Of a stretch of 64,000 nt of DNA, positions 1-64,000 are shown piece by piece. Source of the DNA: Janthinobacterium rivuli. Its GTDB lineage: Bacteria > Pseudomonadota > Gammaproteobacteria > Burkholderiales > Burkholderiaceae_D. Made by a program: the position numbers and the translations under genes. The notes under the pieces are model-generated. The model did not search any database, was not told where the DNA came from, and saw nothing but the letters and a program-made list of their open reading frames with translations. The DNA lies in NCBI RefSeq assembly GCF_029690045.1, contig NZ_CP121464.1, positions 5,084,001 through 5,148,000 of the forward strand, given 5' to 3'. Positions within the stretch are counted from its first letter, which is position 1. Every line of letters starts with the position of its first letter.

Positions 1-2211
1 TTTCGCCATCAGTTCATCGTGACTGCCCACTTCGACGACCTGGCCGCGGTCCAGTACCACCAGCCGGTCGGCGCGGTGCAGGGTCGACAGCCTGTGCGCG
101 ATGGCGATCGTCGTGCGGCCCTGCACCAGGTTGTCCAGCGCCTTCTGGATTTCCTTCTCTGTTTCCGAGTCGACCGACGATGTCGCTTCATCCATGATCA
201 GGATGCGCGGGTCGATCAGCAGGGCGCGGGCGATCGAGATGCGCTGGCGTTCGCCACCGGACAAGCCCTGGCCACGCTCGCCCACCATCGAATCGTAGCC
301 TTGCGGCAGGCGCAGGATGAATTCGTGGGCATGCGCAGCGCGCGCCGCGGCGATGATGTCCTGGCGCGTCGCGTGCGGCTTGCCGTAGGCGATGTTTTCA
401 GCGATGGTGCCGAAGAACAGGAACGGCTCCTGCAGCACCAGGCCGATGTTGCGGCGGTAGTCGGACACGGCAAACGAGCGGATGTCGACGCCATCGAGCA
501 AGATCGCGCCTTCCGAGACGTCATAGAAACGGCAGATCAGGTTGACCAGGGTGCTCTTGCCCGAACCGCTGTGGCCCACCAGGCCGATCATCTCGCCCGC
601 CTTGATGTTCAGGGTGATGCCGCGGTTGACGGCCCGGTTGCCATAGCGGAATCCGACTTCGCGCAAATCGATCCTGCCTTCGATCTTGTCCAGCTTCACG
701 GGCTGCGCCGGTTCCGGCACGCTCGACACGTGGTCGAGGATGTCGAAGATGCGCTTGGCGGCCGAGGCCGATTTTTGCGTCACGGAGACGATGCGGCTCA
801 TCGAATCGAGGCGGCCATAGAAACGCGTGCTGTAGGCGATGAAGGCGGTCAGCACACCAACGGTGATTTCGCCGCGCGACAGCTGCCAGATGCCGAAGCA
901 CCAGATGACCAGCAAACCCATCTCCGTCAGGAAGGAGACCGTCGGCGAGAACAGCGACCAGACCTTGTTCAACTTGTCGTTGACGGCCAGGTTGTGCGCA
1001 TTGGCGTCGCGGAAGCGGGCCGCTTCGCGTTTTTCCTGCGCAAACGCTTTGACCACGCGGATGCCGGGAATCGTATCGGCCAGCACGTTGGTCACTTCGC
1101 TCCACACGCGGTCGATCTTTTCAAAGCCCGTGCGCAAGCGGTCGCGCACCAGGTGGATCATCCAGGCGATGAAGGGCAATGGCGCCAGGGTCATGATGGC
1201 CAGCCACGGGTTCATCGACCACAGGATCACGCCCGTCATGATGATCATCAGCACGTCGGAAGCGAAATCGAGCAAATGCAGCGACAGGAAGACGCAGATG
1301 CGGTCGCTGCCGCTGCCGATGCGCGCCATCAGGTCGCCCGTGCGCTTGCCGCCGAAAAATTCCAGCGACAACTTCATCAGATGTTCATACGTCGCCGAGC
1401 GCAAGTCGGCGCCCATGCGTTCGGATACCAGGGCCAGCACATACGTCTTTCCCCAACCCAGCAGCCAGGCCAGCAGGGCCGAACCGAGCAAGCCGCTCAT
1501 GTAGTACACCACCAGCCACGGGTCGATGTGCTTGCCGTTCTGATACGGAATCAGCACATTGTCCATCAACGGCGCCGTCAGGTAGGGCGGAATCATGTGC
1601 GCGGCCGTGCTCAGCAGCATCAGTATGAAGCCCAGGGCCAGCTGGCCACGGTAGGGATGGGCGAAGCGCCACAGGCGGAACAGGGTCCAGGTCGATGGGG
1701 GCGTGTGCAGCACCTTGGCGCAGATCGGGCATTCTTCCTGCTCCGGCGCCAAAGGCGCCTTGCAGCTCGGACACACTTCCTGCTCCGCTTCCAGCACGGG
1801 CTGGCCCGTCAGGTGGCTGTCGAGGCGCTCGACGAACTGTTCCAGCACGCGGATCGCATGCAGGTTCTGGCCCAAGGTAAAGCGCCACGAGGCAAGGCGG
1901 CCGTGGTCATCGAACAATTCCAGGTGGCCGACACCGGCGTGGTCGTGGTGCGTCAGGCGCAGTCCGTGGCGGAAAGACCAACTTTTCCAGACGGTATCGC
2001 CCGGCGAACGGGCCAGCAAACGCTTCTCGGTGACAACTATTATGCCTTTTGTGAAACGTAATCGCGCATCGAGGTCAACCTCAACGCTACTTAAAACGTT
2101 CTCCCCTGGAGAAAGGTTGCTCTCCACTTCCGCCAGCCAGGCTTCTGCTACAGGCGCCGGCAGCGATGTGAGGGGAATAGTTGTTGCAGGAACACTCAGT
2201 TCAGTTGTCAT
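1..2211 (-). CDS. ABC exporter (ATPase + permease) of the cyanophycin locus, 3' end outside window
   Basis: Type I ABC exporter half-transporter; 737 codons are visible and the C-terminus runs off the left edge. An N-terminal region of about 140 residues resembles a bacterial PH-like fold. It is followed by a zinc-ribbon-like stretch with two CxxC motifs (CPSC and CPIC, about residues 143-165), then a six-helix membrane domain (about 185-480) and the ATPase. The Walker A is GHSGSGKST (residues 546-554), followed by an LSGGE signature and a MDEATSSVD Walker B. The start is the ATG at 2211, with GGAG a short distance upstream. It is divergent from the two cyanophycin synthetase genes across a shared 467-bp region, and exporters of this type are known neighbours of cphA in betaproteobacteria. 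The substrate is unknown; movement of cyanophycin dipeptides or amino acids is only a guess from position. Confidence 0.9.
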   Translation of the reverse strand, partial: MTTELSVPATTIPLTSLPAPVAEAWLAEVESNLSPGENVLSSVEVDLDARLRFTKGIIVVTEKRLLARSPGDTVWKSWSFRHGLRLTHHDHAGVGHLELFDDHGRLASWRFTLGQNLHAIRVLEQFVERLDSHLTGQPVLEAEQEVCPSCKAPLAPEQEECPICAKVLHTPPSTWTLFRLWRFAHPYRGQLALGFILMLLSTAAHMIPPYLTAPLMDNVLIPYQNGKHIDPWLVVYYMSGLLGSALLAWLLGWGKTYVLALVSERMGADLRSATYEHLMKLSLEFFGGKRTGDLMARIGSGSDRICVFLSLHLLDFASDVLMIIMTGVILWSMNPWLAIMTLAPLPFIAWMIHLVRDRLRTGFEKIDRVWSEVTNVLADTIPGIRVVKAFAQEKREAARFRDANAHNLAVNDKLNKVWSLFSPTVSFLTEMGLLVIWCFGIWQLSRGEITVGVLTAFIAYSTRFYGRLDSMSRIVSVTQKSASAAKRIFDILDHVSSVPEPAQPVKLDKIEGRIDLREVGFRYGNRAVNRGITLNIKAGEMIGLVGHSGSGKSTLVNLICRFYDVSEGAILLDGVDIRSFAVSDYRRNIGLVLQEPFLFFGTIAENIAYGKPHATRQDIIAAARAAHAHEFILRLPQGYDSMVGERGQGLSGGERQRISIARALLIDPRILIMDEATSSVDSETEKEIQKALDNLVQGRTTIAIAHRLSTLHRADRLVVLDRGQVVEVGSHDELMAK

Positions 2212-2678
2212 CGTAAAGCATACTCCGGCTCGAGGCCAAGCCCTTCAGGGCGGGATTTGGGGGATGGGGCAGACGCCCGATCAATGTTTGTGTACTGCGC
2301 GATGGCGAGGTGGATGCACCAGTGGCAATTTCCTGTATTGTATCGAATGGATGCCTGCCGGTAAGGAATGATGGCGAAACGGCGCAAAAAAATGGGCGTC
2401 CGTCGTACAGGAGCAAGTATACAACAGCCCGCTGTTGCGCAAATGCTCCAGCTTAGCCCAGAGTCGGTATCTTTATAACAAGTATGGCAACAATTAGTAA
2501 CAATTAGAATGACAACACCAGCAGAATAAGGGCAGCAAACGCGACAAGAGGCCGCTAAAAGTGGCACACTGCGCATACCCGGGATAAAGAACCAAGCACG
2601 AGCCTGAAAAGTCTCTGTAGAGCCAACATAAAGTATCTGGCGCCCAGACGCCTGGCTTGTTATCAAGAAACCACTTAC
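2212..2678. promoter_or_regulatory. Divergent control region between ABC exporter and cyanophycin synthetase genes
   Basis: A 467-bp region without a convincing gene. It must hold promoters for both directions. It is more AT-rich from about 2460 to 2520, where AACAATTAG occurs twice in tandem (2489-2497 and 2499-2507, 10-bp period, one helical turn). That could be an operator for a dimeric regulator. A GCCC-TTCA-GGGC hairpin lies near 2247. No clear -35/-10 pair and no strong ribosome binding site before 2679 could be picked by eye. Confidence 0.4.
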
Positions 2679-4856
2679 ATGATCAAGAAGAAGAACATCG
2701 AATTTGCCCGCGTCACCCACTTGCGCGGCCCCAACATCTGGACTTATCGCCCGGTGATTGAAGCCTGGGTCGACATCGGCGAACTGGAAGACTATCCATC
2801 CAATACCCTGCCCGGCCTGTACGAGCGCCTGGTGGCGTGGCTGCCCGGCATGATCGAGCACCGCTGCGGCGTGGGCGAACGGGGCGGCTTTTTCGAGCGC
2901 CTGCGCGAAGGCACGTGGTCGGCCCACATCCTCGAACACGTCGTATTGGAACTGCAAAACCTGGCAGGTATGCGCACGGGCTTCGGCCAGACGCGCTCGA
3001 CCAGCCAGCGCGGCGTCTACAAGATGGCTTTCCGCACGCGCGAAGAGCACGTGGGCCGCGCCGCCCTGGCCGCCGCGCGCACACTGCTGATGGCCGCCAT
3101 CAACGATGAAGCCTACGATCTGGAAGCGGCCCTGGCGCCCCTGCGCGACATGGTCGATGCGCGCTGCCTGGGCCCGAGCACGGCCAGCATCGTCGATGCG
3201 GCCACCGAGCGCCGCATCCCTTCCCTGCGCCTGAACGACGGCAACCTGGTGCAACTGGGCCACGGCGCCGCGCAGCGCCGCATCTGGACGGCCGAAACGG
3301 ACCGCACCAGCGCGATCGCCGAAGGCATCGCCAGCGACAAGGATCTCACCAAATTCCTGCTCAAATCGTGCGGCGTGCGCGTGCCTGAGGGCAGCCTGGT
3401 GCGCAGCGCCGAAGCGGCCTGGGAAGAAGCGCAGGACATCGGCGTGCCCGTCGTCGTCAAGCCGTATGACGGCAACCATGGCCGCGGCGTATCGCTCAAC
3501 CTGATGACGGAAGCGGACGTGAAGGCCGCCTACGAGCTGGCCGCGCGCAAGGGCGACAGCTCGGCCGTGCTGGTGGAAAGCTTCATCACGGGCGACGAAC
3601 ACCGTCTGCTCGTGGTCGGCAACAAGCTGATCGCGGCCGCCAAGGGCGAATCGCTGTGGGTCGACGGCGACGGCGTCTCCACCGTGCTGGAACTGGTGAA
3701 CACGCAGATCAACACGGACCCGCGCCGCGGCGAAGGCGAAGATTTCCCATTGGGTACCGTCAAGCCGCACGAATCGGGTGAAATCGTGCTGGAACTGCAG
3801 CGCCAGGGCATGACCGCCCTGTCCGTGCCGCAGGCCGGCCAAAAAGTGCTGATCCAGCCGAACGGCAACGTGGCCATCGACGTCACGGACGACGTGCATC
3901 CGTCCGTCGTGCATGCGGCCCTGCTGGCCGCGCGCGTGGTGGGCCTGGACATCGCCGGCATCGACCTGGTCACCACCGACATCACGCGTCCGCTGGAAGA
4001 GCAGCGCGGCGCCATCATCGAAGTCAATGCCAGCCCCGGCCTGCTGGCGCACATCAAGCCGGGCGTGGGCCAACCCCGCCCTGTCGGTGCGGCCATCGTC
4101 GACCACCTGTTCGCGCCCGAGGAAACGGGCCGCATTCCGCTGATCGGCGTGACGGGCACGCGCGGCGCCAGCCTGATCGTGCGCATGCTGTGCAAACTGC
4201 TCAACCTGTCGGGTCTGCACACGGGCGCCGTCTGCAGCGAAGGCATGTATCTGGACCAGCGCCGTGTCGTCAGCAGCGATTGCGTGAACTGGGACGCGGG
4301 CCAGCGCCTGCTGCTCAACCGCACCGTGCAGACGGCCCTGTTCGAGAGCAATCCGCGCATGATCCTGGCCGAAGGCCTGGCCTACGACAAGTGCCAGATC
4401 GGCGTCGTCACGGACATGGGCAGCCTCGACAGCGTCAAGGATTTCGACGTACTGGACGAAGCAGGCCTGTACAAGGCCGTGCGCAGCCAGGTCGACGTGG
4501 TGGTGCCGACGGGCGTGGCCGTGCTCAACGCGGCCAACGCGCACGTGCTGGAACTGGCCGAACTGTGCGACGGCACGGTGACCCTGTATGCGCAGGACGG
4601 CGGCTTGCCAGCCATCGCGGCGCAACTGGCCGCCGGCCAGCGCGCCGTCTTCGTGCGCGGCAACCATATCGTGCTGGCCGAAGGCGGCATCGAAACGGTC
4701 TTGCTGTGCCTGGACCTGCTGAAACCGGCCACGGCCGGCAATGTCGACAGCGTGCTGGCCGTCGCGGCCGCCGCGTGGGCCCTGAACCTGCCCGTCGATT
4801 TGATCTGCGCAGGCTTGCGCACGTTTGATGCGGCCCCTGGCTGCATCGGCAACTAA
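2679..4856 (+). CDS. cphA': Truncated cyanophycin synthetase paralogue (CphA'-type)
   Basis: Paralogue of the full synthetase that follows it; 725 residues against 856. Domains in order: N-terminal CphA domain (1 to about 200), ATP-grasp domain (about 210-480) that in the family activates the growing chain with ATP, and a Mur-ligase-like part (about 485-725). The N domain carries an intact H83-I-L-E86-H87 metallopeptidase-like motif inside a GTW...HILEHVVLELQ block. The Mur-type P-loop is ruined: GTNGKTT of the paralogue is here GTRGASL (from G493). The protein stops at APGCIGN, where the paralogue continues with APGRFNVFDYKG, so the last Mur lobe is absent. Arg addition by this subunit is therefore unlikely; Asp addition, primer production or modulation of the neighbour are possible. 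Such short CphA' proteins are known beside cphA in betaproteobacteria. Confidence 0.9.
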   Translation: MIKKKNIEFARVTHLRGPNIWTYRPVIEAWVDIGELEDYPSNTLPGLYERLVAWLPGMIEHRCGVGERGGFFERLREGTWSAHILEHVVLELQNLAGMRTGFGQTRSTSQRGVYKMAFRTREEHVGRAALAAARTLLMAAINDEAYDLEAALAPLRDMVDARCLGPSTASIVDAATERRIPSLRLNDGNLVQLGHGAAQRRIWTAETDRTSAIAEGIASDKDLTKFLLKSCGVRVPEGSLVRSAEAAWEEAQDIGVPVVVKPYDGNHGRGVSLNLMTEADVKAAYELAARKGDSSAVLVESFITGDEHRLLVVGNKLIAAAKGESLWVDGDGVSTVLELVNTQINTDPRRGEGEDFPLGTVKPHESGEIVLELQRQGMTALSVPQAGQKVLIQPNGNVAIDVTDDVHPSVVHAALLAARVVGLDIAGIDLVTTDITRPLEEQRGAIIEVNASPGLLAHIKPGVGQPRPVGAAIVDHLFAPEETGRIPLIGVTGTRGASLIVRMLCKLLNLSGLHTGAVCSEGMYLDQRRVVSSDCVNWDAGQRLLLNRTVQTALFESNPRMILAEGLAYDKCQIGVVTDMGSLDSVKDFDVLDEAGLYKAVRSQVDVVVPTGVAVLNAANAHVLELAELCDGTVTLYAQDGGLPAIAAQLAAGQRAVFVRGNHIVLAEGGIETVLLCLDLLKPATAGNVDSVLAVAAAAWALNLPVDLICAGLRTFDAAPGCIGN

Positions 4857-4882
4857 TCGGCAACAGGCAAAGCAGCACTCAA

Positions 4883-4903
4883 GCCCGGCCAGGATGGCCG
4901 GGC
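4883..4903 (+). other. Intercistronic hairpin between the two cyanophycin synthetase genes
   Basis: A perfect inverted repeat: GCCCGGCC (4883-4890), loop AGGAT, GGCCGGGC (4896-4903). No T-run follows, so it is more likely an mRNA-stability or ratio-setting hairpin than a terminator. It lies in the 79-nt gap and supports co-transcription with differential expression of the two genes. Confidence 0.6.
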
Positions 4904-4935
4904 CCACAAGAACACAACAGGATTACGGTTTAATT

Positions 4936-7506
4936 ATGGAAGTATCTCGCGTACGGGCCTTGCGGGGCCCTAACCTCTGGAGCCACGACACCGCCGTGGA
5001 AGCCATTGTTTCCTGCACCACGCAGGAACTCGACATCGCCCAGCTGCCCGGCTTCGAAGCCCGCCTGCGCGCACTCTTTCCGCAACTGAGCCCGCTGCAA
5101 CCGCTGGGCAATTACAACGCCGCGCCGATGGCGCAGGTGCTGGAACTGGCGGCGCTGGGCCTGCAGGCGCAAGCCGGCTGCCCCGTCACCTTCAGCCGCA
5201 CCACGCCGACCCTGGAAACGGGCATCTTCCAGGTCGTCGTCGAATACTCGGAAGAAGCCGTCGGCCGCCTGGCTTTGGCCCTGGCGCAGAAGCTGTGCCA
5301 GGCCGCGCTCGACGATGCGCCGTTCGACCTGGCCGGCGCCCTGCACCAGTTGCAGGAACTCGATGAAGACGTGCGCCTCGGTCCATCGACGGGCGCCATC
5401 GTCAACGCCGCCGTGGCGCGCAACATTCCGTTCCGCCGCCTGACCGAAGGCAGCCTGGTGACGTTCGGCTGGGGCAGCAAGCAGCGCAAGATCCAGGCCG
5501 CCGAAATGGATGGCACCAGCGCCATTGCCGAAGCCATCGCGCAAGACAAGGAACTGACCAAGAAGTTGCTGGACTCGGCCGGCGTGCCGGTGCCGCATGG
5601 CCGCGTCGCCATCGATGCGGACGACGCCTGGGCCGCCGCCTGCGAGATCGGCCTGCCCGTCGTCGTGAAACCAAAAGATGGCAACCAGGGCAAGGGCGTC
5701 ACCGTCAACGTCACCACGCGCGAACAGCTGACGGCCGGCTTCCTCGCGGCGCAGGAATTCCGCGACGATATCCTCGTCGAACGCTATCTGCCGGGTCACG
5801 ATTTCCGCTTGCTCGTCATCGGCAACAAGATGGTGGCCGCAGCCCGCCGCGACCCGCCGCAGGTGGTGGGCGACGGCCAGCACACGGTGCGCGAACTGGT
5901 CGACCAGGTCAACCTCGATCCGCGCCGCGGCAGCGGCCACGCCACCTCGCTGACGAAGATCCGCTTCGACGACATCGCCCTGGCCAGCCTGGCCAAGCAG
6001 GGCTATGTGGCCGAATCCGTGCCGCCGGTCGGCCAGCGCGTCATCCTGCGCAATAACGCCAACCTGTCGACGGGCGGCTCGGCCACCGACGTCACCGTCG
6101 ACGTGCACCCGGAAGTGGCGGCGCGCGCCGTCGCGGCCGCGCACATGGTGGGCCTGGACATCTGCGGCGTGGACGTCGTATCCGAAAGCATTTTGAAACC
6201 GCTGGAAGAACAGAACGCCGGCATCGTCGAAGTGAACGCCGCGCCGGGCCTGCGCATGCACCTGGCGCCGTCGTTCGGCAAGCCGCGCCCCGTCGGTGAA
6301 GCCATCATCGCCGCCATGTTCGCCGAGGGCGACGATGGCCGCATTCCCGTCGTCGCCGTCACGGGCACCAACGGCAAGACCACCACCGTGCGCCTGATCG
6401 CCCACCTGCTCACCACCTCGGGCCTGCGCACGGGCATGACCAACACGGATGGCGTGTACATCGAAGGACGCCAGATCGACAGCGGCGACTGCAGCGGCCC
6501 GCGCAGCGCGCGCAACGTGCTGCTGCACCCGGACGTGGACGCGGCCGTGTTCGAAACGGCGCGCGGCGGCATGCTGCGCGAAGGCCTGGCTTTTGATCGC
6601 TGCCAGGTTGCCGTGGTGACGAATATCGGCGCCGGCGACCACCTGGGCCTGAACTACATCACCACCGTGGAAGACCTGGCCGTCCTGAAGCGCGTGATCG
6701 TGCAGAACGTGGCCGACAGCGGCGTGGCCGTCCTGAACGCCACCGACCCGGCCGTGGCCCGCATGGCCAAAAATTGCAGCGGCACGGTGACCTTCTTCGC
6801 CGCCGACAAGACGCATCCCGTGATGGCCACGCATCGCGCGCAAGGCAACCGCGTCGTGTACGTGGAAGACGGCAAGCTGGTCGCGGCACAGGGCAAGGAA
6901 CGCCACGAAATCGCCCTGTCGCAAGTGCCGATCACGCGCAACGGCGCCATCGGCTTCCAGGTCGACAACGTCATGGCATCGCTGGCCGCCGCCTGGGCCG
7001 TGGGCCTGGACTGGAAAACCATCGCGCTGGGCCTGAAAACCTTCGCCAATGAAGCCGACAATGCGCCGGGCCGCTTCAACGTCTTTGACTACAAGGGCGC
7101 CACCCTGATCGCCGACTACGGCCACAATCCGGACGCCATCCTGGCGCTGGTGCAGGCCGTGGAAAGCATGCCGGCCAAGCGCCGTTCGGTGGTCATCAGC
7201 GGCGCCGGCGACCGCCGCGACGAAGACATCCGCCAGCAGACGGAAATCCTCGGCGCCGCCTTCGACGACGTGCTGCTGTACCAGGATCAATGCCAGCGCG
7301 GCCGCGCCGACGGCGAAGTGGTGGCCTTGCTGCGCCAGGGCTTGAACGGCGCCAAGCGCACCACGCATATCGATGAAATCAACGGCGAATTCGTCGCCAT
7401 CGACAAGGCCCTGGCGCGCCTCGGCGAAGGCGATCTGTGCCTGATCCTGATCGACCAGGTGGAAGAAGCGCTGGCGCACATCGCCAAGCGCGTCGCCGAA
7501 GCCTGA
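4936..7506 (+). CDS. cphA: Cyanophycin synthetase, full length
   Basis: Cytoplasmic enzyme that builds multi-L-arginyl-poly-L-aspartate by alternately adding Asp to the backbone and Arg to each side chain, with ATP. It has 856 residues, in the usual size range. Order: N domain, ATP-grasp domain (about 210-470, with the KPKDGNQGKG loop), Mur-ligase-like domain with an intact P-loop G477-T-N-G-K-T-T483 and the C-terminal lobe present (YGHNPDA, GAGDRRDED). In the N domain the HxxEH motif of the upstream paralogue is replaced by Q67-V-L-E70-L71 and the GTW block is deleted, so a primer-making third site seems lost. An in-frame start at 4825 lies inside the previous gene; the ATG at 4936 begins the conserved MEVSRVRALRGPN and is preferred. 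Confidence 0.95.
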   Translation: MEVSRVRALRGPNLWSHDTAVEAIVSCTTQELDIAQLPGFEARLRALFPQLSPLQPLGNYNAAPMAQVLELAALGLQAQAGCPVTFSRTTPTLETGIFQVVVEYSEEAVGRLALALAQKLCQAALDDAPFDLAGALHQLQELDEDVRLGPSTGAIVNAAVARNIPFRRLTEGSLVTFGWGSKQRKIQAAEMDGTSAIAEAIAQDKELTKKLLDSAGVPVPHGRVAIDADDAWAAACEIGLPVVVKPKDGNQGKGVTVNVTTREQLTAGFLAAQEFRDDILVERYLPGHDFRLLVIGNKMVAAARRDPPQVVGDGQHTVRELVDQVNLDPRRGSGHATSLTKIRFDDIALASLAKQGYVAESVPPVGQRVILRNNANLSTGGSATDVTVDVHPEVAARAVAAAHMVGLDICGVDVVSESILKPLEEQNAGIVEVNAAPGLRMHLAPSFGKPRPVGEAIIAAMFAEGDDGRIPVVAVTGTNGKTTTVRLIAHLLTTSGLRTGMTNTDGVYIEGRQIDSGDCSGPRSARNVLLHPDVDAAVFETARGGMLREGLAFDRCQVAVVTNIGAGDHLGLNYITTVEDLAVLKRVIVQNVADSGVAVLNATDPAVARMAKNCSGTVTFFAADKTHPVMATHRAQGNRVVYVEDGKLVAAQGKERHEIALSQVPITRNGAIGFQVDNVMASLAAAWAVGLDWKTIALGLKTFANEADNAPGRFNVFDYKGATLIADYGHNPDAILALVQAVESMPAKRRSVVISGAGDRRDEDIRQQTEILGAAFDDVLLYQDQCQRGRADGEVVALLRQGLNGAKRTTHIDEINGEFVAIDKALARLGEGDLCLILIDQVEEALAHIAKRVAEA

Positions 7507-7525
7507 GCGTAATCGCATCGCACAC

Positions 7526-7554
7526 AAGGGCGGCCTGCGGGCCGCCCTTTTTAT
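7526..7554 (+). terminator. Rho-independent terminator after cphA
   Basis: AAGGGCGGCC (7526-7535), loop TGCG, GGCCGCCCTT (7540-7549), followed by TTTTATT. It is a perfect 10-bp stem 20 nt after the cphA stop and closes the cyanophycin transcript. Confidence 0.9.
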
Positions 7555-7678
7555 TGGCGCCCGCCACCTCCCTGCGCGCACCCGCATGGTGCAAAAGCCT
7601 CCTTGCAAGCTTGTAAATTCAGGCATGAAAATTGCACATAAGAAAACATATAGGGTCTGACAAGAAGGTGGGGCACGC

Positions 7679-10600
7679 ATGCTGGGCAGAATCTCGCGCA
7701 TGATCGGAAAATTGACGGTGGGGCGCAAACTGGCGCTGATCTATTTGCTCGACCTGTCCGCCGTCATCTTCATTTCCGGCATCCTCATCAACGAAAAATA
7801 CCTGGCCATCGATTTCTCGCGCAAGGAGATGGCCGGCAATGACTACATCGCCGCGATCCGCGATGCCCTGCTGCCCCTGGCGCGCGGCACGGCGCAAGCG
7901 GGCGCGCAGGCCGCAGCCGTGGAGCAGGCAGAAAGCCGCTTCGGCGCCGGCATGCGCAGCGCCGAACTGAATGCGCAATTTGCCGCCCTGCTGCGCCAGG
8001 CCGGCAGCACTACCGCCCCAGCCGACGACGGCATCGCGCCCTCGCCCGCCTTTGTCGCCGGACGCGCACTGCTCACGCGCGTGGGCAACCAGTCGAACCT
8101 GATCCTCGACCCGGACCTGGATAGTTATTACACGATGTCGCTGGTGACCCTGCGCTTTCCCGAGCTGCTGGAAGTGATCAACAGCACGCGCGCCCTGGCC
8201 CTGCAACTGGCGACGGCCGAAGGCGCGCAGCGCCAGCGCCTGCAGACCCAGTTCCTGATCCTGGAAGGGCGCATGGACGCCACCATGGGCGGCATCGGCA
8301 GCGACTATACGGAAGCGTTCGCGGCCAGCACGCCGCTGCTGCGCCAGCACCTGGAAGCCTCGCGCGCGGCCCTGCAGCAAGCCGTGGCGCGCTTCCGCGC
8401 CAGCACCCAGGCGCTGGCCGGCGCGCAAGTCCCCCCCGCCGGCACGCAGGCACTGCGGCGGCACGACGACGTGGCGCTCGCCGCCCTGCGCCTGGCATGG
8501 CGCGACACGGCGAATGAATTGCAGCGCCTGATCCAGCGGCGCGTGGACGGCTTTTTTACGCGCATGTGGCTGCACCTGGGCACGGCCGTGCTGCTGCTGG
8601 TGATGATACTGGGCCTGGTGTTTTTCGTCGCGCGCCAGATCGCCCTGCCCATCCGCCGCCTCGCGCGCGTGGCGCAGGACGTGCGCGAAACGGGCGACCA
8701 TAGCCTGCGCGCCGTCTGGGACAGCGAGGATGAAACGGGACGCCTGGTGCGCGCTTTCAATACCATGCTGCAGCAGCTCGACTTTCAGCGCATGGCGCAG
8801 CAGGAACTGGTGGCGCGCGCCAGCGCGGCCGATGCGCAGCGCCAGCTGGTCGACGCCATTCCCATTCCGCTGATGGTCACCTCGATCCCGCATCACCAGG
8901 TGCTGCACGCGAACCAGGCCGCGCACGCGTGGCAGGGCGGCCTGGAACTCGATCCATGGATGGGCGGCATGAGTCCGCAAGCCCGTTCGCGCTTCTTCCA
9001 GCGCTTGAGCGACTTGGGCGCCGTCGATGAATTCGAAGTGTGCTGGAGCGGCGGCGGCACGCCCACGTGGGCCCTGATTTCCGCGCGCCTGATCGACTAC
9101 CAGGGCCAGCGCGCCGTGCTGTCGACCTTCACGCCGATCAACAAGATGAAGCTGATGGAGTCGCGCCTGGAACTGTGGGCCAAGGTCTTCGAGGCGTCGG
9201 CCGAAAGCCTGATCGTGATGGACGCCGGCATGCGCATCATCACCGTCAACCAGGCCTTCCGCCGCCATTCGCTGTACGACATGGTGGAGCTGATCGGCAA
9301 GCGCCCGGCCTTTTTGCTCGCGCCCGACAACAGTCCCGAACAGCTCGACAGCCTGCGCCGGACCCTGGCGCGGCGCGGCTACTGGCAGGGCGAAATCCGG
9401 GTGCAGCGCAAGTCGCTGGAAAGCTATCCCGCCTGGCTGGTGATGAACGCAGTGCGCGGCCTCGATGGCGTCACCACGCATTTCATCGCCAGCTCGCTCG
9501 ACATCAGCGAACGCAAGGCCAGCGAGCGGCAGATCGAGCACATGGCCCACCACGACGCGCTGACGGGACTGGCGAACCGCCACGTGTCGAAACTGCGCCT
9601 GGCGGCCGCCATCGCACAGGCGCGCCGCAGCGGCGAAAAGGTGGGCGTGCTGTTCGTCGACCTGGACCGTTTCAAGCACGTCAACGACGCACTGGGCCAC
9701 CATGTGGGCGACGCGCTGCTGCAATCGGTCTCAAAGCGCCTGCTGCAGCTGGTGCGCGAAGGCGACACCGTCAGCCGCCTGGGCGGCGATGAATTCGTCG
9801 TCATCCTCAACGGCGTCGGCGACGCCGCTGCCATCGCCGCCCTGCTCGACACGCGGCTGATACCGGCCATGCGCGAGCCGCACCAGGTGGAAGGCAACGC
9901 GCTGTATGTCTCGTGCAGCGTGGGCGTGGCCGTCTACCCGGACCACGGCGGCGACATGGATACCCTGATGCGCCACGCCGATGCGGCCATGTACCAGGCC
10001 AAGAGCGGCGGACGCGATCACGCGCGCATGTTCACGCCGCAGATGCAGGAACAGCAGTTGCAGCAGCTGCACCTGGAAAGCGATCTGCGCCACGCCATCG
10101 AGCGGCAGGAACTGGTGCTGTACTACCAGCCGCGCATCGATGCGAAAAGCAGCCGCGTCAATGGCGTGGAAAGCCTGATCCGCTGGCAGCATCCGCAGCA
10201 CGGCCTGATCGCGCCCGACAGCTTCATTCCCGCCGCCGAGGAATCGGGCCTGATCGTCTCCATCGGCGCGTGGGTCATCCGCGAAGCATGCCGCCAGCAG
10301 CTGGCCTGGCGCGAGGCGGGCGCGGGCGACATCGCCGTGTCGATCAACCTGTCGGCCATCCAGCTGAAAAACGGCGGCCTGGTGGCGACCTTGCGCGAGG
10401 TGCTGCGCGAGTTTCCCGTCACGCCGGGACAGATCGAATTCGAACTGACCGAATCGATCCTGATGGACAACGTGGACGACACCATCGCCACCCTGCACGC
10501 CATCAAGGCGCTCGGTTTTGCGCTGTCGATCGACGATTTCGGCACCGGCTATTCGAGCCTGAACTACCTGTGCCGCTTCCCGCTCGACAAGCTGAAAATC

Positions 10601-10846
10601 GACATGAGCTTCGTGCAGGACATCCACGGTTCGCCGCAGAATCTGGCGGTAACGAAAACCATCATCGGCCTTGGCCATACCTTGGGCTTGACGGTCACCG
10701 CCGAGGGCGTGGAAAGCGCGGCCGATGCCGACGTGCTGCGCCACGCCGGCTGCGATGAATTGCAGGGCTTTTACTTTGCCCGCCCCATGCCGCAAGCGCA
10801 CTTCATGGCCTGGCTGGCGCACAGCGCCGCGCCCTGCGCCGCCTGA
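7679..10846 (+). CDS. Membrane-bound GGDEF-EAL protein with HAMP and PAS domains
   Basis: Predicted c-di-GMP turnover enzyme of 1055 residues. An N-terminal membrane helix (about 18-36) and a second one (about 297-321) bracket a periplasmic sensing region of about 260 residues. Then follow HAMP (about 322-375), PAS-like segments (about 390-620), GGDEF (about 625-785) and EAL (about 800-1045). The diguanylate cyclase motif is intact (RLGGDEF, 702-706), with an RxxD inhibitory site (REGD) five residues upstream. The EAL half has ESL in place of EAL, a conservative change, and keeps DDFGTGYSSL, ELTES and AEGVE, so both activities are plausible. The start at 7679 follows AAGGTGGGG. The signal sensed is not evident. 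Confidence 0.92.
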   Translation: MLGRISRMIGKLTVGRKLALIYLLDLSAVIFISGILINEKYLAIDFSRKEMAGNDYIAAIRDALLPLARGTAQAGAQAAAVEQAESRFGAGMRSAELNAQFAALLRQAGSTTAPADDGIAPSPAFVAGRALLTRVGNQSNLILDPDLDSYYTMSLVTLRFPELLEVINSTRALALQLATAEGAQRQRLQTQFLILEGRMDATMGGIGSDYTEAFAASTPLLRQHLEASRAALQQAVARFRASTQALAGAQVPPAGTQALRRHDDVALAALRLAWRDTANELQRLIQRRVDGFFTRMWLHLGTAVLLLVMILGLVFFVARQIALPIRRLARVAQDVRETGDHSLRAVWDSEDETGRLVRAFNTMLQQLDFQRMAQQELVARASAADAQRQLVDAIPIPLMVTSIPHHQVLHANQAAHAWQGGLELDPWMGGMSPQARSRFFQRLSDLGAVDEFEVCWSGGGTPTWALISARLIDYQGQRAVLSTFTPINKMKLMESRLELWAKVFEASAESLIVMDAGMRIITVNQAFRRHSLYDMVELIGKRPAFLLAPDNSPEQLDSLRRTLARRGYWQGEIRVQRKSLESYPAWLVMNAVRGLDGVTTHFIASSLDISERKASERQIEHMAHHDALTGLANRHVSKLRLAAAIAQARRSGEKVGVLFVDLDRFKHVNDALGHHVGDALLQSVSKRLLQLVREGDTVSRLGGDEFVVILNGVGDAAAIAALLDTRLIPAMREPHQVEGNALYVSCSVGVAVYPDHGGDMDTLMRHADAAMYQAKSGGRDHARMFTPQMQEQQLQQLHLESDLRHAIERQELVLYYQPRIDAKSSRVNGVESLIRWQHPQHGLIAPDSFIPAAEESGLIVSIGAWVIREACRQQLAWREAGAGDIAVSINLSAIQLKNGGLVATLREVLREFPVTPGQIEFELTESILMDNVDDTIATLHAIKALGFALSIDDFGTGYSSLNYLCRFPLDKLKIDMSFVQDIHGSPQNLAVTKTIIGLGHTLGLTVTAEGVESAADADVLRHAGCDELQGFYFARPMPQAHFMAWLAHSAAPCAA

Positions 10847-11073
10847 CACTGCCTGTGGAGCGTCCGCAACGCGCACGCGCCAGGTTCGGCAATGCGCGGC
10901 GCGCCGCCAGGGCGCATGAATGCAGCAGGGATACCGGAAATGGTATTGACATCGAAAAAGAAGTCATTTGTGGGGCAAAGTCATTCCCACCTACCATGTT
11001 TCTGAGCAAGTTCCAGCTCTGGCGGCGACTGCCGCAGCGTTCTCAACATAACTAAAATACAGGTGGAGACAAG

Positions 11074-13740
11074 ATGAAGCAATTGATGGCAACGGGCACC
11101 CGCACGTCCGCACAAAACACACGCTTGGCCTTGAAGGCGACGGTGGCCGCGCTGGCCGGCGCAGGCCTGCTGAGCAGCGCTTCCGTCTGGGCGCAACAGG
11201 CGCCCGCCGTGGACACACCGGTGGAAGAAACGGCACCGGCAGCAGCACCGGCGGCAGCCGACAATGGCGGCATCGCCGTCGTCGCCGTCACGGGCGTGCG
11301 CAGAGCGGCACAGAGCGCGCAGACGATCAAGAAAAACAACGACCAGGTGGTCGACTCCATCGTCGCCGATGAAATCGGCAAATTCCCCGACAAGAACGTG
11401 GCCGAAATCCTCGGCCGCGTGACGGGCGTGCAGATCCGCCGCGAGGGCGGCGAGGCTGGCACCGTCATCATCCGCGGCTTGCCCGGCGTGGTGACCCTGC
11501 TCAATGGCCGGGAAATGTTCACCTCCGTGGGCCGCAGCCTGTATCTGGCCGACATTCCGACAGCCATGCTGCAGCGCGTGGACGTGTACAAATCGCAGGG
11601 CGCCGACATGGTCGAAGGCGGCACGGCCGGCGTGATCGACGTGCGCACCAACCGACCGTTCGACTTCAAGGGCTTTACGGCATCGGGCAACGTGCGCGCC
11701 GAGCACCGCGACAAGTCCGGCTCGACGGACCCGAACTTCGGCGGCATGGTCTCGAACCGCTGGAAGACCCAATACGGCGAATTCGGCGCCCTGCTCGGCC
11801 TGTCCTACCAGCGCGGCAGATACTATGACGAGACGATCTGGAACGCCGAACCCGTCAAGCGCCCCGACGCGGGCAACATCACGGGTCCCGATTCCGTCGG
11901 CATGATCCCCACCGTGGGCGACCGCAAGCGCTACGCGGCCAACGCCGCCTTCCAGTGGCGCCCGAACTCGCAGGTGGAAGTGTATGCGGAAGGCATGTCG
12001 ACCCTGATCAAGCACGCTTTCGACAGCCAGTTCTTCGTCGGTTCGCTGCCCTGGGGCCAGAACCCGGACATCACCCTGATCCCCGGCACCAACCAGGCGG
12101 CCACGGTGGGCAAGATCGACGGCCCATGGTCGCCGTTCACGCTGGGCTCGACCCAGGCGCGGCGCGACCGCTCGATCGGTTCGCAAGGCGCCATCGGCGC
12201 GCGCTGGGACATTACGCCGCAGCTGCGCGCCACGACGGAACTGGCGCGCACGGTCAGCAACTTCGAGCGCGAATTCCCCATCCTCGACTTCCTCGCCCAT
12301 CCGACCAGCGTGATCGGCAGCACGAACGTGAACGGCGGCGCGCAGATCAGCTACCCCGGCTACAACATGACGGACCCGAAGAACTACACCTTGCTCGGTT
12401 TCTACGACAATCACAACCACGACGAAGGCAGCTCGACCGACTGGCGCGGCGACGTTACCTACGACATGGACAGCACGGGCTTCTTCCGCGAATTCTCGGG
12501 CGGCGTGCGCCTGGCCAAGCGCAAGGCCGAATCGATCCGCGAAAAAAATGGCCAGGGCGGGCTGACGTCGATCATGACTGCGGACGCGATTCCCGGTCTG
12601 GCCTGCACCTCGCACGACAACACGGGCAACTTCGGCCTGCAAAGCTGGCTCACGCCATGCCGCGACTTCATGCTCAACAACACTGCCGCGCTGCGCCAGC
12701 TGTTTACGGGCAGCAGCGAACGCAGTCCCGACGATCCGATGACCCACTTCAAGGATGTGGAAAAAACCAATGCCGTCTACGGCAAGGCGCGCATCGGCTT
12801 TGACCTGGCGCAAGTGCCGGTCGATGGCACCCTGGGCGTGCGCGTGGTGCAGACCAAACAGGACTTGCAGGGCAATTCCTCGCAAAACGGCATCATCACG
12901 CCCGTGCGCGTAAAAACCTCGGATACGGACGTGCTGCCCAGCATGACCCTGAAAGCCATGCTGCGCCAGGACCTGATCGCCCGCCTGACGGCCGGCAAGG
13001 CCGTGCAGCGCCCGAACTTCGCCGATTTCAACCCCGGCGTGAGCCTGGGCCAGAGCCTGGAAATGGTGCGCCCGACGGGCGGCGGCGGCAATCCCGACCT
13101 GAAACCCGTGGAAGGCAAGAACCTTGACGTGGCGCTGGAATGGTATTTCGCGCAGACGGGCTCCGTCACGGCCACCGTGTTCCGCCACAACTTCAAGAAT
13201 TACATCCTGTCCGGATCGGCCAAGGAAACATATGGCGGCATCGAGTACGACATCACGCGTCCGCGCAACACCTCGAAGGGCCATCTGCAAGGCCTGGAAA
13301 TGGCTTATCAGCAGTTCTACGACAAGCTGCCCGGCTGGATGAGCGGCCTGGGCCTGCAAGCGAACGCCACCTACATGACGGGCGAGCTGGCAGAACTCGA
13401 TGGCGGCGTACATCCATTCACGGGCATGTCGAAATGGTCGGCCAACATCGTCGGCCTGTACGAACAGGGACCGTGGTCAGCGCGCCTGGCCTACAGCTGG
13501 CGCGACAAGTACGTCGACGACTACAACTACCGCGGCAAGGGCATCCACCTGACCGTGGCGCCCACGAAAACCCTGGACGCGTCGGTGTCGTACAAGCTCA
13601 ATCCGAACACCACGGTGACCCTGGACGCCAACAATCTGCTCGACTCGACCTACCGCGACTATCACGACACGCCGGACTATGTGCGCGATGTGCGGCGCTA
13701 TGACAAGGTTGTCGGTTTGTCCCTCCGCTGGAGTTACTAG
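11074..13740 (+). CDS. TonB-dependent receptor, Xanthomonas/Caulobacter type
   Basis: Outer-membrane active transporter of 888 residues. A long signal peptide ends near SASVWA-QQ (about residue 40). A plug domain starts near residue 95 (GKFPDKNVAEILGRVTGV, IRGL, LNGREMF) with the GTAGVIDVRTNRPFDF pattern typical of the TonB-Xanth-Caul group, followed by a beta-barrel ending in the aromatic GLSLRWSY. AGGTGGAGACAAG precedes the ATG. Relatives of this subfamily often import carbohydrates or other complex nutrients, but no degradative gene lies next to it, so the substrate cannot be named. It has its own terminator and appears monocistronic. Confidence 0.92.
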   Translation: MKQLMATGTRTSAQNTRLALKATVAALAGAGLLSSASVWAQQAPAVDTPVEETAPAAAPAAADNGGIAVVAVTGVRRAAQSAQTIKKNNDQVVDSIVADEIGKFPDKNVAEILGRVTGVQIRREGGEAGTVIIRGLPGVVTLLNGREMFTSVGRSLYLADIPTAMLQRVDVYKSQGADMVEGGTAGVIDVRTNRPFDFKGFTASGNVRAEHRDKSGSTDPNFGGMVSNRWKTQYGEFGALLGLSYQRGRYYDETIWNAEPVKRPDAGNITGPDSVGMIPTVGDRKRYAANAAFQWRPNSQVEVYAEGMSTLIKHAFDSQFFVGSLPWGQNPDITLIPGTNQAATVGKIDGPWSPFTLGSTQARRDRSIGSQGAIGARWDITPQLRATTELARTVSNFEREFPILDFLAHPTSVIGSTNVNGGAQISYPGYNMTDPKNYTLLGFYDNHNHDEGSSTDWRGDVTYDMDSTGFFREFSGGVRLAKRKAESIREKNGQGGLTSIMTADAIPGLACTSHDNTGNFGLQSWLTPCRDFMLNNTAALRQLFTGSSERSPDDPMTHFKDVEKTNAVYGKARIGFDLAQVPVDGTLGVRVVQTKQDLQGNSSQNGIITPVRVKTSDTDVLPSMTLKAMLRQDLIARLTAGKAVQRPNFADFNPGVSLGQSLEMVRPTGGGGNPDLKPVEGKNLDVALEWYFAQTGSVTATVFRHNFKNYILSGSAKETYGGIEYDITRPRNTSKGHLQGLEMAYQQFYDKLPGWMSGLGLQANATYMTGELAELDGGVHPFTGMSKWSANIVGLYEQGPWSARLAYSWRDKYVDDYNYRGKGIHLTVAPTKTLDASVSYKLNPNTTVTLDANNLLDSTYRDYHDTPDYVRDVRRYDKVVGLSLRWSY

Positions 13741-13777
13741 CCAGTCCCCCACCCTTTCTTCCTGCGAGGGTTTTCAG

Positions 13778-13807
13778 CGCCAGCCGGCAACGGTTGGCGT
13801 TTTTTTT
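13778..13807 (+). terminator. Rho-independent terminator after TonB receptor
   Basis: CGCCAGCC (13778-13785), loop GGCAAC, GGTTGGCG (13792-13799) with one G-T pair, then eight T. Confidence 0.9.
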
Positions 13808-13910
13808 GCCTTGTGGAATCTATCCGACACAGGAATTGATTTAACGCAAAGTGGTGGCGCCGGGGTGCTTTTATGCTGGCGGTCTGACCATCGAACCCGG
13901 CGGGGACAGC

Positions 13911-14195
13911 ATGCGCGATGCACGGCACGTCGACACACAGCTATTTCAACCCGACATCCCGGTGCGGCTCGACATGCGCACGGCGGCGCTGGTCGAGCAT
14001 GCGCTGGCCTTGCAGGAAATGGCCGGCACGGGCGCCGCCGCCCTGTTTTTGCATTGCCACGACGTGCCGCTGCCCACCGCCCTGCGCGTGCTGACGACGG
14101 GACCGCGCCGCCAGCCGGCCGGGCCGCACCTGTTTGCCCGCCTGCGTCCGCGCACGGCCGCCCTGGCGCAAGGCGCGCCGCTACCGGCGCGCTGA
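13911..14195 (+). CDS. Hypothetical protein, 94 residues
   Basis: Not recognised. A short cytoplasmic-looking protein starting MRDARHVDTQ, preceded by GGGGACAGC as a possible ribosome binding site. It has a Leu/Ala-rich middle (AALVEHALALQEM), a Cys-His pair (LHCHD) and a basic C-terminus. No signal peptide or membrane segment is visible. Third codon positions are strongly G/C like the neighbours, which supports coding. It lies 44 nt before the RpiR regulator gene and may share its transcript. An earlier in-frame ATG at 13851 exists but has no ribosome site. Confidence 0.6.
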   Translation: MRDARHVDTQLFQPDIPVRLDMRTAALVEHALALQEMAGTGAAALFLHCHDVPLPTALRVLTTGPRRQPAGPHLFARLRPRTAALAQGAPLPAR

Positions 14196-14239
14196 CGAAT
14201 CCTGTACCATCGCCGCAACCTATTCAATGAGGCACGGCG

Positions 14240-15127
14240 ATGCAGGCAGCGACACCCCACGATTCCTATGCGGCACTGATGGACCTGATCAAGGCGCGCC
14301 ATGCGGCACTGAGCCCGCAATTCCAGGCCGGCGCGCGCTACCTGGCCGACCACCCTGACGAAGTGGCCGTGTCGTCGATGCGCAGCATCGCCGCGCGCGC
14401 GCAAGTGCAATCGGCCGCCCTCGTGCGCCTGGCGCAGCAACTGGGCTTTGCCGGCTGGCCGGAACTCAAAGCCATCTTCGTCGAACGCCTGCGCGTCGGG
14501 CCGGCCGGGTATGCTGAAAAAGCCGGCGCGCTGGCTGGCAAGGAAGGCAATCTGGTCACCGAAGTCTTCACGGCGCAGCAGCGCAACCTGGCCGCCACGG
14601 AAAGCGCCAACCACGCCGCTCTGGATGCGGCCGCCGGCCTGCTGCAGGCGGCGCCCCGCGTGCACGTGGCCGGCTTTCGCGCCGCCCACCCGATCGCCTA
14701 CACCCTGCACTATCTGTACCGCTTGCTGCGCCCCAGCGTGCAGCTGCTGAGCGGCCAGGGCGGCACGCTGGAAATGGATTTGCGCGCCCTGCAGGCGGAC
14801 GAAGCCGTCGTCGTCATCAGTTTCGCGCCGTATTCCAGCGAAGCGCTGCTGGTGGCGCAGGCGGCGCGCCAGGCCGGCTGCCAGGTGGTCGCCATCAGCG
14901 ACAGCGCCATGTCGCCGCTGGCCCTGCAGGCTGACGCCAGCATCGTCATCGCCGTCGACAGCCCGTCGTTCTTCCCCTCCATCGTGGCCGGCGTCGCGGC
15001 CGTGGAGAGCCTGGTGGAATTGCTGGTGGCGCGCGCGGGGCCGGACGGCGTACACGCCATCGGTGCGGCGGAAAGCCAGCTGCGGACGCTGGGCGCCTAC
15101 GCAAAAACATCAAATGATGTAAATTAA
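14240..15127 (+). CDS. MurR/RpiR family transcriptional regulator
   Basis: DNA-binding regulator of 295 residues. The N-terminal HTH_6 domain (about 1-80) contains SMRSIAARAQVQSAALVRLAQQLG in helix-turn-helix register. The C-terminal SIS domain (about 125-265: VHVAGFRAAH, VVVISFAPYSSEA, GCQVVAISD) normally binds a phosphosugar or related ligand. GAGG lies before the ATG. The gene ends 82 nt before a class III aminotransferase gene, and repeated inverted motifs straddle its stop codon. The simplest reading is that it controls that aminotransferase gene and is itself controlled by amino-acid or amino-sugar status. Confidence 0.9.
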   Translation: MQAATPHDSYAALMDLIKARHAALSPQFQAGARYLADHPDEVAVSSMRSIAARAQVQSAALVRLAQQLGFAGWPELKAIFVERLRVGPAGYAEKAGALAGKEGNLVTEVFTAQQRNLAATESANHAALDAAAGLLQAAPRVHVAGFRAAHPIAYTLHYLYRLLRPSVQLLSGQGGTLEMDLRALQADEAVVVISFAPYSSEALLVAQAARQAGCQVVAISDSAMSPLALQADASIVIAVDSPSFFPSIVAGVAAVESLVELLVARAGPDGVHAIGAAESQLRTLGAYAKTSNDVN

Positions 15128-15144
15128 AACGAATATACATCAAA
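15107..15144 (+). promoter_or_regulatory. Probable RpiR operator: repeated ACATCAAA / TGATGT motifs
   Basis: ACATCAAA occurs at 15107-15114 and again at 15137-15144, exactly 30 bp apart. The first copy is part of the inverted repeat ACATCA-AA-TGATGT (15107-15120), and TGATGTA (15115-15121) pairs with TACATCA (15136-15142). The cluster overlaps the last codons of the regulator gene and lies about 65 bp before the aminotransferase start, as expected for an operator. Which protein binds it is inferred. Confidence 0.55.
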
Positions 15145-15209
15145 CGTTGCATTGCGGCGCGGCGCCTCCTATAATCGGCCATCTACCTTGCCGATAAGAA
15201 AGCGATGCC

Positions 15210-16532
15210 ATGAGCCATGTCTTCCACCGCAGCCTGACCGCCAGCTATCCTGTCGCCACGGGCGGCGATGGCCCTTACCTGATCGATGCGGATGGCAAGC
15301 GCTACCTGGACGCCTGCGGCGGCGCGGCCGTCTCCTGCCTCGGTCATTCCGATGCGGCCGTGATTGCCGCCGTACAGCGGCAGATCGCCAGCATGGCCTA
15401 CGCGCACAGCGCGTTTTTTACCAGCGAGCCGATGGAGCAACTGGCCGATTTCCTCGTCGCCCGCGCGCCTGCCGGCATCGACAGCGTGTATTTCGTCTCG
15501 GGTGGCTCGGAAGCCGTGGAAAGCGCGCTCAAGATGGCGCGCCAGTACTTCGTCGAACGGGGCCAGCCGCAGCGCCGCCACGTCATCGCGCGCCGCCAGA
15601 GCTATCACGGCAACACCCTGGGTGCGCTGGCCACGGGCGGCAATGCCTGGCGCCGGCAGCAGTTCGAGCCGCTGCTCATTGGCGTGACCCATGTCTCTCC
15701 CTGCTACGCCTGGCGCGACCAGTCAGCCTATGAAACGGACGGCGACTACGTGGCGCGCCTGGGCCAGGAGCTGGAAGACCATATCGCCGCACTGGGTGCG
15801 GACAACGTCATGGCCTTCATTGCCGAACCCGTCGTCGGCGCCACGGCCGGCGCCCTGCCCGCCGTGGCCGGCTATTTTGCGCGCATGCGCGACATCTGCC
15901 AGCGCCACGGCATCCTGCTGATCCTCGATGAAGTCATGTGCGGCATGGGGCGCACGGGCAGCCTGTTCGCCTGCGAGCAGGAAGGCGTCACGGCCGACCT
16001 GATCTGCATCGCCAAGGGCCTGGGCGCCGGCTACCAGCCCATCGGCGCCGTCATGGTATCGAAGGATATCCGCGACACCGTCCGTGCCGGCACGGGCTTC
16101 TTCCAGCACGGCCACACGTATATCGGCCACGCCACGGCCTGCGCCGCCGCTCTGGCAGTGCAGCGGCAGATCGAGGAACGCGATTTACTGGCCAACGTGC
16201 GCGCCATGGGCGGCTTGCTGCAAGAGAGGCTGCACCAGCGTTTCGACAGCCATGCGCACGTGGGCGACATCCGCGGCCGCGGCCTGTTCCTGGGCCTGGA
16301 ACTGGTACAGGACCGCGATACCAAGCAGCCGTTCGACCCGGCCCGCCGCCTGCACGCGCGCATCAAGGCGCACGCCATGCAAAACGGACTGATGTGCTAC
16401 CCCATGGGCGGCACCATCGACGGCCTGCACGGCGACCACATCCTGCTGGCGCCGCCCTACATCATAGCCGCCAACCACGTCGATGAAATCGTCGACAAGC
16501 TGGGCGCGGCCATCGACGCCTGCGTCGTCTAG
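15210..16532 (+). CDS. Class III PLP-dependent aminotransferase
   Basis: Cytoplasmic aminotransferase of 440 residues, of the omega-amino acid/'aspartate aminotransferase family' group. Visible hallmarks: SGGSEAVESALKMARQY (cofactor phosphate loop), YHGNTLGALA, LILDEVMCGMGRTG (the Asp that pairs with the pyridine nitrogen) and ICIAKGLGAGYQP with the Schiff-base lysine K269. Family members move an amino group from an amine or non-alpha amino acid to pyruvate or 2-oxoglutarate; the substrate here is not evident. It follows an RpiR regulator and a likely operator. Its TAG stop overlaps the stop of the convergent PAAR gene in the tetranucleotide CTAG. Confidence 0.9.
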   Translation: MSHVFHRSLTASYPVATGGDGPYLIDADGKRYLDACGGAAVSCLGHSDAAVIAAVQRQIASMAYAHSAFFTSEPMEQLADFLVARAPAGIDSVYFVSGGSEAVESALKMARQYFVERGQPQRRHVIARRQSYHGNTLGALATGGNAWRRQQFEPLLIGVTHVSPCYAWRDQSAYETDGDYVARLGQELEDHIAALGADNVMAFIAEPVVGATAGALPAVAGYFARMRDICQRHGILLILDEVMCGMGRTGSLFACEQEGVTADLICIAKGLGAGYQPIGAVMVSKDIRDTVRAGTGFFQHGHTYIGHATACAAALAVQRQIEERDLLANVRAMGGLLQERLHQRFDSHAHVGDIRGRGLFLGLELVQDRDTKQPFDPARRLHARIKAHAMQNGLMCYPMGGTIDGLHGDHILLAPPYIIAANHVDEIVDKLGAAIDACVV

Positions 16533-16792
16533 CCCCGCCCGCTGTTGCCCACGGTGGACATCAGGCTGGCGCCGCAGCTGGTCTTGTGACCGTCAAAGGC
16601 CACGGGCACGCCATCGATCAGCACCTGCGGATCACCCTCGGCGATCACGCAGCGCACATGGCCCTTGATCGGGCACACGCAAGGGTCGCCCTTGCGCGCC
16701 ACGGCCACGCCCAGCACCGTACTGTCCGGCGCAGCCCCCACCACCTTGCCGCCATGGCTGGTGGGGTCGTTCAAGCGGATCACGCCACGCAT
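16529..16792 (-). CDS. PAAR domain protein
   Basis: Compact 87-residue PAAR protein (MRGVIRLNDPTSHGGKV..., VARKGDPCVCPIKGH, DGHKTSCGASLM) with the His/Cys residues that in the family hold a zinc ion at the tip of the cone. PAAR proteins cap the VgrG spike of type VI secretion systems. There is no effector extension, so it is a bare tip. A strong AGGAGG lies four bases before the ATG at 16792, which fixes the start. No VgrG or effector lies beside it. The only hint of secretion-linked context is the divergent Ser/Thr kinase gene. It is an orphan PAAR serving a system elsewhere in the genome, if any. Confidence 0.88.
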   Translation of the reverse strand: MRGVIRLNDPTSHGGKVVGAAPDSTVLGVAVARKGDPCVCPIKGHVRCVIAEGDPQVLIDGVPVAFDGHKTSCGASLMSTVGNSGRG

Positions 16793-17102
16793 ACTGCCTC
16801 CTGTTCCTGTCCAGCGCCGACCGCGGCACCGGTCCATACGGTGCCGCTCCCATCGGCATTATCGGGCGCGACGACACAGTCGTCATTGCGTTCGAGCACA
16901 TTGACGGCTTGCCCGCCGCCGAAATGGCAATCGCCTGCATTGGCAACTTTTGTTCACTCCTTGTCAATATTAATTGACTTATTCGAAACAATCGTTTTAA
17001 ATCAGGAAGTTACTCAAAATCAATCATCTTGAGCATTCAAACATCGCATTACCCCTTTTCGATGCTGGACGCCCACGTTGATGCACTCTGAAGCCAAGGT
17101 AT
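16793..17102. other. 310-bp intergenic region with start-less open frame and AT-rich divergent promoter zone
   Basis: Between the PAAR and kinase genes. On the minus strand, 16780-16950 is an open frame with protein-like composition (GDCHFGGGQAVNVLERNDD...) but no ATG; its first possible start is an internal GTG. It may be a gene remnant. The part from 16950 to 17060 drops sharply in GC and contains the inverted repeat GTCAAT-ATTA-ATTGAC (16963-16978), a good operator candidate for the divergent pair. No clear -35/-10 was chosen. Confidence 0.4.
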
Positions 17103-19343
17103 ATGGAACTGCTCGACTCCCTGCGTCAGACCCCACCGCAAGACGACAAGATCAGCGGGCACTATGAAGTGCGCCGCTTGCTGGGCGAAGGCGGTTTCGG
17201 CCATGTATTCGAAGCCTGGGATGCCAAGCTGTGCCGCAGCGTGGCGCTGAAACGCCTGAAACCGCAAGCCGACGTGCTGCATCCGGAAAAACTCATCAAT
17301 GAAGCGCGCCTGGCCGCCTCGCTCAAGCATGCGGCCTTCGTGCGCATCTTTGCCATCGAGGGCCAGGGCACGAGCCAGTCCATCGTCATGGAACTGGTCG
17401 AAGGCCAGACCCTGGGCCAGTTCATGCACAGCGGCAAGGCGGACTTGCAAGCCGCGCTCGACATCGCCTACCAGATCGCCGACGCCATGGACGAGGCGCA
17501 CGCCATGGATCTCGTGCACGGCGACCTGAAACCGTCGAACCTGATGCTGGAGGCAAGCGGCAAGGTGCGCATCCTCGACTTCGGCCTGGCGCGTCACATC
17601 GACCCGCAAGCGACGCAAACGACCACCCTGTGCGACTTGCAAGGCACGATCGCCTACATGGCGCCCGAGCGCCTGATGGGCCGCCTGCCCGACACGCGCG
17701 GCGACGTGTATGCCTTGGGCGCCATGCTGTACGAAATGCTGGCCGGCCAGCGCCACTTCGCCCACCTGAACGGCCTGGCCCTGGCCGCCGCCCACATGCA
17801 GGCGACGGAAGCCTGGCCCGACCTGCCCGACTCCGTCCCGCCCGCCATCAACGCCCTCGCGCGCGCGATGACGGCGCACGACCCGGCCGAACGGCCACGC
17901 ACCATGCGCGACGTGCGCGAGGCGATCGGGGCGCAGCGCGGCGAACCGCTCACCTTGGCCACGCCCCTTGCCGACGAAACGCAGGTAAAGGTAGAACCGC
18001 CCGCCAGCGTCTCCATCCGCCTGCCCCTGCCACGCAAGCGCACCCTGAAATGGGGGGCGGGCGTGGCGCTGCTGACGGTACTGGCCGGATGGCAATTGCC
18101 CAATATTTTTCCTGCCGTCAAATCGTTCGTCACGGGTGAAAAGGCGCCCGCGCCGTATTCGGAAATGGCCAGCATGGCGGCGGGGATGGAGGCCCTACGC
18201 GCGTTCGATCAGGATAACAACCAGAAACAGGCTGTTGAACATTTCAGCACCATACTCAAACAAAATCCAGAGCACGCGGCGGCAAATGCGGGCCTGTCGC
18301 TGGTTTTCACATTGCGCTATCTGGGTACCAATCGTGATGAAACTTGGTTGCAACGCGCGGATATTGCAGCAAAACAAGCACTAGCAACCGACGATCAGCT
18401 GGCGCTTGCCCATGTGGCACAGGCCTGGGCTCTTGAATACCATGGTAAACGTCAGCAAGCGATGCAGGAAATCAACGCGGCACTGAACCTTGAGCCGAAC
18501 AACCCACTGGGCATGTACGGCAAGGCACGTCTGCTCATCCAAGCACAGAAATTTGACCAAGCCCGGGAAGTGCTTGACAAGGCCGTCACCCTATATCCCC
18601 GCGATCTCCCTTTCATTTCATTGCTGGGAAAAATGCACTACAACCAAGGTGATTACCATGACGCTGAAAAATTCTTCCGTCAATACATACAGATGGCTCC
18701 GCACGTGGCCGATGCCTATGCCCAGCTCAGCGCTACACTAGACCGTTTGAACCGCAGTGACGAAGCCCTGCAAGTTCTGCAGCAAGGATTGCAGGTGCAT
18801 CCCGACTGGGAACTGTATACCAACCTTGGCAATGCCCTGTTTAATCGAGGCGACTATCTGGGAGCAGTGCAGGCATTTAAAAATGCCGTCTCAGAAACTA
18901 AAGGCAGTCCCGGTAACTACCTGCTATGGGCGAACTTGGCGGATGCCCAGCGGTGGGTGCCCGGACAGATTGAGTTGTCACGCGATTCTTACCGGCGCGC
19001 AATTACGCTGATTCAAGTGATGCTACGCCACTCGCCAGACGACCCAAAAATCAATTCGCGGCTGGCACTATATTCAGCCTATGCGGGCTCGCAAGACGAT
19101 GCGCTGAAGCACGTAACACAAGCTGTCCAGCTTGCTCCCACATTGCCAGACATCCATTTCAGGGCCGCACTGACCTATGAACTGATAGGCAGACGCGACG
19201 AAGCGATGGCGGCGTTGCGACAGGCCATAGAGCGCGGCTACCCCCTCAACCTGATCGAATCCGCACCCGATCTGTTGACACTAAGGCGAGATGCTCGCTA
19301 TCAGAAATTACTAATTAATATGGAAAGAAACCGGAAAACATGA
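17103..19343 (+). CDS. Serine/threonine protein kinase with membrane anchor and TPR repeats
   Basis: 746 residues. The kinase domain (about 20-285) has GEGGFG (28-33), catalytic lysine K50, an HGDLKPSN catalytic loop with D141 (HGD rather than HRD, so a non-RD kinase), DFG at 159-161 and an APERLMG activation segment. A single membrane helix (about 315-335) places the rest, from about 350, outside the cytoplasm; that part is a series of TPR-like helices (KQAVEHFSTILKQNPEHAAANAGLS and similar, to about 735). AAGG precedes the ATG. It overlaps the next gene by four bases, so the two are translationally coupled. Codon use changes part-way: kinase codons are very GC3-rich, and from about 18,200 on the coding is clearly less so. 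Role unknown. Confidence 0.9.
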   Translation: MELLDSLRQTPPQDDKISGHYEVRRLLGEGGFGHVFEAWDAKLCRSVALKRLKPQADVLHPEKLINEARLAASLKHAAFVRIFAIEGQGTSQSIVMELVEGQTLGQFMHSGKADLQAALDIAYQIADAMDEAHAMDLVHGDLKPSNLMLEASGKVRILDFGLARHIDPQATQTTTLCDLQGTIAYMAPERLMGRLPDTRGDVYALGAMLYEMLAGQRHFAHLNGLALAAAHMQATEAWPDLPDSVPPAINALARAMTAHDPAERPRTMRDVREAIGAQRGEPLTLATPLADETQVKVEPPASVSIRLPLPRKRTLKWGAGVALLTVLAGWQLPNIFPAVKSFVTGEKAPAPYSEMASMAAGMEALRAFDQDNNQKQAVEHFSTILKQNPEHAAANAGLSLVFTLRYLGTNRDETWLQRADIAAKQALATDDQLALAHVAQAWALEYHGKRQQAMQEINAALNLEPNNPLGMYGKARLLIQAQKFDQAREVLDKAVTLYPRDLPFISLLGKMHYNQGDYHDAEKFFRQYIQMAPHVADAYAQLSATLDRLNRSDEALQVLQQGLQVHPDWELYTNLGNALFNRGDYLGAVQAFKNAVSETKGSPGNYLLWANLADAQRWVPGQIELSRDSYRRAITLIQVMLRHSPDDPKINSRLALYSAYAGSQDDALKHVTQAVQLAPTLPDIHFRAALTYELIGRRDEAMAALRQAIERGYPLNLIESAPDLLTLRRDARYQKLLINMERNRKT

Positions 19344-19897
19344 CGTACGAAAAACCCTGGATGAAGTTATCGGTCCACTTTGATGCAGACCAGATCACCA
19401 ACCAACTCGACTATGCGTTTACGTCCTGCGACGGCAGCGCCGACCCGCGCCACGGCCCCTACATGGGTGGCGTACATTTCCAGCAAGGCCAACACGTCTA
19501 CCTGGAAGTCAATTGCTGTGGCAGCAAAGAAAGTGGCTTCACCTCTTTCCAGATCGTCGATTGCAGCCTTATAAGCATACCCCAGCTGACCCAGATCGGC
19601 CCCGACGTACCTACCCGCTACTCACTGCCGTCGCCCTTCCTGCAAGTCGCTGGCGCCACGTATCAGGTGCCTCTGGATTTTGAATCCCATGTATTGCCGC
19701 CTGATCCAGCCCTGCCAGATCTGCGCCGCATCCGCCAGGAATGGAAGCACAATCTTGATGTCGGCCAGAGCAAGGGCCGCTGGGAACTCTCGTTTGTGCT
19801 GACCGTGCGCATCATTCGCGGAGAACAAGACTTGCCGGAATTGCGCGTCTTCAGTTTTGACCCTGAAGCGTCCGTGGGCGGGAAGGTTGATACCTAA
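19340..19897 (+). CDS. Unknown protein coupled to the kinase gene
   Basis: Not recognised; 185 residues. The start overlaps the kinase stop (ATGA), so it is co-translated with it and probably works with it. No signal peptide or membrane segment. The body looks beta-rich (VYLEVNCCGSKESGFTSFQIVDCSL, WELSFVLTVRII) with a Cys pair (NCC) and a Pro-rich middle (PSPFLQVAG, HVLPPDPALPD). Codon use is less GC3-biased than the surrounding chromosome, like the TPR half of the kinase. A substrate or inhibitor of the kinase is a guess from coupling only. Confidence 0.75.
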   Translation: MTYEKPWMKLSVHFDADQITNQLDYAFTSCDGSADPRHGPYMGGVHFQQGQHVYLEVNCCGSKESGFTSFQIVDCSLISIPQLTQIGPDVPTRYSLPSPFLQVAGATYQVPLDFESHVLPPDPALPDLRRIRQEWKHNLDVGQSKGRWELSFVLTVRIIRGEQDLPELRVFSFDPEASVGGKVDT

Positions 19898-20286
19898 CCG
19901 GCACAGTCGCCGACTAAGGCTGATACATTCCTCCATTAAGCTAGGTCGAACAACTGGATATCTTGCTTAGGAAGCCTGAGACAGAGAACTGCAGCACCTA
20001 ATAGCCTGTACATTAGGCCTTTCCTTCAAACCTATAAAACAGGTATAACCGAGGTCAAGAAGCAGGCTACCGGCGCAATGATCAACAATATATTCAAGCC
20101 GCGCCGACCTCCATCCGCGCGGCTTTTTCACATCCGCACGCAATACGCCGCCCCGCCCGCCGAAAGCGGTAAAATGACGGCCTTGAACCCAAGCTCCGCC
20201 CTCTGGCGCGGCCTGGCACGCACACAGCACCACCCACAGCCCGGCAGGCATGCCTTTCCTGCCGCCGGACCAACGACAAAGAACAC
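19898..20286. other. 389-bp region before mutS
   Basis: No gene seen. The first 200 bp are unremarkable, with moderate GC. A terminator at 20096-20128 ends the kinase transcript late, leaving about 200 nt of 3' untranslated RNA. TAAAAT at 20170-20175 is a possible -10 for mutS with no convincing -35. GGCAGG/CCTGCC around 20241-20261 can form a weak hairpin in the mutS leader. Confidence 0.4.
20096..20128 (+). terminator. Rho-independent terminator upstream of mutS
   Basis: AAGCCGCGC (20096-20104), 12-nt loop, GCGCGGCTT (20117-20125), with T to 20128. Confidence 0.75.
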
Positions 20287-22977
20287 ATGACCACCGTCCC
20301 AAAAGAAATCAACGCCGCCGCGGCAAAGAAAAATTCGGCTGAAAAGCTTACGCCAATGATGCAACAATATTTAGGCATCAAGGAAAACCACCCGACGATG
20401 TTGGTCTTCTACCGCATGGGCGATTTCTACGAGCTGTTTTTCGAGGATGCGGAAAAAGCGTCGCGCCTGCTGGGCATTACCCTGACGGCGCGCGGCGTGG
20501 CCAGTGGCAATCCCATCAAGATGTGCGGCGTGCCGTTTCATTCGCTCGACGGCTATCTGGCCAAGCTGGTCAAGCTGGGCGAGTCGGTGGCCATTTGCGA
20601 ACAGATCGGCGACCCGGCCACCAGCAAGGGGCCCGTCGAACGCAAGGTCATGCGCGTGGTCACGCCCGGCACCCTGACGGATGCGGACTTGCTGCCAGAG
20701 AAGGCTGAGCGCCCGCTGCTGGCCATGTGCAGCATCACGCAGCGCAAGACGGTCACCACAGGCCTGGCCTGGCTGTCGCTGGCCAGCGGCGCCTTGAAGC
20801 TGATGGAGTTTTCCGGCGACAGCAGCACCGTGGCCGTACGCTTGCAGCAGGAGCTCGAGCGCATCGTGCCGGCTGAAATCTTGAGCGGCGACAATGGCAA
20901 CCTGTTCGACGATTACGCGGGCACGCACATCAACCGCGTGCCGGACTGGCATTTCGACGTGGTCGGCGGCCACAAGGCCCTGCTGGATCAATTAGGCGTG
21001 GCGACCCTGACGGGCTTTGGCGCCGACGGCCTCGGCGCCGCGTTCGGCGCGGCCGGCGCGTTGCTGCGCTATGCGCAATCGACGCAGGGCCGCGGCTTGC
21101 AGCATGTGCGCTCCCTGACGACAGAAACGGAAAGCGAATTCATCGGCCTGGACGCGGCCACACGGCGCAACCTGGAGTTGACGGAAACCATCCGCGGCCA
21201 GGAATCGCCGACCTTGTTCTCCCTGCTGGATCATTGCCGCACGGCCATGGGTTCGCGCATGCTGCGCCACTGGCTGCACCATGCGCGGCGCGACCAGAAG
21301 GTGGCGCGCGCGCGCCATGAAGCCATCGCCGCGCTGGCGCAAAGCGAAGCGGCCGGTCCGCTCGCCGCCACCCTGGCGCAAGTGCCCGATATCGAACGCA
21401 TCACCACGCGCATCGCGCTGCTGTCGGCGCGTCCGCGCGATCTGGCCGCCCTGCGCGACGGCTTGCTGCAACTGCCGGCCCTGCGCGGCGACGTCGTCCG
21501 TTGTTATGGTCCTGGCCAGGGCGGCGAAACGGGCTTGCTGGCCGCCATCCACGCGGCCCTGGCCACACCAACGGCCTGCCTGGACTTGCTGGTGCGCGCC
21601 GTGGCGCAGGAACCGGCCGCGATGGTGCGCGACGGCGGCGTGTTTGCCACCGGTTTTGACGCGGAACTGGACGAATTGCGCGCGCTGTCGGAAAACGCGG
21701 GCCAGTTCCTGCTCGACCTGGAAACGCGCGAACGCGCGCGCACGGGCATCGCCAATTTGCGCGTGGAATACAACAAGGTGCACGGCTTCTATATTGAAGT
21801 CACGCACGGCCAGACGGACAAGGTGCCGGACGACTACCGCCGCCGCCAGACCCTGAAAAATGCCGAGCGCTACATTACGCCGGAATTGAAGGTCTTCGAA
21901 GACAAGGCCCTGTCGGCGCAAGACAAGGCGCTGGTACGCGAAAAGATGCTGTACGACCTGCTGCTGGCCGACCTGGCGCCGCACATCGGCACCTTGCAGA
22001 CCATTTCGCAGGGCCTGGCCCAGCTCGACACCCTGAATGCGCTGACGGAACACGCTCAGCAGCACAACTGGGCCGCGCCGCAACTGGTCGACGAGCCGTG
22101 CATCAACATCGTCGAAGGCCGCCACCCCGTGGTGGAAAAGCAGATCGAGCGCTTCATCGCCAACGACTGCCGCTTCGTCAACGAACGCCGTTTGCTGTTG
22201 ATTACCGGTCCGAACATGGGCGGTAAATCGACCTTCATGCGCCAGGTGGCCCTGATCACCTTGCTGGCCTACGTGGGCAGCTACGTGCCGGCCGCGTCCG
22301 CCACCATCGGCCCCATCGACCGCATCTTCACGCGCATCGGCGCCACCGACGACCTGGCGGGCGGACGCTCGACCTTCATGGTGGAAATGACGGAATCGGC
22401 GGCGATTTTGAACGGCGCCACCGAGCACTCGCTGGTGCTGATGGATGAAGTGGGCCGCGGCACCTCGACCTTCGACGGCCTGGCCCTGGCGTGGGCCATC
22501 GCCCGCCACCTGATCGATACCAGCCGCAGCTTCACCCTGTTCGCCACGCACTACTTTGAGCTGACGCAACTGCCGGACAGCCACCCGAGCGCCGCCAACG
22601 TGCATTTGTCCGCCGTCGAACACAAGGACAGCATCGTCTTCCTGCACGCCGTGCAGGCCGGTCCCGCTTCGCAAAGCTATGGCTTGCAGGTGGCGCAACT
22701 GGCTGGCGTGCCGCAGCCCGTGATCAAGGCTGCGCGCAAGCATCTGGCGCGCCTGGAAGCGCAGGCGCTCGACGCCACGCCGCAGCGCGACCTGTTCGCC
22801 GCGCCGGCAAGCGATCCATATGCGCAAGAGGAAGAAGAGGAAGCGGCGCCGCTGGCCGCGCTGAATGCGGCGCAACAAGCCTTGCTCGACGCCATCGCCG
22901 ACCTCGATCCCGATGCGCTGACGCCACGCGATGCGCTGGAGCAGTTGTACCAGTTGAAACGGCTGGCCGCCGCATGA
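20287..22977 (+). CDS. mutS: DNA mismatch repair protein MutS
   Basis: Mismatch recognition ATPase of 896 residues, slightly longer than the usual 850-880. The N-terminal mismatch-reading motif is GDFYE (F47, E49) after a roughly 20-residue leader. The connector, lever and clamp domains follow, then the ATPase with Walker [10 protein letters not shown] (641-649), MVEMTE, Walker [17 protein letters not shown] and the FATHYFEL switch. A C-terminal acidic EEEEEA stretch (about 845) precedes the tetramerisation segment ([20 protein letters not shown]). Its stop overlaps the start of the next gene (ATGA). MutL and MutH are not in the window. Confidence 0.97.
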
Positions 22978-24011
22978 CCTGCCGGCGCAGCGCGATACGC
23001 CTGCTGGCCGCCGGCTTGCTGGCTGCCAGCCTGCCGTGGCAAGCGGCGCTGGCCGTCCAAAGCGATCAGGCCGGCTTCGAGTTTGCCGTGCTGGGCCATT
23101 CCTTCAACGCGGGGCCGGACGACGGCCCCCTGAAAAAAGCCATCGCCGACACCAGTGCCTTCAATGCGTCGTTCGTCGTGGCCACCGGCATCAAGGCCGC
23201 CAGCGAATCGTGCAGCGACAAACTGTATGGCCAGCGCAAGGATTTGCTGGACGCCAGCGCCCCCCCGCTGATCGTCTCGCTGTCGGCCAGCGACTGGGCC
23301 AACTGCCGCAATTCGCGCGGCAGGGTCAACGCCATCGAACGCCTGAACCGCCTGCGCGACGTGTATTTCGCTGACGACCAGAGCCTGGGCCAGCGCAAGC
23401 TGACCCTGTCGCGATTATCATCGACGGCGAAGTTCCGCAGCTATGCGGAAAACGCCCACTGGGAATACGGCGGCGTGCTGTTTGCCACCGTCAACCTGCC
23501 CGCCAACAACAACCATTTCTTGCCGGAAGCGGGACGCAACAGCGAATTCGAAGACCGCCTGGTCGCCAACCGTTCCTGGCTGCAGCGCCTGTTCGCCATG
23601 GCGCAACGCAAGCAGCTCGACGGCATCGTGCTGTTTTCCGATGGCGACGTGGGCGCGCTCGATGAAGACGACAATTCGCTGCTGCCCAGCTTCAGCTCGA
23701 AACAGGATGGCTTTGCCGGACCGCGCAAGCAGATCCGCACCCTGGCGAAAAAATTCAGCGGCAAGGTGCTATTGGTCGATACGCAGCGTACTGGCGACGC
23801 GGATGGCAAGGAAGGAAAAAGTAAAAAGGCCGCAGCCAAAACAGGCGGGCCGAAAATCAGCTGGAAAGGCAATCTGGGTCACGTCAGCATCGACAACGAC
23901 TGGTCCGCCATCGCCGTACGGCCCGGCAAGACGCCATTCTTTGAGGTGCGTCAACGCGCCACCCGCCCGTCTGCGCAGGCGCGCGCCAAGGCGTCAACGC
24001 TGCGCCGCTAA
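22974..24011 (+). CDS. Exported protein with a metallophosphoesterase-like outline, coupled to mutS
   Basis: 345 residues. A signal peptide ([24 protein letters not shown], cleaved about residue 27) sends it to the periplasm. The layout ([11 protein letters not shown]..., [37 protein letters not shown]) resembles calcineurin-like phosphoesterases, but the usual DxH, GD and GNHE metal ligands are not clearly present. It may be a non-catalytic relative. A Lys-rich linker ([15 protein letters not shown]) precedes a last beta segment. Translation is coupled to mutS by the ATGA overlap although the functions look unrelated, which suggests shared expression only. Function unknown. Confidence 0.75.
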
Positions 24012-24030
24012 TAACAGCGGCACAAACGAA

Positions 24031-24053
24031 CAGGCCGGCATATAGCCGGCCTG
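24031..24053. terminator. Hairpin between convergent genes
   Basis: CAGGCCGGC (24031-24039), loop ATATA, GCCGGCCTG (24045-24053); a perfect 9-bp stem. No T-run on either side, so it is a weak or factor-assisted terminator for the convergent mutS and slyD transcripts. Confidence 0.5.
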
Positions 24054-24065
24054 GAACAAGCGGTA

Positions 24066-24611
24066 TTAATGGATCGGATGCGTGCGGAAGTGATCGCCTT
24101 CGTCGCCTTCATCTTCATCATCACCATGGTCATGGCCGTGTGCGCCATGCACGTGGCCATGGGCGATTTCTTCTTCGGTGGCTTCGCGCACGTCAGCGAC
24201 GGTCAGCGAGAAGCGCAGCGCGATGCCGGCCAGAGGATGGTTACCATCCAGCACGACCTTGTCGTCGGCGATGTCGGTGACCGTGAAGATCATCGCTTCT
24301 TCGTCCGGCGAATCGCTTTCCGGCATGCCTTCGAACTGCATGCCCACTTCCAGCGGCTCAGGCAGGCGATTGCGTGGCTCGACCTTCACCAGGGCTGGAT
24401 CGTATTCACCGAAAGCATCATCCGGTTCGATCTGGATCGTGTTGGAATAGCCAACTTCCTTGCCGTCGAGCTCTTCTTCGATCTTTGGCAGGGTGTTTTC
24501 ATAATCACCGTGCAGGTAGACCATCGGCTGGCGGCCGTCTTCGATCAGATTGTCTTGCGCGTCTGACAGTTTGTAGTTGACAGTCACGACCGTATTTTTG
24601 GCAATCTTCAT
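24066..24611 (-). CDS. slyD: FKBP-type peptidyl-prolyl isomerase SlyD
   Basis: Cytoplasmic prolyl isomerase/chaperone of 181 residues. The FKBP core begins MKIAKNTVVTVNYKLSDAQ and is interrupted by the insert-in-flap chaperone domain (about 65-130). The tail is His/Asp-rich (HGHVHGAHGHDHGDD...), the metal-binding C-terminus that gives SlyD its role in nickel handling. AAAGGAAG precedes the ATG at 24611, so the longer in-frame start at 24641 is not used. A TATAAT (ATTATA at 24642-24647 on the + strand) gives a leader of about 25 nt. It is divergent from roxA. Confidence 0.95.
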   Translation of the reverse strand: MKIAKNTVVTVNYKLSDAQDNLIEDGRQPMVYLHGDYENTLPKIEEELDGKEVGYSNTIQIEPDDAFGEYDPALVKVEPRNRLPEPLEVGMQFEGMPESDSPDEEAMIFTVTDIADDKVVLDGNHPLAGIALRFSLTVADVREATEEEIAHGHVHGAHGHDHGDDEDEGDEGDHFRTHPIH

Positions 24612-24689
24612 TATGCTTCCTTTCATTGTATAAGCTGGCAAATTATACCTTCACGCCGCCAACGGCAGGCGCATTCCTGCATTTCCGGT

Positions 24690-24698
24690 TGTTATAAT
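24690..24698 (+). promoter_or_regulatory. Extended -10 promoter placing roxA transcription start at its ATG
   Basis: TGTTATAAT (24690-24698) is a perfect extended -10 (TGn + TATAAT). The expected start of transcription, 6-8 nt after the hexamer, falls at 24704-24706, and the roxA ATG is at 24705. No ribosome binding site lies between. No good -35 is present, as is common with extended -10 promoters. Confidence 0.65.
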
Positions 24699-24704
24699 GG
24701 GCGC

Positions 24705-25826
24705 ATGAAAACATTAACTCTCCTCGGCGATATCACGCCGGCGCAATTCCTGCGCGACTACTGGCATAAAAAACCCTTGTTGATCCGTCAAGCCGTGCCT
24801 GGCTTCAAGGCGCTGTTCGATTTCAAGGCCCTGGCCGAACTGGCTACCCTCGACCATGTCGAATCGCGCCTGGTCAGCCATGCGGATGGCCACTGGAACA
24901 TGCAGCAAGGTCCACTGACCAGCCTGCCCTCGCTGAAACAGAAGGAATGGACCCTGCTGGTGCAGGGCGCCAACCTGCACAGCGCCAAGGCCGACGCCCT
25001 GCTGCGCCAGTTCCGTTTCCTGCCGGACGCGCGCCTGGACGACCTGATGGTCAGCTTCGCCACCGATGGCGGCGGCGTGGGTCCGCATTTCGATTCCTAT
25101 GACGTGTTCCTGCTGCAAGGCCAGGGCAAGCGCCACTGGCGCATCGGCGCGCAGAAAGACCTGAGCCTGATCGACGGCTTGCCGCTGAAAATCCTCAGCA
25201 ACTTCACGCCCGACGAAGAATTCACGCTGGAACCGGGCGACATGCTGTATTTGCCGCCCCACTACGCGCACGACGGCGTGGCCATCGGCGATTGCCAGAC
25301 GTATTCGATCGGCTTCCGCTCGCCGACGTTCCAGGAACTGGGCGAAGCTTTCCTGCAATTCATGGCCGACTCGATCGACTTGCCGGGTATCTATAGCGAT
25401 CCGGACCTGAAAGCGTCGGGCAAGCCGGCGGAAATCCCCCGCGAAATGCTCAGCACTATCGCGGAAGAAATGAACAAGGTGCGCTTCACGGAAGAAGACG
25501 TGACCATTTTCCTCGGCGAACACCTGTCGGAACCCAAGCACAATGTGTTTTTCACGCCGCTGTCCAAGCCGCTGACGGTGGGCCGCTTCGCGGATGCCGC
25601 ACAGAAAAAGGGTGTCGTGTTGTCGCGCAAGACGCTGATGCTGTATCGTGGCAAGAATGTCTTCATCAATGGCGAATCGTTTGCCATTGGCAAGGCCGAC
25701 AAAACGGCCCTGGAAACCCTGGCCAACGAACGCGCCCTCGATGGCGCCGCCGTGGCCCAGGCTTCCGATGACGTGATGGATGCCTTATATACGTGGTATC
25801 AGGATGGCTGGATCGAACTGGCTTGA
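24705..25826 (+). CDS. roxA: Ribosomal protein uL16 arginine hydroxylase (JmjC oxygenase)
   Basis: Fe(II)/2-oxoglutarate oxygenase of the RoxA/YcfD family that hydroxylates an arginine of ribosomal protein uL16; 373 residues, the family's usual size. The cupin core has the iron triad H128-F-D130 (GPHFDSYDVF) and H189 (HYAHDGVA), very close to the E. coli numbering. A helical dimerisation part and a C-terminal winged-helix-like domain (PLSKPLTVGRF... to the end) follow. The ATG sits directly at the predicted transcription start, so the mRNA may be leaderless. Divergent from slyD. Confidence 0.92.
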   Translation: MKTLTLLGDITPAQFLRDYWHKKPLLIRQAVPGFKALFDFKALAELATLDHVESRLVSHADGHWNMQQGPLTSLPSLKQKEWTLLVQGANLHSAKADALLRQFRFLPDARLDDLMVSFATDGGGVGPHFDSYDVFLLQGQGKRHWRIGAQKDLSLIDGLPLKILSNFTPDEEFTLEPGDMLYLPPHYAHDGVAIGDCQTYSIGFRSPTFQELGEAFLQFMADSIDLPGIYSDPDLKASGKPAEIPREMLSTIAEEMNKVRFTEEDVTIFLGEHLSEPKHNVFFTPLSKPLTVGRFADAAQKKGVVLSRKTLMLYRGKNVFINGESFAIGKADKTALETLANERALDGAAVAQASDDVMDALYTWYQDGWIELA

Positions 25827-25949
25827 ATGGGTGCGGTGTAGCAAAAGTGGTATTACAGCAGGTGGAATATCAGCATCTGAGCTAGCGCAATAAAACATAT
25901 TATTTTTATATCGTTTTGTCGCGCTTTCGCAAATCGCTTACACTTGCTT

Positions 25950-25973
25950 GCAATTTGCTTCGGCAAATATTGC
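25950..25973 (+). other. Hairpin with UUCG tetraloop
   Basis: GCAATTTGC (25950-25958), loop TTCG, then GCAAAT, a bulged A, TTGC (to 25973). The closing C-TTCG-G is the very stable tetraloop. It lies 124 nt after the roxA stop and could protect the 3' end of its mRNA; no T-run follows. Confidence 0.5.
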
Positions 25974-26033
25974 GATATCACAAAATAGTTGCGAATTTGC
26001 CTCTTGCTCCTATTGCGACGCACCAAAAATCGC

Positions 26034-26132
26034 TATAATATTCGGTTAGGAAGTTTCCGTTGTCTGGCAGGCACCACCTGGTACGAAAAGCCTTCGAAGA
26101 CGACCTAACGAGCGATAATTACCGGTAATTAT
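26034..26132 (+). promoter_or_regulatory. Promoter and structured 5' leader of the Ala-rich lipoprotein gene
   Basis: TATAAT (26034-26039) would start RNA near 26046. The leader can fold: GTTAGG (26045-26050) pairs with CCTAAC (26104-26109), and inside it GTCT/AGAC and AGG/CCT pair to continue the stem. It is followed by the 18-bp perfect palindrome ATAATTACCGGTAATTAT (26115-26132). Together this is a roughly 140-nt leader, unusual in this window. No known riboswitch family was recognised. Confidence 0.5.
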
Positions 26133-26180
26133 TCATCGCAACAATATTGATTTATTTTTTGAAATAATTAAGGAAAACAA

Positions 26181-26435
26181 ATGAAAAAATCCCTGCTGAT
26201 CGCCTCCCTGATGGTTGTTGCTCTGGCTGCTTGCAGCAAAAAAGAAGAAGCTCCTGCACCAGCACCAGTAGTTGAAACCCCAGCACCAGCACCAGCAGTT
26301 GAAGCTGCTCCAGCTGCTGCTGCTGACGCTGCTGCTTCGGCCGCTACCGACGCTGCTGCTGCTGCTTCGGCTGCCGCTTCGGCCGCTACCGACGCTGCTT
26401 CGGCTGCTTCGGCTGCTGCATCGGCTGCTAAGTAA
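26181..26435 (+). CDS. Small alanine-rich lipoprotein
   Basis: 84 residues. The signal peptide MKKSLLIASLMVVALAAC ends in the lipobox LAAC, so the mature protein begins at Cys18 and is lipid-anchored. The residue after Cys is Ser, which suggests the outer membrane. The mature part is low-complexity: charged SKKEE, then Ala-Pro repeats, then Ala/Ser with TDAA. A 42-bp DNA unit containing TTCGGCCGCTACCGACGC is repeated at 26336 and 26378, so the protein grew by duplication. It ends in Lys, like Lpp-type proteins that attach to peptidoglycan; that is only a resemblance. AAGG precedes the start and a strong terminator follows, consistent with high expression. Confidence 0.85.
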   Translation: MKKSLLIASLMVVALAACSKKEEAPAPAPVVETPAPAPAVEAAPAAAADAAASAATDAAAAASAAASAATDAASAASAAASAAK

Positions 26436-26457
26436 TTTAGCACCCTGCACTAAAGAA

Positions 26458-26482
26458 AGCCGACCCTCGGGTCGGCTTTTTT
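26458..26482 (+). terminator. Rho-independent terminator of the lipoprotein gene
   Basis: AGCCGACC (26458-26465), loop CTCG, GGTCGGCT (26470-26477), T to 26482. Confidence 0.9.
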
Positions 26483-26527
26483 GCGTCTGGCGTTTTGTCC
26501 GCAGGATATGACGCCGGACGCAGGCAA

Positions 26528-26567
26528 TAAAAAAGGCTGACCCGGTTTGCACCGGGCCAGCCTTTTT
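26528..26567. terminator. Bidirectional terminator, lipoprotein gene / bamC
   Basis: An A-run, GGCTG-A-CCCGGT, loop TTGC, ACCGGG-C-CAGCC, then a T-run (26563-26567). Symmetrical, so it can end both the rightward lipoprotein transcript and the leftward bamC transcript. Confidence 0.85.
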
Positions 26568-26607
26568 AATGCGCGGCAGGTTTTCAAACCTGCCGCTGTC
26601 ACACCAC

Positions 26608-27801
26608 TTATTTCAGCTGCTCGTTCAGCAAGCCCAAGATCTTCTCGGCCACTGGCGAGACGTCCGGCTGGCCTTCGTTGCTGAGGATGCTGACCAGGCT
26701 GGTCGAGCCATTGCCGGCCTTGACGAGGACGCGGTAGCGCTGCGCTTCCTTGTCCTTGTCCGAGGACGAGCCCCAGCTGAACAGTTTCGAGAAGAAACCA
26801 TCTTTCTTGACCGCGTCCGGATCGACGTAACGCACGAAATACGTGCCTTGCGTGCGGTCGCGGTCTTCCACAGTGAAGCCAACGCGGTCCAGCGCCAGGC
26901 CGACACGGCGCCAGGCGCGGTCGAAACCTTCATCGACTTCGATGGCGCGCGCCGGCGTGGCGGCGTCGCCCACCAGCTTGGCGTGCAGCGGCTGCACGAT
27001 GGCGCCGTCGACGGCCGTCTTCGCTTGCGCTTCGTCGCTGGCTGCGCCCAGGCGCGTCATCAGCTTGGCCAGGAATTGCGCTTCCAGGCCAGGATCGTTG
27101 GGACGCGCGGTCCAGGTGGTAGTTTCCTTGTCGCGGCCCGTGACGACCTCTTCCACGCCACGGTGGCTGATGTAGATCTCGGTCGAGCCATCGGCCAGAC
27201 GCTCCACACGGGTGCGGAATTTGTCTTTTTCACCGGTCGAGTACATCGAATCGAAAGCCTTGCCGATGGTATTGCGGATAAAGTCTTGCGGCAGCTTGGC
27301 GCGGTTTTCGTTCCACTCGGTTTCCATGATGCCAGCCGTTGGCTGGTCGATGGCGACGGTAAAGCCCGAATCTTCCCAGAATTGCTTGAGTTGCGGCCAC
27401 AGCACTTCAGGCGATTGCTTGACGACCAGCCAGCGCTGGTTGCCCGCGCGCTCGACCTTCACGCCGCCGGCCGTGACGGGCACGACACCGACTACGCCGT
27501 CGGCGCCCACGATGACGGGCGCGCCGGCCGTGGCGTTGCGCTGCGCGTTATAGCCGGAAGCCGTGGCCACGCCGTTTTTCGAATCCGGCAAGGAGTAACG
27601 GTTGTCCTGCTGCAATTGCGTCAGGTCAGGCGGCACGTCCAGGGTGCTGGCTTTCTTGACCGACTTGTAGTCGACCTTGTCGCCGCCAACTACCGAACTG
27701 ATCATGCCGCAGCCCGCGAGGCTGGCTGCGACGGCGCCGATGACGATGCCGCGGACGGCGATGGTGGCAGGCGCCGATGGGGTTTTCTTGCAATTAGTCA
27801 T
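26608..27801 (-). CDS. bamC: Outer membrane assembly lipoprotein BamC
   Basis: Lipoprotein subunit of the BAM complex that folds beta-barrels into the outer membrane; 397 residues. The signal sequence ends in lipobox LAGC at about residue 31. A flexible N-terminal segment (DYKSVKKASTLDVPPDL) binds BamD in the family, and two helix-grip domains follow (about 115-225 and 300-395). It is 80 nt downstream of dapA in the same direction, the classic dapA-bamC (nlpB) pairing. No ribosome site is evident before the ATG at 27801. It may depend on the dapA transcript. Confidence 0.92.
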   Translation of the reverse strand: MTNCKKTPSAPATIAVRGIVIGAVAASLAGCGMISSVVGGDKVDYKSVKKASTLDVPPDLTQLQQDNRYSLPDSKNGVATASGYNAQRNATAGAPVIVGADGVVGVVPVTAGGVKVERAGNQRWLVVKQSPEVLWPQLKQFWEDSGFTVAIDQPTAGIMETEWNENRAKLPQDFIRNTIGKAFDSMYSTGEKDKFRTRVERLADGSTEIYISHRGVEEVVTGRDKETTTWTARPNDPGLEAQFLAKLMTRLGAASDEAQAKTAVDGAIVQPLHAKLVGDAATPARAIEVDEGFDRAWRRVGLALDRVGFTVEDRDRTQGTYFVRYVDPDAVKKDGFFSKLFSWGSSSDKDKEAQRYRVLVKAGNGSTSLVSILSNEGQPDVSPVAEKILGLLNEQLK

Positions 27802-27881
27802 GTCGTAACTGGATAAGAAGCTAAGTAGCAGCTGGAATCAGGGAAGGTCCGGACTGGTCAAGCCCGGGCTTGAAGTTCGGC

Positions 27882-28760
27882 TTAAGACAGAATGCCCGCA
27901 TCGCGCAAGGCATCGCGCACGGTGGCATGGCAATTTTCAGCCAGCGGCACCAGCGGCAAGCGTATGCCGGCTGGCATCAGGCCCATTTCGGCCAGCGCCC
28001 ATTTGACGGGCACCGGGTTGGGCTCGACAAACAATTTCTGGTGCAAGGGGAAAACCTTGTTATTGATGGCGATCGCCGTGGCGCGCTCGCCCGCCATCGC
28101 TGCGACGCACAGTTCGTGCATGGCGCGCGGCGCGACGTTGGCCGTCACGGAAATGTTGCCGTGGCCGCCGCAGAACATCAGCGCCATGGCCGTCGGATCA
28201 TCGCCCGAGTACACGGCGAAGTCGGCTGGCACGAGGCGCAGCAGGTCGATGCCACGGCCGATATTGCCGGTCGCATCTTTCACGCCGACGATATTCGGGA
28301 TGGCGGACAGGCGTACGATGGTTTCGTTGCTCATGTCGGCAACCGTGCGGCCCGGCACGTTGTACAGGATGACGGGGATGTCGACGGCTTCGGCGATGGC
28401 CTTGAAGTGCTGGTACATGCCTTCCTGGGTAGGACGGTTGTAGTACGGCACCACTTGCAAGACAGCATCGGCGCCCGCTTCTTTCGCATAGCGCGTCAGT
28501 TTGATGGCCTCGGCCGTGGAGTTGCCACCGGCGCCGGCGATGATAGGAATGCGTCCCTTGGCATGTTCGACGGTCAACTTGATCAGTTCGCAGTGTTCTT
28601 CCACGCTGACTGTTGCCGATTCGCCCGTCGTGCCAACGATGACGATGCTGTCCGTACCCTCGGCGATATGCCAGTCGATCAGCTTGCGCAGACCTGGAAA
28701 GTCCAGACTGCCGTCAGCGTGCATCGGGGTGACGATTGCTACAATGCTGCCCTTGATCAT
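27882..28760 (-). CDS. dapA: 4-hydroxy-tetrahydrodipicolinate synthase
   Basis: Condenses pyruvate with aspartate semialdehyde, the first committed step of lysine and meso-diaminopimelate synthesis. 292 residues, a TIM barrel of standard length. Catalytic residues are present at the textbook positions: T44-T45, Y133 and Schiff-base lysine K161 (GVKDATGN). Followed by bamC on the same strand. The nearest upstream gene is 84 nt away, so it may have its own promoter or belong to the leftward block. Confidence 0.97.
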
Positions 28761-28844
28761 AGTAAGTTTATAGCGCCGATAAATAAAACAACGATTGTAG
28801 CGGATAGCCCGCGCCTGTGGTGCATTCTGACATAGTATGGCCGC

Positions 28845-29417
28845 TCAAAACGTCGGCAGCAGCGCTGCCAACCGTGGAAAATCCGGCCGGACGGCGCAAA
28901 TTCGTTGCACCAGAGCAGCTTTTGGCTGTTCCACGCGCCCATCCTCATACGCTACCACACGCAAGCCCTGCTGCACCGCCCAGCTCAGCATTTCGCCTTC
29001 CTTCAGCAGGAATTTCGGATTCGACGGCTTGCCAAACTGCTCATTACCCTCGGCAAACGTTTCATACAGCAGCACGCCATCGGGCGCCAGGCTGGCAACC
29101 ATGGCTTCCAGCAGCGGCCGGTGCAGATAATTGGTGACGACGATGCCGGCAAAACGGCCGGGTGCGAAGGGCCAGACGGCGCCCGGCGCTTCCAGGTCCA
29201 CCAGCGAGGTGGTGATGCCCGTGCCGGCCGCCTTTTCCAGCATTTCCGGATCATGGTCGAGCGCGATCACGGGGTGGCCCAGGCTCACCAGGTGGCGCGC
29301 ATGGCGGCCGGCGCCGCAGGCCAGGTCCAGCACTTCGCCACCGGGAATCAGGGGCGCCCAGCGGCGCAGCCAGCCGGAAATCGCTTCGGTTTCTATTGTT
29401 GGTTCAGTTACTTGCAT
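28845..29417 (-). CDS. Class I SAM-dependent methyltransferase
   Basis: 190-residue Rossmann methyltransferase. Motif I is VLDLACGAGRHARHL, the acidic end of strand 2 is ALDHDPEM, motif II is FAGIVVTNYLHRPL, and a small-molecule type C-terminus follows (LLYETFAEGNEQFGKPSNPKFLLK). This resembles tellurite-resistance/TehB-like or UbiE-like enzymes. The substrate is unknown. GGAAG lies six bases before the ATG at 29417, which is preferred over the ATG and TTG codons 12 and 15 bases upstream. It follows the site-2 protease gene by 42 nt on the same strand. Confidence 0.85.
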   Translation of the reverse strand: MQVTEPTIETEAISGWLRRWAPLIPGGEVLDLACGAGRHARHLVSLGHPVIALDHDPEMLEKAAGTGITTSLVDLEAPGAVWPFAPGRFAGIVVTNYLHRPLLEAMVASLAPDGVLLYETFAEGNEQFGKPSNPKFLLKEGEMLSWAVQQGLRVVAYEDGRVEQPKAALVQRICAVRPDFPRLAALLPTF

Positions 29418-29459
29418 CGGTACTTCCATCAATTATTTGCGTACTTCCAGTTGCGGGCA

Positions 29460-30137
29460 TCAAGTCAATAGCGCCGTCAGGGGCGTGACCAGGGTGACAA
29501 AAATGCCGATGACAAATTCGATCGCCGCCAGCAAGGCACGGTTCAATACGCCCGTGTACATCAGCAGCACCAGGGCGCCAAACACATACAGGCTGTAGCG
29601 CTCGATGCTGGCGTAAGGGCGCGCCAGCTGCATCGGCAGCAAGCCCGTCATGATGCGTCCGCCATCGAGGGGTGGCACGGGGATCAGGTTAAACACGAAC
29701 ATGGCCGCATTCACGCTGACGCCGGCGCCCGCCATCTTGCGGAAAAACATGCCCATTTCCGTCGGCGGCATAACGCTGAGCACGACAAAGGCGATCATCC
29801 AGCCGAAGCCCATGACGAAATTGGCGCCAGGACCGGCAAACGCCACCCAGGCCATCTGCTTCTTCGGATTGCGCAAGCGGCTGAAATCGACGGGCACCGG
29901 CTTGGCATAGCCGAACGGCACCTGGATCGTGAAATACAGCATCAGGGGCAGCAGGATCGTGCCGAAAGGATCGATATGCCGGATGGGATTGAGGCTCAGC
30001 CTGCCCTCGTTCGAGGCCGTGGGATCGCCGAAATAGCGGGCCGCGTAGCCGTGCGCCGCCTCATGCAGGGAAATGGCAAACAGCACCGGCACCAGGTACA
30101 CCGCAATGGTCTGGACTATCGTATTGAAATCGCTCAT
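29460..30137 (-). CDS. Site-2 protease family (M50) membrane metalloprotease
   Basis: 225-residue polytopic zinc protease. HEAAH (H25-E26-x-x-H29) lies in the first membrane helix and the third ligand is in NLIPVPPLDGG (about 150-160), the M50 pattern. There are about five to six membrane helices and no PDZ domain, so it is the short, widespread form whose substrate is usually unknown. In related genomes it sits between YciO and other housekeeping genes, as here. Confidence 0.92.
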   Translation of the reverse strand: MSDFNTIVQTIAVYLVPVLFAISLHEAAHGYAARYFGDPTASNEGRLSLNPIRHIDPFGTILLPLMLYFTIQVPFGYAKPVPVDFSRLRNPKKQMAWVAFAGPGANFVMGFGWMIAFVVLSVMPPTEMGMFFRKMAGAGVSVNAAMFVFNLIPVPPLDGGRIMTGLLPMQLARPYASIERYSLYVFGALVLLMYTGVLNRALLAAIEFVIGIFVTLVTPLTALLT

Positions 30138-30220
30138 GACCGCGATTCTACCAGAGGCGTCCCAGGCACTTTCTTATGTTGCCATTAAAGATAGGTAAAT
30201 CCGGTGCCCTGCGCCAGCCA

Positions 30221-30844
30221 CTACAAACCCAGCACGGCCGGGTCGCCGCGTCCCACACGCACCACTTCCGGCTCCGGCCCCGTCAGGTCGATCACGGTAC
30301 TGGGGCCATGCGCGCAGACACCGCCATCGATGATCAGGTCGACCAGTTTTTCCAGCCGCTCGCGGATGGTGTCGGCATCCGTCAGGCTGTCTTCGTCGCC
30401 GGGCAGGGTCAGGGTGGCGCCCAGCAGCGGCTGGCCCAGCTCTTCCAGCAGGCATTGCACGATGCGGTGCTGCGGCACGCGCAGGCCGATGGTCTTGCGC
30501 GAAGGATGGCTGAGGCGGCGCGGCACTTCCTTGGTCGCTTCCAGGATGAAGGTATAGGCGCCGGGCGTGGCGGCCTTGAGCAGGCGGAACTGGCGGTTGT
30601 CGACCCTGGCGTACACGCCCAGCTCGCTCAAGTCGCGGCACAGCAAAGTCAGATGGTGCTTTTCATCCACGCCACGGATGCGGCGCAGGCGCTCGACGGC
30701 GCCCTTGTCGTCGAGCTGGCATACCAGCGCGTAGCAAGAATCCGTGGGCAAGGCCACGACGCCGCCGGACTGGATGATCTGCGCCGCCTGCTTGATCAGG
30801 CGCAATTGCGGATTGTCAGGGTGAATATGAAAGAATTGACTCAT
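30221..30844 (-). CDS. yciO: YciO/Sua5/YrdC-family protein (threonylcarbamoyl-AMP synthase-like)
   Basis: 207 residues, a single YrdC domain (IIQSGGVVALPTDSCYALVCQL, KHHLTLLCRDLSEL, RKTIGLRVPQH, LTDADTI). Sua5/YrdC enzymes make threonylcarbamoyl-AMP for tRNA t6A37. The YciO branch keeps the fold, but its contribution to t6A is less certain, so this may not be the cell's main enzyme. It lies 38 nt after htpX and 83 nt before the M50 protease, consistent with one leftward transcript. Confidence 0.88.
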   Translation of the reverse strand: MSQFFHIHPDNPQLRLIKQAAQIIQSGGVVALPTDSCYALVCQLDDKGAVERLRRIRGVDEKHHLTLLCRDLSELGVYARVDNRQFRLLKAATPGAYTFILEATKEVPRRLSHPSRKTIGLRVPQHRIVQCLLEELGQPLLGATLTLPGDEDSLTDADTIRERLEKLVDLIIDGGVCAHGPSTVIDLTGPEPEVVRVGRGDPAVLGL

Positions 30845-30882
30845 GTGTAAGCGTTCTGGCGAACCAGCTTGTTAAGTTAGCA

Positions 30883-31767
30883 TTATTGTACGCCGCGTAG
30901 CGCGGCGATGCGTTGTTCGAGTGGCGGATGGGTGGCGAACAGTGCGCCCCAGCCGCCATTGCCGCCGCTGATGCCCAGCGCCTGCATCGATTGCGGCAGC
31001 TCGCCCGGCGGCACGCCGCCCAGGCGGGCGAGCGCGTGCATCATCGGCGTCGGGCTGCCCAGCAGCTTGGCGGAACCGGCATCGGCGCGGAATTCGCGCT
31101 GGCGCGAGAACCAGGCCACGATGATGGAAGCGAGCAAGCCGAAGATCACTTCGCACACCATCACGGTCACAAAGTAACCGATGCCGCGCCCGCCGCCTTC
31201 ACGATTGTTATTTTTCAACAGCACATTGTCGACGAAGAATCCCACGACGCGGGCCATGAAGACGACGAAGGTATTCACCACGCCCTGGATCAGGGTCAAG
31301 GTGACCATGTCGCCATTCGCCACGTGGGCGATTTCATGGCCCAGCACGGCTTCGACTTCATCGCGGTTCATGCTTTGCAGCAAGCCAGTGGAGACGGCCA
31401 CCAGCGCCGAATTTTTAAAGGCGCCCGTGGCGAACGCATTCGCGTCGCCTTCGTACACGGCCACTTCCGGCATGCCGATGCCGGCCCGCTCGGACAGCGC
31501 GCGCACGGTATTGACCAGCCACAATTCCGTCGACGAGGTCGGGTTGTCGATCACGCGCGCGCCCGTGCTCCACTTGGCCATCGGTTTGCTGATCAACAAG
31601 GAAAAGATCGACCCCGTGAAACCGACCACCAGCGAAAACACCAGCAGGCTGCCCAGGTTCAGGGTGCTGCCGCGCGCCGGATTGCCCACGCCCAGCAAAC
31701 TGAGCACGAGCGACAGCACCAGCATCACGGCCAGGTTGGTTGCAATAAACAAGACGATACGTTTCAT
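30883..31767 (-). CDS. htpX: Membrane heat-stress protease HtpX
   Basis: 294-residue inner-membrane zinc protease of family M48 that removes misfolded membrane proteins together with FtsH. Two N-terminal membrane helices (about 5-27 and 40-60), HEIAH at 144-148 ([13 protein letters not shown]), then two more helices and the third ligand region [18 protein letters not shown] precedes the ATG. Flanked by the PHP phosphatase and yciO on the same strand. A CpxR or heat-shock element could not be identified by eye. Confidence 0.95.
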
Positions 31768-31861
31768 GGGCGTTGGCTCCAGATGACACAGGAATAACTA
31801 AAAGATAAATGCGGGCACGTACATTTTCAAGCCCGCGCCGCAGGCGCAGGCCAGCCGCGCC

Positions 31862-32695
31862 CTAGAACCAGTCGTGCCAGATGGGCGTGACGTTGGCAGG
31901 TAAAGGCGGCAGCATGGCAAAATCCACGCGCGACTCGCCTGGCGCATGGAAATCCGTGCCGCGCGAAGCGAGGAAGCCGTAGGCGTTGGCCAGTTGCGCG
32001 TATTCCGGATACTGGTCCGGGCTGTGGCTACCCGTGACGACTTCGATGGCCACGCCGCCGAGCTGCTTGAACTCATCAAACAGCACGCCTTGCGCCATGT
32101 CGCTGAAGCGGTAGCGGCCCGGATGGGCGATGACAGCCACGCCGCCCGCGCCGCGTATCCAGCCCACCGCTTCGGCCAGGGTGGCCCAACGGTGTTCGAC
32201 GTAGCCGGGCTTGCCTTCCGACAGGTATTTCTTGAACACGTCAGGGATGTTCGCGCATTTGCCCATTTCCACGATGTAGCGGGCAAAGTGCGTGCGCGAC
32301 ATCAGGTCCGGGTTGCCGACGAATTTCAAGGCCCCTTCATAGGCGTCGGGGATGCCGGCCAGATCGAGCTGGCGGGCGATTTCGCGGCCACGCGCATCGC
32401 GCCCGGAACGCGTCTGGTGCAAGCCCTGCACGAGACCGGGATTGTTTTCATCGACTTGCAAGCCCACGATGTGCACGGTTTCGCCGGCCCAGGTAATGGA
32501 AATTTCCACGCCAGCCACGAAACGCATGCCCAGGTCCAGCGCGGCCGTGCGCGCGGCGGCCACGCCGGACACTTCATCGTGGTCCGTCAGCGCCCACACG
32601 TCGACGCCAGCCTTGCGCGCGTGCGCGGCCACGGCGGCGGGTGACAGCACGCCGTCGGAGATATTCGAATGACAATGCAGGTCGACTTTAAGCAT
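31862..32695 (-). CDS. PHP-family phosphatase (3',5'-nucleoside bisphosphate phosphatase / RNase AM type)
   Basis: 277 residues. Metal ligands typical of PHP domains are visible: DLHCHS (H7, H9), LTDHDE, GVEIS, AVIAHPGRY and RGTDFHAPG. Orthologues such as E. coli YciV hydrolyse 3',5'-nucleoside bisphosphates and trim RNA 5' ends, and the pairing with YciO also fits that branch. It is separated from htpX by 94 nt on the same strand. Confidence 0.88.
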   Translation of the reverse strand: MLKVDLHCHSNISDGVLSPAAVAAHARKAGVDVWALTDHDEVSGVAAARTAALDLGMRFVAGVEISITWAGETVHIVGLQVDENNPGLVQGLHQTRSGRDARGREIARQLDLAGIPDAYEGALKFVGNPDLMSRTHFARYIVEMGKCANIPDVFKKYLSEGKPGYVEHRWATLAEAVGWIRGAGGVAVIAHPGRYRFSDMAQGVLFDEFKQLGGVAIEVVTGSHSPDQYPEYAQLANAYGFLASRGTDFHAPGESRVDFAMLPPLPANVTPIWHDWF

Positions 32696-32797
32696 GTGAA
32701 AACAATACCCTGCACGGGCTCAGCATGGAAGAAGTTTTCATTGTACGCTGCTTGTCCAATCGCGCTGCAGCGTTCCCGACACATATCGGGCCAAAAA

Positions 32798-33682
32798 TCA
32801 GGCCAAAAATGCTTCCACCAGCCGTGCCAGTGCCTGCGGCTGGTCATGGTGCAGCATGTGGCCCGCGTCCAGCATCATCTCGCAGCGCACATCCTTGATA
32901 CAGGCCAAACGCCGGTCGATTTCAATGCGCGCCTGCTCCTTGGGGCCCATCCATTGCCACATATTCGTATCATCGGCCTCCACCCACAGCACGGGCGCCG
33001 TGATGCGGCGCCAGCACGCCATCACTTCTTCCACCTGGTACAGGATGGGATTGACACGCTTGTGCTGCGGGTCGCCCATGATGTCCCACTCGCCCGCCTC
33101 GTTCTGCGCCGACCAGTGTTCGGCGAGGAAGGCCGCGCGCTCGTCCGGCAGGCGCGGGTTGGTCTTTTGCAGGCGCTCGGCCACGGCCTTTTGCGTGGGA
33201 TAGCTGCGCATGGCGGGCGGCTCGCGCAATTCGTCCAGCCACTTGGCGTAGCGGCCCGGCGCCTGCTCCGGCTTGCTTGCCATCATGCCGAAGCCTTCCA
33301 GGTTGATGAAGCGGCTGATGCGCTCGGGCCGCACGCCTGCGTACAGGCCGGCCACGTTGGCGCCCATGCTGTGGCCCAGCAGATTGACGGGTGCGTCCGG
33401 CGAATAGTGCAGCAGCATGGCGTCCAGATCGGCCAGGTAATCGGGAAACCAGTAGGTGTCCGATTGCGTGTAGTCGCTGAGGCCAAAGCCGCGCCAGTCG
33501 GGCGCGATCACGTGCCAGTCGCCTTGCAACTCGTCGACGACGAACTGGAACGAGGCGGCCACGTCCATCCAGCCATGCACCATGAACACGATGGGCGCCC
33601 CTTCGCGGCCCCAGTGCCGTACATGCGTGCGGGCGCCGCGGATGTTGATGAATTCGGAACGGGAAAGTTTCATGGGTTTCAT
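32798..33682 (-). CDS. Alpha/beta hydrolase
   Basis: 294 residues. The oxyanion motif is HGWMD (about 36-40), the nucleophile elbow is GHSMG with S105, the strand-6 region is PDWRGFGLSD and the terminal His region is DAGHMLHHDQP. Epoxide-hydrolase or haloalkane-dehalogenase-like layout; the substrate is unknown. The start is set at the ATG at 33682 (MKPMKLSRSEF) after AGGCAATGAG; the longer frame to 33748 adds a segment without family character. Confidence 0.88.
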   Translation of the reverse strand: MKPMKLSRSEFINIRGARTHVRHWGREGAPIVFMVHGWMDVAASFQFVVDELQGDWHVIAPDWRGFGLSDYTQSDTYWFPDYLADLDAMLLHYSPDAPVNLLGHSMGANVAGLYAGVRPERISRFINLEGFGMMASKPEQAPGRYAKWLDELREPPAMRSYPTQKAVAERLQKTNPRLPDERAAFLAEHWSAQNEAGEWDIMGDPQHKRVNPILYQVEEVMACWRRITAPVLWVEADDTNMWQWMGPKEQARIEIDRRLACIKDVRCEMMLDAGHMLHHDQPQALARLVEAFLA

Positions 33683-33880
33683 CTCATTGCCTGCCTTGAA
33701 AGTGGCGCGAATGGCGCCACATGCTGTGTCTGTAGATAGTGCGGGCATAAAAGTACGACCGTTCGATAATTATACCGGATTGACGCCCGACGCTCGGACT
33801 TGCCCTGCAACAGCGTAAAATAGCGCAAAACTTCCGCGTCCGGCCGTGCCCGGCGCTTCCACCACCGCCACAGGCTAACG

Positions 33881-34405
33881 ATGACACTCTACCAATTGGG
33901 CGCCGATGCGCCGCAGATTGATGCTTCCGCTTTTGTTGCCGACACGGCCAATGTGATCGGCAAGGTGACCCTGGAAGCGAATACGTCCGTATGGTTCGGT
34001 GCCACGATTCGCGGCGACAACGAACGCATCACCGTGGGCGCCAACAGCAATGTGCAGGAAGGCGCCGTGCTGCATACGGATCCGGGCTATCCGCTGGACA
34101 TCGGATCGAACGTCACTATTGGCCACCAGGCAATGTTGCATGGCTGCACGATCGGCGATGGCGCCCTGATCGGCATCCAGGCCGTGATCCTGAATGGCGC
34201 GAAGATCGGCAAGAACTGCCTCGTCGGCGCGGGTGCGCTGGTCACGGAAGGCAAGGAATTTCCCGACAATATGCTGATCATCGGCTCACCGGCGAAAGCC
34301 GTGCGGGCCCTGACGGCAGACGATATCACCAGGCTACAAGGCAACGCCGTAAACTATGTGCAACGCGGCCAGCTATTTAATACGCAACTCAAGAAGATTG
34401 GATAA
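33881..34405 (+). CDS. Gamma-carbonic anhydrase family protein
   Basis: 174 residues, left-handed parallel beta-helix of hexapeptide repeats (VIGKVTLEAN..., IGDGALIGI, IGKNCLVGAG). The three zinc histidines of gamma-carbonic anhydrases are in place (H65, H82, H87). Members like YrdA are widespread and often have little measured activity, so the reaction here is uncertain. It is followed after four bases by hslO on the same strand, so the two are probably co-transcribed. Confidence 0.9.
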   Translation: MTLYQLGADAPQIDASAFVADTANVIGKVTLEANTSVWFGATIRGDNERITVGANSNVQEGAVLHTDPGYPLDIGSNVTIGHQAMLHGCTIGDGALIGIQAVILNGAKIGKNCLVGAGALVTEGKEFPDNMLIIGSPAKAVRALTADDITRLQGNAVNYVQRGQLFNTQLKKIG

Positions 34406-34409
34406 GAGA

Positions 34410-35390
34410 ATGACGACTGAAACCACGGGCGCGGTCAGCGCAGCCGTTAGCGGCCAGGATACCCTGCAAAAATTTATTTTCGACAACGCCGCCGTGCGCG
34501 GCCAGTTCATCGACGTCTCCGGCACTTGGCAGGAAGTGGTGGCGCGCCACGCCTACCCGACGGCTGTGAAAAAAGTGCTGGGCGAAATGGTGGCCGCCGC
34601 CGCCCTGCTGTCGGCCAACCTGAAATTCAACGGCTCCATCATCATGCAAATCCATGGTGACGGTCCCGTGCGCCTGATGGTGGTCGAGTGCGACTCCGAC
34701 CTGCGCCTGCGCGCCACGGCCAAGCTGGACCCGGACGCCGCCATCCCCGACGTGGCCACCGTGCCGCAATTGCTCAACGCCACCGGCAAGGGCCGCTTCA
34801 TCATCACCCTGGACCCGGCCGACAAGGTGCCAGGCCAGCAACCGTACCAGGGCATCGTGCCGCTGGACGGCGACGACATGGCGACCGTGATCGAAAACTA
34901 CATGTTGCGCTCGGAACAGCTCGATACGCGTCTGTGGCTGGCCACGGACGACACCGTCTCGCGCGGCCTGCTGCTGCAAAAGCTGCCCCACCATGGCGGC
35001 AAGGCCGAAGCGACGCCCGTGTCGGAAGAAGACGCGCTCGACACGTGGAACCGCGCCGTGATGCTGGCGTCGACCCTGAAAGAGGCGGAAATCCTGTCGA
35101 CCGATATCGACACCCTGATGCAGCGTTTGTTCTGGGAAGAAACGATCCGCGTCTTCGACCCGCTGCACCCGAGCTTCCATTGCAGTTGCACGCGTGAAAA
35201 AGTGGGCAATATGCTCAAGATGCTGGGCGAGGAAGAAGTCAACAGCACCCTGGAAGAAGTGGGACAAGTGGGCGTGAACTGCGATTTCTGCGGCCAGCAC
35301 TACGAATTCGACAAGGTCGATTGCGCGCAGCTGTTCGTCACGGATGCGCCAGCGGAAGTGTTGATTCCACCCGCAGCCAGCATTAACTAA
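34410..35390 (+). CDS. hslO: Redox-regulated chaperone Hsp33
   Basis: Cytoplasmic holdase activated by oxidative stress; 326 residues. The N-terminal substrate-binding domain is followed by the zinc redox switch, FHCSC and CDFC, the CxC...CxxC arrangement that releases zinc and forms disulfides on oxidation. The start is the ATG at 34410 (MTTETTGAVSAAVSG) after AAGAGA; an in-frame ATG at 34356 lies inside the previous gene. A hairpin with T-run follows its stop. Confidence 0.95.
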   Translation: MTTETTGAVSAAVSGQDTLQKFIFDNAAVRGQFIDVSGTWQEVVARHAYPTAVKKVLGEMVAAAALLSANLKFNGSIIMQIHGDGPVRLMVVECDSDLRLRATAKLDPDAAIPDVATVPQLLNATGKGRFIITLDPADKVPGQQPYQGIVPLDGDDMATVIENYMLRSEQLDTRLWLATDDTVSRGLLLQKLPHHGGKAEATPVSEEDALDTWNRAVMLASTLKEAEILSTDIDTLMQRLFWEETIRVFDPLHPSFHCSCTREKVGNMLKMLGEEEVNSTLEEVGQVGVNCDFCGQHYEFDKVDCAQLFVTDAPAEVLIPPAASIN

Positions 35391-35404
35391 TTGTAATATT
35401 CTTC

Positions 35405-35429
35405 GCGCCGCCCTTGAGGTGGCGCTTTT
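35405..35429 (+). terminator. Rho-independent terminator after hslO
   Basis: GCGCCGCC (35405-35412), loop CTTGA, GGTGGCGC (35418-35425) with one G-T pair, then TTTT. Confidence 0.7.
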
Positions 35430-35436
35430 GTTTCCG

Positions 35437-35480
35437 CTGTCATCCTCCCGTCATCAGTTCGTCATCAGCCCGTCATGCGC
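35437..35480 (+). promoter_or_regulatory. Probable double Pho box: four 11-bp repeats of (C/T)(C/T)GTCAT
   Basis: GTCAT recurs at 35439, 35450, 35461 and 35472, exactly 11 bp apart: CTGTCAT, CCGTCAT, TCGTCAT, CCGTCAT. The known PhoB box is two 11-bp direct repeats of CTGTCAT with a four-base spacer, so this reads as four PhoB half-sites in tandem. It lies 54 bp before a TonB receptor gene that is coupled to a glycerophosphodiester phosphodiesterase gene, both logical phosphate-starvation genes. TGTATT (35501-35506) is a possible -10. PhoB binding is inferred. Confidence 0.75.
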
Positions 35481-35533
35481 CGCCGTTACGCTGCGCAGCT
35501 TGTATTCCTCCCAATACTTTCCACAGGCTGATA

Positions 35534-37933
35534 ATGACCACCCACTTGACGCTGGCCCTGCGCCGCCATTCCTTCCACGTTTTGCTGGGCGCTTGCGCCG
35601 CAGGCTTGAGTTTGCCTGCCCTGGCGCAAACGGCCGTCGCCGCCGCCGTGGCTTCGGCCACTACCGACATGGCCGCCGCCGCTGATGACGGCGCACCGAT
35701 GACCACCGTGGAAATTTCGTCGCGCAAGACGCGTTCTTCCGTCGCCCTGAGCAAGAATGAAATCCAGAAAATCCTGCCCGGCACGAATCCACTGAAAGCC
35801 CTGCAAACCCTGCCAGGCGTCAGCTTCCAGACGGCCGATCCATGGGGCAACAACGAGCAGAACTTGTCGCTGTTCGTGCATGGCTTTTCCGGCCAGCAAC
35901 TCGGTTACACCATGGATGGCGTGCCGCTGGGCGACCAGCAGTACGGCAACTACAACGGCCTGTCGCCGCAGCGCGCCGTGATCAGCGAAAACGTGCGCAG
36001 CGTCGTGCTGTCGTCGGGTGCGGGCGACCTGGCCACGGCCTCGACCAGCAACCTGGGCGGCACCATCGAAACCTATTCCAGCGACCCGCTGGCCACGCAG
36101 GGCGCCAGCGTGCAGCAAACCGTGGGCAGCCACCGCACCTCGCGCACGTTTGCCCGCTATGACACGGGCGCCTTCGGCGACGGCAGCAGCGCCTATTTTT
36201 CCATCCTGCACCACGAAGCGCGCGCCTGGGACTTCGACGCGCGCCAGGGCGGCGACCAGTTCAACGCCAAGTACGTCAACCGCAGCGAAGCGGGCAAGCT
36301 GACCCTGTTCTTCAATTACTCGGACAAGATCGAACCGAACGAAGACAGCACCGTGCACGTGGCCGGCGAAACGAGCGCGCCGTACACGCGTCCCTTCCTG
36401 TACCCGGACTTCAAGGCGGCCCTCAATTACCTGTCGCCAACGGGCGCCACGCCTGCTGCGGACGGCAACAATTACCGCAATTACTACAGCGATGCGCAGC
36501 GCACCGATTACCTGGCCTACGCCAAGTTCGACGCCAACTTGTCCGATGGCATGACGTGGGCTAACCAGGTGTATTACCACAAGGATGACGGCGCGGGCGT
36601 GGTGGCCGGCCCCATCGGCGTGGCCGGCTTGCCTGGCCTGTTCAGCGTGTACTACCCGAAACAGAATTTGAAGCAAGTCTTCGGCAACTCGGGCTACGCC
36701 GTGCGCACGACGGAATACGACATCAAGCGCGGCGGCTTCCTTTCCACCCTGCGCAAGGAAATCGGCGAACACCAGCTGGAAGCGGGCCTGTGGCTGGAAC
36801 AGAACCGCTCGTCCGCCTACCGCCGCTGGTATGCGCTGGACGTCAACAACCCGACCTCGCCGTATGACCGCCCCAGCAATCCTTTGATCACGCAGTACGG
36901 CAGCGAGATCGACAACAAGGTGGTGCAGCTGCACTTGCAGGATGAATGGCGTATCCGCCCCGATATCGCCCTGCAGGCCGGCTTCAAGTCCAGCCTGCAA
37001 TTTGCCGATGGCCAATTCCCCGTGCAGCCGGCCAAGGGCGCCATTTCCGGCGGTTCGACGGCCTTGCCGGTCGGCACCATCAACACGAAAAAATGGTTCC
37101 TGCCGCAAGTGGGCGCGCGCTGGGATTTCACGCCGCAGGACCAGTTGTATTTCAACATACAGAAAAACATGCGCCAGTTCGTCACCTATGGCGGTGGCGG
37201 CGCCTCGCCGTGGAGCTTGTCGAGCCAGGCCGCGTTCGACCTGTTCAAGCGCGATGCCAAGCCGGAAACGGCACTCACCTATGAAGTGGGCGTGCGCGGC
37301 AGCCACGCCTTGAACCTGGGCGCCATCACGGCCATCGATGGCCAGGTCAACGTCTACCACGTCGATTTCAGCAACCGTTTGCTGCAGATCAGCCCAACCC
37401 CCGTGATTTCCTCCATCATTGGCGGCAACCCCGTGCTGGCCAACGTGGGCAGCGTGCGCACGGACGGCATCGATATCGCGGGCACCGTCCACTTCGGCAA
37501 CAATTTCTCGTTCTACAATGCGCTGTCGTACAACCGCTCGCAGTACGCGGACAATTACAACAATGGCGCCGCGCTGGTACTGACGGCGGGCAAGAACGTG
37601 CCGGGCTCGCCGGAATGGCTGAACAAGTTTGTTGCTTCCGCGACGTTTGGCGATATCGAAGTGCAACTGACGGGAGACTATGTGGGCAAACGCTACGCGA
37701 CGTACACCAACGATTTATCGGTCCCCAGCTACTTCCTGATGGGCCTGGGCGTGTCGGGCAAGCTGCCGGCCATGGCCAGCTGGCTGAAAAACCCGCGCTG
37801 GCGTGTCAACGTCAGCAACCTGGCCAACCGCGAAGGCTCGCTGAACGTGGTGGTCGGCGCGGCCGACAAGACTTATAACACCTTCCCGATTGCCCCGCGC
37901 CAGGGCTTCCTCACCTTGACGGCGGATTTCTGA
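35534..37933 (+). CDS. TonB-dependent receptor coupled to a glycerophosphodiester phosphodiesterase
   Basis: 799 residues. The signal peptide ends LSLPALA-Q (about residue 33). The plug (NPLKALQTLPGVSFQT, NLSLFVHGFSGQQLGYTMDGVPLG, SGAGDLATASTSNLGGTIETYSSDP) is followed by a barrel ending in QGFLTLTADF. The start is the ATG at 35534 (MTTHLTLALRR) because signal-peptide character begins there; the in-frame ATG at 35414 lies upstream of the Pho repeats. The stop TGA shares its A with the ATG of the phosphodiesterase gene. With the Pho-type promoter, import of phosphodiesters or another organic phosphate is the most economical role, but the substrate is inferred. Confidence 0.9.
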   Translation: MTTHLTLALRRHSFHVLLGACAAGLSLPALAQTAVAAAVASATTDMAAAADDGAPMTTVEISSRKTRSSVALSKNEIQKILPGTNPLKALQTLPGVSFQTADPWGNNEQNLSLFVHGFSGQQLGYTMDGVPLGDQQYGNYNGLSPQRAVISENVRSVVLSSGAGDLATASTSNLGGTIETYSSDPLATQGASVQQTVGSHRTSRTFARYDTGAFGDGSSAYFSILHHEARAWDFDARQGGDQFNAKYVNRSEAGKLTLFFNYSDKIEPNEDSTVHVAGETSAPYTRPFLYPDFKAALNYLSPTGATPAADGNNYRNYYSDAQRTDYLAYAKFDANLSDGMTWANQVYYHKDDGAGVVAGPIGVAGLPGLFSVYYPKQNLKQVFGNSGYAVRTTEYDIKRGGFLSTLRKEIGEHQLEAGLWLEQNRSSAYRRWYALDVNNPTSPYDRPSNPLITQYGSEIDNKVVQLHLQDEWRIRPDIALQAGFKSSLQFADGQFPVQPAKGAISGGSTALPVGTINTKKWFLPQVGARWDFTPQDQLYFNIQKNMRQFVTYGGGGASPWSLSSQAAFDLFKRDAKPETALTYEVGVRGSHALNLGAITAIDGQVNVYHVDFSNRLLQISPTPVISSIIGGNPVLANVGSVRTDGIDIAGTVHFGNNFSFYNALSYNRSQYADNYNNGAALVLTAGKNVPGSPEWLNKFVASATFGDIEVQLTGDYVGKRYATYTNDLSVPSYFLMGLGVSGKLPAMASWLKNPRWRVNVSNLANREGSLNVVVGAADKTYNTFPIAPRQGFLTLTADF

Positions 37934-39063
37934 TGCGCACATCAATCTTGCCGCAACGGCATTTTTCGCGCCGCAGCTTCGTCCAGGCTGCCGCCGGCGG
38001 CCTGGCCCTGGCGGCAGCACCCGGCTTTGCGGCCGGCCTGCTGACTGCGCCACCGGCGCGTCCGCTGGTCTTCGCCCACCGCGGCGCCAGCGCCCTGCGC
38101 CCCGAGCATACATTGGCGTCCTACGCCAAGGCCATCCTCGACGGCGCCGACTACGTGGAGCCGGACCTGGTCGCCACGCGCGACGGCATCCTCGTGGCGC
38201 GCCATGAAAGCAATCTGATCGACACCACCGACGTGGCGCGCCGGCCCGAGTTTGCGAGCCGGCGCGGCAAGAAGATGGTCGACGGCGAATGGCACGAAGG
38301 CTGGTTCGTCGACGACTTCACCCTGGCGGAACTGAAAACCCTGCGCGCCATCGAACGGCTGCCGAAAGTGCGCACCGGCAACACCTTGTACGATGGACAA
38401 TTCCAGATCCCGACGTGGGAAGAAATCATCGATTTTGTTGCAGCGCAATCTGCCGCCAGCGGACGCATCATCGGCCTCGTGCCGGAGCTGAAAAGCTCGA
38501 CCTACTTCCGCGATGCGGGCCTGGCGCTGGAAGACCGTTTCCTCTCGACCATGCTGGCGCACGAATACACGCGCCGCGCGCCGATCGAAATCCAGTCCTT
38601 CGAAGTAGCGAATTTGAAGTATTTGCGCGAGAAGCTGGGACGGCGCGCCAACGTGCGCCTGATGCAGTTGGTGGTGGGAGGCGATGTGCGCCCGATGGAC
38701 GTGGCCAAGGCAGGCGGCAAGCTGACCTTCGGGCAGATGACGACGCCAGCCGGCCTGCGCGACATCGCTGCCTACGCGGACGTGGTGGCGCCGCCCACGC
38801 GAGCAATCATCGCGCTGGGCGCCGACCAGCGCCTGGCCAAGCCCTCGTCCATCGTCGACGATGCGCACCAGGCGGGCTTGCTCTTGCACACGTGGACCTT
38901 CCGCCCGGAAAACCGCTTCCTGGCGGCCGACTTCCGCGACGGCAATGGCGAAAATGCGCGCAACGAGGCTGGTTCCGTGGCGGAAATGCGGCGCTACATC
39001 GAGACGGGACTCGACGGTTTTTTCAGCGACGATCCGGGTTTGGGACGCATCGCCGCAGGATAA
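37933..39063 (+). CDS. glpQ: Tat-exported glycerophosphodiester phosphodiesterase
   Basis: Hydrolyses glycerophosphodiesters to glycerol-3-phosphate and an alcohol. 376 residues. The N-terminal twin-arginine signal is SRRSF (12-16) with hydrophobic AAAGGLALAAAPGFA, so it is exported folded to the periplasm. GDPD core: HRGA (49-52), RPEHT, E76-P-D78, catalytic H91-E-S, PELKSS, and a C-terminal GLDGFFSDDPG. The ATG overlaps the receptor stop (TGATG), so receptor and enzyme are made together. This fits a two-gene phosphate-scavenging unit: take up the diester, cleave it in the periplasm. Confidence 0.93.
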   Translation: MRTSILPQRHFSRRSFVQAAAGGLALAAAPGFAAGLLTAPPARPLVFAHRGASALRPEHTLASYAKAILDGADYVEPDLVATRDGILVARHESNLIDTTDVARRPEFASRRGKKMVDGEWHEGWFVDDFTLAELKTLRAIERLPKVRTGNTLYDGQFQIPTWEEIIDFVAAQSAASGRIIGLVPELKSSTYFRDAGLALEDRFLSTMLAHEYTRRAPIEIQSFEVANLKYLREKLGRRANVRLMQLVVGGDVRPMDVAKAGGKLTFGQMTTPAGLRDIAAYADVVAPPTRAIIALGADQRLAKPSSIVDDAHQAGLLLHTWTFRPENRFLAADFRDGNGENARNEAGSVAEMRRYIETGLDGFFSDDPGLGRIAAG

Positions 39064-39100
39064 ACCGCAGGATAAACATTTAGTAACAAATTCATTTTCA

Positions 39101-39128
39101 GGGCGTGGCCAATGGCTACGCCCTTATT
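39101..39128 (+). terminator. Terminator after the phosphodiesterase gene
   Basis: GGGCGTGGCC (39101-39110), loop AAT, GGCTACGCCC (39114-39123) with one G-T pair, followed by TTATT. Confidence 0.75.
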
Positions 39129-39227
39129 ATGCGTTTCTTGAATTTCTGAAATTGGAATTTGAAATTGGACGCATATCGCAAACTCCATTATTGTGCAATG
39201 CAACAACAGACCATTCATGGAGGGCAT

Positions 39228-39515
39228 ATGTCCACTTTTACCAACACCTACAGCAACGACAACGACAACTACTTCAGCAACCTGGGCCGCGCCACGCGCG
39301 CCTTCCTCGGCGCCCTGCTCGCTTCCAAGCCATACAGCGAACTGGCACAGAAGGAAGTCATCGCCACGAACACCAGCACCAGCAACGTCGAAGAACAGCG
39401 CTATGTGCGCCCAAGCAAGCGCGACATCGCCCTGCTGAACTCGGAAGCGGCCCGTTACGAAAACCTGATGCCGAATCTGGCTTCGGAACTGCGTTTTCTG
39501 GCGTCGCGCGGATAA
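39228..39515 (+). CDS. Hypothetical protein, 95 residues
   Basis: Not recognised. GGAGG lies five bases before the ATG at 39228, a strong start; an upstream in-frame ATG at 39159 has none. The protein begins with an Asn/Asp/Thr-rich stretch (MSTFTNTYSNDNDNYFSNLG), then an amphipathic part (RATRAFLGALLASKPYSELA), and ends SELRFLASRG. No membrane helix or signal is clear. It is preceded by AT-rich DNA with two copies of TGAAATTGGA (39147 and 39160), and followed after 22 nt by a 30-residue membrane protein gene, which suggests the two are expressed together. Confidence 0.75.
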   Translation: MSTFTNTYSNDNDNYFSNLGRATRAFLGALLASKPYSELAQKEVIATNTSTSNVEEQRYVRPSKRDIALLNSEAARYENLMPNLASELRFLASRG

Positions 39516-39537
39516 AAAACACTGAAAGGATTTTTAT

Positions 39538-39630
39538 ATGATATTTCTCGAAACCGCACTGATCGCTGTCGCCGTCGTGGTCACCAGCATCCATTTTTAT
39601 CTGATCTCGACCGGCAAGGCCCGTTTCTGA
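39538..39630 (+). CDS. Small single-pass membrane protein, 30 residues
   Basis: A short frame from the ATG at 39538 to the TGA at 39630 with AAAGGA eight bases upstream. The product has an acidic residue near the start (MIFLE), one hydrophobic helix (TALIAVAVVVTSIHFYLIS) and a basic tail (TGKARF), the pattern of a one-span inner-membrane protein with N-out/C-in orientation. It follows the 95-residue gene by 22 nt. No family is recognised. Proteins of this size are usually missed by automated annotation. Confidence 0.6.
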   Translation: MIFLETALIAVAVVVTSIHFYLISTGKARF

Positions 39631-39717
39631 TCAGCAAGCAGCAAGGCAGCAGCACGCCGCGCCATGCGGCCAATCGTGTGCAGCAGTACAAGGTAACAAA
39701 GTAGTCATGTGACAGGT

Positions 39718-39741
39718 CAGCCTGGCAATCGGTCCAGGCTG
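39718..39741. terminator. Hairpin between small genes and ftsB
   Basis: CAGCCTGG (39718-39725), loop CAATCGGT, CCAGGCTG (39734-39741); perfect 8-bp stem in the convergent gap, without a T-run. Confidence 0.45.
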
Positions 39742-39770
39742 GCAAGCGGGAAGTAGTTGGTAGTCAGTAC

Positions 39771-40094
39771 TCAGTGTGGCGCAGCGGCGTCCACCGGCGT
39801 TTCCAGCAGTGGCGGGGTTTGTCCCTTGCGCACGATCTGCACGAAAATCTCATTCTGTTTGACCATGCCCAGCTCGTAGCGGGCACGCTCTTCGACGGCG
39901 CCCGTCCCATCTTTCAGGTCGCGCACTTCGGATTCGAGCTTGGCGTTGCGCGCCTTCAATTCCATATTCTTTTTATTCGCCACCGCCACTTGGGCTTCCA
40001 TGTCGGCAACACGCAGCCAGCCGCCTTTGCCCAGCCAGAGGGGAAATTGAATCAACAGCAGCAGGGCTGCCAGGGCGAGCGTAATCAGGCGCAT
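39771..40094 (-). CDS. ftsB: Cell division protein FtsB
   Basis: Divisome protein of the FtsQ-FtsB-FtsL subcomplex; 107 residues. A short cytoplasmic start MRL, one membrane helix ([19 protein letters not shown]), then a periplasmic coiled coil ([29 protein letters not shown]) and the [20 protein letters not shown] segment typical of FtsB. The ATG at 40094 is preferred to a TTG 18 nt upstream. It follows eno by 61 nt, the conserved eno-ftsB order. Confidence 0.93.
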
Positions 40095-40155
40095 GGGGTA
40101 TTCAGTTAACAAACCGGCCGGATATCTCCGGCCGGCCAGTGGGTTTTACATCAGC

Positions 40156-41551
<1,396 letters not shown>

Positions 41552-41580
41552 TACGGGTAATACTGTCGCGATCGACCGCG

Positions 41581-43278
<1,698 letters not shown>

Positions 43279-43477
43279 CTAAAGCCCGCCTGCGTCGCTC
43301 CCCGCGCGCGGAAATTTGCGGCAAATACCGACTATCCCTCCCCCTCCTGCTGTCTACACACAACAAACGCGCGATGAGAAGAATTGAAACATTTCCCATT
43401 CCATATTTTGTGTGGGCGAGCGAACAGACCCTGCCGCACCCTGGCGGCAGACTGGCATTTTCAACAGGAGGTCCATC

Positions 43478-43885
43478 ATGAGCTACGAAGAACGCGACGC
43501 CTACGGCATGTATGTCAACCGCGGCCACAAAGGTCCCGGCCCGGAACTGATGGGTGCCGACACCCTGATCGGCGACCATGTGCACAACGCCAAGGATGAA
43601 CATCTGGGCGAAATCAAGGAAATCATGATCGACATGCGCAGCGGCAAAATCGCCTATGCCGTCATGTCGCACGGCGGTGTCTTCACCATCGGCGAAAAGC
43701 TGTTCGCCGTGCCGTGGGAAGCGCTGCTGCTCGACACCGTCAACAAGCGCTTCACCCTCAACGTCGACAAGGAACGCATTGAAAATGCGCCCGGCTTCGA
43801 TACGGATAACTGGCCGAACATGGCCGATACCACGTGGGTGAACTCCATTCACAGCTATTATGGAACGACACCACGCGAGTATTAA
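43478..43885 (+). CDS. PRC-barrel domain protein
   Basis: 135 residues. The PRC-barrel core (GADTLIGDHVHNAKDEHLGEIKEIMIDMRSGKIAYAVMS... FAVPWEALLLD) is the small beta-barrel also found in RimM and photosynthetic reaction centre H subunits. The C-terminal tail (IENAPGFDTDNWPNMADTTW) is the form seen in soluble stress-related PRC proteins. AGGAGG six bases before the ATG fixes the start. It stands alone, with a REP-like hairpin behind it. The exact role is unknown. Confidence 0.88.
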   Translation: MSYEERDAYGMYVNRGHKGPGPELMGADTLIGDHVHNAKDEHLGEIKEIMIDMRSGKIAYAVMSHGGVFTIGEKLFAVPWEALLLDTVNKRFTLNVDKERIENAPGFDTDNWPNMADTTWVNSIHSYYGTTPREY

Positions 43886-43890
43886 TTCAC

Positions 43891-43949
43891 ACCAAGCGCA
43901 GGGCCGGGGTCGTACCCTGAGGGTACGACCCCAGTATTTGCACTTGGGT
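43891..43949. repeat. Nested inverted repeat, REP-like, between convergent genes
   Basis: Inner stem GGGGTCGTACCC (43906-43917), loop TGA, GGGTACGACCCC (43921-43932) is a perfect 12-bp stem. Around it, ACCAAG...GCA pairs with TGC...CTTGGGT out to 43949, giving a two-level structure. It ends both convergent genes. The shape and position suggest a repetitive extragenic palindrome that should recur in the genome; no second copy was seen in the window. Confidence 0.65.
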
Positions 43950-43953
43950 TTGA

Positions 43954-46212
43954 CTAGAACCGGTACTCCAGCCCCGCTACATACGTCCTGCCCCGCGCCG
44001 TGCTCAGCGGCGTGTTGTCCTGCGACTGGGACGGCATCGAGTTCAAACGGTTCAGCGCTTCCGAGAAATCCTTGTTCATGGCGTTTTGCACGGACAGGCG
44101 CAGGAACAGATTTTTCGTCACCTGCCAGCTCGCATACAAGTCGATCACGGCCGGGATCTTCGGATTGTCGGCCTTGAGCACTTCGCCCGTCGCTTCATCG
44201 GCTTCATTGTCCGGCGACAGGCGGCGGTTCGAGCCTGTGTGCTTGAGGATGGCGCCCACTTCCAGCTTGTTGTCCAGCAAGCGCGTGCCTACGTCGAGGT
44301 TGTAGTACACGCTGGGCAGCTCGCTGATGTCGGCCGCGCCAAACCAGGCGCTGGCGATCGACGTGGGCTGGCGCGTCGTTTCGCGCGTGTACGACAGGCG
44401 CGCATAGGCAGGCCCCAGCTGATATTGCGCTTCCAGTTCCCAGCCGCGCGAGTACACGGGCGTGGCCGAGTTGATGTAGATATACATGTTCGTCATGTAG
44501 TCATCCACATTCTGCCAGTCGTTGGCCAGCACTTCCGCGATATTGCACTTGCGGCCGCGGTCGCACACGAGGAAGGACTGGCTGGTGATATAGCCGTCGA
44601 TCTTGCTCTTGAAATACAGGGCCTTGAAGTTCAGCACGTCATTCTTGCTCAGCAAGCCATGCAAGCTGGAATTGAAACCCAGCTGGTAGGTCGTCGCTTT
44701 CTCGCCCTTCAGGAAAGGATTCATCGAGGCCCCGCCGTCATTCGAGAAAAACACCTCCTGCGGATTCGGCCCGCGCATGGTGCGCTCGGCGCTGGCGAAT
44801 GGCTGGAACCACGGCGTCACTTGCGCGGAAACGAGCAGCGAAGGATTGATGCCGTGCTCCTTGAGCGCAATATTGCTCGCCCCTTGCGGGAAACACTGCA
44901 CGCGCGGGTCGCAGGCGGGCTTGTAGCCGGTCAAATCAAAGTGCGTGGTGTTGAGACCCGCATTGACCTGAACAATGCCGCGGTTGTATTGCAGGCCCGC
45001 ATACAGGCTGCTGATCTTTTGCACGCCCTCGGGGCCAAACGTATTGTTTTCAATCGATTGCTGGTTCGCGTCCGGATTGTCCGGATCATCGACCAGGCTT
45101 TCCACGTGCTTGCTGTACTTATTGCGCATCAGTTTGCCGCCGACGGTCACCAGCGCGTCGCCACCGGCCAGTTTGAAACTGCTGGTGTTGTTGATGTCGA
45201 TGGCGTCGGCGCGGTTGGCCGCATTCGTGTTGATGAAATTGGTCAGCGCCTCGGGCATGTATTTCTGATTGCCGCGGCTGCTGCTGGCCACCACATTGAG
45301 GTCGATCAATTCCGAAAACGGCGTGTAGTGATATTTCACGTAGTAGTCATTGCTCTGGATATCGCGGCGCGTAAACGTATTGCGGTAATCGCGCGCCGAC
45401 AGTTCCAGCGCATGGAAGTCGCTCAATTTGAGATCCAGCTTCAGCAGTTGCGATTTGGGTTTCTGCTTGTAATAGCGGTTGTAGCCGAAACCGAATTCCT
45501 CGCTGTTGACGCCCTTGGCATTCTTGTAGTTGTTGCCGATCACGCTAGCGCTGGTGGCGGCCATGAAGCCCACGCTGCCGCCATCGAAGGCGGGGTTTTT
45601 CATGGCCACAGCCAGCATGGCGCTGCGTCCCACGCCGTTATTGCCGGTCGACATCTTCGTACGCGCTCCCGTTTTTTCACCGGAGAAGACGACGTCATCG
45701 ACGCCGATGGTGCGGAAATTGGCGCTGCCGGCCAGCGCATTGACGCCGTCGCCACCGACGACATTGCCGCGCGACACATCCACGCCGATGATGAAGTTCG
45801 GGTCGATCAGGGCGCCGAACTGGCTGCTGGGCACACCGCCGTGCGACACGGACGACGGCGCGCTGCCATAGTAATTCTGGCTCACGCCATCGACCATCAT
45901 GTTGACACGCCCCAGGCCCGACAGGCCGCGGATGTTGACGCTGACGGCGCCCTGCGCCGGGTCGATCTGGGTAAACGTGCCCGGCATGCTGCGCACGATC
46001 TGGTCGACGCTCTGCAAGCGCGTATCGGCGCCGCGCGCACTGACGGCGCCCGGTTTTTCCAGCGCCTGCTGTTCCACGGGAACCGTTTCACCCGATACAT
46101 TCAGCGGCGAAAATTCCACCTTGCCACTGTCTTGCGCCTGTTGCGCCCATGCCTGCTGCGCCAGCAAAGCCATGCAGATGCCCACGGCCTGCATCATTGT
46201 CTTGATATGCAT
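43954..46212 (-). CDS. TonB-dependent receptor, iron/haem uptake type
   Basis: 752 residues. The signal peptide ends QQAWA-QQ. Plug: SVDQIVRSMPGTFTQIDPAQGAVSVNIRGLSG and MMVDGVSQNYYG. The barrel ends YVAGLEYRF. The start is the ATG at 46212 (MHIKTMMQ) after GAGGGTGT. It is the last gene of a leftward unit with its own ExbB-ExbD-TonB and a ChaN-like lipoprotein under a Fur box, so the ligand is probably haem or another iron source. The plug and the 'SGLGRVNMMVDG' style resemble haemoglobin/transferrin-type receptors, but the ligand cannot be proven from sequence. Confidence 0.9.
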   Translation of the reverse strand: MHIKTMMQAVGICMALLAQQAWAQQAQDSGKVEFSPLNVSGETVPVEQQALEKPGAVSARGADTRLQSVDQIVRSMPGTFTQIDPAQGAVSVNIRGLSGLGRVNMMVDGVSQNYYGSAPSSVSHGGVPSSQFGALIDPNFIIGVDVSRGNVVGGDGVNALAGSANFRTIGVDDVVFSGEKTGARTKMSTGNNGVGRSAMLAVAMKNPAFDGGSVGFMAATSASVIGNNYKNAKGVNSEEFGFGYNRYYKQKPKSQLLKLDLKLSDFHALELSARDYRNTFTRRDIQSNDYYVKYHYTPFSELIDLNVVASSSRGNQKYMPEALTNFINTNAANRADAIDINNTSSFKLAGGDALVTVGGKLMRNKYSKHVESLVDDPDNPDANQQSIENNTFGPEGVQKISSLYAGLQYNRGIVQVNAGLNTTHFDLTGYKPACDPRVQCFPQGASNIALKEHGINPSLLVSAQVTPWFQPFASAERTMRGPNPQEVFFSNDGGASMNPFLKGEKATTYQLGFNSSLHGLLSKNDVLNFKALYFKSKIDGYITSQSFLVCDRGRKCNIAEVLANDWQNVDDYMTNMYIYINSATPVYSRGWELEAQYQLGPAYARLSYTRETTRQPTSIASAWFGAADISELPSVYYNLDVGTRLLDNKLEVGAILKHTGSNRRLSPDNEADEATGEVLKADNPKIPAVIDLYASWQVTKNLFLRLSVQNAMNKDFSEALNRLNSMPSQSQDNTPLSTARGRTYVAGLEYRF

Positions 46213-46243
46213 ACACCCTCGATTTGTTATGTGATTGAAAAAT

Positions 46244-47023
46244 TCAGCTGGCGCCGTGACCGTTCCCGGCATCGAGCTTGAACGACACGGGCAAGGTGAC
46301 CGTCACCGTGCCCAGTCGCAATACGCTGGCGGGCGGCGCCGGCAGCGGCTGCGCGCGCTCAAGCACTTGCAAGGCTTCGCGGTCAAGCAGCACCGTGCCC
46401 GACGAGGTGACCAGTTCGCTGGCCAACAGCTTGCCGTCGCGGTCCACCTGGAAGCGCACCCAGGCGGCGCCAGCCTTGTTGCGCTGGCGCGCGTCGCCCG
46501 GATAGCGCTTGAAGTGCGCCAGATGGCCGAGCACCCGGCTTTGCCAGCTGGCCGGCGCCGCGCTGGCGGGCGGCGTATCGCTGTCGAACGGCGCCGCCTG
46601 CGGACCGCGCACGGGGCTTGGCGCCGGTGTGGCGCTGCTGCTGGCCTGCGCGGGCACGGCAGCTTCCTTCGCGGCATCCTTGCCGGGATCGGGCGACGGA
46701 CTGGTTTCTGCCTTCGCCTCTTTTTCCGCCGCGACGATGTCCGGCGCGGCGGCACGCGCCAGCACCGGCAAGGCTTCCTGCCGGACTGCACTCTTGGGCG
46801 GCCGGGCGGCGCTGGACGCGGCCGACTGGCGCGCGCCCACGGCATGCGCCACCCGCGTTTCCGGCGACATCGCTTGCGCGGCAAAGACCAGCATCACGCT
46901 GGCCGCCGGGTTGGCGGGCGCCACGGTGACGGGTTGCCAGCTGGTCCACAGCAGCAGCGCCAACGCGGCGGCCGCCACCAGCGACGTGGCGATGCCCCAG
47001 TTCAATACAGGGCGCGGATTCAC
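46244..47023 (-). CDS. tonB: TonB energy-transducing protein
   Basis: 259 residues. One N-terminal membrane helix (SLVAAAALALLLWTSWQ), a long Ala/Pro/Lys spacer across the periplasm (about 55-170), and a C-terminal TonB domain (SWQSRVLGHLAHFKRYPGDARQRNKAGAAWVRFQVDRDGKLL...). The start is GTG at 47023, inside the exbD stop (GTGA), so it is translationally coupled. It ends 31 nt before the receptor gene, which marks it as a dedicated TonB. Confidence 0.92.
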   Translation of the reverse strand: MNPRPVLNWGIATSLVAAAALALLLWTSWQPVTVAPANPAASVMLVFAAQAMSPETRVAHAVGARQSAASSAARPPKSAVRQEALPVLARAAAPDIVAAEKEAKAETSPSPDPGKDAAKEAAVPAQASSSATPAPSPVRGPQAAPFDSDTPPASAAPASWQSRVLGHLAHFKRYPGDARQRNKAGAAWVRFQVDRDGKLLASELVTSSGTVLLDREALQVLERAQPLPAPPASVLRLGTVTVTLPVSFKLDAGNGHGAS

Positions 47024-47445
47024 CCGCCCTCCCGGCCCACCAGGCCCACTTTCAGATAGCCGGCCTGGCGCAGGGCGTCCATGACGCCCAGCACGTCTTC
47101 ATATGTCGCTTGCTTGTCGGCCTGGAAAAACAGCGTGCGCTGGCGGTCGCCGCCCGTCTGCGCGTCGAGCAGGCTGCCCAGCTGCTCGCGCGCCACGGGC
47201 AATTCGCCCAGGTACAGGCTGTGGTCGGCTTTCAGGGAAACGAACAGCGGTTTTTCGGGACGCGGTTCGGGCTTGGCCGTGGCGGCCGGCAAGTCGATTT
47301 TCAGGTCGACGGTGGCCAGCGGCGAGACCACCATGAAAATGATCAACAGCACCAGCATCACGTCGATGAAGGGCGTGACATTGATCTCGCTCAACTCCGG
47401 CATGTCGGCCGTGTCGTCGTCCGACGAAGGAAACAGGGACGCCAT
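47020..47445 (-). CDS. exbD: Biopolymer transport protein ExbD
   Basis: 141 residues. One membrane helix (FIDVMLVLLIIFMVV) with the conserved proton-path Asp in NVTPFIDVML, then a periplasmic domain (LFVSLKADHSLYLGELPVAREQL...). It partners ExbB to use the proton gradient for TonB. Three bases after exbB and overlapping tonB by four. Confidence 0.95.
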   Translation of the reverse strand: MASLFPSSDDDTADMPELSEINVTPFIDVMLVLLIIFMVVSPLATVDLKIDLPAATAKPEPRPEKPLFVSLKADHSLYLGELPVAREQLGSLLDAQTGGDRQRTLFFQADKQATYEDVLGVMDALRQAGYLKVGLVGREGG

Positions 47446-47448
47446 GGC

Positions 47449-48195
47449 TCAGGCCTGCTGACGCATGTCGAGGTCGCGGCTCAGCATCAGCAGCACTTGC
47501 GCGGAAGCGGCGCGCAGCTGCGCCTTGTACTGGTTGATGCCGCGGCTGAGCACGTTGTAGATGACGACGGCGGGTATCGCCGCCACCAAGCCCAGGGCGG
47601 TGGCCAGCAAGGCTTCCGCAATGCCGGGCGCGACTGTCGCCAGATTCGTGCTCTGGCTGACGGCGATGCCGATAAAACTGTTCATGATGCCCCACACGGT
47701 GCCGAACAGGCCGACGAACGGCGCCACGGCGCCGATGCTGGCCAGCAGGCCGATGCCTTGCGTCATGCTGCGTACATTGTGCGCGATCCACTGCTCCTGA
47801 CGAAAGCCAGCCCGCTCCTTCAGGGCCGCCGCCGGTGCATTGGCGTGCGACAACTTCAGTTCCTGCTGCACGTCGCCGAGCAGCTGCTGCGCCAGCATGG
47901 ACGCCCCGCTCTTTGCTGCCGCGTCCGGCAAGGAGATCGCCGTCTTCAGCACAGCGACGGCTTGCGCAGCCGCGCGCCTGGCTTGCAGCAAACTGGCGCC
48001 TTTCACCAGCAAGACCACCCAGGTAGCCAGCGCGGCGCCCAGCAAGCCGATGAGCACGCTTTTGACGACCTGGTCGGCGGCGAAAAACATGCCCAGCGGC
48101 GACATGTCATGCGGCAAGGTGGACGCTTGCGCGGTGGCGTGACAGAAGGAAAGAACGGCACCGCAGCTGGCGGCTTTAAGACAAGAGATACGCAT
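47449..48195 (-). CDS. exbB: Biopolymer transport protein ExbB (MotA/TolQ family)
   Basis: 248 residues. An N-terminal segment ([21 protein letters not shown]) looks like a signal or extra helix, then three membrane helices (about 40-65, 145-170 and 185-210) with [26 protein letters not shown], the family hallmark. It forms the proton channel with ExbD. The ATG at 48195 is chosen; a TTG 36 nt upstream is the only longer start. First of the tightly packed exbB-exbD-tonB-receptor unit. Confidence 0.93.
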
Positions 48196-48336
48196 GAGAA
48201 CTTTGACAGGTAACAGGCATGGCTGCGCCAACGGCGCGCACGCGCATGCAAAAAAATCGGACGGACTACCTGGCTGCTGCGGGGGAGCTTGCTGGGGGAG
48301 AATGCCAGGCAGAACGCCCGGCGGACATACAAGGAA

Positions 48337-49254
48337 TTACTTGGCGCTGGCGACGGCAGGCACAACAACCGGCGTGAACCAGACGAAATCGGCCTGCGGC
48401 GCCAGCACCGTGGCGCCCTGCTGCGCCAGCACCAGCACCAGCGGCGCCGCACCACCCGTCAAGTCCTGCACGTGCAGCGGCACGCCCAGGTCCTTGTGCG
48501 CATGGTAGGCGCCGGCGATCAGCACGGCCGGCGCGGGCGCGGCCAGCAGGCGCTCGGCCATGCGGCGGTCGCGCTGCTGCTGCACCGACAGCATGGCGGC
48601 CAGGCGCGACTCGTCGATCTGGTTGTCGTGCATGACGCGGATGATGTCCTTCAATTTGTCATGCACCTTGGCATCGTTGGCCAGGTTCGAGTGCTTGCCC
48701 TGCACGGCCGGCTTGTCGATAAACAGTTGCTTGATTTCGCTGCGGTCCAGGTTGGCCGACCAGACGGGATACGGCGCGCGCATCACGGTCATGACCAGGT
48801 CGCCATACTGCTCCCACTTCCAGTTACGCTGCCACGCCAGCAGCTCGGCCACGTGCTCTGGGCGCACGACGGGATCCGTCTGCAGCCACGGCTTGACCTT
48901 GTCCACCTTGGCTTGCTGGTCCGGATTCAGCATTTCCAGCAGCACGCTGCCTTGCGGACGCTGGCCCTGCAGTTGCTGCAACAGCCATTGCTCGATCTGG
49001 TGATGGCTGAGCTGGTCATGCTGCTCGCCGACGATGACCCGCGGCGCGGCGGCCAGCTGGGCCAGCAATTGTTCGGCGCTCAGGCGCTGGCCGCTGCGCA
49101 GGTCGACGATCTCGCCCAACTGGCGCACATCTTGCGCAGTAGCGGGCGCGGCGGCGGTCGCGCCGGATCCGTTGACGGGTGCGACGCTGCTGCAAGCGCT
49201 CAGGGCCAGTACGCAGGCGGGCAGGACGGCGGCGAAGGACAGGGGGAATCTCAT
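48337..49254 (-). CDS. ChaN/PhuW-like haem-binding lipoprotein
   Basis: 305 residues. The signal peptide ends in lipobox LSAC (Cys21), so it is lipid-anchored. The body is the ChaN (DUF399) domain: VIVGEQHDQLSHHQIEQWLLQQL, LLEMLNPDQQ, ERLLAAPAPAVLIAGAYHAHKDLG. Family members bind haem pairs and are iron-regulated. The start ATG at 49254 has AAAGG at good spacing; the earlier ATG at 49329 lies in the Fur box. It heads a unit of ChaN-ExbB-ExbD-TonB-receptor, which supports an iron or haem role. Confidence 0.88.
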   Translation of the reverse strand: MRFPLSFAAVLPACVLALSACSSVAPVNGSGATAAAPATAQDVRQLGEIVDLRSGQRLSAEQLLAQLAAAPRVIVGEQHDQLSHHQIEQWLLQQLQGQRPQGSVLLEMLNPDQQAKVDKVKPWLQTDPVVRPEHVAELLAWQRNWKWEQYGDLVMTVMRAPYPVWSANLDRSEIKQLFIDKPAVQGKHSNLANDAKVHDKLKDIIRVMHDNQIDESRLAAMLSVQQQRDRRMAERLLAAPAPAVLIAGAYHAHKDLGVPLHVQDLTGGAAPLVLVLAQQGATVLAPQADFVWFTPVVVPAVASAK

Positions 49255-49306
49255 GGGCATGGCCTTTCGGGTGGAAGCACGCATTGCAAAATAACTACTG
49301 GCGGGC

Positions 49307-49335
49307 ATTTTAATGGAAATGATTCTCATTTACAA
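49307..49335 (-). promoter_or_regulatory. Sigma70 promoter with Fur box in the spacer
   Basis: On the minus strand TTGTAA (49335-49330), a 17-bp spacer and TAAAAT (49312-49307) form a good promoter. The near-palindrome AAATGATTCTCATTT (49317-49331) overlaps the spacer and -35 and matches the Fur box core. Fur-Fe would block this promoter, so the ChaN-ExbB-ExbD-TonB-receptor unit should be induced by iron shortage. It starts about 60 bp before the ChaN-like ATG. Confidence 0.8.
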
Positions 49336-49379
49336 CCAATGCACGGCACGCCATGAAAATTTTTTACAACTGGCAAAAA

Positions 49380-50369
49380 TCAACGCTGGCGCCCGGCGCC
49401 CCCGATCTGTGCATGAGGACGTGCCTTCAGCAAAGGAACGGAAGCGGCCAATTCGGACCGATCCAGGAAAAAAGCACGGTTATCAGCAAGTTTCCCGATC
49501 ATAAAATCAATAAAAGTCCTCACCCGCAGTGACTGTTCCGCTCGATGCCCGTAATAGATATAGATGGCGCCGCACTCGCTGACATGCTGCATGAGCAAAG
49601 GCACAAGCCGGCCGCTGCGGATATGTGGCATGGCCTCGAAACTACCTAGTTGTCCAATACCAAGACCCGATAACACAGCCTGTGTCTCCATCGCGGTGTC
49701 ATTCACGCAAATGACTGCCGGGATGTCCCGATGCACAATCTCGTCGCCGATCTGAAACTGCCATTGCGCAACCTTGCCTGTATTTGCCCACCGATAGCCG
49801 GTGCAGCTGTGCTGGCTCAGTTCGTCTATCGTTTGAGGTGCGCCGTGGCGTTGGATGTAGTCTGGCGATGCGCAAACGATCAACTGGATGGGCATGAGCC
49901 GCCGCGCAATCGCCCCTGCCGAAGGCGGCGGCCCTCCCCGGAAACCCACATCGGCGCGTCCGCTCACCAGGTCGGTGAACTGGTCATCGAGCTGGATGTC
50001 GAGCTGCACTTTGGGATTATGCTGCTGAAATAATTCAAAAAATTGCCAAAGCACCGAAAGCCCCAGCGACCGGGGAGCGTTGATGCGCAATATCCCGTTG
50101 ACCTCTTCCTTGGACCGGCGCGCTTCGTCGAGGGACGACGACAGTATGGCAAGTGCCGGTTTCACGCTATCGAACAAGCGCTGGCCCTCTTCCGTCAAAC
50201 TCAGCTTGCGCGTGGTCCGATGGAACAGGCGCACGCCAAGTGATTTTTCCAGCTGGATCACCGACTGGCTGGCCGCCTGTGGCGAAATGCCCTGGTCAAT
50301 GGCCGCGCGCCGCAGACTGCCCAGCGTTGCCGTGCGGACGAAGATGGTAATGGCGCGGATATCATTCAT
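49380..50369 (-). CDS. LysR-type transcriptional regulator
   Basis: 329 residues. An N-terminal winged helix (MNDIRAITIFVRTATLGSLRRAAIDQGISPQAASQSVIQLEKSLG...) and a periplasmic-binding-like effector domain (about 90-300). Divergent from a short-chain dehydrogenase gene with a 110-bp AT-rich gap, the usual arrangement for a LysR regulator and its target. The C-terminal about 25 residues (RAFFLDRSELAASVPLLKARPH) extend past the normal fold. Confidence 0.92.
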   Translation of the reverse strand: MNDIRAITIFVRTATLGSLRRAAIDQGISPQAASQSVIQLEKSLGVRLFHRTTRKLSLTEEGQRLFDSVKPALAILSSSLDEARRSKEEVNGILRINAPRSLGLSVLWQFFELFQQHNPKVQLDIQLDDQFTDLVSGRADVGFRGGPPPSAGAIARRLMPIQLIVCASPDYIQRHGAPQTIDELSQHSCTGYRWANTGKVAQWQFQIGDEIVHRDIPAVICVNDTAMETQAVLSGLGIGQLGSFEAMPHIRSGRLVPLLMQHVSECGAIYIYYGHRAEQSLRVRTFIDFMIGKLADNRAFFLDRSELAASVPLLKARPHAQIGGAGRQR

Positions 50370-50479
50370 GGAGCGATGATGATTAGCAAGTTTTAGTTGA
50401 TTATCATTCTAGCATTTGACCACTAGTTCATGCTAATTTTTGCTTTTATCATTCGCCCTTTAAACACCTCGGGAGCAGA
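50370..50479. promoter_or_regulatory. Divergent LysR/SDR control region
   Basis: 110 bp, AT-rich. TTAGCA (50383-50388) and TGCTAA (50431-50436) form an inverted repeat 42 bp apart, centred between the two genes, and TTGACC (50416-50421) is a possible -35 for the rightward gene. A LysR T-N11-A site is likely here but not singled out. Confidence 0.4.
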
Positions 50480-51340
50480 ATGATGAATAACGTTCAACAG
50501 CATGAATTCAAGCGCGTCTGGTTGATCACCGGTGCATCAAGAGGCATCGGCGCATTGATTGCAGAGGCGGCACTGGCGGACGGCAATGCGGTGGTCGCAA
50601 CCGGGCGTAACGTCGCCGCGATCGTCGAGCGGCTTGGCAGCTGCGCCGCGTTGTTGCCGCTTGCGCTCGACGTGACGAATGAGGAACAAACCAGGCAGGG
50701 TGTGCGCGTTGCGCTGGAACATTTTGGGCGTATTGACGTGCTCGTCAATAATGCGGGCTTCGGTCTGCTGGCTGCCGTGGAAGAGTCTGGCGATGCGGAT
50801 GTGCGACGGATGTTTGACACGAATGTCTTCGGCTTGCTGAACGTGACGCGCGCCGTGCTGCCGGCAATGCGCGCGCAGCGTTCCGGTCACGTGATCAATA
50901 TTTCATCGATAGGCGGCTATCAGGCTGCGGCAGGATTCGGGGTGTATTCATCGACAAAATTTGCCGTCGAAGGCATCACCGAGGCCATGCATACCGAGCT
51001 CAAGCCGCTGGGCATTCACGCCACTGTCGTCGAGCCAGGCTATTTCCGCACCGATTTCTTGGATGCATCGTCGCTGCTCGTAGCGCCCGATGAAATTGGC
51101 GATTACGCGGCGACTTCAGGCGCCGTGCGCAAACAGGCGTTGGCGCTGAACCACAATCAGCCCGGTGATCCCCAAAAATTGGCGGCCGCCATGCTCCGCC
51201 TTGCAGACGCGCCCCATCCACCACTGCGTCTTCCCATGGGCACAGACACGCTGGCTGCGATTGCCGAAAAAAACGCCTTTGTGGCACAGGAAATGGATAT
51301 GTGGCGCGACCTCTCCGCATCTACGGATTTTCCCGCCTGA
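50480..51340 (+). CDS. Short-chain dehydrogenase/reductase
   Basis: 286 residues, classical SDR. The cofactor motif TGASRGIG (17-24) with an Arg/Asn-rich next strand (ATGRN) suggests NADP preference. NNAG is present, the catalytic Ser is in INISS, and Y156-x-x-x-K160 in VYSSTK. The oxidised substrate is unknown. GGGAG precedes two adjacent ATGs; either may be used. Probably regulated by the divergent LysR protein. Confidence 0.9.
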   Translation: MMNNVQQHEFKRVWLITGASRGIGALIAEAALADGNAVVATGRNVAAIVERLGSCAALLPLALDVTNEEQTRQGVRVALEHFGRIDVLVNNAGFGLLAAVEESGDADVRRMFDTNVFGLLNVTRAVLPAMRAQRSGHVINISSIGGYQAAAGFGVYSSTKFAVEGITEAMHTELKPLGIHATVVEPGYFRTDFLDASSLLVAPDEIGDYAATSGAVRKQALALNHNQPGDPQKLAAAMLRLADAPHPPLRLPMGTDTLAAIAEKNAFVAQEMDMWRDLSASTDFPA

Positions 51341-51459
51341 CAGAGCTTGACCGGGGTGGGCCATGCCTGAATTTTCCCATATGGACAATTCGCGGGCTAC
51401 TCCGTACCTGATTCTTGAAACCACCTTGATATATCGCGTACGCAGGCGAGGAATAAAGC

Positions 51460-52710
51460 ATGAGCACATCTGATTCTGTTGTCAAAGTTTTCCACCATCA
51501 CCTACGGCGGATGTCCGGACGCGATCCGCACGAACCACACCGCGTCGCATCGTCCCTGGAATTGTTATTCGACCTGACTTTCGTCACATGCTTTGCGTTT
51601 GCCGCCGCCCAGTTCGCACACGCGCTCGCGGCAGGCCATTACGCCAGCGCGCTCATCGGGTTTGGCTTCGCCAGCCTCTGCATCTGCTGGGCCTGGTTCA
51701 ATTTCACGTGGTTTGCATCCGCCTACGACACTGACGACTGGATTTTCCGCATCACCACAATGGTACAGATGACGGGCGTGCTGGTGCTGGCGGTAGGCTT
51801 GCCGCGCCTGTTCTCTTCCCTCGAACACGGCCAGCAGCTGGATAATTCGGTGATGGTACTCGGCTACGTGATCATGCGCGTGGCGCTGATATTTCAATGG
51901 TTGCGGGCAGCGAGGCAAGACCTCGCGCGGCGCCGCGCGTGCCTCACCTATGCCGCCGCCATTGCGATTGCCCAGATAGGCTGGATAGCGATTATTCTTT
52001 TCCCTTTCTCGATGGACGTGACCATGACCCTGGCTGCCCTCTGGTTTCTCATCGAGTTTGCCGGCCCCGTGCTGGCGGAGCGCAAGGATGGCGGTACGCC
52101 CTGGCACGCGGAGCACATTGCCGAACGCTACAGCCTGTTCGCCATCCTTGCCTTGGGTGAAGGACTGGTCGGTACGGTCGCGACCTTGTCTGCCGAAATG
52201 GAGCACCAGGGCTGGACGCTGGAAACGGCACTCGCTTGCATTGCAGGCGTCGGGCTGACCTTTGGCATGTGGTGGGTGTACTCCATTCTACCGTCGGCGC
52301 ATGTGCTGCACGTGCATCGCTCACGCGCTTTCATCTGGAGCTATGGGCAGATATTGATCATTGCATCTATTGTGGCAACGGGCGCGGGTCTTGACGTCGC
52401 GGCGAACCTGATTGAAAACAAGGCCCATATCGGCACACTCCCGGCCCTGCTCGCCACCGCGATTCCCGTGACCATTTTTCTCGCCTTGATTTATGCGCTC
52501 CACTATTTTCTTGTGCGCCGCTACGATCAACTGCATCTATGGCTTCTGCTCGCAACAGCTGCCGTCATCGCGACGGCGATCATGGCGGCGATCTTTGGCG
52601 CGAATATCGTTGAATGCCTCGGCATTCTGCTCTTTGCACCGGTCATCACGGTCGTCGGCTATGAGGTACTGGGACATCGTCACCAGGGTGACATGCTCAC
52701 GTCCCACTAG
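51460..52710 (+). CDS. Low-temperature-requirement A (LtrA) family membrane protein
   Basis: 416 residues with about 10 to 11 membrane helices. The family signature near the N-terminus is RVASSLELLFDLTFVTCFAFAA (HR...ELFFDL type), and the conserved HIAERYSLFAILALGEG lies near the middle. LtrA proteins are of unknown function despite the name from Listeria. GAGGAATAAAGC precedes the ATG. Alone between the SDR and the oxidase genes. Confidence 0.88.
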   Translation: MSTSDSVVKVFHHHLRRMSGRDPHEPHRVASSLELLFDLTFVTCFAFAAAQFAHALAAGHYASALIGFGFASLCICWAWFNFTWFASAYDTDDWIFRITTMVQMTGVLVLAVGLPRLFSSLEHGQQLDNSVMVLGYVIMRVALIFQWLRAARQDLARRRACLTYAAAIAIAQIGWIAIILFPFSMDVTMTLAALWFLIEFAGPVLAERKDGGTPWHAEHIAERYSLFAILALGEGLVGTVATLSAEMEHQGWTLETALACIAGVGLTFGMWWVYSILPSAHVLHVHRSRAFIWSYGQILIIASIVATGAGLDVAANLIENKAHIGTLPALLATAIPVTIFLALIYALHYFLVRRYDQLHLWLLLATAAVIATAIMAAIFGANIVECLGILLFAPVITVVGYEVLGHRHQGDMLTSH

Positions 52711-52813
52711 TGGCAGGGTCGCCGGCAGGCAAGCCCGATCAGCGCGGCTGATGCGAGAGTCCACCGATAAAATCCCCGGGCGCGGGGTAGAATAAAAAAA
52801 ACGGAGGACTCGC

Positions 52814-54223
52814 GTGAATCAAACTGACCAGTTGGCGGTACTGAAAAAACCGCTGCCCGCATCCCTTGCTGCCGTACTTTCCCTGATCTTTGCCGACCGC
52901 TTTTCCATGACGCAAGCCATGCGTGCACACCATGGCCGCGACGAGTCGAGCTATCCGCCCATGCTGCCGGACGCCGTCATCTTCGCCCATTCCACCGAGG
53001 AAGTGGCGGCCGCCGTCAAGCTGTGCAGCGCACACGACGTGCCCGTCATCGCCTATGGCAGCGGCACCTCGCTTGAAGGCCACGTGCTGGCCTTGCATGG
53101 CGGCGTGACGATTGATCTGTCGCAAATGCACCAGATGGTGGCAGTGCATAGTGAAGACTTGACGGCCACCGTGCAGGCTGGCGTGACGCGCAAGCAACTG
53201 AACGAAGAAATCCGCGACACGGGCCTGTTTTTCCCCATCGACCCCGGCGCCAATGCCTCGCTGGGCGGCATGGCCGCCACGCGTGCCTCGGGCACGAACG
53301 CCGTGCGCTACGGCACCATGCGCGAAAACGTGCTGGCCCTGACGGTGGTGACGGCCGATGGGCGCATCATCAAGACGGGGACCAGGGCGAAAAAATCGTC
53401 GGCCGGCTACGACCTGACGCGCTTGTTCGTCGGCAGCGAAGGGACGTTGGGCATCATCACGGAAGTGACGGTCAAACTGTATCCGCTGCCGGAAGCGATC
53501 TCGGCCGCCGTGTGCTCGTTCCCCGGCACGGGCGAAGCCGTCAGCGCCGTGATCCAGACCATCCAGATGGGTATTCCTGTGGCGCGGGTCGAGTTTCTCG
53601 ATGAAAATGGCGTGAAAGCCATCAATGCCTACGACAAGATGGCGCTGCCGGAGAAACCCTTGTTGCTGTTTGAATTTCACGGCACGCCGGCCAGCGTGGC
53701 CGAGCAAGCGCAGCTGGTGCAAGCCATCACGGCGGAACACGGCGCCAGCGATTTCGAATGGGCCAGCCACCCCGAAGACCGCTCGCGCCTGTGGGCCGCG
53801 CGCCACAACGCGTATTTCGCGCTACTGCAGATGCGCCCCGACAGCCGCGCCATTTCCACCGACTGCTGCGTGCCGATTTCGCGCCTGGCAGAATGCATCC
53901 TCGCCACCAAGGCCGATTGCGAAGCGCAGGGCCTCGTCTACGCCATCATCGGCCACGTCGGCGACGGTAATTTCCACGTGCAGATGCTGGTCGATCCCGA
54001 TGACCCGGCCGACATCGCGCGCGCGGAAAAGGTCAACAGCGACATGGTCACGCGCGCCATCGGCATGGACGGCACCTGCACGGGCGAACACGGCGTGGGC
54101 ATGCACAAGATGGCCTTCCTCGTGGAAGAACATGGCGAGGGCGCCATCGACACCATGCGCGCCCTGAAACATGCGCTCGATCCGAAGAACATCATGAATC
54201 CGGGCAAGATCGTACGCTGGTAA
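52814..54223 (+). CDS. FAD-linked oxidase, D-lactate dehydrogenase (cytochrome) type
   Basis: 469 residues. The N-terminal FAD PCMH domain (YGSGTSLEGHVLA, PIDPGANASLGGMAATRASGTNAVRYGTMRENVL) is followed by the FAD-oxidase C-terminal domain (GHVGDGNFHVQMLVDP, GTCTGEHGVGMHKMAFL, DPKNIMNPGKIV). The family oxidises D-lactate or other 2-hydroxyacids and passes electrons to cytochromes or quinone. The start is GTG at 52814 with GGAGG seven bases before it, the only start with a ribosome site. Confidence 0.92.
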   Translation: MNQTDQLAVLKKPLPASLAAVLSLIFADRFSMTQAMRAHHGRDESSYPPMLPDAVIFAHSTEEVAAAVKLCSAHDVPVIAYGSGTSLEGHVLALHGGVTIDLSQMHQMVAVHSEDLTATVQAGVTRKQLNEEIRDTGLFFPIDPGANASLGGMAATRASGTNAVRYGTMRENVLALTVVTADGRIIKTGTRAKKSSAGYDLTRLFVGSEGTLGIITEVTVKLYPLPEAISAAVCSFPGTGEAVSAVIQTIQMGIPVARVEFLDENGVKAINAYDKMALPEKPLLLFEFHGTPASVAEQAQLVQAITAEHGASDFEWASHPEDRSRLWAARHNAYFALLQMRPDSRAISTDCCVPISRLAECILATKADCEAQGLVYAIIGHVGDGNFHVQMLVDPDDPADIARAEKVNSDMVTRAIGMDGTCTGEHGVGMHKMAFLVEEHGEGAIDTMRALKHALDPKNIMNPGKIVRW

Positions 54224-54703
54224 TCAGGCCGTCAATTCCATGCGCATCGGCACGAAAGCAATCCCGCCCTCCTCCACCTTCGGCCCCGTGGCGACAAAGC
54301 CCAGGCTTTCATACAGGGGCAAGGCATACATCGAGGAGTTGACGGTAAAGGCCGTCACATCGCCTTTGGCCAGCGACGCATCGCGGGCGGCCTGCCACAA
54401 ACGGCGCGCCATGCCGCGCCGGTGCAGGGCGCGCGGCACGAACATGTGGAACAGATGCGTGTTGTCGCGCATCGCCACCACGCCGGCCAGTGCGCCGTCG
54501 ATATACGCGAGCTGATACGCGTAGCGCGACTGCGACAGATAACCTTCGATGGCCGGCTGGCGGCAATGTTCGATGAACTTTTCCGCCCCCGCGCCGTCCG
54601 GGTGCAGGGTCAAAAAGGGCATCAGGTCGTCGATCAGGGCGACGATGGCGGGCGCGTCGGCGACGAGGGCGGGACGCAGTATCGGTTCTGGCAAAGTAGT
54701 CAT
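54224..54703 (-). CDS. GNAT-family N-acetyltransferase
   Basis: 159 residues. Acetyl-CoA loop HRRGMARRLWQAARD with the preceding strand HLFHMFVPRALH, and the C-terminal NSSMYALPLYESLGF typical of GNATs. The substrate is unknown. The start is the ATG at 54703 (MTTLPEPILRPA); no clear ribosome site, and a TTG 36 nt upstream is the alternative. It follows dnaE2 by 39 nt on the same strand and may be read from the SOS promoter. Its last base abuts the oxidase stop. Confidence 0.88.
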   Translation of the reverse strand: MTTLPEPILRPALVADAPAIVALIDDLMPFLTLHPDGAGAEKFIEHCRQPAIEGYLSQSRYAYQLAYIDGALAGVVAMRDNTHLFHMFVPRALHRRGMARRLWQAARDASLAKGDVTAFTVNSSMYALPLYESLGFVATGPKVEEGGIAFVPMRMELTA

Positions 54704-54742
54704 ATAACAATCATGCCACCACCTGGATAATGTTGACAAGCA

Positions 54743-57700
54743 TCAACAGAAATCCCGGCTGCTGGTGCGCAAGCGTCCCAGCAAATGCGACATGTCGACC
54801 AGGCGCTTGGCCACCAGGTTGCGCACGATACCCTCGCGCTGCCACACGCCGTACACGCCCAGCAGCGGCGCGCTCAGCACTTCGCGCCGCTGGCTTTCCA
54901 CCAGGTCGGGCCAGACGATGACGTTGACGGTGCCCGTCTCGTCTTCCAGTGTCATGAAGATCACGCCCTTGGCCGTGCCCGGACGCTGGCGCACGGTGAC
55001 GATGCCGCAGGCGCGTGCCAGCTGGCCATCCGTGTAGCTGGCCAGCGCGGACGCGGGCAGGAAACGCTGCTCCAGCAATTGCCTGCGCAGCAGCGCCAGC
55101 GGGTGGCGACCCAAAGTCAGGCCTTGCGCGCGGTAATCGCTGACGATGCTCTCGCCTTCCGTCGGTGCGGCCAACACGGGCAAGTCTTCCTCTTGCGTGG
55201 TGACGCGCAGCAAATCCCTGTCGGGCACGGCGCCGGCCGCCTGCCATAAGGCCTCGCGCCGGTGGCCGGCCAGCGCGTGCAGGGCGTTGCCGGCTGCCAA
55301 GACCTGCAAGTCATGGCGGTCCAGGCCGCCACGCCGGGCCAGGTCGGCCACGTCGACAAAGGCGGTAATGGCGCGCGCATCCTCGATGCGCAGAGCCGCC
55401 TCGGCGCGCATGCCGAACAGGCTGTTCAAGCCCAGGCGCACGGCGGGCGCGGCGCCCTGCCCGTCTTCCAATGCCGCTTCCCAGCCGCTGACGGCCACGT
55501 CGACGGGCAGCACGTGCACGCCATGCCGGCGACCATCCTGCACCAGTTGCGAGGGACTGTAAAAGCCCATCGGCTGGCTGTTGAGCAAGGCGCACAGAAA
55601 GGCGGCAGGTTCGTGGCATTTCAGCCAGGAACTGGCGTACGTCAGCAGGGCGAAACTGGCCGCGTGCGACTCGGGAAAACCGTATTCGCCAAAGCCCTCG
55701 ATCTGGCTGAAGATGGCCTCGGCAAACTTTTTCTCATAGCCATTGTCCACCATGGCATCGACGATGCGGTCATGGTAATTGTTCATGCCGCCCTTGCGTT
55801 TCCAGGCCGCCATGGCGCGCCGCAACTGGTCCGCCTCGCCGGGCGTGAAATCGGCGGCGATGATGGCCACCTGCATCACTTGCTCCTGAAAAATCGGAAT
55901 ACCCAGGGTGCGTCCCAGCGCCTTTTCCAGACCCTTCGGATAGTCGACCGGTTCTTTCTGCTGGCGCCGCTGCAGATACGGATGCACCATGCCGCCCTGG
56001 ATGGGGCCGGGACGCACCAGCGCCACCTCGATGACGAGGTCGTAGAATTCACGGGGGCGCAACCGGGGCAGCATGCTCATCTGGGCGCGCGACTCGATCT
56101 GGAACACGCCGATGGTGTCGGCCTGGCACATCATGTCGTAGGTGGCGGGGTCTTCGGCGGGAATATCCTGCAGGCGGAATTCCTCGCCGCGCCGCGCCCC
56201 CACCAGCTCCAGGGCGCGGCGCAGGGCCGACAGCATGCCCAGCGCCAGCACGTCGACCTTCATCAGGCCCAGCTCCTCGAGGTCATTCTTGTCCCACTCG
56301 ATGACGCTGCGCTCGGCCATGCTGGCGTTTTCAATCGGCACCAGACGAGAAAGCTTACCCTGCGCAATCACAAAGCCGCCCGGATGCTGCGACAGGTGGC
56401 GGGGAAAGCCCAGCAGTTGCTGCGCCAGGCCGGCCCACTGCTGCGATAGTTCCGCCTCCGGGTCGAGCCCGCATTCGGCCAGGCGCTCCAGCAGATCGCG
56501 CTTGCCATCGAACCAGCGATGCGCCTTGGCCACTTTTTCCACGATGGCCAGGTCGATCCCCAGCGCACGGCCGCTGTCGCGCAAGGCGCTTTTCGGCCGG
56601 TAGCTGATCACCACGGCCGCCAGCGCGGCCCGCTCGCGCCCATATTTTCCGTAGATATATTGAATCACCTCCTCGCGCCGCTGGTGCTCGAAATCGACGT
56701 CGATGTCGGGTGGCTCGTTGCGTTCGCGCGACATGAAGCGCCCGACCAGCGAGTTGCCGCGTGCCGGGTCCACTTCCGTGATGTGCAGGCAATAGCAGAC
56801 GGCCGAATTGGCGGCCGAGCCCCTGCCCTGGCACAGGATATTTTGCGAGCGGGCAAAGCGCACGATGTCGTACACGGTCAAAAAGTAGGCTTCATACGAC
56901 AGCTCGGCGATCAGTTCCAGTTCCTGCTCGATCTGCTCCTGAACGTTGGCCGGAATACCCAGCGGAAAGCGGCTGCGCGCGCCCGCATACGTTTCTTCGC
57001 GCAGATAGGTCGCCGGCGTGTGGCCGTGCGGCACCAGCTCGACTGGATAGTCATAGCGCAGGCTGTCGAGGGAAAATGTGCACTTCTTGGCGATGCGCAC
57101 GGTTTCCGCCAGCGCCTGCGGCGGATACACATTGGCCAGGCGCAGGCGCGCGCGCAGATGCTGCTCCGCATTTTGCGCCAGCGCATAGCCGCACTCGCCC
57201 ACGGGTTTACCCACGCGTATCGCGCACAGGGTGTCGAGCAGGGGCTTGCGCGAACGCACGTGCATGCACACGTGACCGACGGCCACCACGGCCAAGCCCT
57301 GCGCCTGCGCCGCCTCCTGCACGGCGCCGCGGTGCGCGTCATCCTGCGCCCGCTGCAGCAGGTTCAGGCCGATCCAGCTGCGCTCGCCGCCAAAGGTAGC
57401 CGCCATCCACGCCCCCTGTGCGCGCACGGTTTCCGGCTGGGCCGGATAGCTGGGCAGCAAGATCATCAGGCAGCCGGGCAGCCCCTGCAAATGGGCAAAC
57501 TCGGCCGAGGGCGCGGCGAAATCATCAGGCGTCAGCAAATAGCGCCCCTTGGCCGCCCGCGTGCGCGCCATGGTGATCAGTTCCGACAAATTGCCATAAC
57601 CGTCGTTGTCCCGCACCAGCGCCAGCAGGGACAGGGCCGGACTGCCGTCGGCCTGCGTCAAATGAAAATGCGCGCCGATGATCAGCGGAAAACCGGCCCG

Positions 57701-57883
57701 CTTGGCCGTCGCATGCGCGCGCACGACACCCGCCAGCGAGCACTCGTCGGTAATGGCCAGCCCCTTGTAGCCAAGCTGGACGGCGCGCGCCACCAGCTCT
57801 TCCGCATGCGAGGCCCCATGCAGGAAGCTGAAATTGCTCAGGCAGTACAACTCAGCATACTCGGGTAAGACGGCGCCCCACAT
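54743..57883 (-). CDS. dnaE2: Error-prone DNA polymerase DnaE2
   Basis: SOS-induced family C polymerase of 1046 residues. N-terminal PHP domain (YAELYCLSNFSFLHGASHAEELV), polymerase core with the catalytic NEPPDIDVDFEHQRR and GLMKVDVLALG, a helix-hairpin-helix region and a C-terminal OB domain (FMTLEDETGTVNVIVWPDLV). GAGG precedes the ATG at 57883. A LexA box lies 12 bp upstream. DnaE2 normally works with ImuA and ImuB, usually encoded just upstream in one operon; here the upstream neighbour is a divergent PhzF-like gene, so dnaE2 has been separated from them. Confidence 0.96.
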   Translation of the reverse strand: MWGAVLPEYAELYCLSNFSFLHGASHAEELVARAVQLGYKGLAITDECSLAGVVRAHATAKRAGFPLIIGAHFHLTQADGSPALSLLALVRDNDGYGNLSELITMARTRAAKGRYLLTPDDFAAPSAEFAHLQGLPGCLMILLPSYPAQPETVRAQGAWMAATFGGERSWIGLNLLQRAQDDAHRGAVQEAAQAQGLAVVAVGHVCMHVRSRKPLLDTLCAIRVGKPVGECGYALAQNAEQHLRARLRLANVYPPQALAETVRIAKKCTFSLDSLRYDYPVELVPHGHTPATYLREETYAGARSRFPLGIPANVQEQIEQELELIAELSYEAYFLTVYDIVRFARSQNILCQGRGSAANSAVCYCLHITEVDPARGNSLVGRFMSRERNEPPDIDVDFEHQRREEVIQYIYGKYGRERAALAAVVISYRPKSALRDSGRALGIDLAIVEKVAKAHRWFDGKRDLLERLAECGLDPEAELSQQWAGLAQQLLGFPRHLSQHPGGFVIAQGKLSRLVPIENASMAERSVIEWDKNDLEELGLMKVDVLALGMLSALRRALELVGARRGEEFRLQDIPAEDPATYDMMCQADTIGVFQIESRAQMSMLPRLRPREFYDLVIEVALVRPGPIQGGMVHPYLQRRQQKEPVDYPKGLEKALGRTLGIPIFQEQVMQVAIIAADFTPGEADQLRRAMAAWKRKGGMNNYHDRIVDAMVDNGYEKKFAEAIFSQIEGFGEYGFPESHAASFALLTYASSWLKCHEPAAFLCALLNSQPMGFYSPSQLVQDGRRHGVHVLPVDVAVSGWEAALEDGQGAAPAVRLGLNSLFGMRAEAALRIEDARAITAFVDVADLARRGGLDRHDLQVLAAGNALHALAGHRREALWQAAGAVPDRDLLRVTTQEEDLPVLAAPTEGESIVSDYRAQGLTLGRHPLALLRRQLLEQRFLPASALASYTDGQLARACGIVTVRQRPGTAKGVIFMTLEDETGTVNVIVWPDLVESQRREVLSAPLLGVYGVWQREGIVRNLVAKRLVDMSHLLGRLRTSSRDFC

Positions 57884-57895
57884 GATCTACCTCAA

Positions 57896-57915
57896 TACTG
57901 TATATAAACACAGTA
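57896..57915. promoter_or_regulatory. LexA (SOS) box between dnaE2 and the PhzF-like gene
   Basis: TACTGTATATAAACACAGTA, a CTG-N10-CAG site that matches the E. coli-type consensus at nearly every position. It sits 12 bp upstream of dnaE2 and 65 bp upstream of the divergent PhzF-like start, so it could control both. Confidence 0.9.
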
Positions 57916-57980
57916 TATTATACTCATCTGGAATACGGCTTCTCGGTTATGCTGGTGTTTTACCTTGCGCATCGCCCGCC

Positions 57981-58775
57981 ATGATCGTCCATCTCTTGAA
58001 ATGTTTCGGCGCCGCACCCGGTGGCGGCAATGCGGCGCTGGTCGTGGAAAACGACGACAGCAGCGAAACGGCGCGCCAGCAATTCGCCCGCGAGCGCCAG
58101 GTCAGCGCCTGCGTCTTCATCGACCGGCAGGCGGACGGCGCGGAGGGATGCCTCGTGCTCGACTATTTTTATCCGCACACGCGCAGCCCCCTGTGCCTGC
58201 ACGCCACCCTGGCGGCCGCGCATGTGCTGCTGACGGCGCCTGGCGCGCCAGCAACCCTGACGGTCACCACGGCCATGCGCGGGCAAGCCTTGCAGCTGGT
58301 GTACAACGCAGCCGGTCTGTTCATCGGCCTGGCGCCGCAGCCGGCACCGTCCGTCATGCTGGAAAAATATGTGCCGTCCGAACTGATGGGCCAGCACATG
58401 CACTTGCTGTCGCCGCCCGTCATCGCCTCCGTCGGCAGCCCGAAACTGCTGCTGGAAGTGGCCGACCGCACCACCCTGCGCGCGCTGCGGCCGAACCTGG
58501 AACTGATCGCCGACTGGAGCGCTTTACATCAAATCAATGGCTGCTATGCGTATTGCCGCACGGGCGAGCACGAGTACGAGGGCCGCAACTTCAACCACCT
58601 CGACCCGGCGCTGGAAGACAGCGCCACGGGCGTGGCGGCGGGCGCGCTGTCAGCACATTTGCAACAGTCGCTGCGCCTGCATCAGGGCCACGTGACGCAG
58701 CAACCTTGTCTGATCCAGGTGCAATACAGCACGCAAGCAATCTGGGTGGGCGGCATGGTGCAACGCAGCACCTGA
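57981..58775 (+). CDS. PhzF-family protein with altered active site
   Basis: 264 residues. The PhzF/diaminopimelate-epimerase-like double fold starts MIVHLLKCFGAAPGGGNAALVVEND. The usual GHPTLGTAHVLL is seen as LHATLAAAHVLL, and the usual LSETTF with the catalytic Glu reads VSACVF, so that acid is missing. It may lack isomerase activity or use another residue. No ribosome site is clear at the ATG (57981), but homology begins there. Divergent from dnaE2; SOS control is possible. Substrate unknown. Confidence 0.8.
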   Translation: MIVHLLKCFGAAPGGGNAALVVENDDSSETARQQFARERQVSACVFIDRQADGAEGCLVLDYFYPHTRSPLCLHATLAAAHVLLTAPGAPATLTVTTAMRGQALQLVYNAAGLFIGLAPQPAPSVMLEKYVPSELMGQHMHLLSPPVIASVGSPKLLLEVADRTTLRALRPNLELIADWSALHQINGCYAYCRTGEHEYEGRNFNHLDPALEDSATGVAAGALSAHLQQSLRLHQGHVTQQPCLIQVQYSTQAIWVGGMVQRST

Positions 58776-58849
58776 ACGGGGCATGCTGCACCAGTACAAG
58801 GCAAGCCAGGCAGCGGCGAAAAGATAATCAACCAGGAAACAACAGTTAC

Positions 58850-58861
58850 TACAAATTTGTA
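58850..58861. promoter_or_regulatory. 12-bp palindrome upstream of TonB receptor
   Basis: TACAAATTTGTA, a perfect palindrome in a short AT-rich stretch 92 bp before the GTG start. A possible operator for the receptor gene; binding protein unknown. Confidence 0.35.
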
Positions 58862-58952
58862 ATAACAAAACAAAGTATCGCTGGTGAATGATGAAATGAT
58901 GGCACTAGAATCAAGTCACGAATCTTGCTCATCAGCCACTTGGAGATACTGC

Positions 58953-61355
58953 GTGCCGACCCTCACCACCTTGCGTAAAGCAGTCCTCATCAGCCTGTAC
59001 GGCAGCGCCGCCATGGCCGCCTTCAGTCCCGCCGCCATGGCGCAGAGCAACGACCCTGCGGCCACGGACGGCCCCGTGCAAACGGTCAGCGTGGTCGGCT
59101 CGCGCCGCGTCGCCAGTTCCGCCACCGATACCATGGTGCCGGTCGATATCATTCCGATTTCCAAGGTCGCCGAGCAAGGCGGCCAGTTCGACCTGGCGCA
59201 ATCGCTGCAATACATTTCTCCCTCGTTTAATTCCACGCGCCAGTCGGGCGCCGACGGGGCCGACCTGATCGATTCGGCCGCCCTGCGCGGCCTCGGTTCC
59301 GACCAGACCCTCGTGCTGGTGAACGGCAAACGGCGCCATACGACGGCCCTCGTCAACCTGTTCGGCGCGCGCAACCGCGGCAATACGGGCACGGACATGA
59401 ATGCGATTCCCTTGCTGGCGATCAAGAACGTGCAAGTGCTGCGCGACGGCGCCGCCGCGCAGTACGGCTCGGACGCCATCGCTGGCGTGATCGACATCGA
59501 ACTGAAAAAAAGCCTGGGCTGTGAAGCCGTGGCCGGCTACAGCCAGTATTCGGAAGGCGACGGCAAGAATTATATGACCTCGGCCTACTGCGGCATTGCG
59601 CTGGGCGACAAGGGCACGATCGCCATCACGGGCGAATACCTGGACCGGGGCCGCTCGAACCGGGCCGACGCGGACAGCATGCGCATCATCGGCGACACCA
59701 AATCCGAAAACAAAACCCTGTACGTGAATGGCGACTACGCCACCAGCGGCACGGGCAAGCTGTACTTCACGGCCGGCGCGCAGACGCGCGATGCCTCGAG
59801 CGCCGCGTTTGGCCGCGACGGCATCGGCAGCGTTGACGTCCCTGCCCGCAATTCGGCCGCCATGTACCCCGATGGTTTCGTGCCTTTCATTAACGGCAAG
59901 ATCGACGACCAGTACGCCACCATCGGCCACCGCAGCCAGATCGGCGAATGGCATGCGGACTTTTCGCAAACCTATGGCTACAACAAGATGCGCTACGACG
60001 TCAGCCATACCCTGAACGCCTCGATCGCCAATCTCGACCTGATGAACGGCGGCAAGGGCGTCAGCGCCAGCAGCTTTGATGCGGGTGGCTTTTCGTTCCA
60101 GCAACTGACCAGCAACGCCGACTTCAGCCGCTACTACGACACGGTGATGCGCGGCATGAACGTGGCCTTCGGCGCCGAATACCGCAGCGAGGAATACAAG
60201 ATCATGGCCGGCGAACCGGGCTCCTACAGCGACGTCGACGGCGTGGGCGTGGGCGGCAATGGCCGCAGCCAGGGCTTTCCCGGTTTCCAGCCCAGCGATG
60301 TGACGAAAGCCAAACGCCACAGCATCGCCGCGTATGGCGACGTGGAACTGGACTGGACGGAGCGCCTGAAAACCCAGGCGGCTTTGCGCTATGAAAAATT
60401 TAGCGACTTCGGTGCCACCGTGACGGGCAAGCTGGCCGCCAGCTATAAAGTGGCGCCGAACGTGCTGCTGCGCGGCTCGGCCAGCACGGGTTTCCGCGCG
60501 CCATCGTTGCAGCAAGTGTATTTCTCGTCCACCTTTACCGACTTCGTCGGCGGCGTGGCCACCGACGTGGTGCTGGCGCCGAATGGCGGCGCCGTCGCCA
60601 ACGCGGCCGGCATTCCCAAGTTGAAAGAGGAAAAATCCACCAGCTTTACGTTCGGCGCCACCTGGACGCCGACGCAAGCCATTTCCGTGACGGCCGACTT
60701 GTACAACATCAAGATCAAGGACCGCATCGTGCTGTCGGGCCGTTTCAATGCCGGCAATTACCCGGACCTGGGGGCACGCCTGGCCCAGCTGGGCGTGACG
60801 GAGGCGCAATTTTTCGTCAATTCCGTCGACACGCGCACGCGCGGGCTGGACCTGACGGCTTCGCACAAGGGAGAATTGGCCAGCAACCGCCTGAACACCT
60901 TCCTGGCCTTGAACTTGAGCAAAACGGAAGTGACGAAAGTCAAGACGCCCGCCTCGCTGACGGGCTTCGAGGATGTCCTGCTGTCCGAGCGCGAACGCCT
61001 GTTCATCGAACAGGGCGGCCCGCGCGCGAAAGCCACCCTGGGCTTCGACTACATCACGGGCAAGCTGGAGTCCGACTTGCGCGTCATCTACTTTGGCCCG
61101 CAAACCCTGGGCACCTTCAGCGGCACGGCCAATGGCGTGCCGAACGCCCGCTACGCGGCCAAGACCTCGGCCGACCTGAGCTTTACTTACAGCATCAGCA
61201 AGAACACCAAGCTGACCTTTGGCGGCAACAACATCTTCAACGTCAAGCCCACCACGCAAAACGCGGGCGAGACGGATAACGGTTTCAAATACGACAGCGT
61301 GCAGTTCGGCCTGAACGGCGCCTCGTATTTTGGCCGGCTGTGGGTGAAGTTCTGA
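58953..61355 (+). CDS. TonB-dependent receptor
   Basis: 800 residues. The signal peptide ends FSPAAMA-QS. Plug: FDLAQSLQYISPSFNSTRQSG and ALRGLGSDQTLVLVNGKRRH, then VLRDGAAAQYGSDAIAGVIDIELKK. The barrel ends GRLWVKF. The start is set at GTG 58953 because TTGGAG lies eight bases upstream and the signal peptide begins there; ATGs at 58884 and 58896 would add 19-23 residues in front. This plug type (LRGLGSDQTLVLVNGKRRH) is common in receptors for complex organic nutrients. Substrate unknown. Strong terminator behind. Confidence 0.9.
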   Translation: MPTLTTLRKAVLISLYGSAAMAAFSPAAMAQSNDPAATDGPVQTVSVVGSRRVASSATDTMVPVDIIPISKVAEQGGQFDLAQSLQYISPSFNSTRQSGADGADLIDSAALRGLGSDQTLVLVNGKRRHTTALVNLFGARNRGNTGTDMNAIPLLAIKNVQVLRDGAAAQYGSDAIAGVIDIELKKSLGCEAVAGYSQYSEGDGKNYMTSAYCGIALGDKGTIAITGEYLDRGRSNRADADSMRIIGDTKSENKTLYVNGDYATSGTGKLYFTAGAQTRDASSAAFGRDGIGSVDVPARNSAAMYPDGFVPFINGKIDDQYATIGHRSQIGEWHADFSQTYGYNKMRYDVSHTLNASIANLDLMNGGKGVSASSFDAGGFSFQQLTSNADFSRYYDTVMRGMNVAFGAEYRSEEYKIMAGEPGSYSDVDGVGVGGNGRSQGFPGFQPSDVTKAKRHSIAAYGDVELDWTERLKTQAALRYEKFSDFGATVTGKLAASYKVAPNVLLRGSASTGFRAPSLQQVYFSSTFTDFVGGVATDVVLAPNGGAVANAAGIPKLKEEKSTSFTFGATWTPTQAISVTADLYNIKIKDRIVLSGRFNAGNYPDLGARLAQLGVTEAQFFVNSVDTRTRGLDLTASHKGELASNRLNTFLALNLSKTEVTKVKTPASLTGFEDVLLSERERLFIEQGGPRAKATLGFDYITGKLESDLRVIYFGPQTLGTFSGTANGVPNARYAAKTSADLSFTYSISKNTKLTFGGNNIFNVKPTTQNAGETDNGFKYDSVQFGLNGASYFGRLWVKF

Positions 61356-61370
61356 TCACCGTATCCGCAT

Positions 61371-61412
61371 AAAAAAACAGCGGCTGCGCCAGCATGGGCA
61401 GCCGCTGTTTTT
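61371..61412. terminator. Bidirectional terminator, TonB receptor / unknown gene
   Basis: A-run (61371-61377), ACAGCGGCTGC, loop of 10, GCAGCCGCTGT (61398-61408), T-run to 61412. An 11-bp stem that can serve both convergent genes. Confidence 0.9.
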
Positions 61413-61431
61413 CATGCTGGCGTCCATACAC

Positions 61432-61998
61432 TCACGTCCAGTCTGGATTGTCGCTTGATTTGAAATGATGAAACAGCGACTCGTAAGGCCAGCCGTCCTC
61501 GGCCACGACACTGCAATCGGTGGCGCGTACGCAGTCATGCAGCAATTTGACTGGATCAGCAATAACAGGAACAGGTAATGTATCCAATATCCGTTTCCTG
61601 GCAGCAGAAAATTCGGCATATTCGTCTACGTAGTCCTGCTCGCTGAACCGAGCGGCCTGTCGCATCTCTTTCAAGTTGCCACCCTCTGAAAATTTGAGCA
61701 GGTCGCGCCAGTAAGGCAGCGCCAGCATCATGGCAATCAACTCCGTGAGATTGGTGGCGATACAGCCCGCCTGCCCCTCGGATGTAACATACAGGACAGG
61801 GCGTCGTTCGACCTCGCCATCACCGTACGCCAGAAAAACGCCACCGCTGCTTTCACCGGCCAGTACCATGAAAGGATGTTCTGGCTGCAGCGTGATCCAG
61901 GAGCTGTCCCGAGCGGCGCGGCCAAGGTCAAAATCGCAATGCGATGCGAGCTCGTCCATCACAGTTTGCGATTCTTGTATATCAGCAAGAATAATCAT
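61432..61998 (-). CDS. Unknown protein, 188 residues
   Basis: Not recognised with certainty. Soluble and acidic, with no signal or membrane helix. The middle (HPFMVLAGESSGGVFLAYGDGEVERRPVLYVTSEGQAGCIATNLTELIAMML) has the 'sits on a beta-sheet, then YV-S-G-A-IA-NL-E' look of SUKH/SMI1-like immunity proteins. If so, its toxin is not next to it. Codons are less GC3-biased than neighbours, consistent with recent arrival. The ATG at 61998 overlaps a TATTAT that could be a -10; the downstream Met at 61959 (MDELASHC) is an alternative start. Confidence 0.7.
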   Translation of the reverse strand: MIILADIQESQTVMDELASHCDFDLGRAARDSSWITLQPEHPFMVLAGESSGGVFLAYGDGEVERRPVLYVTSEGQAGCIATNLTELIAMMLALPYWRDLLKFSEGGNLKEMRQAARFSEQDYVDEYAEFSAARKRILDTLPVPVIADPVKLLHDCVRATDCSVVAEDGWPYESLFHHFKSSDNPDWT

Positions 61999-62187
61999 AA
62001 TAGAGAAACAACCTTCAGTGCGATAGGTGAAAAGCCATGGACTATCCGCTTGCTTCGTAGGGGAACGTGCCCCCTTGGCCCGCCCCAGCGGCTCCCGGCC
62101 AGCACAGCCGCAGTGAACAATGTTTGCCCTGCGGCAGAAAGCACGGATAATAGCGCCTAACTCATAAGCACTGTATTGGATTACCTC

Positions 62188-64000
62188 ATGGAAATTAAAG
62201 TCAACTTTCTCGACAAGCTGCGTCTCGAAGCCAAGTTCGACGATTTTACGGTCATCGCCGACCAGCCCATCCGCTACAAGGGCGATGGCTCGGCGCCCGG
62301 CCCGTTCGATTACTTTTTGGCATCATCGGCACTGTGCGCGGCCTACTTCGTGAAGTTGTATTGCGATACGCGCAATATTTCCACCGAAAACATCCGCCTG
62401 TCGCAAAACAATATCGTCGATCCGGAAAACCGTTACCAGCAGATTTTCAAGATCCAGGTCGAGTTGCCGGCCGATATTTCGGCCAAGGACCGCCAGGGCA
62501 TCCTGCGCTCGATCGACCGTTGCACGGTGAAAAAAGTGGTGCAAACGGGCCCCGAGTTCGTCATTGAAGAGGTGGAGAACCTGGACGCCGACGCCCAGGC
62601 CTTGCTGGCCCTGAATCCGGCCCCTGGCGCGAATACTTATATCGTCGGCAAGGATTTGCCGCTGGAACAGACCATCGCCAATATGTCGGGCCTGCTGGCG
62701 GGCCTGGGCATCAAGATTGAAATCGCCTCGTGGCGCAACATCATTCCGAACGTGTGGTCGCTGCATATCCGCGACGCGCATTCGCCCATGTGTTTCACCA
62801 ACGGCAAGGGCGCGACCAAGGAAAGCGCGCTGGCGTCGGCCCTGGGCGAGTATATCGAGCGCCTCAGCAACAACCATTTCTACGCCGGATCGTTCTGGGG
62901 CGAGGACATCGCCAACGCGCCATTCGTCCACTACCCGAACGAGCGCTGGTTCAAGCCGGGCCGCAAGGATGCGTTGCCGAAAGAGATACTCGATGAGTAT
63001 TGCCTCGACATCTACAATCCCGATGGCGAACTGCGCGGCTCGCACCTGATCGATACCAACTCCGGCAATACGGAGCGCGGCATCTGCTCGCTGCCGTATG
63101 TGCGCCACTCCGATGGCGAGGTCGTGTACTTCCCCTCGAACCTGATCGAAAACCTGTACGTCAGCAATGGCATGAGCGCCGGCAATACCCTGGTCGAAGC
63201 GCAGGTGCAATGTCTGTCGGAAATTTTCGAGCGGGCCGTCAAGCGCGAAATCCTCGAAGGCGAAATCGCCCTGCCCGACGTGCCGCAGGACGTGCTGGCG
63301 AAATACCCGGGCATTCTGGCCGGCATCCAAGGACTGGAAGAACAGGGTTTCCCCGTGCTGGTCAAGGATGCGTCGCTGGGCGGCGTGTATCCGGTGATGT
63401 GCGTCACCCTGATGAACCCGCGCACGGGCGGCGTGTTCGCCTCGTTCGGCGCGCACCCGAGCCTGGAAGTGGCGCTCGAGCGCAGCCTGACGGAATTGCT
63501 GCAGGGCCGCAGCTTTGAGGGCCTCAACGACTTGCCGCAGCCGACCTTTGCCAGCGAAGCCGTCACCGAGCCAAACAACTTCGTCGAACACTTCATCGAT
63601 TCGAGCGGCATCGTCTCGTGGCGCTTCTTCAGCGCCAAGGCCGATTACGATTTTGTCGAGTGGGATTTTTCCGGCCACGGCGAGAACTCCAATGCCGAGG
63701 AAGCGGCAACCCTGTTCGGCATCCTCGCCGGCATGGGCAAAGAAGTCTACACGGCCGAGTATGACCAGCTGGGCGCCACGGCCTGCCGCATCCTCGTGCC
63801 CGGCTATTCGGAGGTGTATCCGGTCGAAGATCTGATCTGGGACAACACCAACAAGGCGCTGCTGTTCCGCGCAGACATCCTGAACCTGCATAAACTGGAC
63901 GATGCCAGTCTGGAAGACTTGCTCGACCGCCTGGAAAACAGCGAGCTCGACGAGTACGGCGACATCGCCACCCTGATCGGCATCGAGTTTGACGAAAATA
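62188..64000 (+). CDS. ycaO: OsmC-YcaO fusion protein, 3' end outside window
   Basis: 604 codons are visible. An N-terminal OsmC-like domain (1 to about 135, FDYFLASSALCAAYFVKLYC with a Cys) is fused to the YcaO ATP-dependent cyclodehydratase-like domain (about 150 on: GKGATKESALASALGEYIERLSNNHF, NGMSAGNTLVEAQVQCLSEIFERAVKREI, ASFGAHPSLEVALERSLTELLQGR). E. coli-type YcaO helps RimO methylthiolate ribosomal protein S12. It differs from azoline-forming YcaO proteins by lacking a partner in the neighbourhood. GGATTACCTC gives a weak ribosome site before the ATG. Confidence 0.9.
   Translation, partial: MEIKVNFLDKLRLEAKFDDFTVIADQPIRYKGDGSAPGPFDYFLASSALCAAYFVKLYCDTRNISTENIRLSQNNIVDPENRYQQIFKIQVELPADISAKDRQGILRSIDRCTVKKVVQTGPEFVIEEVENLDADAQALLALNPAPGANTYIVGKDLPLEQTIANMSGLLAGLGIKIEIASWRNIIPNVWSLHIRDAHSPMCFTNGKGATKESALASALGEYIERLSNNHFYAGSFWGEDIANAPFVHYPNERWFKPGRKDALPKEILDEYCLDIYNPDGELRGSHLIDTNSGNTERGICSLPYVRHSDGEVVYFPSNLIENLYVSNGMSAGNTLVEAQVQCLSEIFERAVKREILEGEIALPDVPQDVLAKYPGILAGIQGLEEQGFPVLVKDASLGGVYPVMCVTLMNPRTGGVFASFGAHPSLEVALERSLTELLQGRSFEGLNDLPQPTFASEAVTEPNNFVEHFIDSSGIVSWRFFSAKADYDFVEWDFSGHGENSNAEEAATLFGILAGMGKEVYTAEYDQLGATACRILVPGYSEVYPVEDLIWDNTNKALLFRADILNLHKLDDASLEDLLDRLENSELDEYGDIATLIGIEFDEN

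Follow-up and report, generated by a model that had tools for sequence, protein, structure and literature searches.

Two cyanophycin synthetase genes lie next to each other in the window (the whole stretch of 64,000 nucleotides of Janthinobacterium rivuli DNA analysed here), which raises the question of how the paralogues divide their work. We refer to the short paralogue (CphA′) as S and to the full-length paralogue (CphA) as L, and homologues were labelled S, L or X by BLAST similarity to these two proteins. L scored 972.4 bits with TIGR02068 (cut-off 850) and contained the N, G and M domains, with both Mur_ligase_M and Mur_ligase_C matched in Pfam. S scored 977.8 bits with NF010623, above the cut-off of 877, and only 677 bits with TIGR02068, below the cut-off of 850. 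No Mur domain of S was matched by Pfam at E 0.001, and its C-terminus falls where the Mur C-lobe should start; S lacks the working M site, the Mur C-lobe and the TIGR02068 score of a CphA1. The AlphaFold2 model of S (pLDDT 90.4) matched TeCphA1 best (7WAE, TMq 0.88), with residues 81-95, including His83, Glu86 and His87, forming a helix. Neither protein matched PF03575 (peptidase S51), and TIGR02069 was absent from the best 25 NCBIfam matches listed. By sequence, S stands outside the S51 cyanophycinase family, which it may resemble in function only.

Table 1. Features of the S/L locus and its surroundings, in window positions unless another locus is named
Feature	Position	Strand	Remarks
Divergent ABC transporter, "cyanophycin metabolism-associated" (NF052233)	1..2211	-	runs past the left edge of the window; complete at L260:7929-10211 (760-aa ORF)
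DUF1854 gene (NF052234)	L260:7456-7926		next after the ABC transporter gene; just beyond the window
S (CphA′)	2679..4856	+	ATG 2679, stop codon up to 4856; 725 aa; domains N and G (ATP-grasp), Mur core decayed and lacking the C-lobe
S, N-domain metallopeptidase-like motif C63-x19-H83-x-x-E86-H87	2865..2939	+	complete
S, His267 (GNHGRG)	3477..3479	+	catalytic His of the G-site P-loop, kept
S, Gly323 at CphA1 Arg323	3645..3647	+	Gly in 94/96 S
S, shortened G-omega loop IQPNGNVAID	3852..3881	+	without the S396-T397 stretch beside the Asp site
S, Leu456 at CphA1 Arg458	4044..4046	+	Arg458 binds the alpha-carboxylate of incoming Asp
S, destroyed Mur P-loop GTRGASL	4155..4175	+	
Intercistronic inverted repeat GCCCGGCCA-GGA-TGGCCGGGC	4883..4903	+	9-bp stem, no T run; gap 79 nt
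L (CphA)	4936..7506	+	ATG 4936, stop codon up to 7506; 856 aa; retains the G and M domains, has lost the N site
L, Q67-V-L-E-L71	5134..5148	+	at the HxxEH position
L, Gln251 at CphA1 His267 (GNQGKG)	5686..5688	+	
L, intact Mur P-loop GTNGKTT	6364..6384	+	
L, Asp568-His569 at CphA1 D585-H586 (M site)	6637..6642	+	94/94 L
Terminator-like hairpin with T run, 3′ of L	7526..7549	+	consensus match; scan gave 5 sites vs 5.3 expected

The original prediction described S as having an intact HxxEH, a destroyed Mur P-loop and no Mur C-lobe, which translation and Pfam bore out. Its description of L, with a perfect Mur P-loop, Q-V-L-E-L in place of HxxEH and no GTW block, was equally correct. In the N domain, S reads H83-I-L-E86-H87, with Cys63 exactly 19 residues ahead of His83, and thus carries the full Cx19HxxEH motif defined in PMC9262961. 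The L of the window lacks the motif cysteine and the GTW block.

The same pattern was found in homologues. Residues were counted in 96 S, 36 of them from a single family, and 94 L, leaving out ORFs of ≤600 aa (L107_0, L123_6000, L123_7393 and L157_2642); L129 (G073) had no ORF above 250 bits and entered only the genome counts, with a weak CphA-like match. Cx19HxxEH was complete in 95/96 S vs 0/94 L. The same number of S (95/96), including that of the window, had all eight N-site residues, i.e. the motif plus H57, F67, R70 and E87. Beyond the metal ligands, the general base E82 and R70 (CphA1 numbering) were kept in 95/96 S. Among 160 N-domain positions, 25 were conserved at ≥99% in S, all eight site positions among them, vs only five in L. 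In a second order, that of genome G564, the N site was intact in 12/12 S, one of which was already within the 96; with both sets pooled, the motif was complete in 106 of the 107 S aligned, the remaining one being cut by a contig end. The full-length partner had been singled out as the place where an HxxEH would speak against complementary losses. The bare string occurred in 3/94 L and Cx19HxxEH in none, and the idea that L retains the N site in some lineages was rejected.

The M site behaved in the opposite manner, as the original prediction of reciprocal losses had it. K499, D585 and H586 were present in 94/94 L, whereas 85/93 S had neither the Mur C-lobe nor an exact GTNGKT P-loop; remnants were K499-T500 in 25/96 S and D585-H586 in 8/96. 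S shorter than 690 aa (L144, L156 and L157) were left out of this M-domain analysis and of the identity analysis, which also omitted L of ≤840 aa. Part of a "J-loop" is reportedly missing from CphA′, according to the Adames abstract. The residue pattern of S and L is not due to chance, because it recurs across the whole order and in the second one.

In CphA1, Arg323 binds the β-carboxylate of incoming Asp (PMC9427784). All 94 L and all 81 cyanobacterial CphA1 have Arg here, and the residue was replaced in 96/96 S; R458 was likewise replaced in 96/96 S (Leu in 93), and S396-T397 were deleted in all 96. It had been proposed that S adds only Asp, which is unlikely given these losses in the predicted Asp pocket. 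Other G-site residues were retained in S, namely K261 and R309 (96/96) and K220, D431, E450 and N452 (95/96). Position 267 was His in 92/96 S, the exceptions being three Arg and the S of G564. In L, R309, R323, N394, S396 and R458 were kept in 94/94, and position 267 was Gln in 93/94, including the window; the catalytic His267 of CphA1 is therefore missing from nearly all L. Moreover, E215, which in CphA1 extends into the G site of the adjacent protomer (PMC9427784), was lost in both partners (mostly Gly, Ser or Thr in S, and Ser, Ala or Thr in L). In the order of G564, H267 was lost in 12/12 S (Arg in ten, Leu in one, loop rebuilt in one), R458 was replaced by Pro, Gln or Leu, and the S of G564 had also lost ~56 G residues. 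Four L pieces from that order lacked the N site and kept R309, R323 and R458, with H267 in three of the four.

Mean identity in the N and G domains was 63% and 67% for S, vs 61% and 72% for L. Eight full-length S retain intact M sites, which points to an N/G split that preceded the erosion of the M domain of S. In a tree with 38 S (of 96) and 37 L (of 94), with CphA2 as the outgroup on a long branch, M erosion would have occurred at least twice by starred branches and six times by parsimony.

The genes followed the order S then L in 91/91 pairs, and 91/94 L adjoined an S, the remaining three (L107, L130 and L137) lying at contig ends. No sigma-70-like promoter was found in the scan that gave the terminator-like sites. 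We infer from the sequence that S and L would share a single transcript. The intercistronic stem was near-identical in L059 and L066, of the same genus, and similar in L047. The intercistronic hairpin had also been proposed to set the ratio of S to L. The S-L gaps ranged from -10 to 314 nt, with 25/91 shorter than 25 nt; 21/91 pairs had a perfect stem of ≥7 bp. A ratio-setting hairpin was thus rejected as a general feature.

From these residue patterns we consider it probable that S and L form a two-component cyanophycin synthetase, with S acting in trans as a primer-making endo-cyanophycinase for the polymerase L. L would add Asp via its G domain and Arg via its M domain, and would be unable to make its own primers by cutting chains. 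S would bind the chain, cut it at the Zn site (Cys63, His83 and His87, with Glu86 as the general base by homology) and hand short primers to L. In the G domain of S, most ATP- and chain-end-binding residues are kept and the Asp pocket is gone, so that chain extension has probably ended; the M domain has decayed. Sequence features, conservation and co-occurrence are what we observed; the primer dependence of L, the hydrolytic activity of S, any contact between the two, the order of events and the identity of the polymer are what we infer. The in trans activity has a precedent, as the isolated N domain of SuCphA1, or SuCphA1 with dead G and M sites, renders a primer-dependent CphA1 primer-independent (PMC9262961). 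Of the split synthetase originally envisaged, the primer-making site in S is supported, without the Asp-only activity and the role of the hairpin. Gln267 of L argues against the proposal, as Ala at this position abolishes or reduces G activity in SuCphA1 and TeCphA1. Nevertheless, site-less full-length enzymes with Gln267 are found beside a cyanophycinase in G018 and L072, which suggests, indirectly, that Gln267 is tolerated. We also note that G018 has an extra site-less CphA without an adjoining S.

Cutting by S may also contribute to turnover; S would then be the cyanophycinase that is missing from these bacteria. A strong cyanophycinase match was present in 2/65 pair genomes vs 16/17 single-CphA genomes. 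The degrader of cyanophycin in beta-proteobacteria is asked for in PMC10206079 and PMC10687191, a recognisable cyanophycinase having been found in only 2.8% of 903 cphA1 genomes. However, the few pair genomes that do carry a match count against this role, and the S site may be too weak for turnover, because the N site of SuCphA1 is slow. The genome of the window has one S51 gene (138 bits, 491 aa). Its translation, read by eye, has a signal-like N-terminus, and a TonB-receptor-like ORF is adjacent; the protein is perhaps secreted, given these two features. For an isoaspartyl dipeptidase, the same genome gave no IaaA match, and IadA only far under the cut-off. PLSDB held no S match at ≥60% identity.

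The S/L pair was always accompanied by one ABC transporter (52/52 and 27/27 pair genomes in two draws), which occurred in no other genomes of either draw. It is conceivable, though we think it unlikely, that the pair serves export and not storage, as the biosynthetic part of the system: L would polymerise, S would cut the chain to set lengths, as the SuCphA1 N domain cuts to four units, and the transporter with the DUF1854 protein would export short Asp-Arg oligomers. If true, this would account for the rarely kept cyanophycinase, for the transporter never occurring without the pair in both draws, and for the lack of granule polymer in Ralstonia eutropha. For this species, two synthetase homologues and no detectable cyanophycin from them are reported after Adames 2013 in the consulted parts of two reviews (PMC8560796, PMC11362209); the product of the pair may therefore be something other than ordinary cyanophycin.

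The R. eutropha result would also fit a further, unlikely reading, in which S is still a ligase that activates the chain C-terminus by phosphorylation and joins a nucleophile other than Asp (an amino acid or amine), giving a modified or capped polymer. The retained G-site residues and His267, a G-domain identity near that of L and the uniform changes in the Asp pocket (G323 in 94/96 and L458 in 93/96) are compatible with it, and the near-fixed G323/L458 of Burkholderiales S could mark a new ligase function instead of loss. This reading is opposed by the order of G564, in which every S has the N site but no H267 and that of G564 has lost the entire G site, by the Arg267 of three Burkholderiales S, and by CphA2, a known G-only relative that retains R323 and the ANLS loop. 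More doubtful still is a non-catalytic S, a subunit of a hetero-oligomer whose N and G domains only bind and steer the chain for L, the zinc site being structural. The loss of the inter-protomer E215 from both partners and the constant tandem arrangement agree with it, but E82 and R70 are kept as expected for a working peptidase site. That S is a functionless, decaying duplicate is very improbable despite its repeated M-domain decay and truncation, as its N and G domains are conserved about as well as those of L, which also rejects a plain pseudogene, and as the only L without an adjoining S lie at contig ends.

Should the two-component reading hold, "primer-dependent" may often mean that the primer comes from a partner, since the site-less L was accompanied by S in all 27 pair genomes of the phylum draw. 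Of CphA1s, 83% have the complete motif; for the others, the proposed primers are strands left over in the cell or different small molecules (PMC9262961). S is a concrete, clonable candidate for the cyanophycin degrader of beta-proteobacteria. In a one-chain enzyme, synthesis and cutting are not tunable by expression level (PMC9262961); their split would permit separate tuning, which is relevant for polymer production. The exact match of the transporter to the pair makes a secreted product possible.

The pair, the transporter and the missing cphB are already published. R. eutropha H16 has two synthetase genes, as here (PMC8560796, PMC11362209). In activated-sludge bacteria, the "Group 1" cphA cluster combines neighbouring synthetase genes and an ABC transporter with no cphB, the replacement of which was left open (PMC10687191), and the Sideroxydans cphA1/cphA2 genes are also neighbours (PMC5178258). 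The consulted parts of these accounts do not describe a residue-level division of labour. In the searchable, mainly non-subscription literature, we did not find the N/M division at residue level, the phrase "cyanophycin metabolism-associated" occurred in no paper, and no paper since 2024 among the matches listed joined DUF1854 and cyanophycin.

Cyanobacterial CphA2 (7TA5, 8FXH) resembles S in having lost the Mur P-loop and C-lobe. Unlike S, the nine CphA2 sequences lack Cx19HxxEH, have Lys267 and keep R323 with the ANLS loop, whereas in S the N site and, mostly, His267 are retained and R323 and the loop are lost; the S of the window has His267, Gly323 and the shortened loop. S as an independently evolved CphA2 is rejected on the basis of positions 267, 323 and 396 and of the N site. 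The N site is missing, as in L, from the primer-dependent CphA1 of Tatumella morbirosei (7LGN; PMC9262961) and, by alignment, from that of Acinetobacter baylyi (7LGM), which, unlike most L, has kept His267 (GNHGRG). CphA1 (SuCphA1 of Synechocystis sp. UTEX2470, 7LG5, and TeCphA1, 7WAE) shares with L the three domains, the intact M site and Asp pocket and a TIGR02068 score above cut-off, and with S the fold (TMq 0.85-0.88 for the S model) and the complete Cx19HxxEH. In CphA1, the N, G and M sites are united in one chain, whereas here the N and M sites lie on separate chains and most L carry Gln267.

The short CphA paralogue S (CphA′) and the full-length CphA paralogue L lay on one strand of the window (G000:C1:5084001-5148000, in a genome consisting of a single 6.33-Mb contig), with an intergenic gap of 79 nt. 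Both scored above the 877-bit cut-off of NF010623 (NCBIfam), the broad cyanophycin synthetase subfamily (978 bits for S, 1243 bits for L), and S is therefore likely to be named 'cyanophycin synthetase' in databases despite its absent Mur site. The equivalog TIGR02068 (NCBIfam, cut-off 850) was passed by L (972 bits) and failed by S (677 bits). Pfam found Mur domains in L only, without any in S. The two genes match their description in the original prediction.

Features around the cphA pair, in window coordinates
Feature	Position	Strand	Length	Remark
ABC transporter, NF052233 'cyanophycin metabolism-associated'	1-2211	-		divergent from S
S	2679-4856	+	725 aa	
L	4936 (ATG)-7506	+	856 aa	
HAMP-PAS-GGDEF-EAL protein	7679-10846	+		downstream of L

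We searched 60 genomes of the family, 150 of the order and 396 of the phylum; the phylum search scored just the two best candidates per genome, so extra copies may be missed. The order and phylum draws overlap, and their union holds 65 pair genomes and 17 single-CphA genomes. ORFs were called in 120 stretches, selected by match and not at random. Each protein was assigned, from its resemblance to the window's own S and L, to the S-like, the L-like or a remaining CphA group (X), and the proteins were aligned. Residues were counted in proteins longer than 600 aa (96 S, 94 L, 23 X, 81 cyanobacterial CphA1 and 9 CphA2), and the window's S and L were positioned on CphA1 residues via the 7LG5 alignment. 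S came first, on the same strand as L, in 91/91 pairs, with gaps of -10 to 314 nt (median 48). Loci with one full partner only (L107, L130, L137; L076, L131, L156, L157) were all at contig ends, and at locus L123 the L gene was split over two ORFs.

The N domain of SuCphA1 has been reported to act as a Zn endo-cyanophycinase, a slow one, whose motif is Cx19HxxEH (C59, H79, E82, H83); an E82Q substitution abolished primer independence, and the motif was complete in 83% of CphA1s in a set at 70% non-redundancy (PMC9262961). We found it in 76/81 cyanobacterial CphA1 and in 0/9 CphA2, and X proteins showed the exact spacing in 5/23 and HxxEH in 17/23. All eight N-site residues (H57, C59, F67, R70, H79, E82, H83, E87) were present in 95/96 S, the lone exception (L157) being cut by a contig end. 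They were also all among the 25 of 160 N-domain positions of S conserved at ≥99% (hypergeometric 1e-7, a value that ignores relatedness). The full motif occurred in 0/94 L, and the bare HxxEH string in three of these.

The Mur (M) site, which adds Arg, was inactivated in SuCphA1 by D585A/H586A (PMC9262961), and K499 is the Mur P-loop residue in TeCphA1 (PMC9427784). All three residues were present in 94/94 L. The split of active sites between the paralogues, originally predicted from the window, is real and general. Among S, 8/93 were full length (at least 813 aa), all with GTNGKT; the other 85 were truncated and none had GTNGKT, eight of them carrying GTHGKT or GTSGKT. On a tree built from the N- and G-domain columns, M retention in S took six changes, two forced by starred branches, and because regain of the Mur C-lobe is unlikely, the decay is best read as repeated losses. 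Between genomes, mean identity of the Mur core was 46% in S versus 69% in L, while the N/G values were similar (63/67% in S, 61/72% in L; 2000 random pairs, 90 loci with both genes).

In the Asp-adding ATP-grasp (G) site of TeCphA1, H267 and R309 act on the C-terminal carboxylate of the chain; the incoming Asp is bound by R323, N394 and R458 and sits beside S396, and Ala mutants of N394, R323 and R458 were impaired (PMC9427784). H267A inactivated the G site of SuCphA1 (PMC9262961). S retained K261 and R309 (96/96), K220, D431, E450 and N452 (95/96) and His267 (92/96; the exceptions were three Arg and the protein of genome G564). Its Asp pocket was altered: position 323 was Gly in 94/96 and position 458 Leu in 93/96, Arg occurring at neither, and S396-T397 was deleted in all 96. 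In L, R309, R323, N394, S396 and R458 were present in 94/94, position 267 was Gln in 93 and position 269 Lys in 88. A. baylyi CphA1 (7LGM) lacks the N site, like L, but has His267, so Q267 cannot be taken as a plain marker of N-site absence. We think that L retained chain extension.

Q267 was common to L and five X proteins of loci L072-L074, two of which lie at a strong cyanophycinase match (the CphA genes of L072, genome G018). L072 (G018:C1:5335469-5349843) and L074 (G056:C2) contain two divergent, full-length CphA genes that have Q267 and no N site. One family member, G004, had seven CphA-like ATP-grasp matches (L256, G004:C1:6500-22500; L257, G004:C25) in ORFs of ~590-640 aa, and a single 16-kb stretch accounts for four of the seven; many CphA-site residues differ, and the set is possibly an uncharacterised ligase expansion.

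Outside Burkholderiales, S matched in 12/36 genomes searched in the order of G564 (G564 included). All twelve S (L272-L283) were aligned, with four L pieces from their loci; the genomes are drafts of four genera. The eight N-site residues were present in 12/12 S, which gives 106/107 S overall with G564 counted once, and these S lacked the M site. H267 was lost in all twelve (Arg in ten, Leu in one, loop rebuilt in G564); position 323 was Ala in ten, Gly in one and gapped in one, and position 458 was Pro in ten, Gln in one and Leu in one. The L pieces had no N site, and all four kept R309, R323 and R458. H267 was kept in three of them (Gln in G564), so that in this order L, and not S, carries the G-site catalytic His. 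In G564, which also has L and the transporter, the 660-aa S kept EHRC-x19-HILEH, and its whole G site was gone: the P-loop was missing, ~56 G-omega residues were deleted and the Mg-binding acids were changed. Its Mur P-loop was also gone.

In a FastTree phylogeny of 113 rows (38 S and 37 L among them; CphA2 outgroup), S and L each formed one clade and were sisters (local support 100, 100 and 99); FastTree readily joins long branches, which makes their grouping as sisters less certain than the clades themselves. The CphA of L072, L073 and L074 formed the sister group of S+L. The AlphaFold2 model of S (38 sequences) had a mean pLDDT of 90.4 and pTM of 0.85, with residues 81-95 helical; in Foldseek, TeCphA1 and SuCphA1 were its best matches (TMq 0.85-0.88), followed by CphA2 (0.61-0.66). 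The L model (24 sequences) had a mean pLDDT of 82.2.

A transporter match lay within 4 kb of 87/90 pairs (window left out), upstream of S in 87/87 and on the opposite strand in 85/87, with 72% mean identity over the best segment. The genome-wide co-occurrence survey covered NF052233 only among the two neighbour families. In the order draw it occurred in 52/150 genomes, namely every one that has the pair or contig-cut parts of it, and in no others: six genomes whose CphA or CphA-like genes are of another kind lacked it, as did 92 without any such gene. In the phylum draw it occurred in 27/396, exactly the 27 pair genomes, and was absent from 11 single-CphA genomes. The DUF1854 gene (NF052234) comes after the transporter, outside the window, and was seen beside the window's locus alone. 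A CxxC...CxxC stretch precedes the membrane domain in the window's transporter, with a zinc-ribbon match below threshold. The HAMP-PAS-GGDEF-EAL protein is probably not part of the system, since a match was near only 7/90 other pairs.

Cyanophycinase is rare in beta-proteobacteria (2.8% of 903; PMC10206079). TIGR02069 exceeded 220 bits in 5/6 single-CphA genomes of the order draw (by coordinates, ~2.2 kb or less from a CphA gene or CphA-like match). In the phylum draw it did so in 11/11, at most 1 kb away. Among pair genomes the counts were 1/52 and 2/27 (G018, G517). The Fisher values computed take no account of relatedness, and within the order the contrast rests on few families. G018 has both locus kinds, the strong cyanophycinase adjoining extra CphA genes and the transporter the S/L pair; in G517 the match is on another contig. 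Weaker above-cut-off matches occurred in four further pair genomes of the order draw and two of the phylum draw, the window's genome among them in both. Given these strong and weaker matches, pair genomes tend strongly, though not invariably, to lack cyanophycinase. Near 5.861 Mb, the window's genome encodes an S51 cyanophycinase-like protein (L255:412-1887, minus strand, G000:C1; 491 aa) with, by reading of the translation, a signal-like N-terminus and an adjoining TonB-receptor-like ORF; perhaps it scavenges outside cyanophycin.

The best account, which we consider probable, is that L would be the polymerase and S a trans-acting cutter. That the pair instead makes an exported, size-set oligomer appears unlikely, and would, if true, be the larger discovery. 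In the literature searched (passages, titles and abstract starts among the matches listed, with few subscription journals), we found no description of the reciprocal site loss, the altered Asp pocket or the exact co-occurrence. Adjacent cphA genes accompanied by an ABC transporter and lacking cphB have been published (PMC10687191), as have neighbouring cphA pairs in Sideroxydans (PMC5178258), and both neighbour families, NF052233 and NF052234, were already named by NCBI. As for a cutter acting in trans, a primer-dependent CphA1 was reported to be rescued by the isolated SuCphA1 N domain, or by SuCphA1 with dead G and M sites (PMC9262961).
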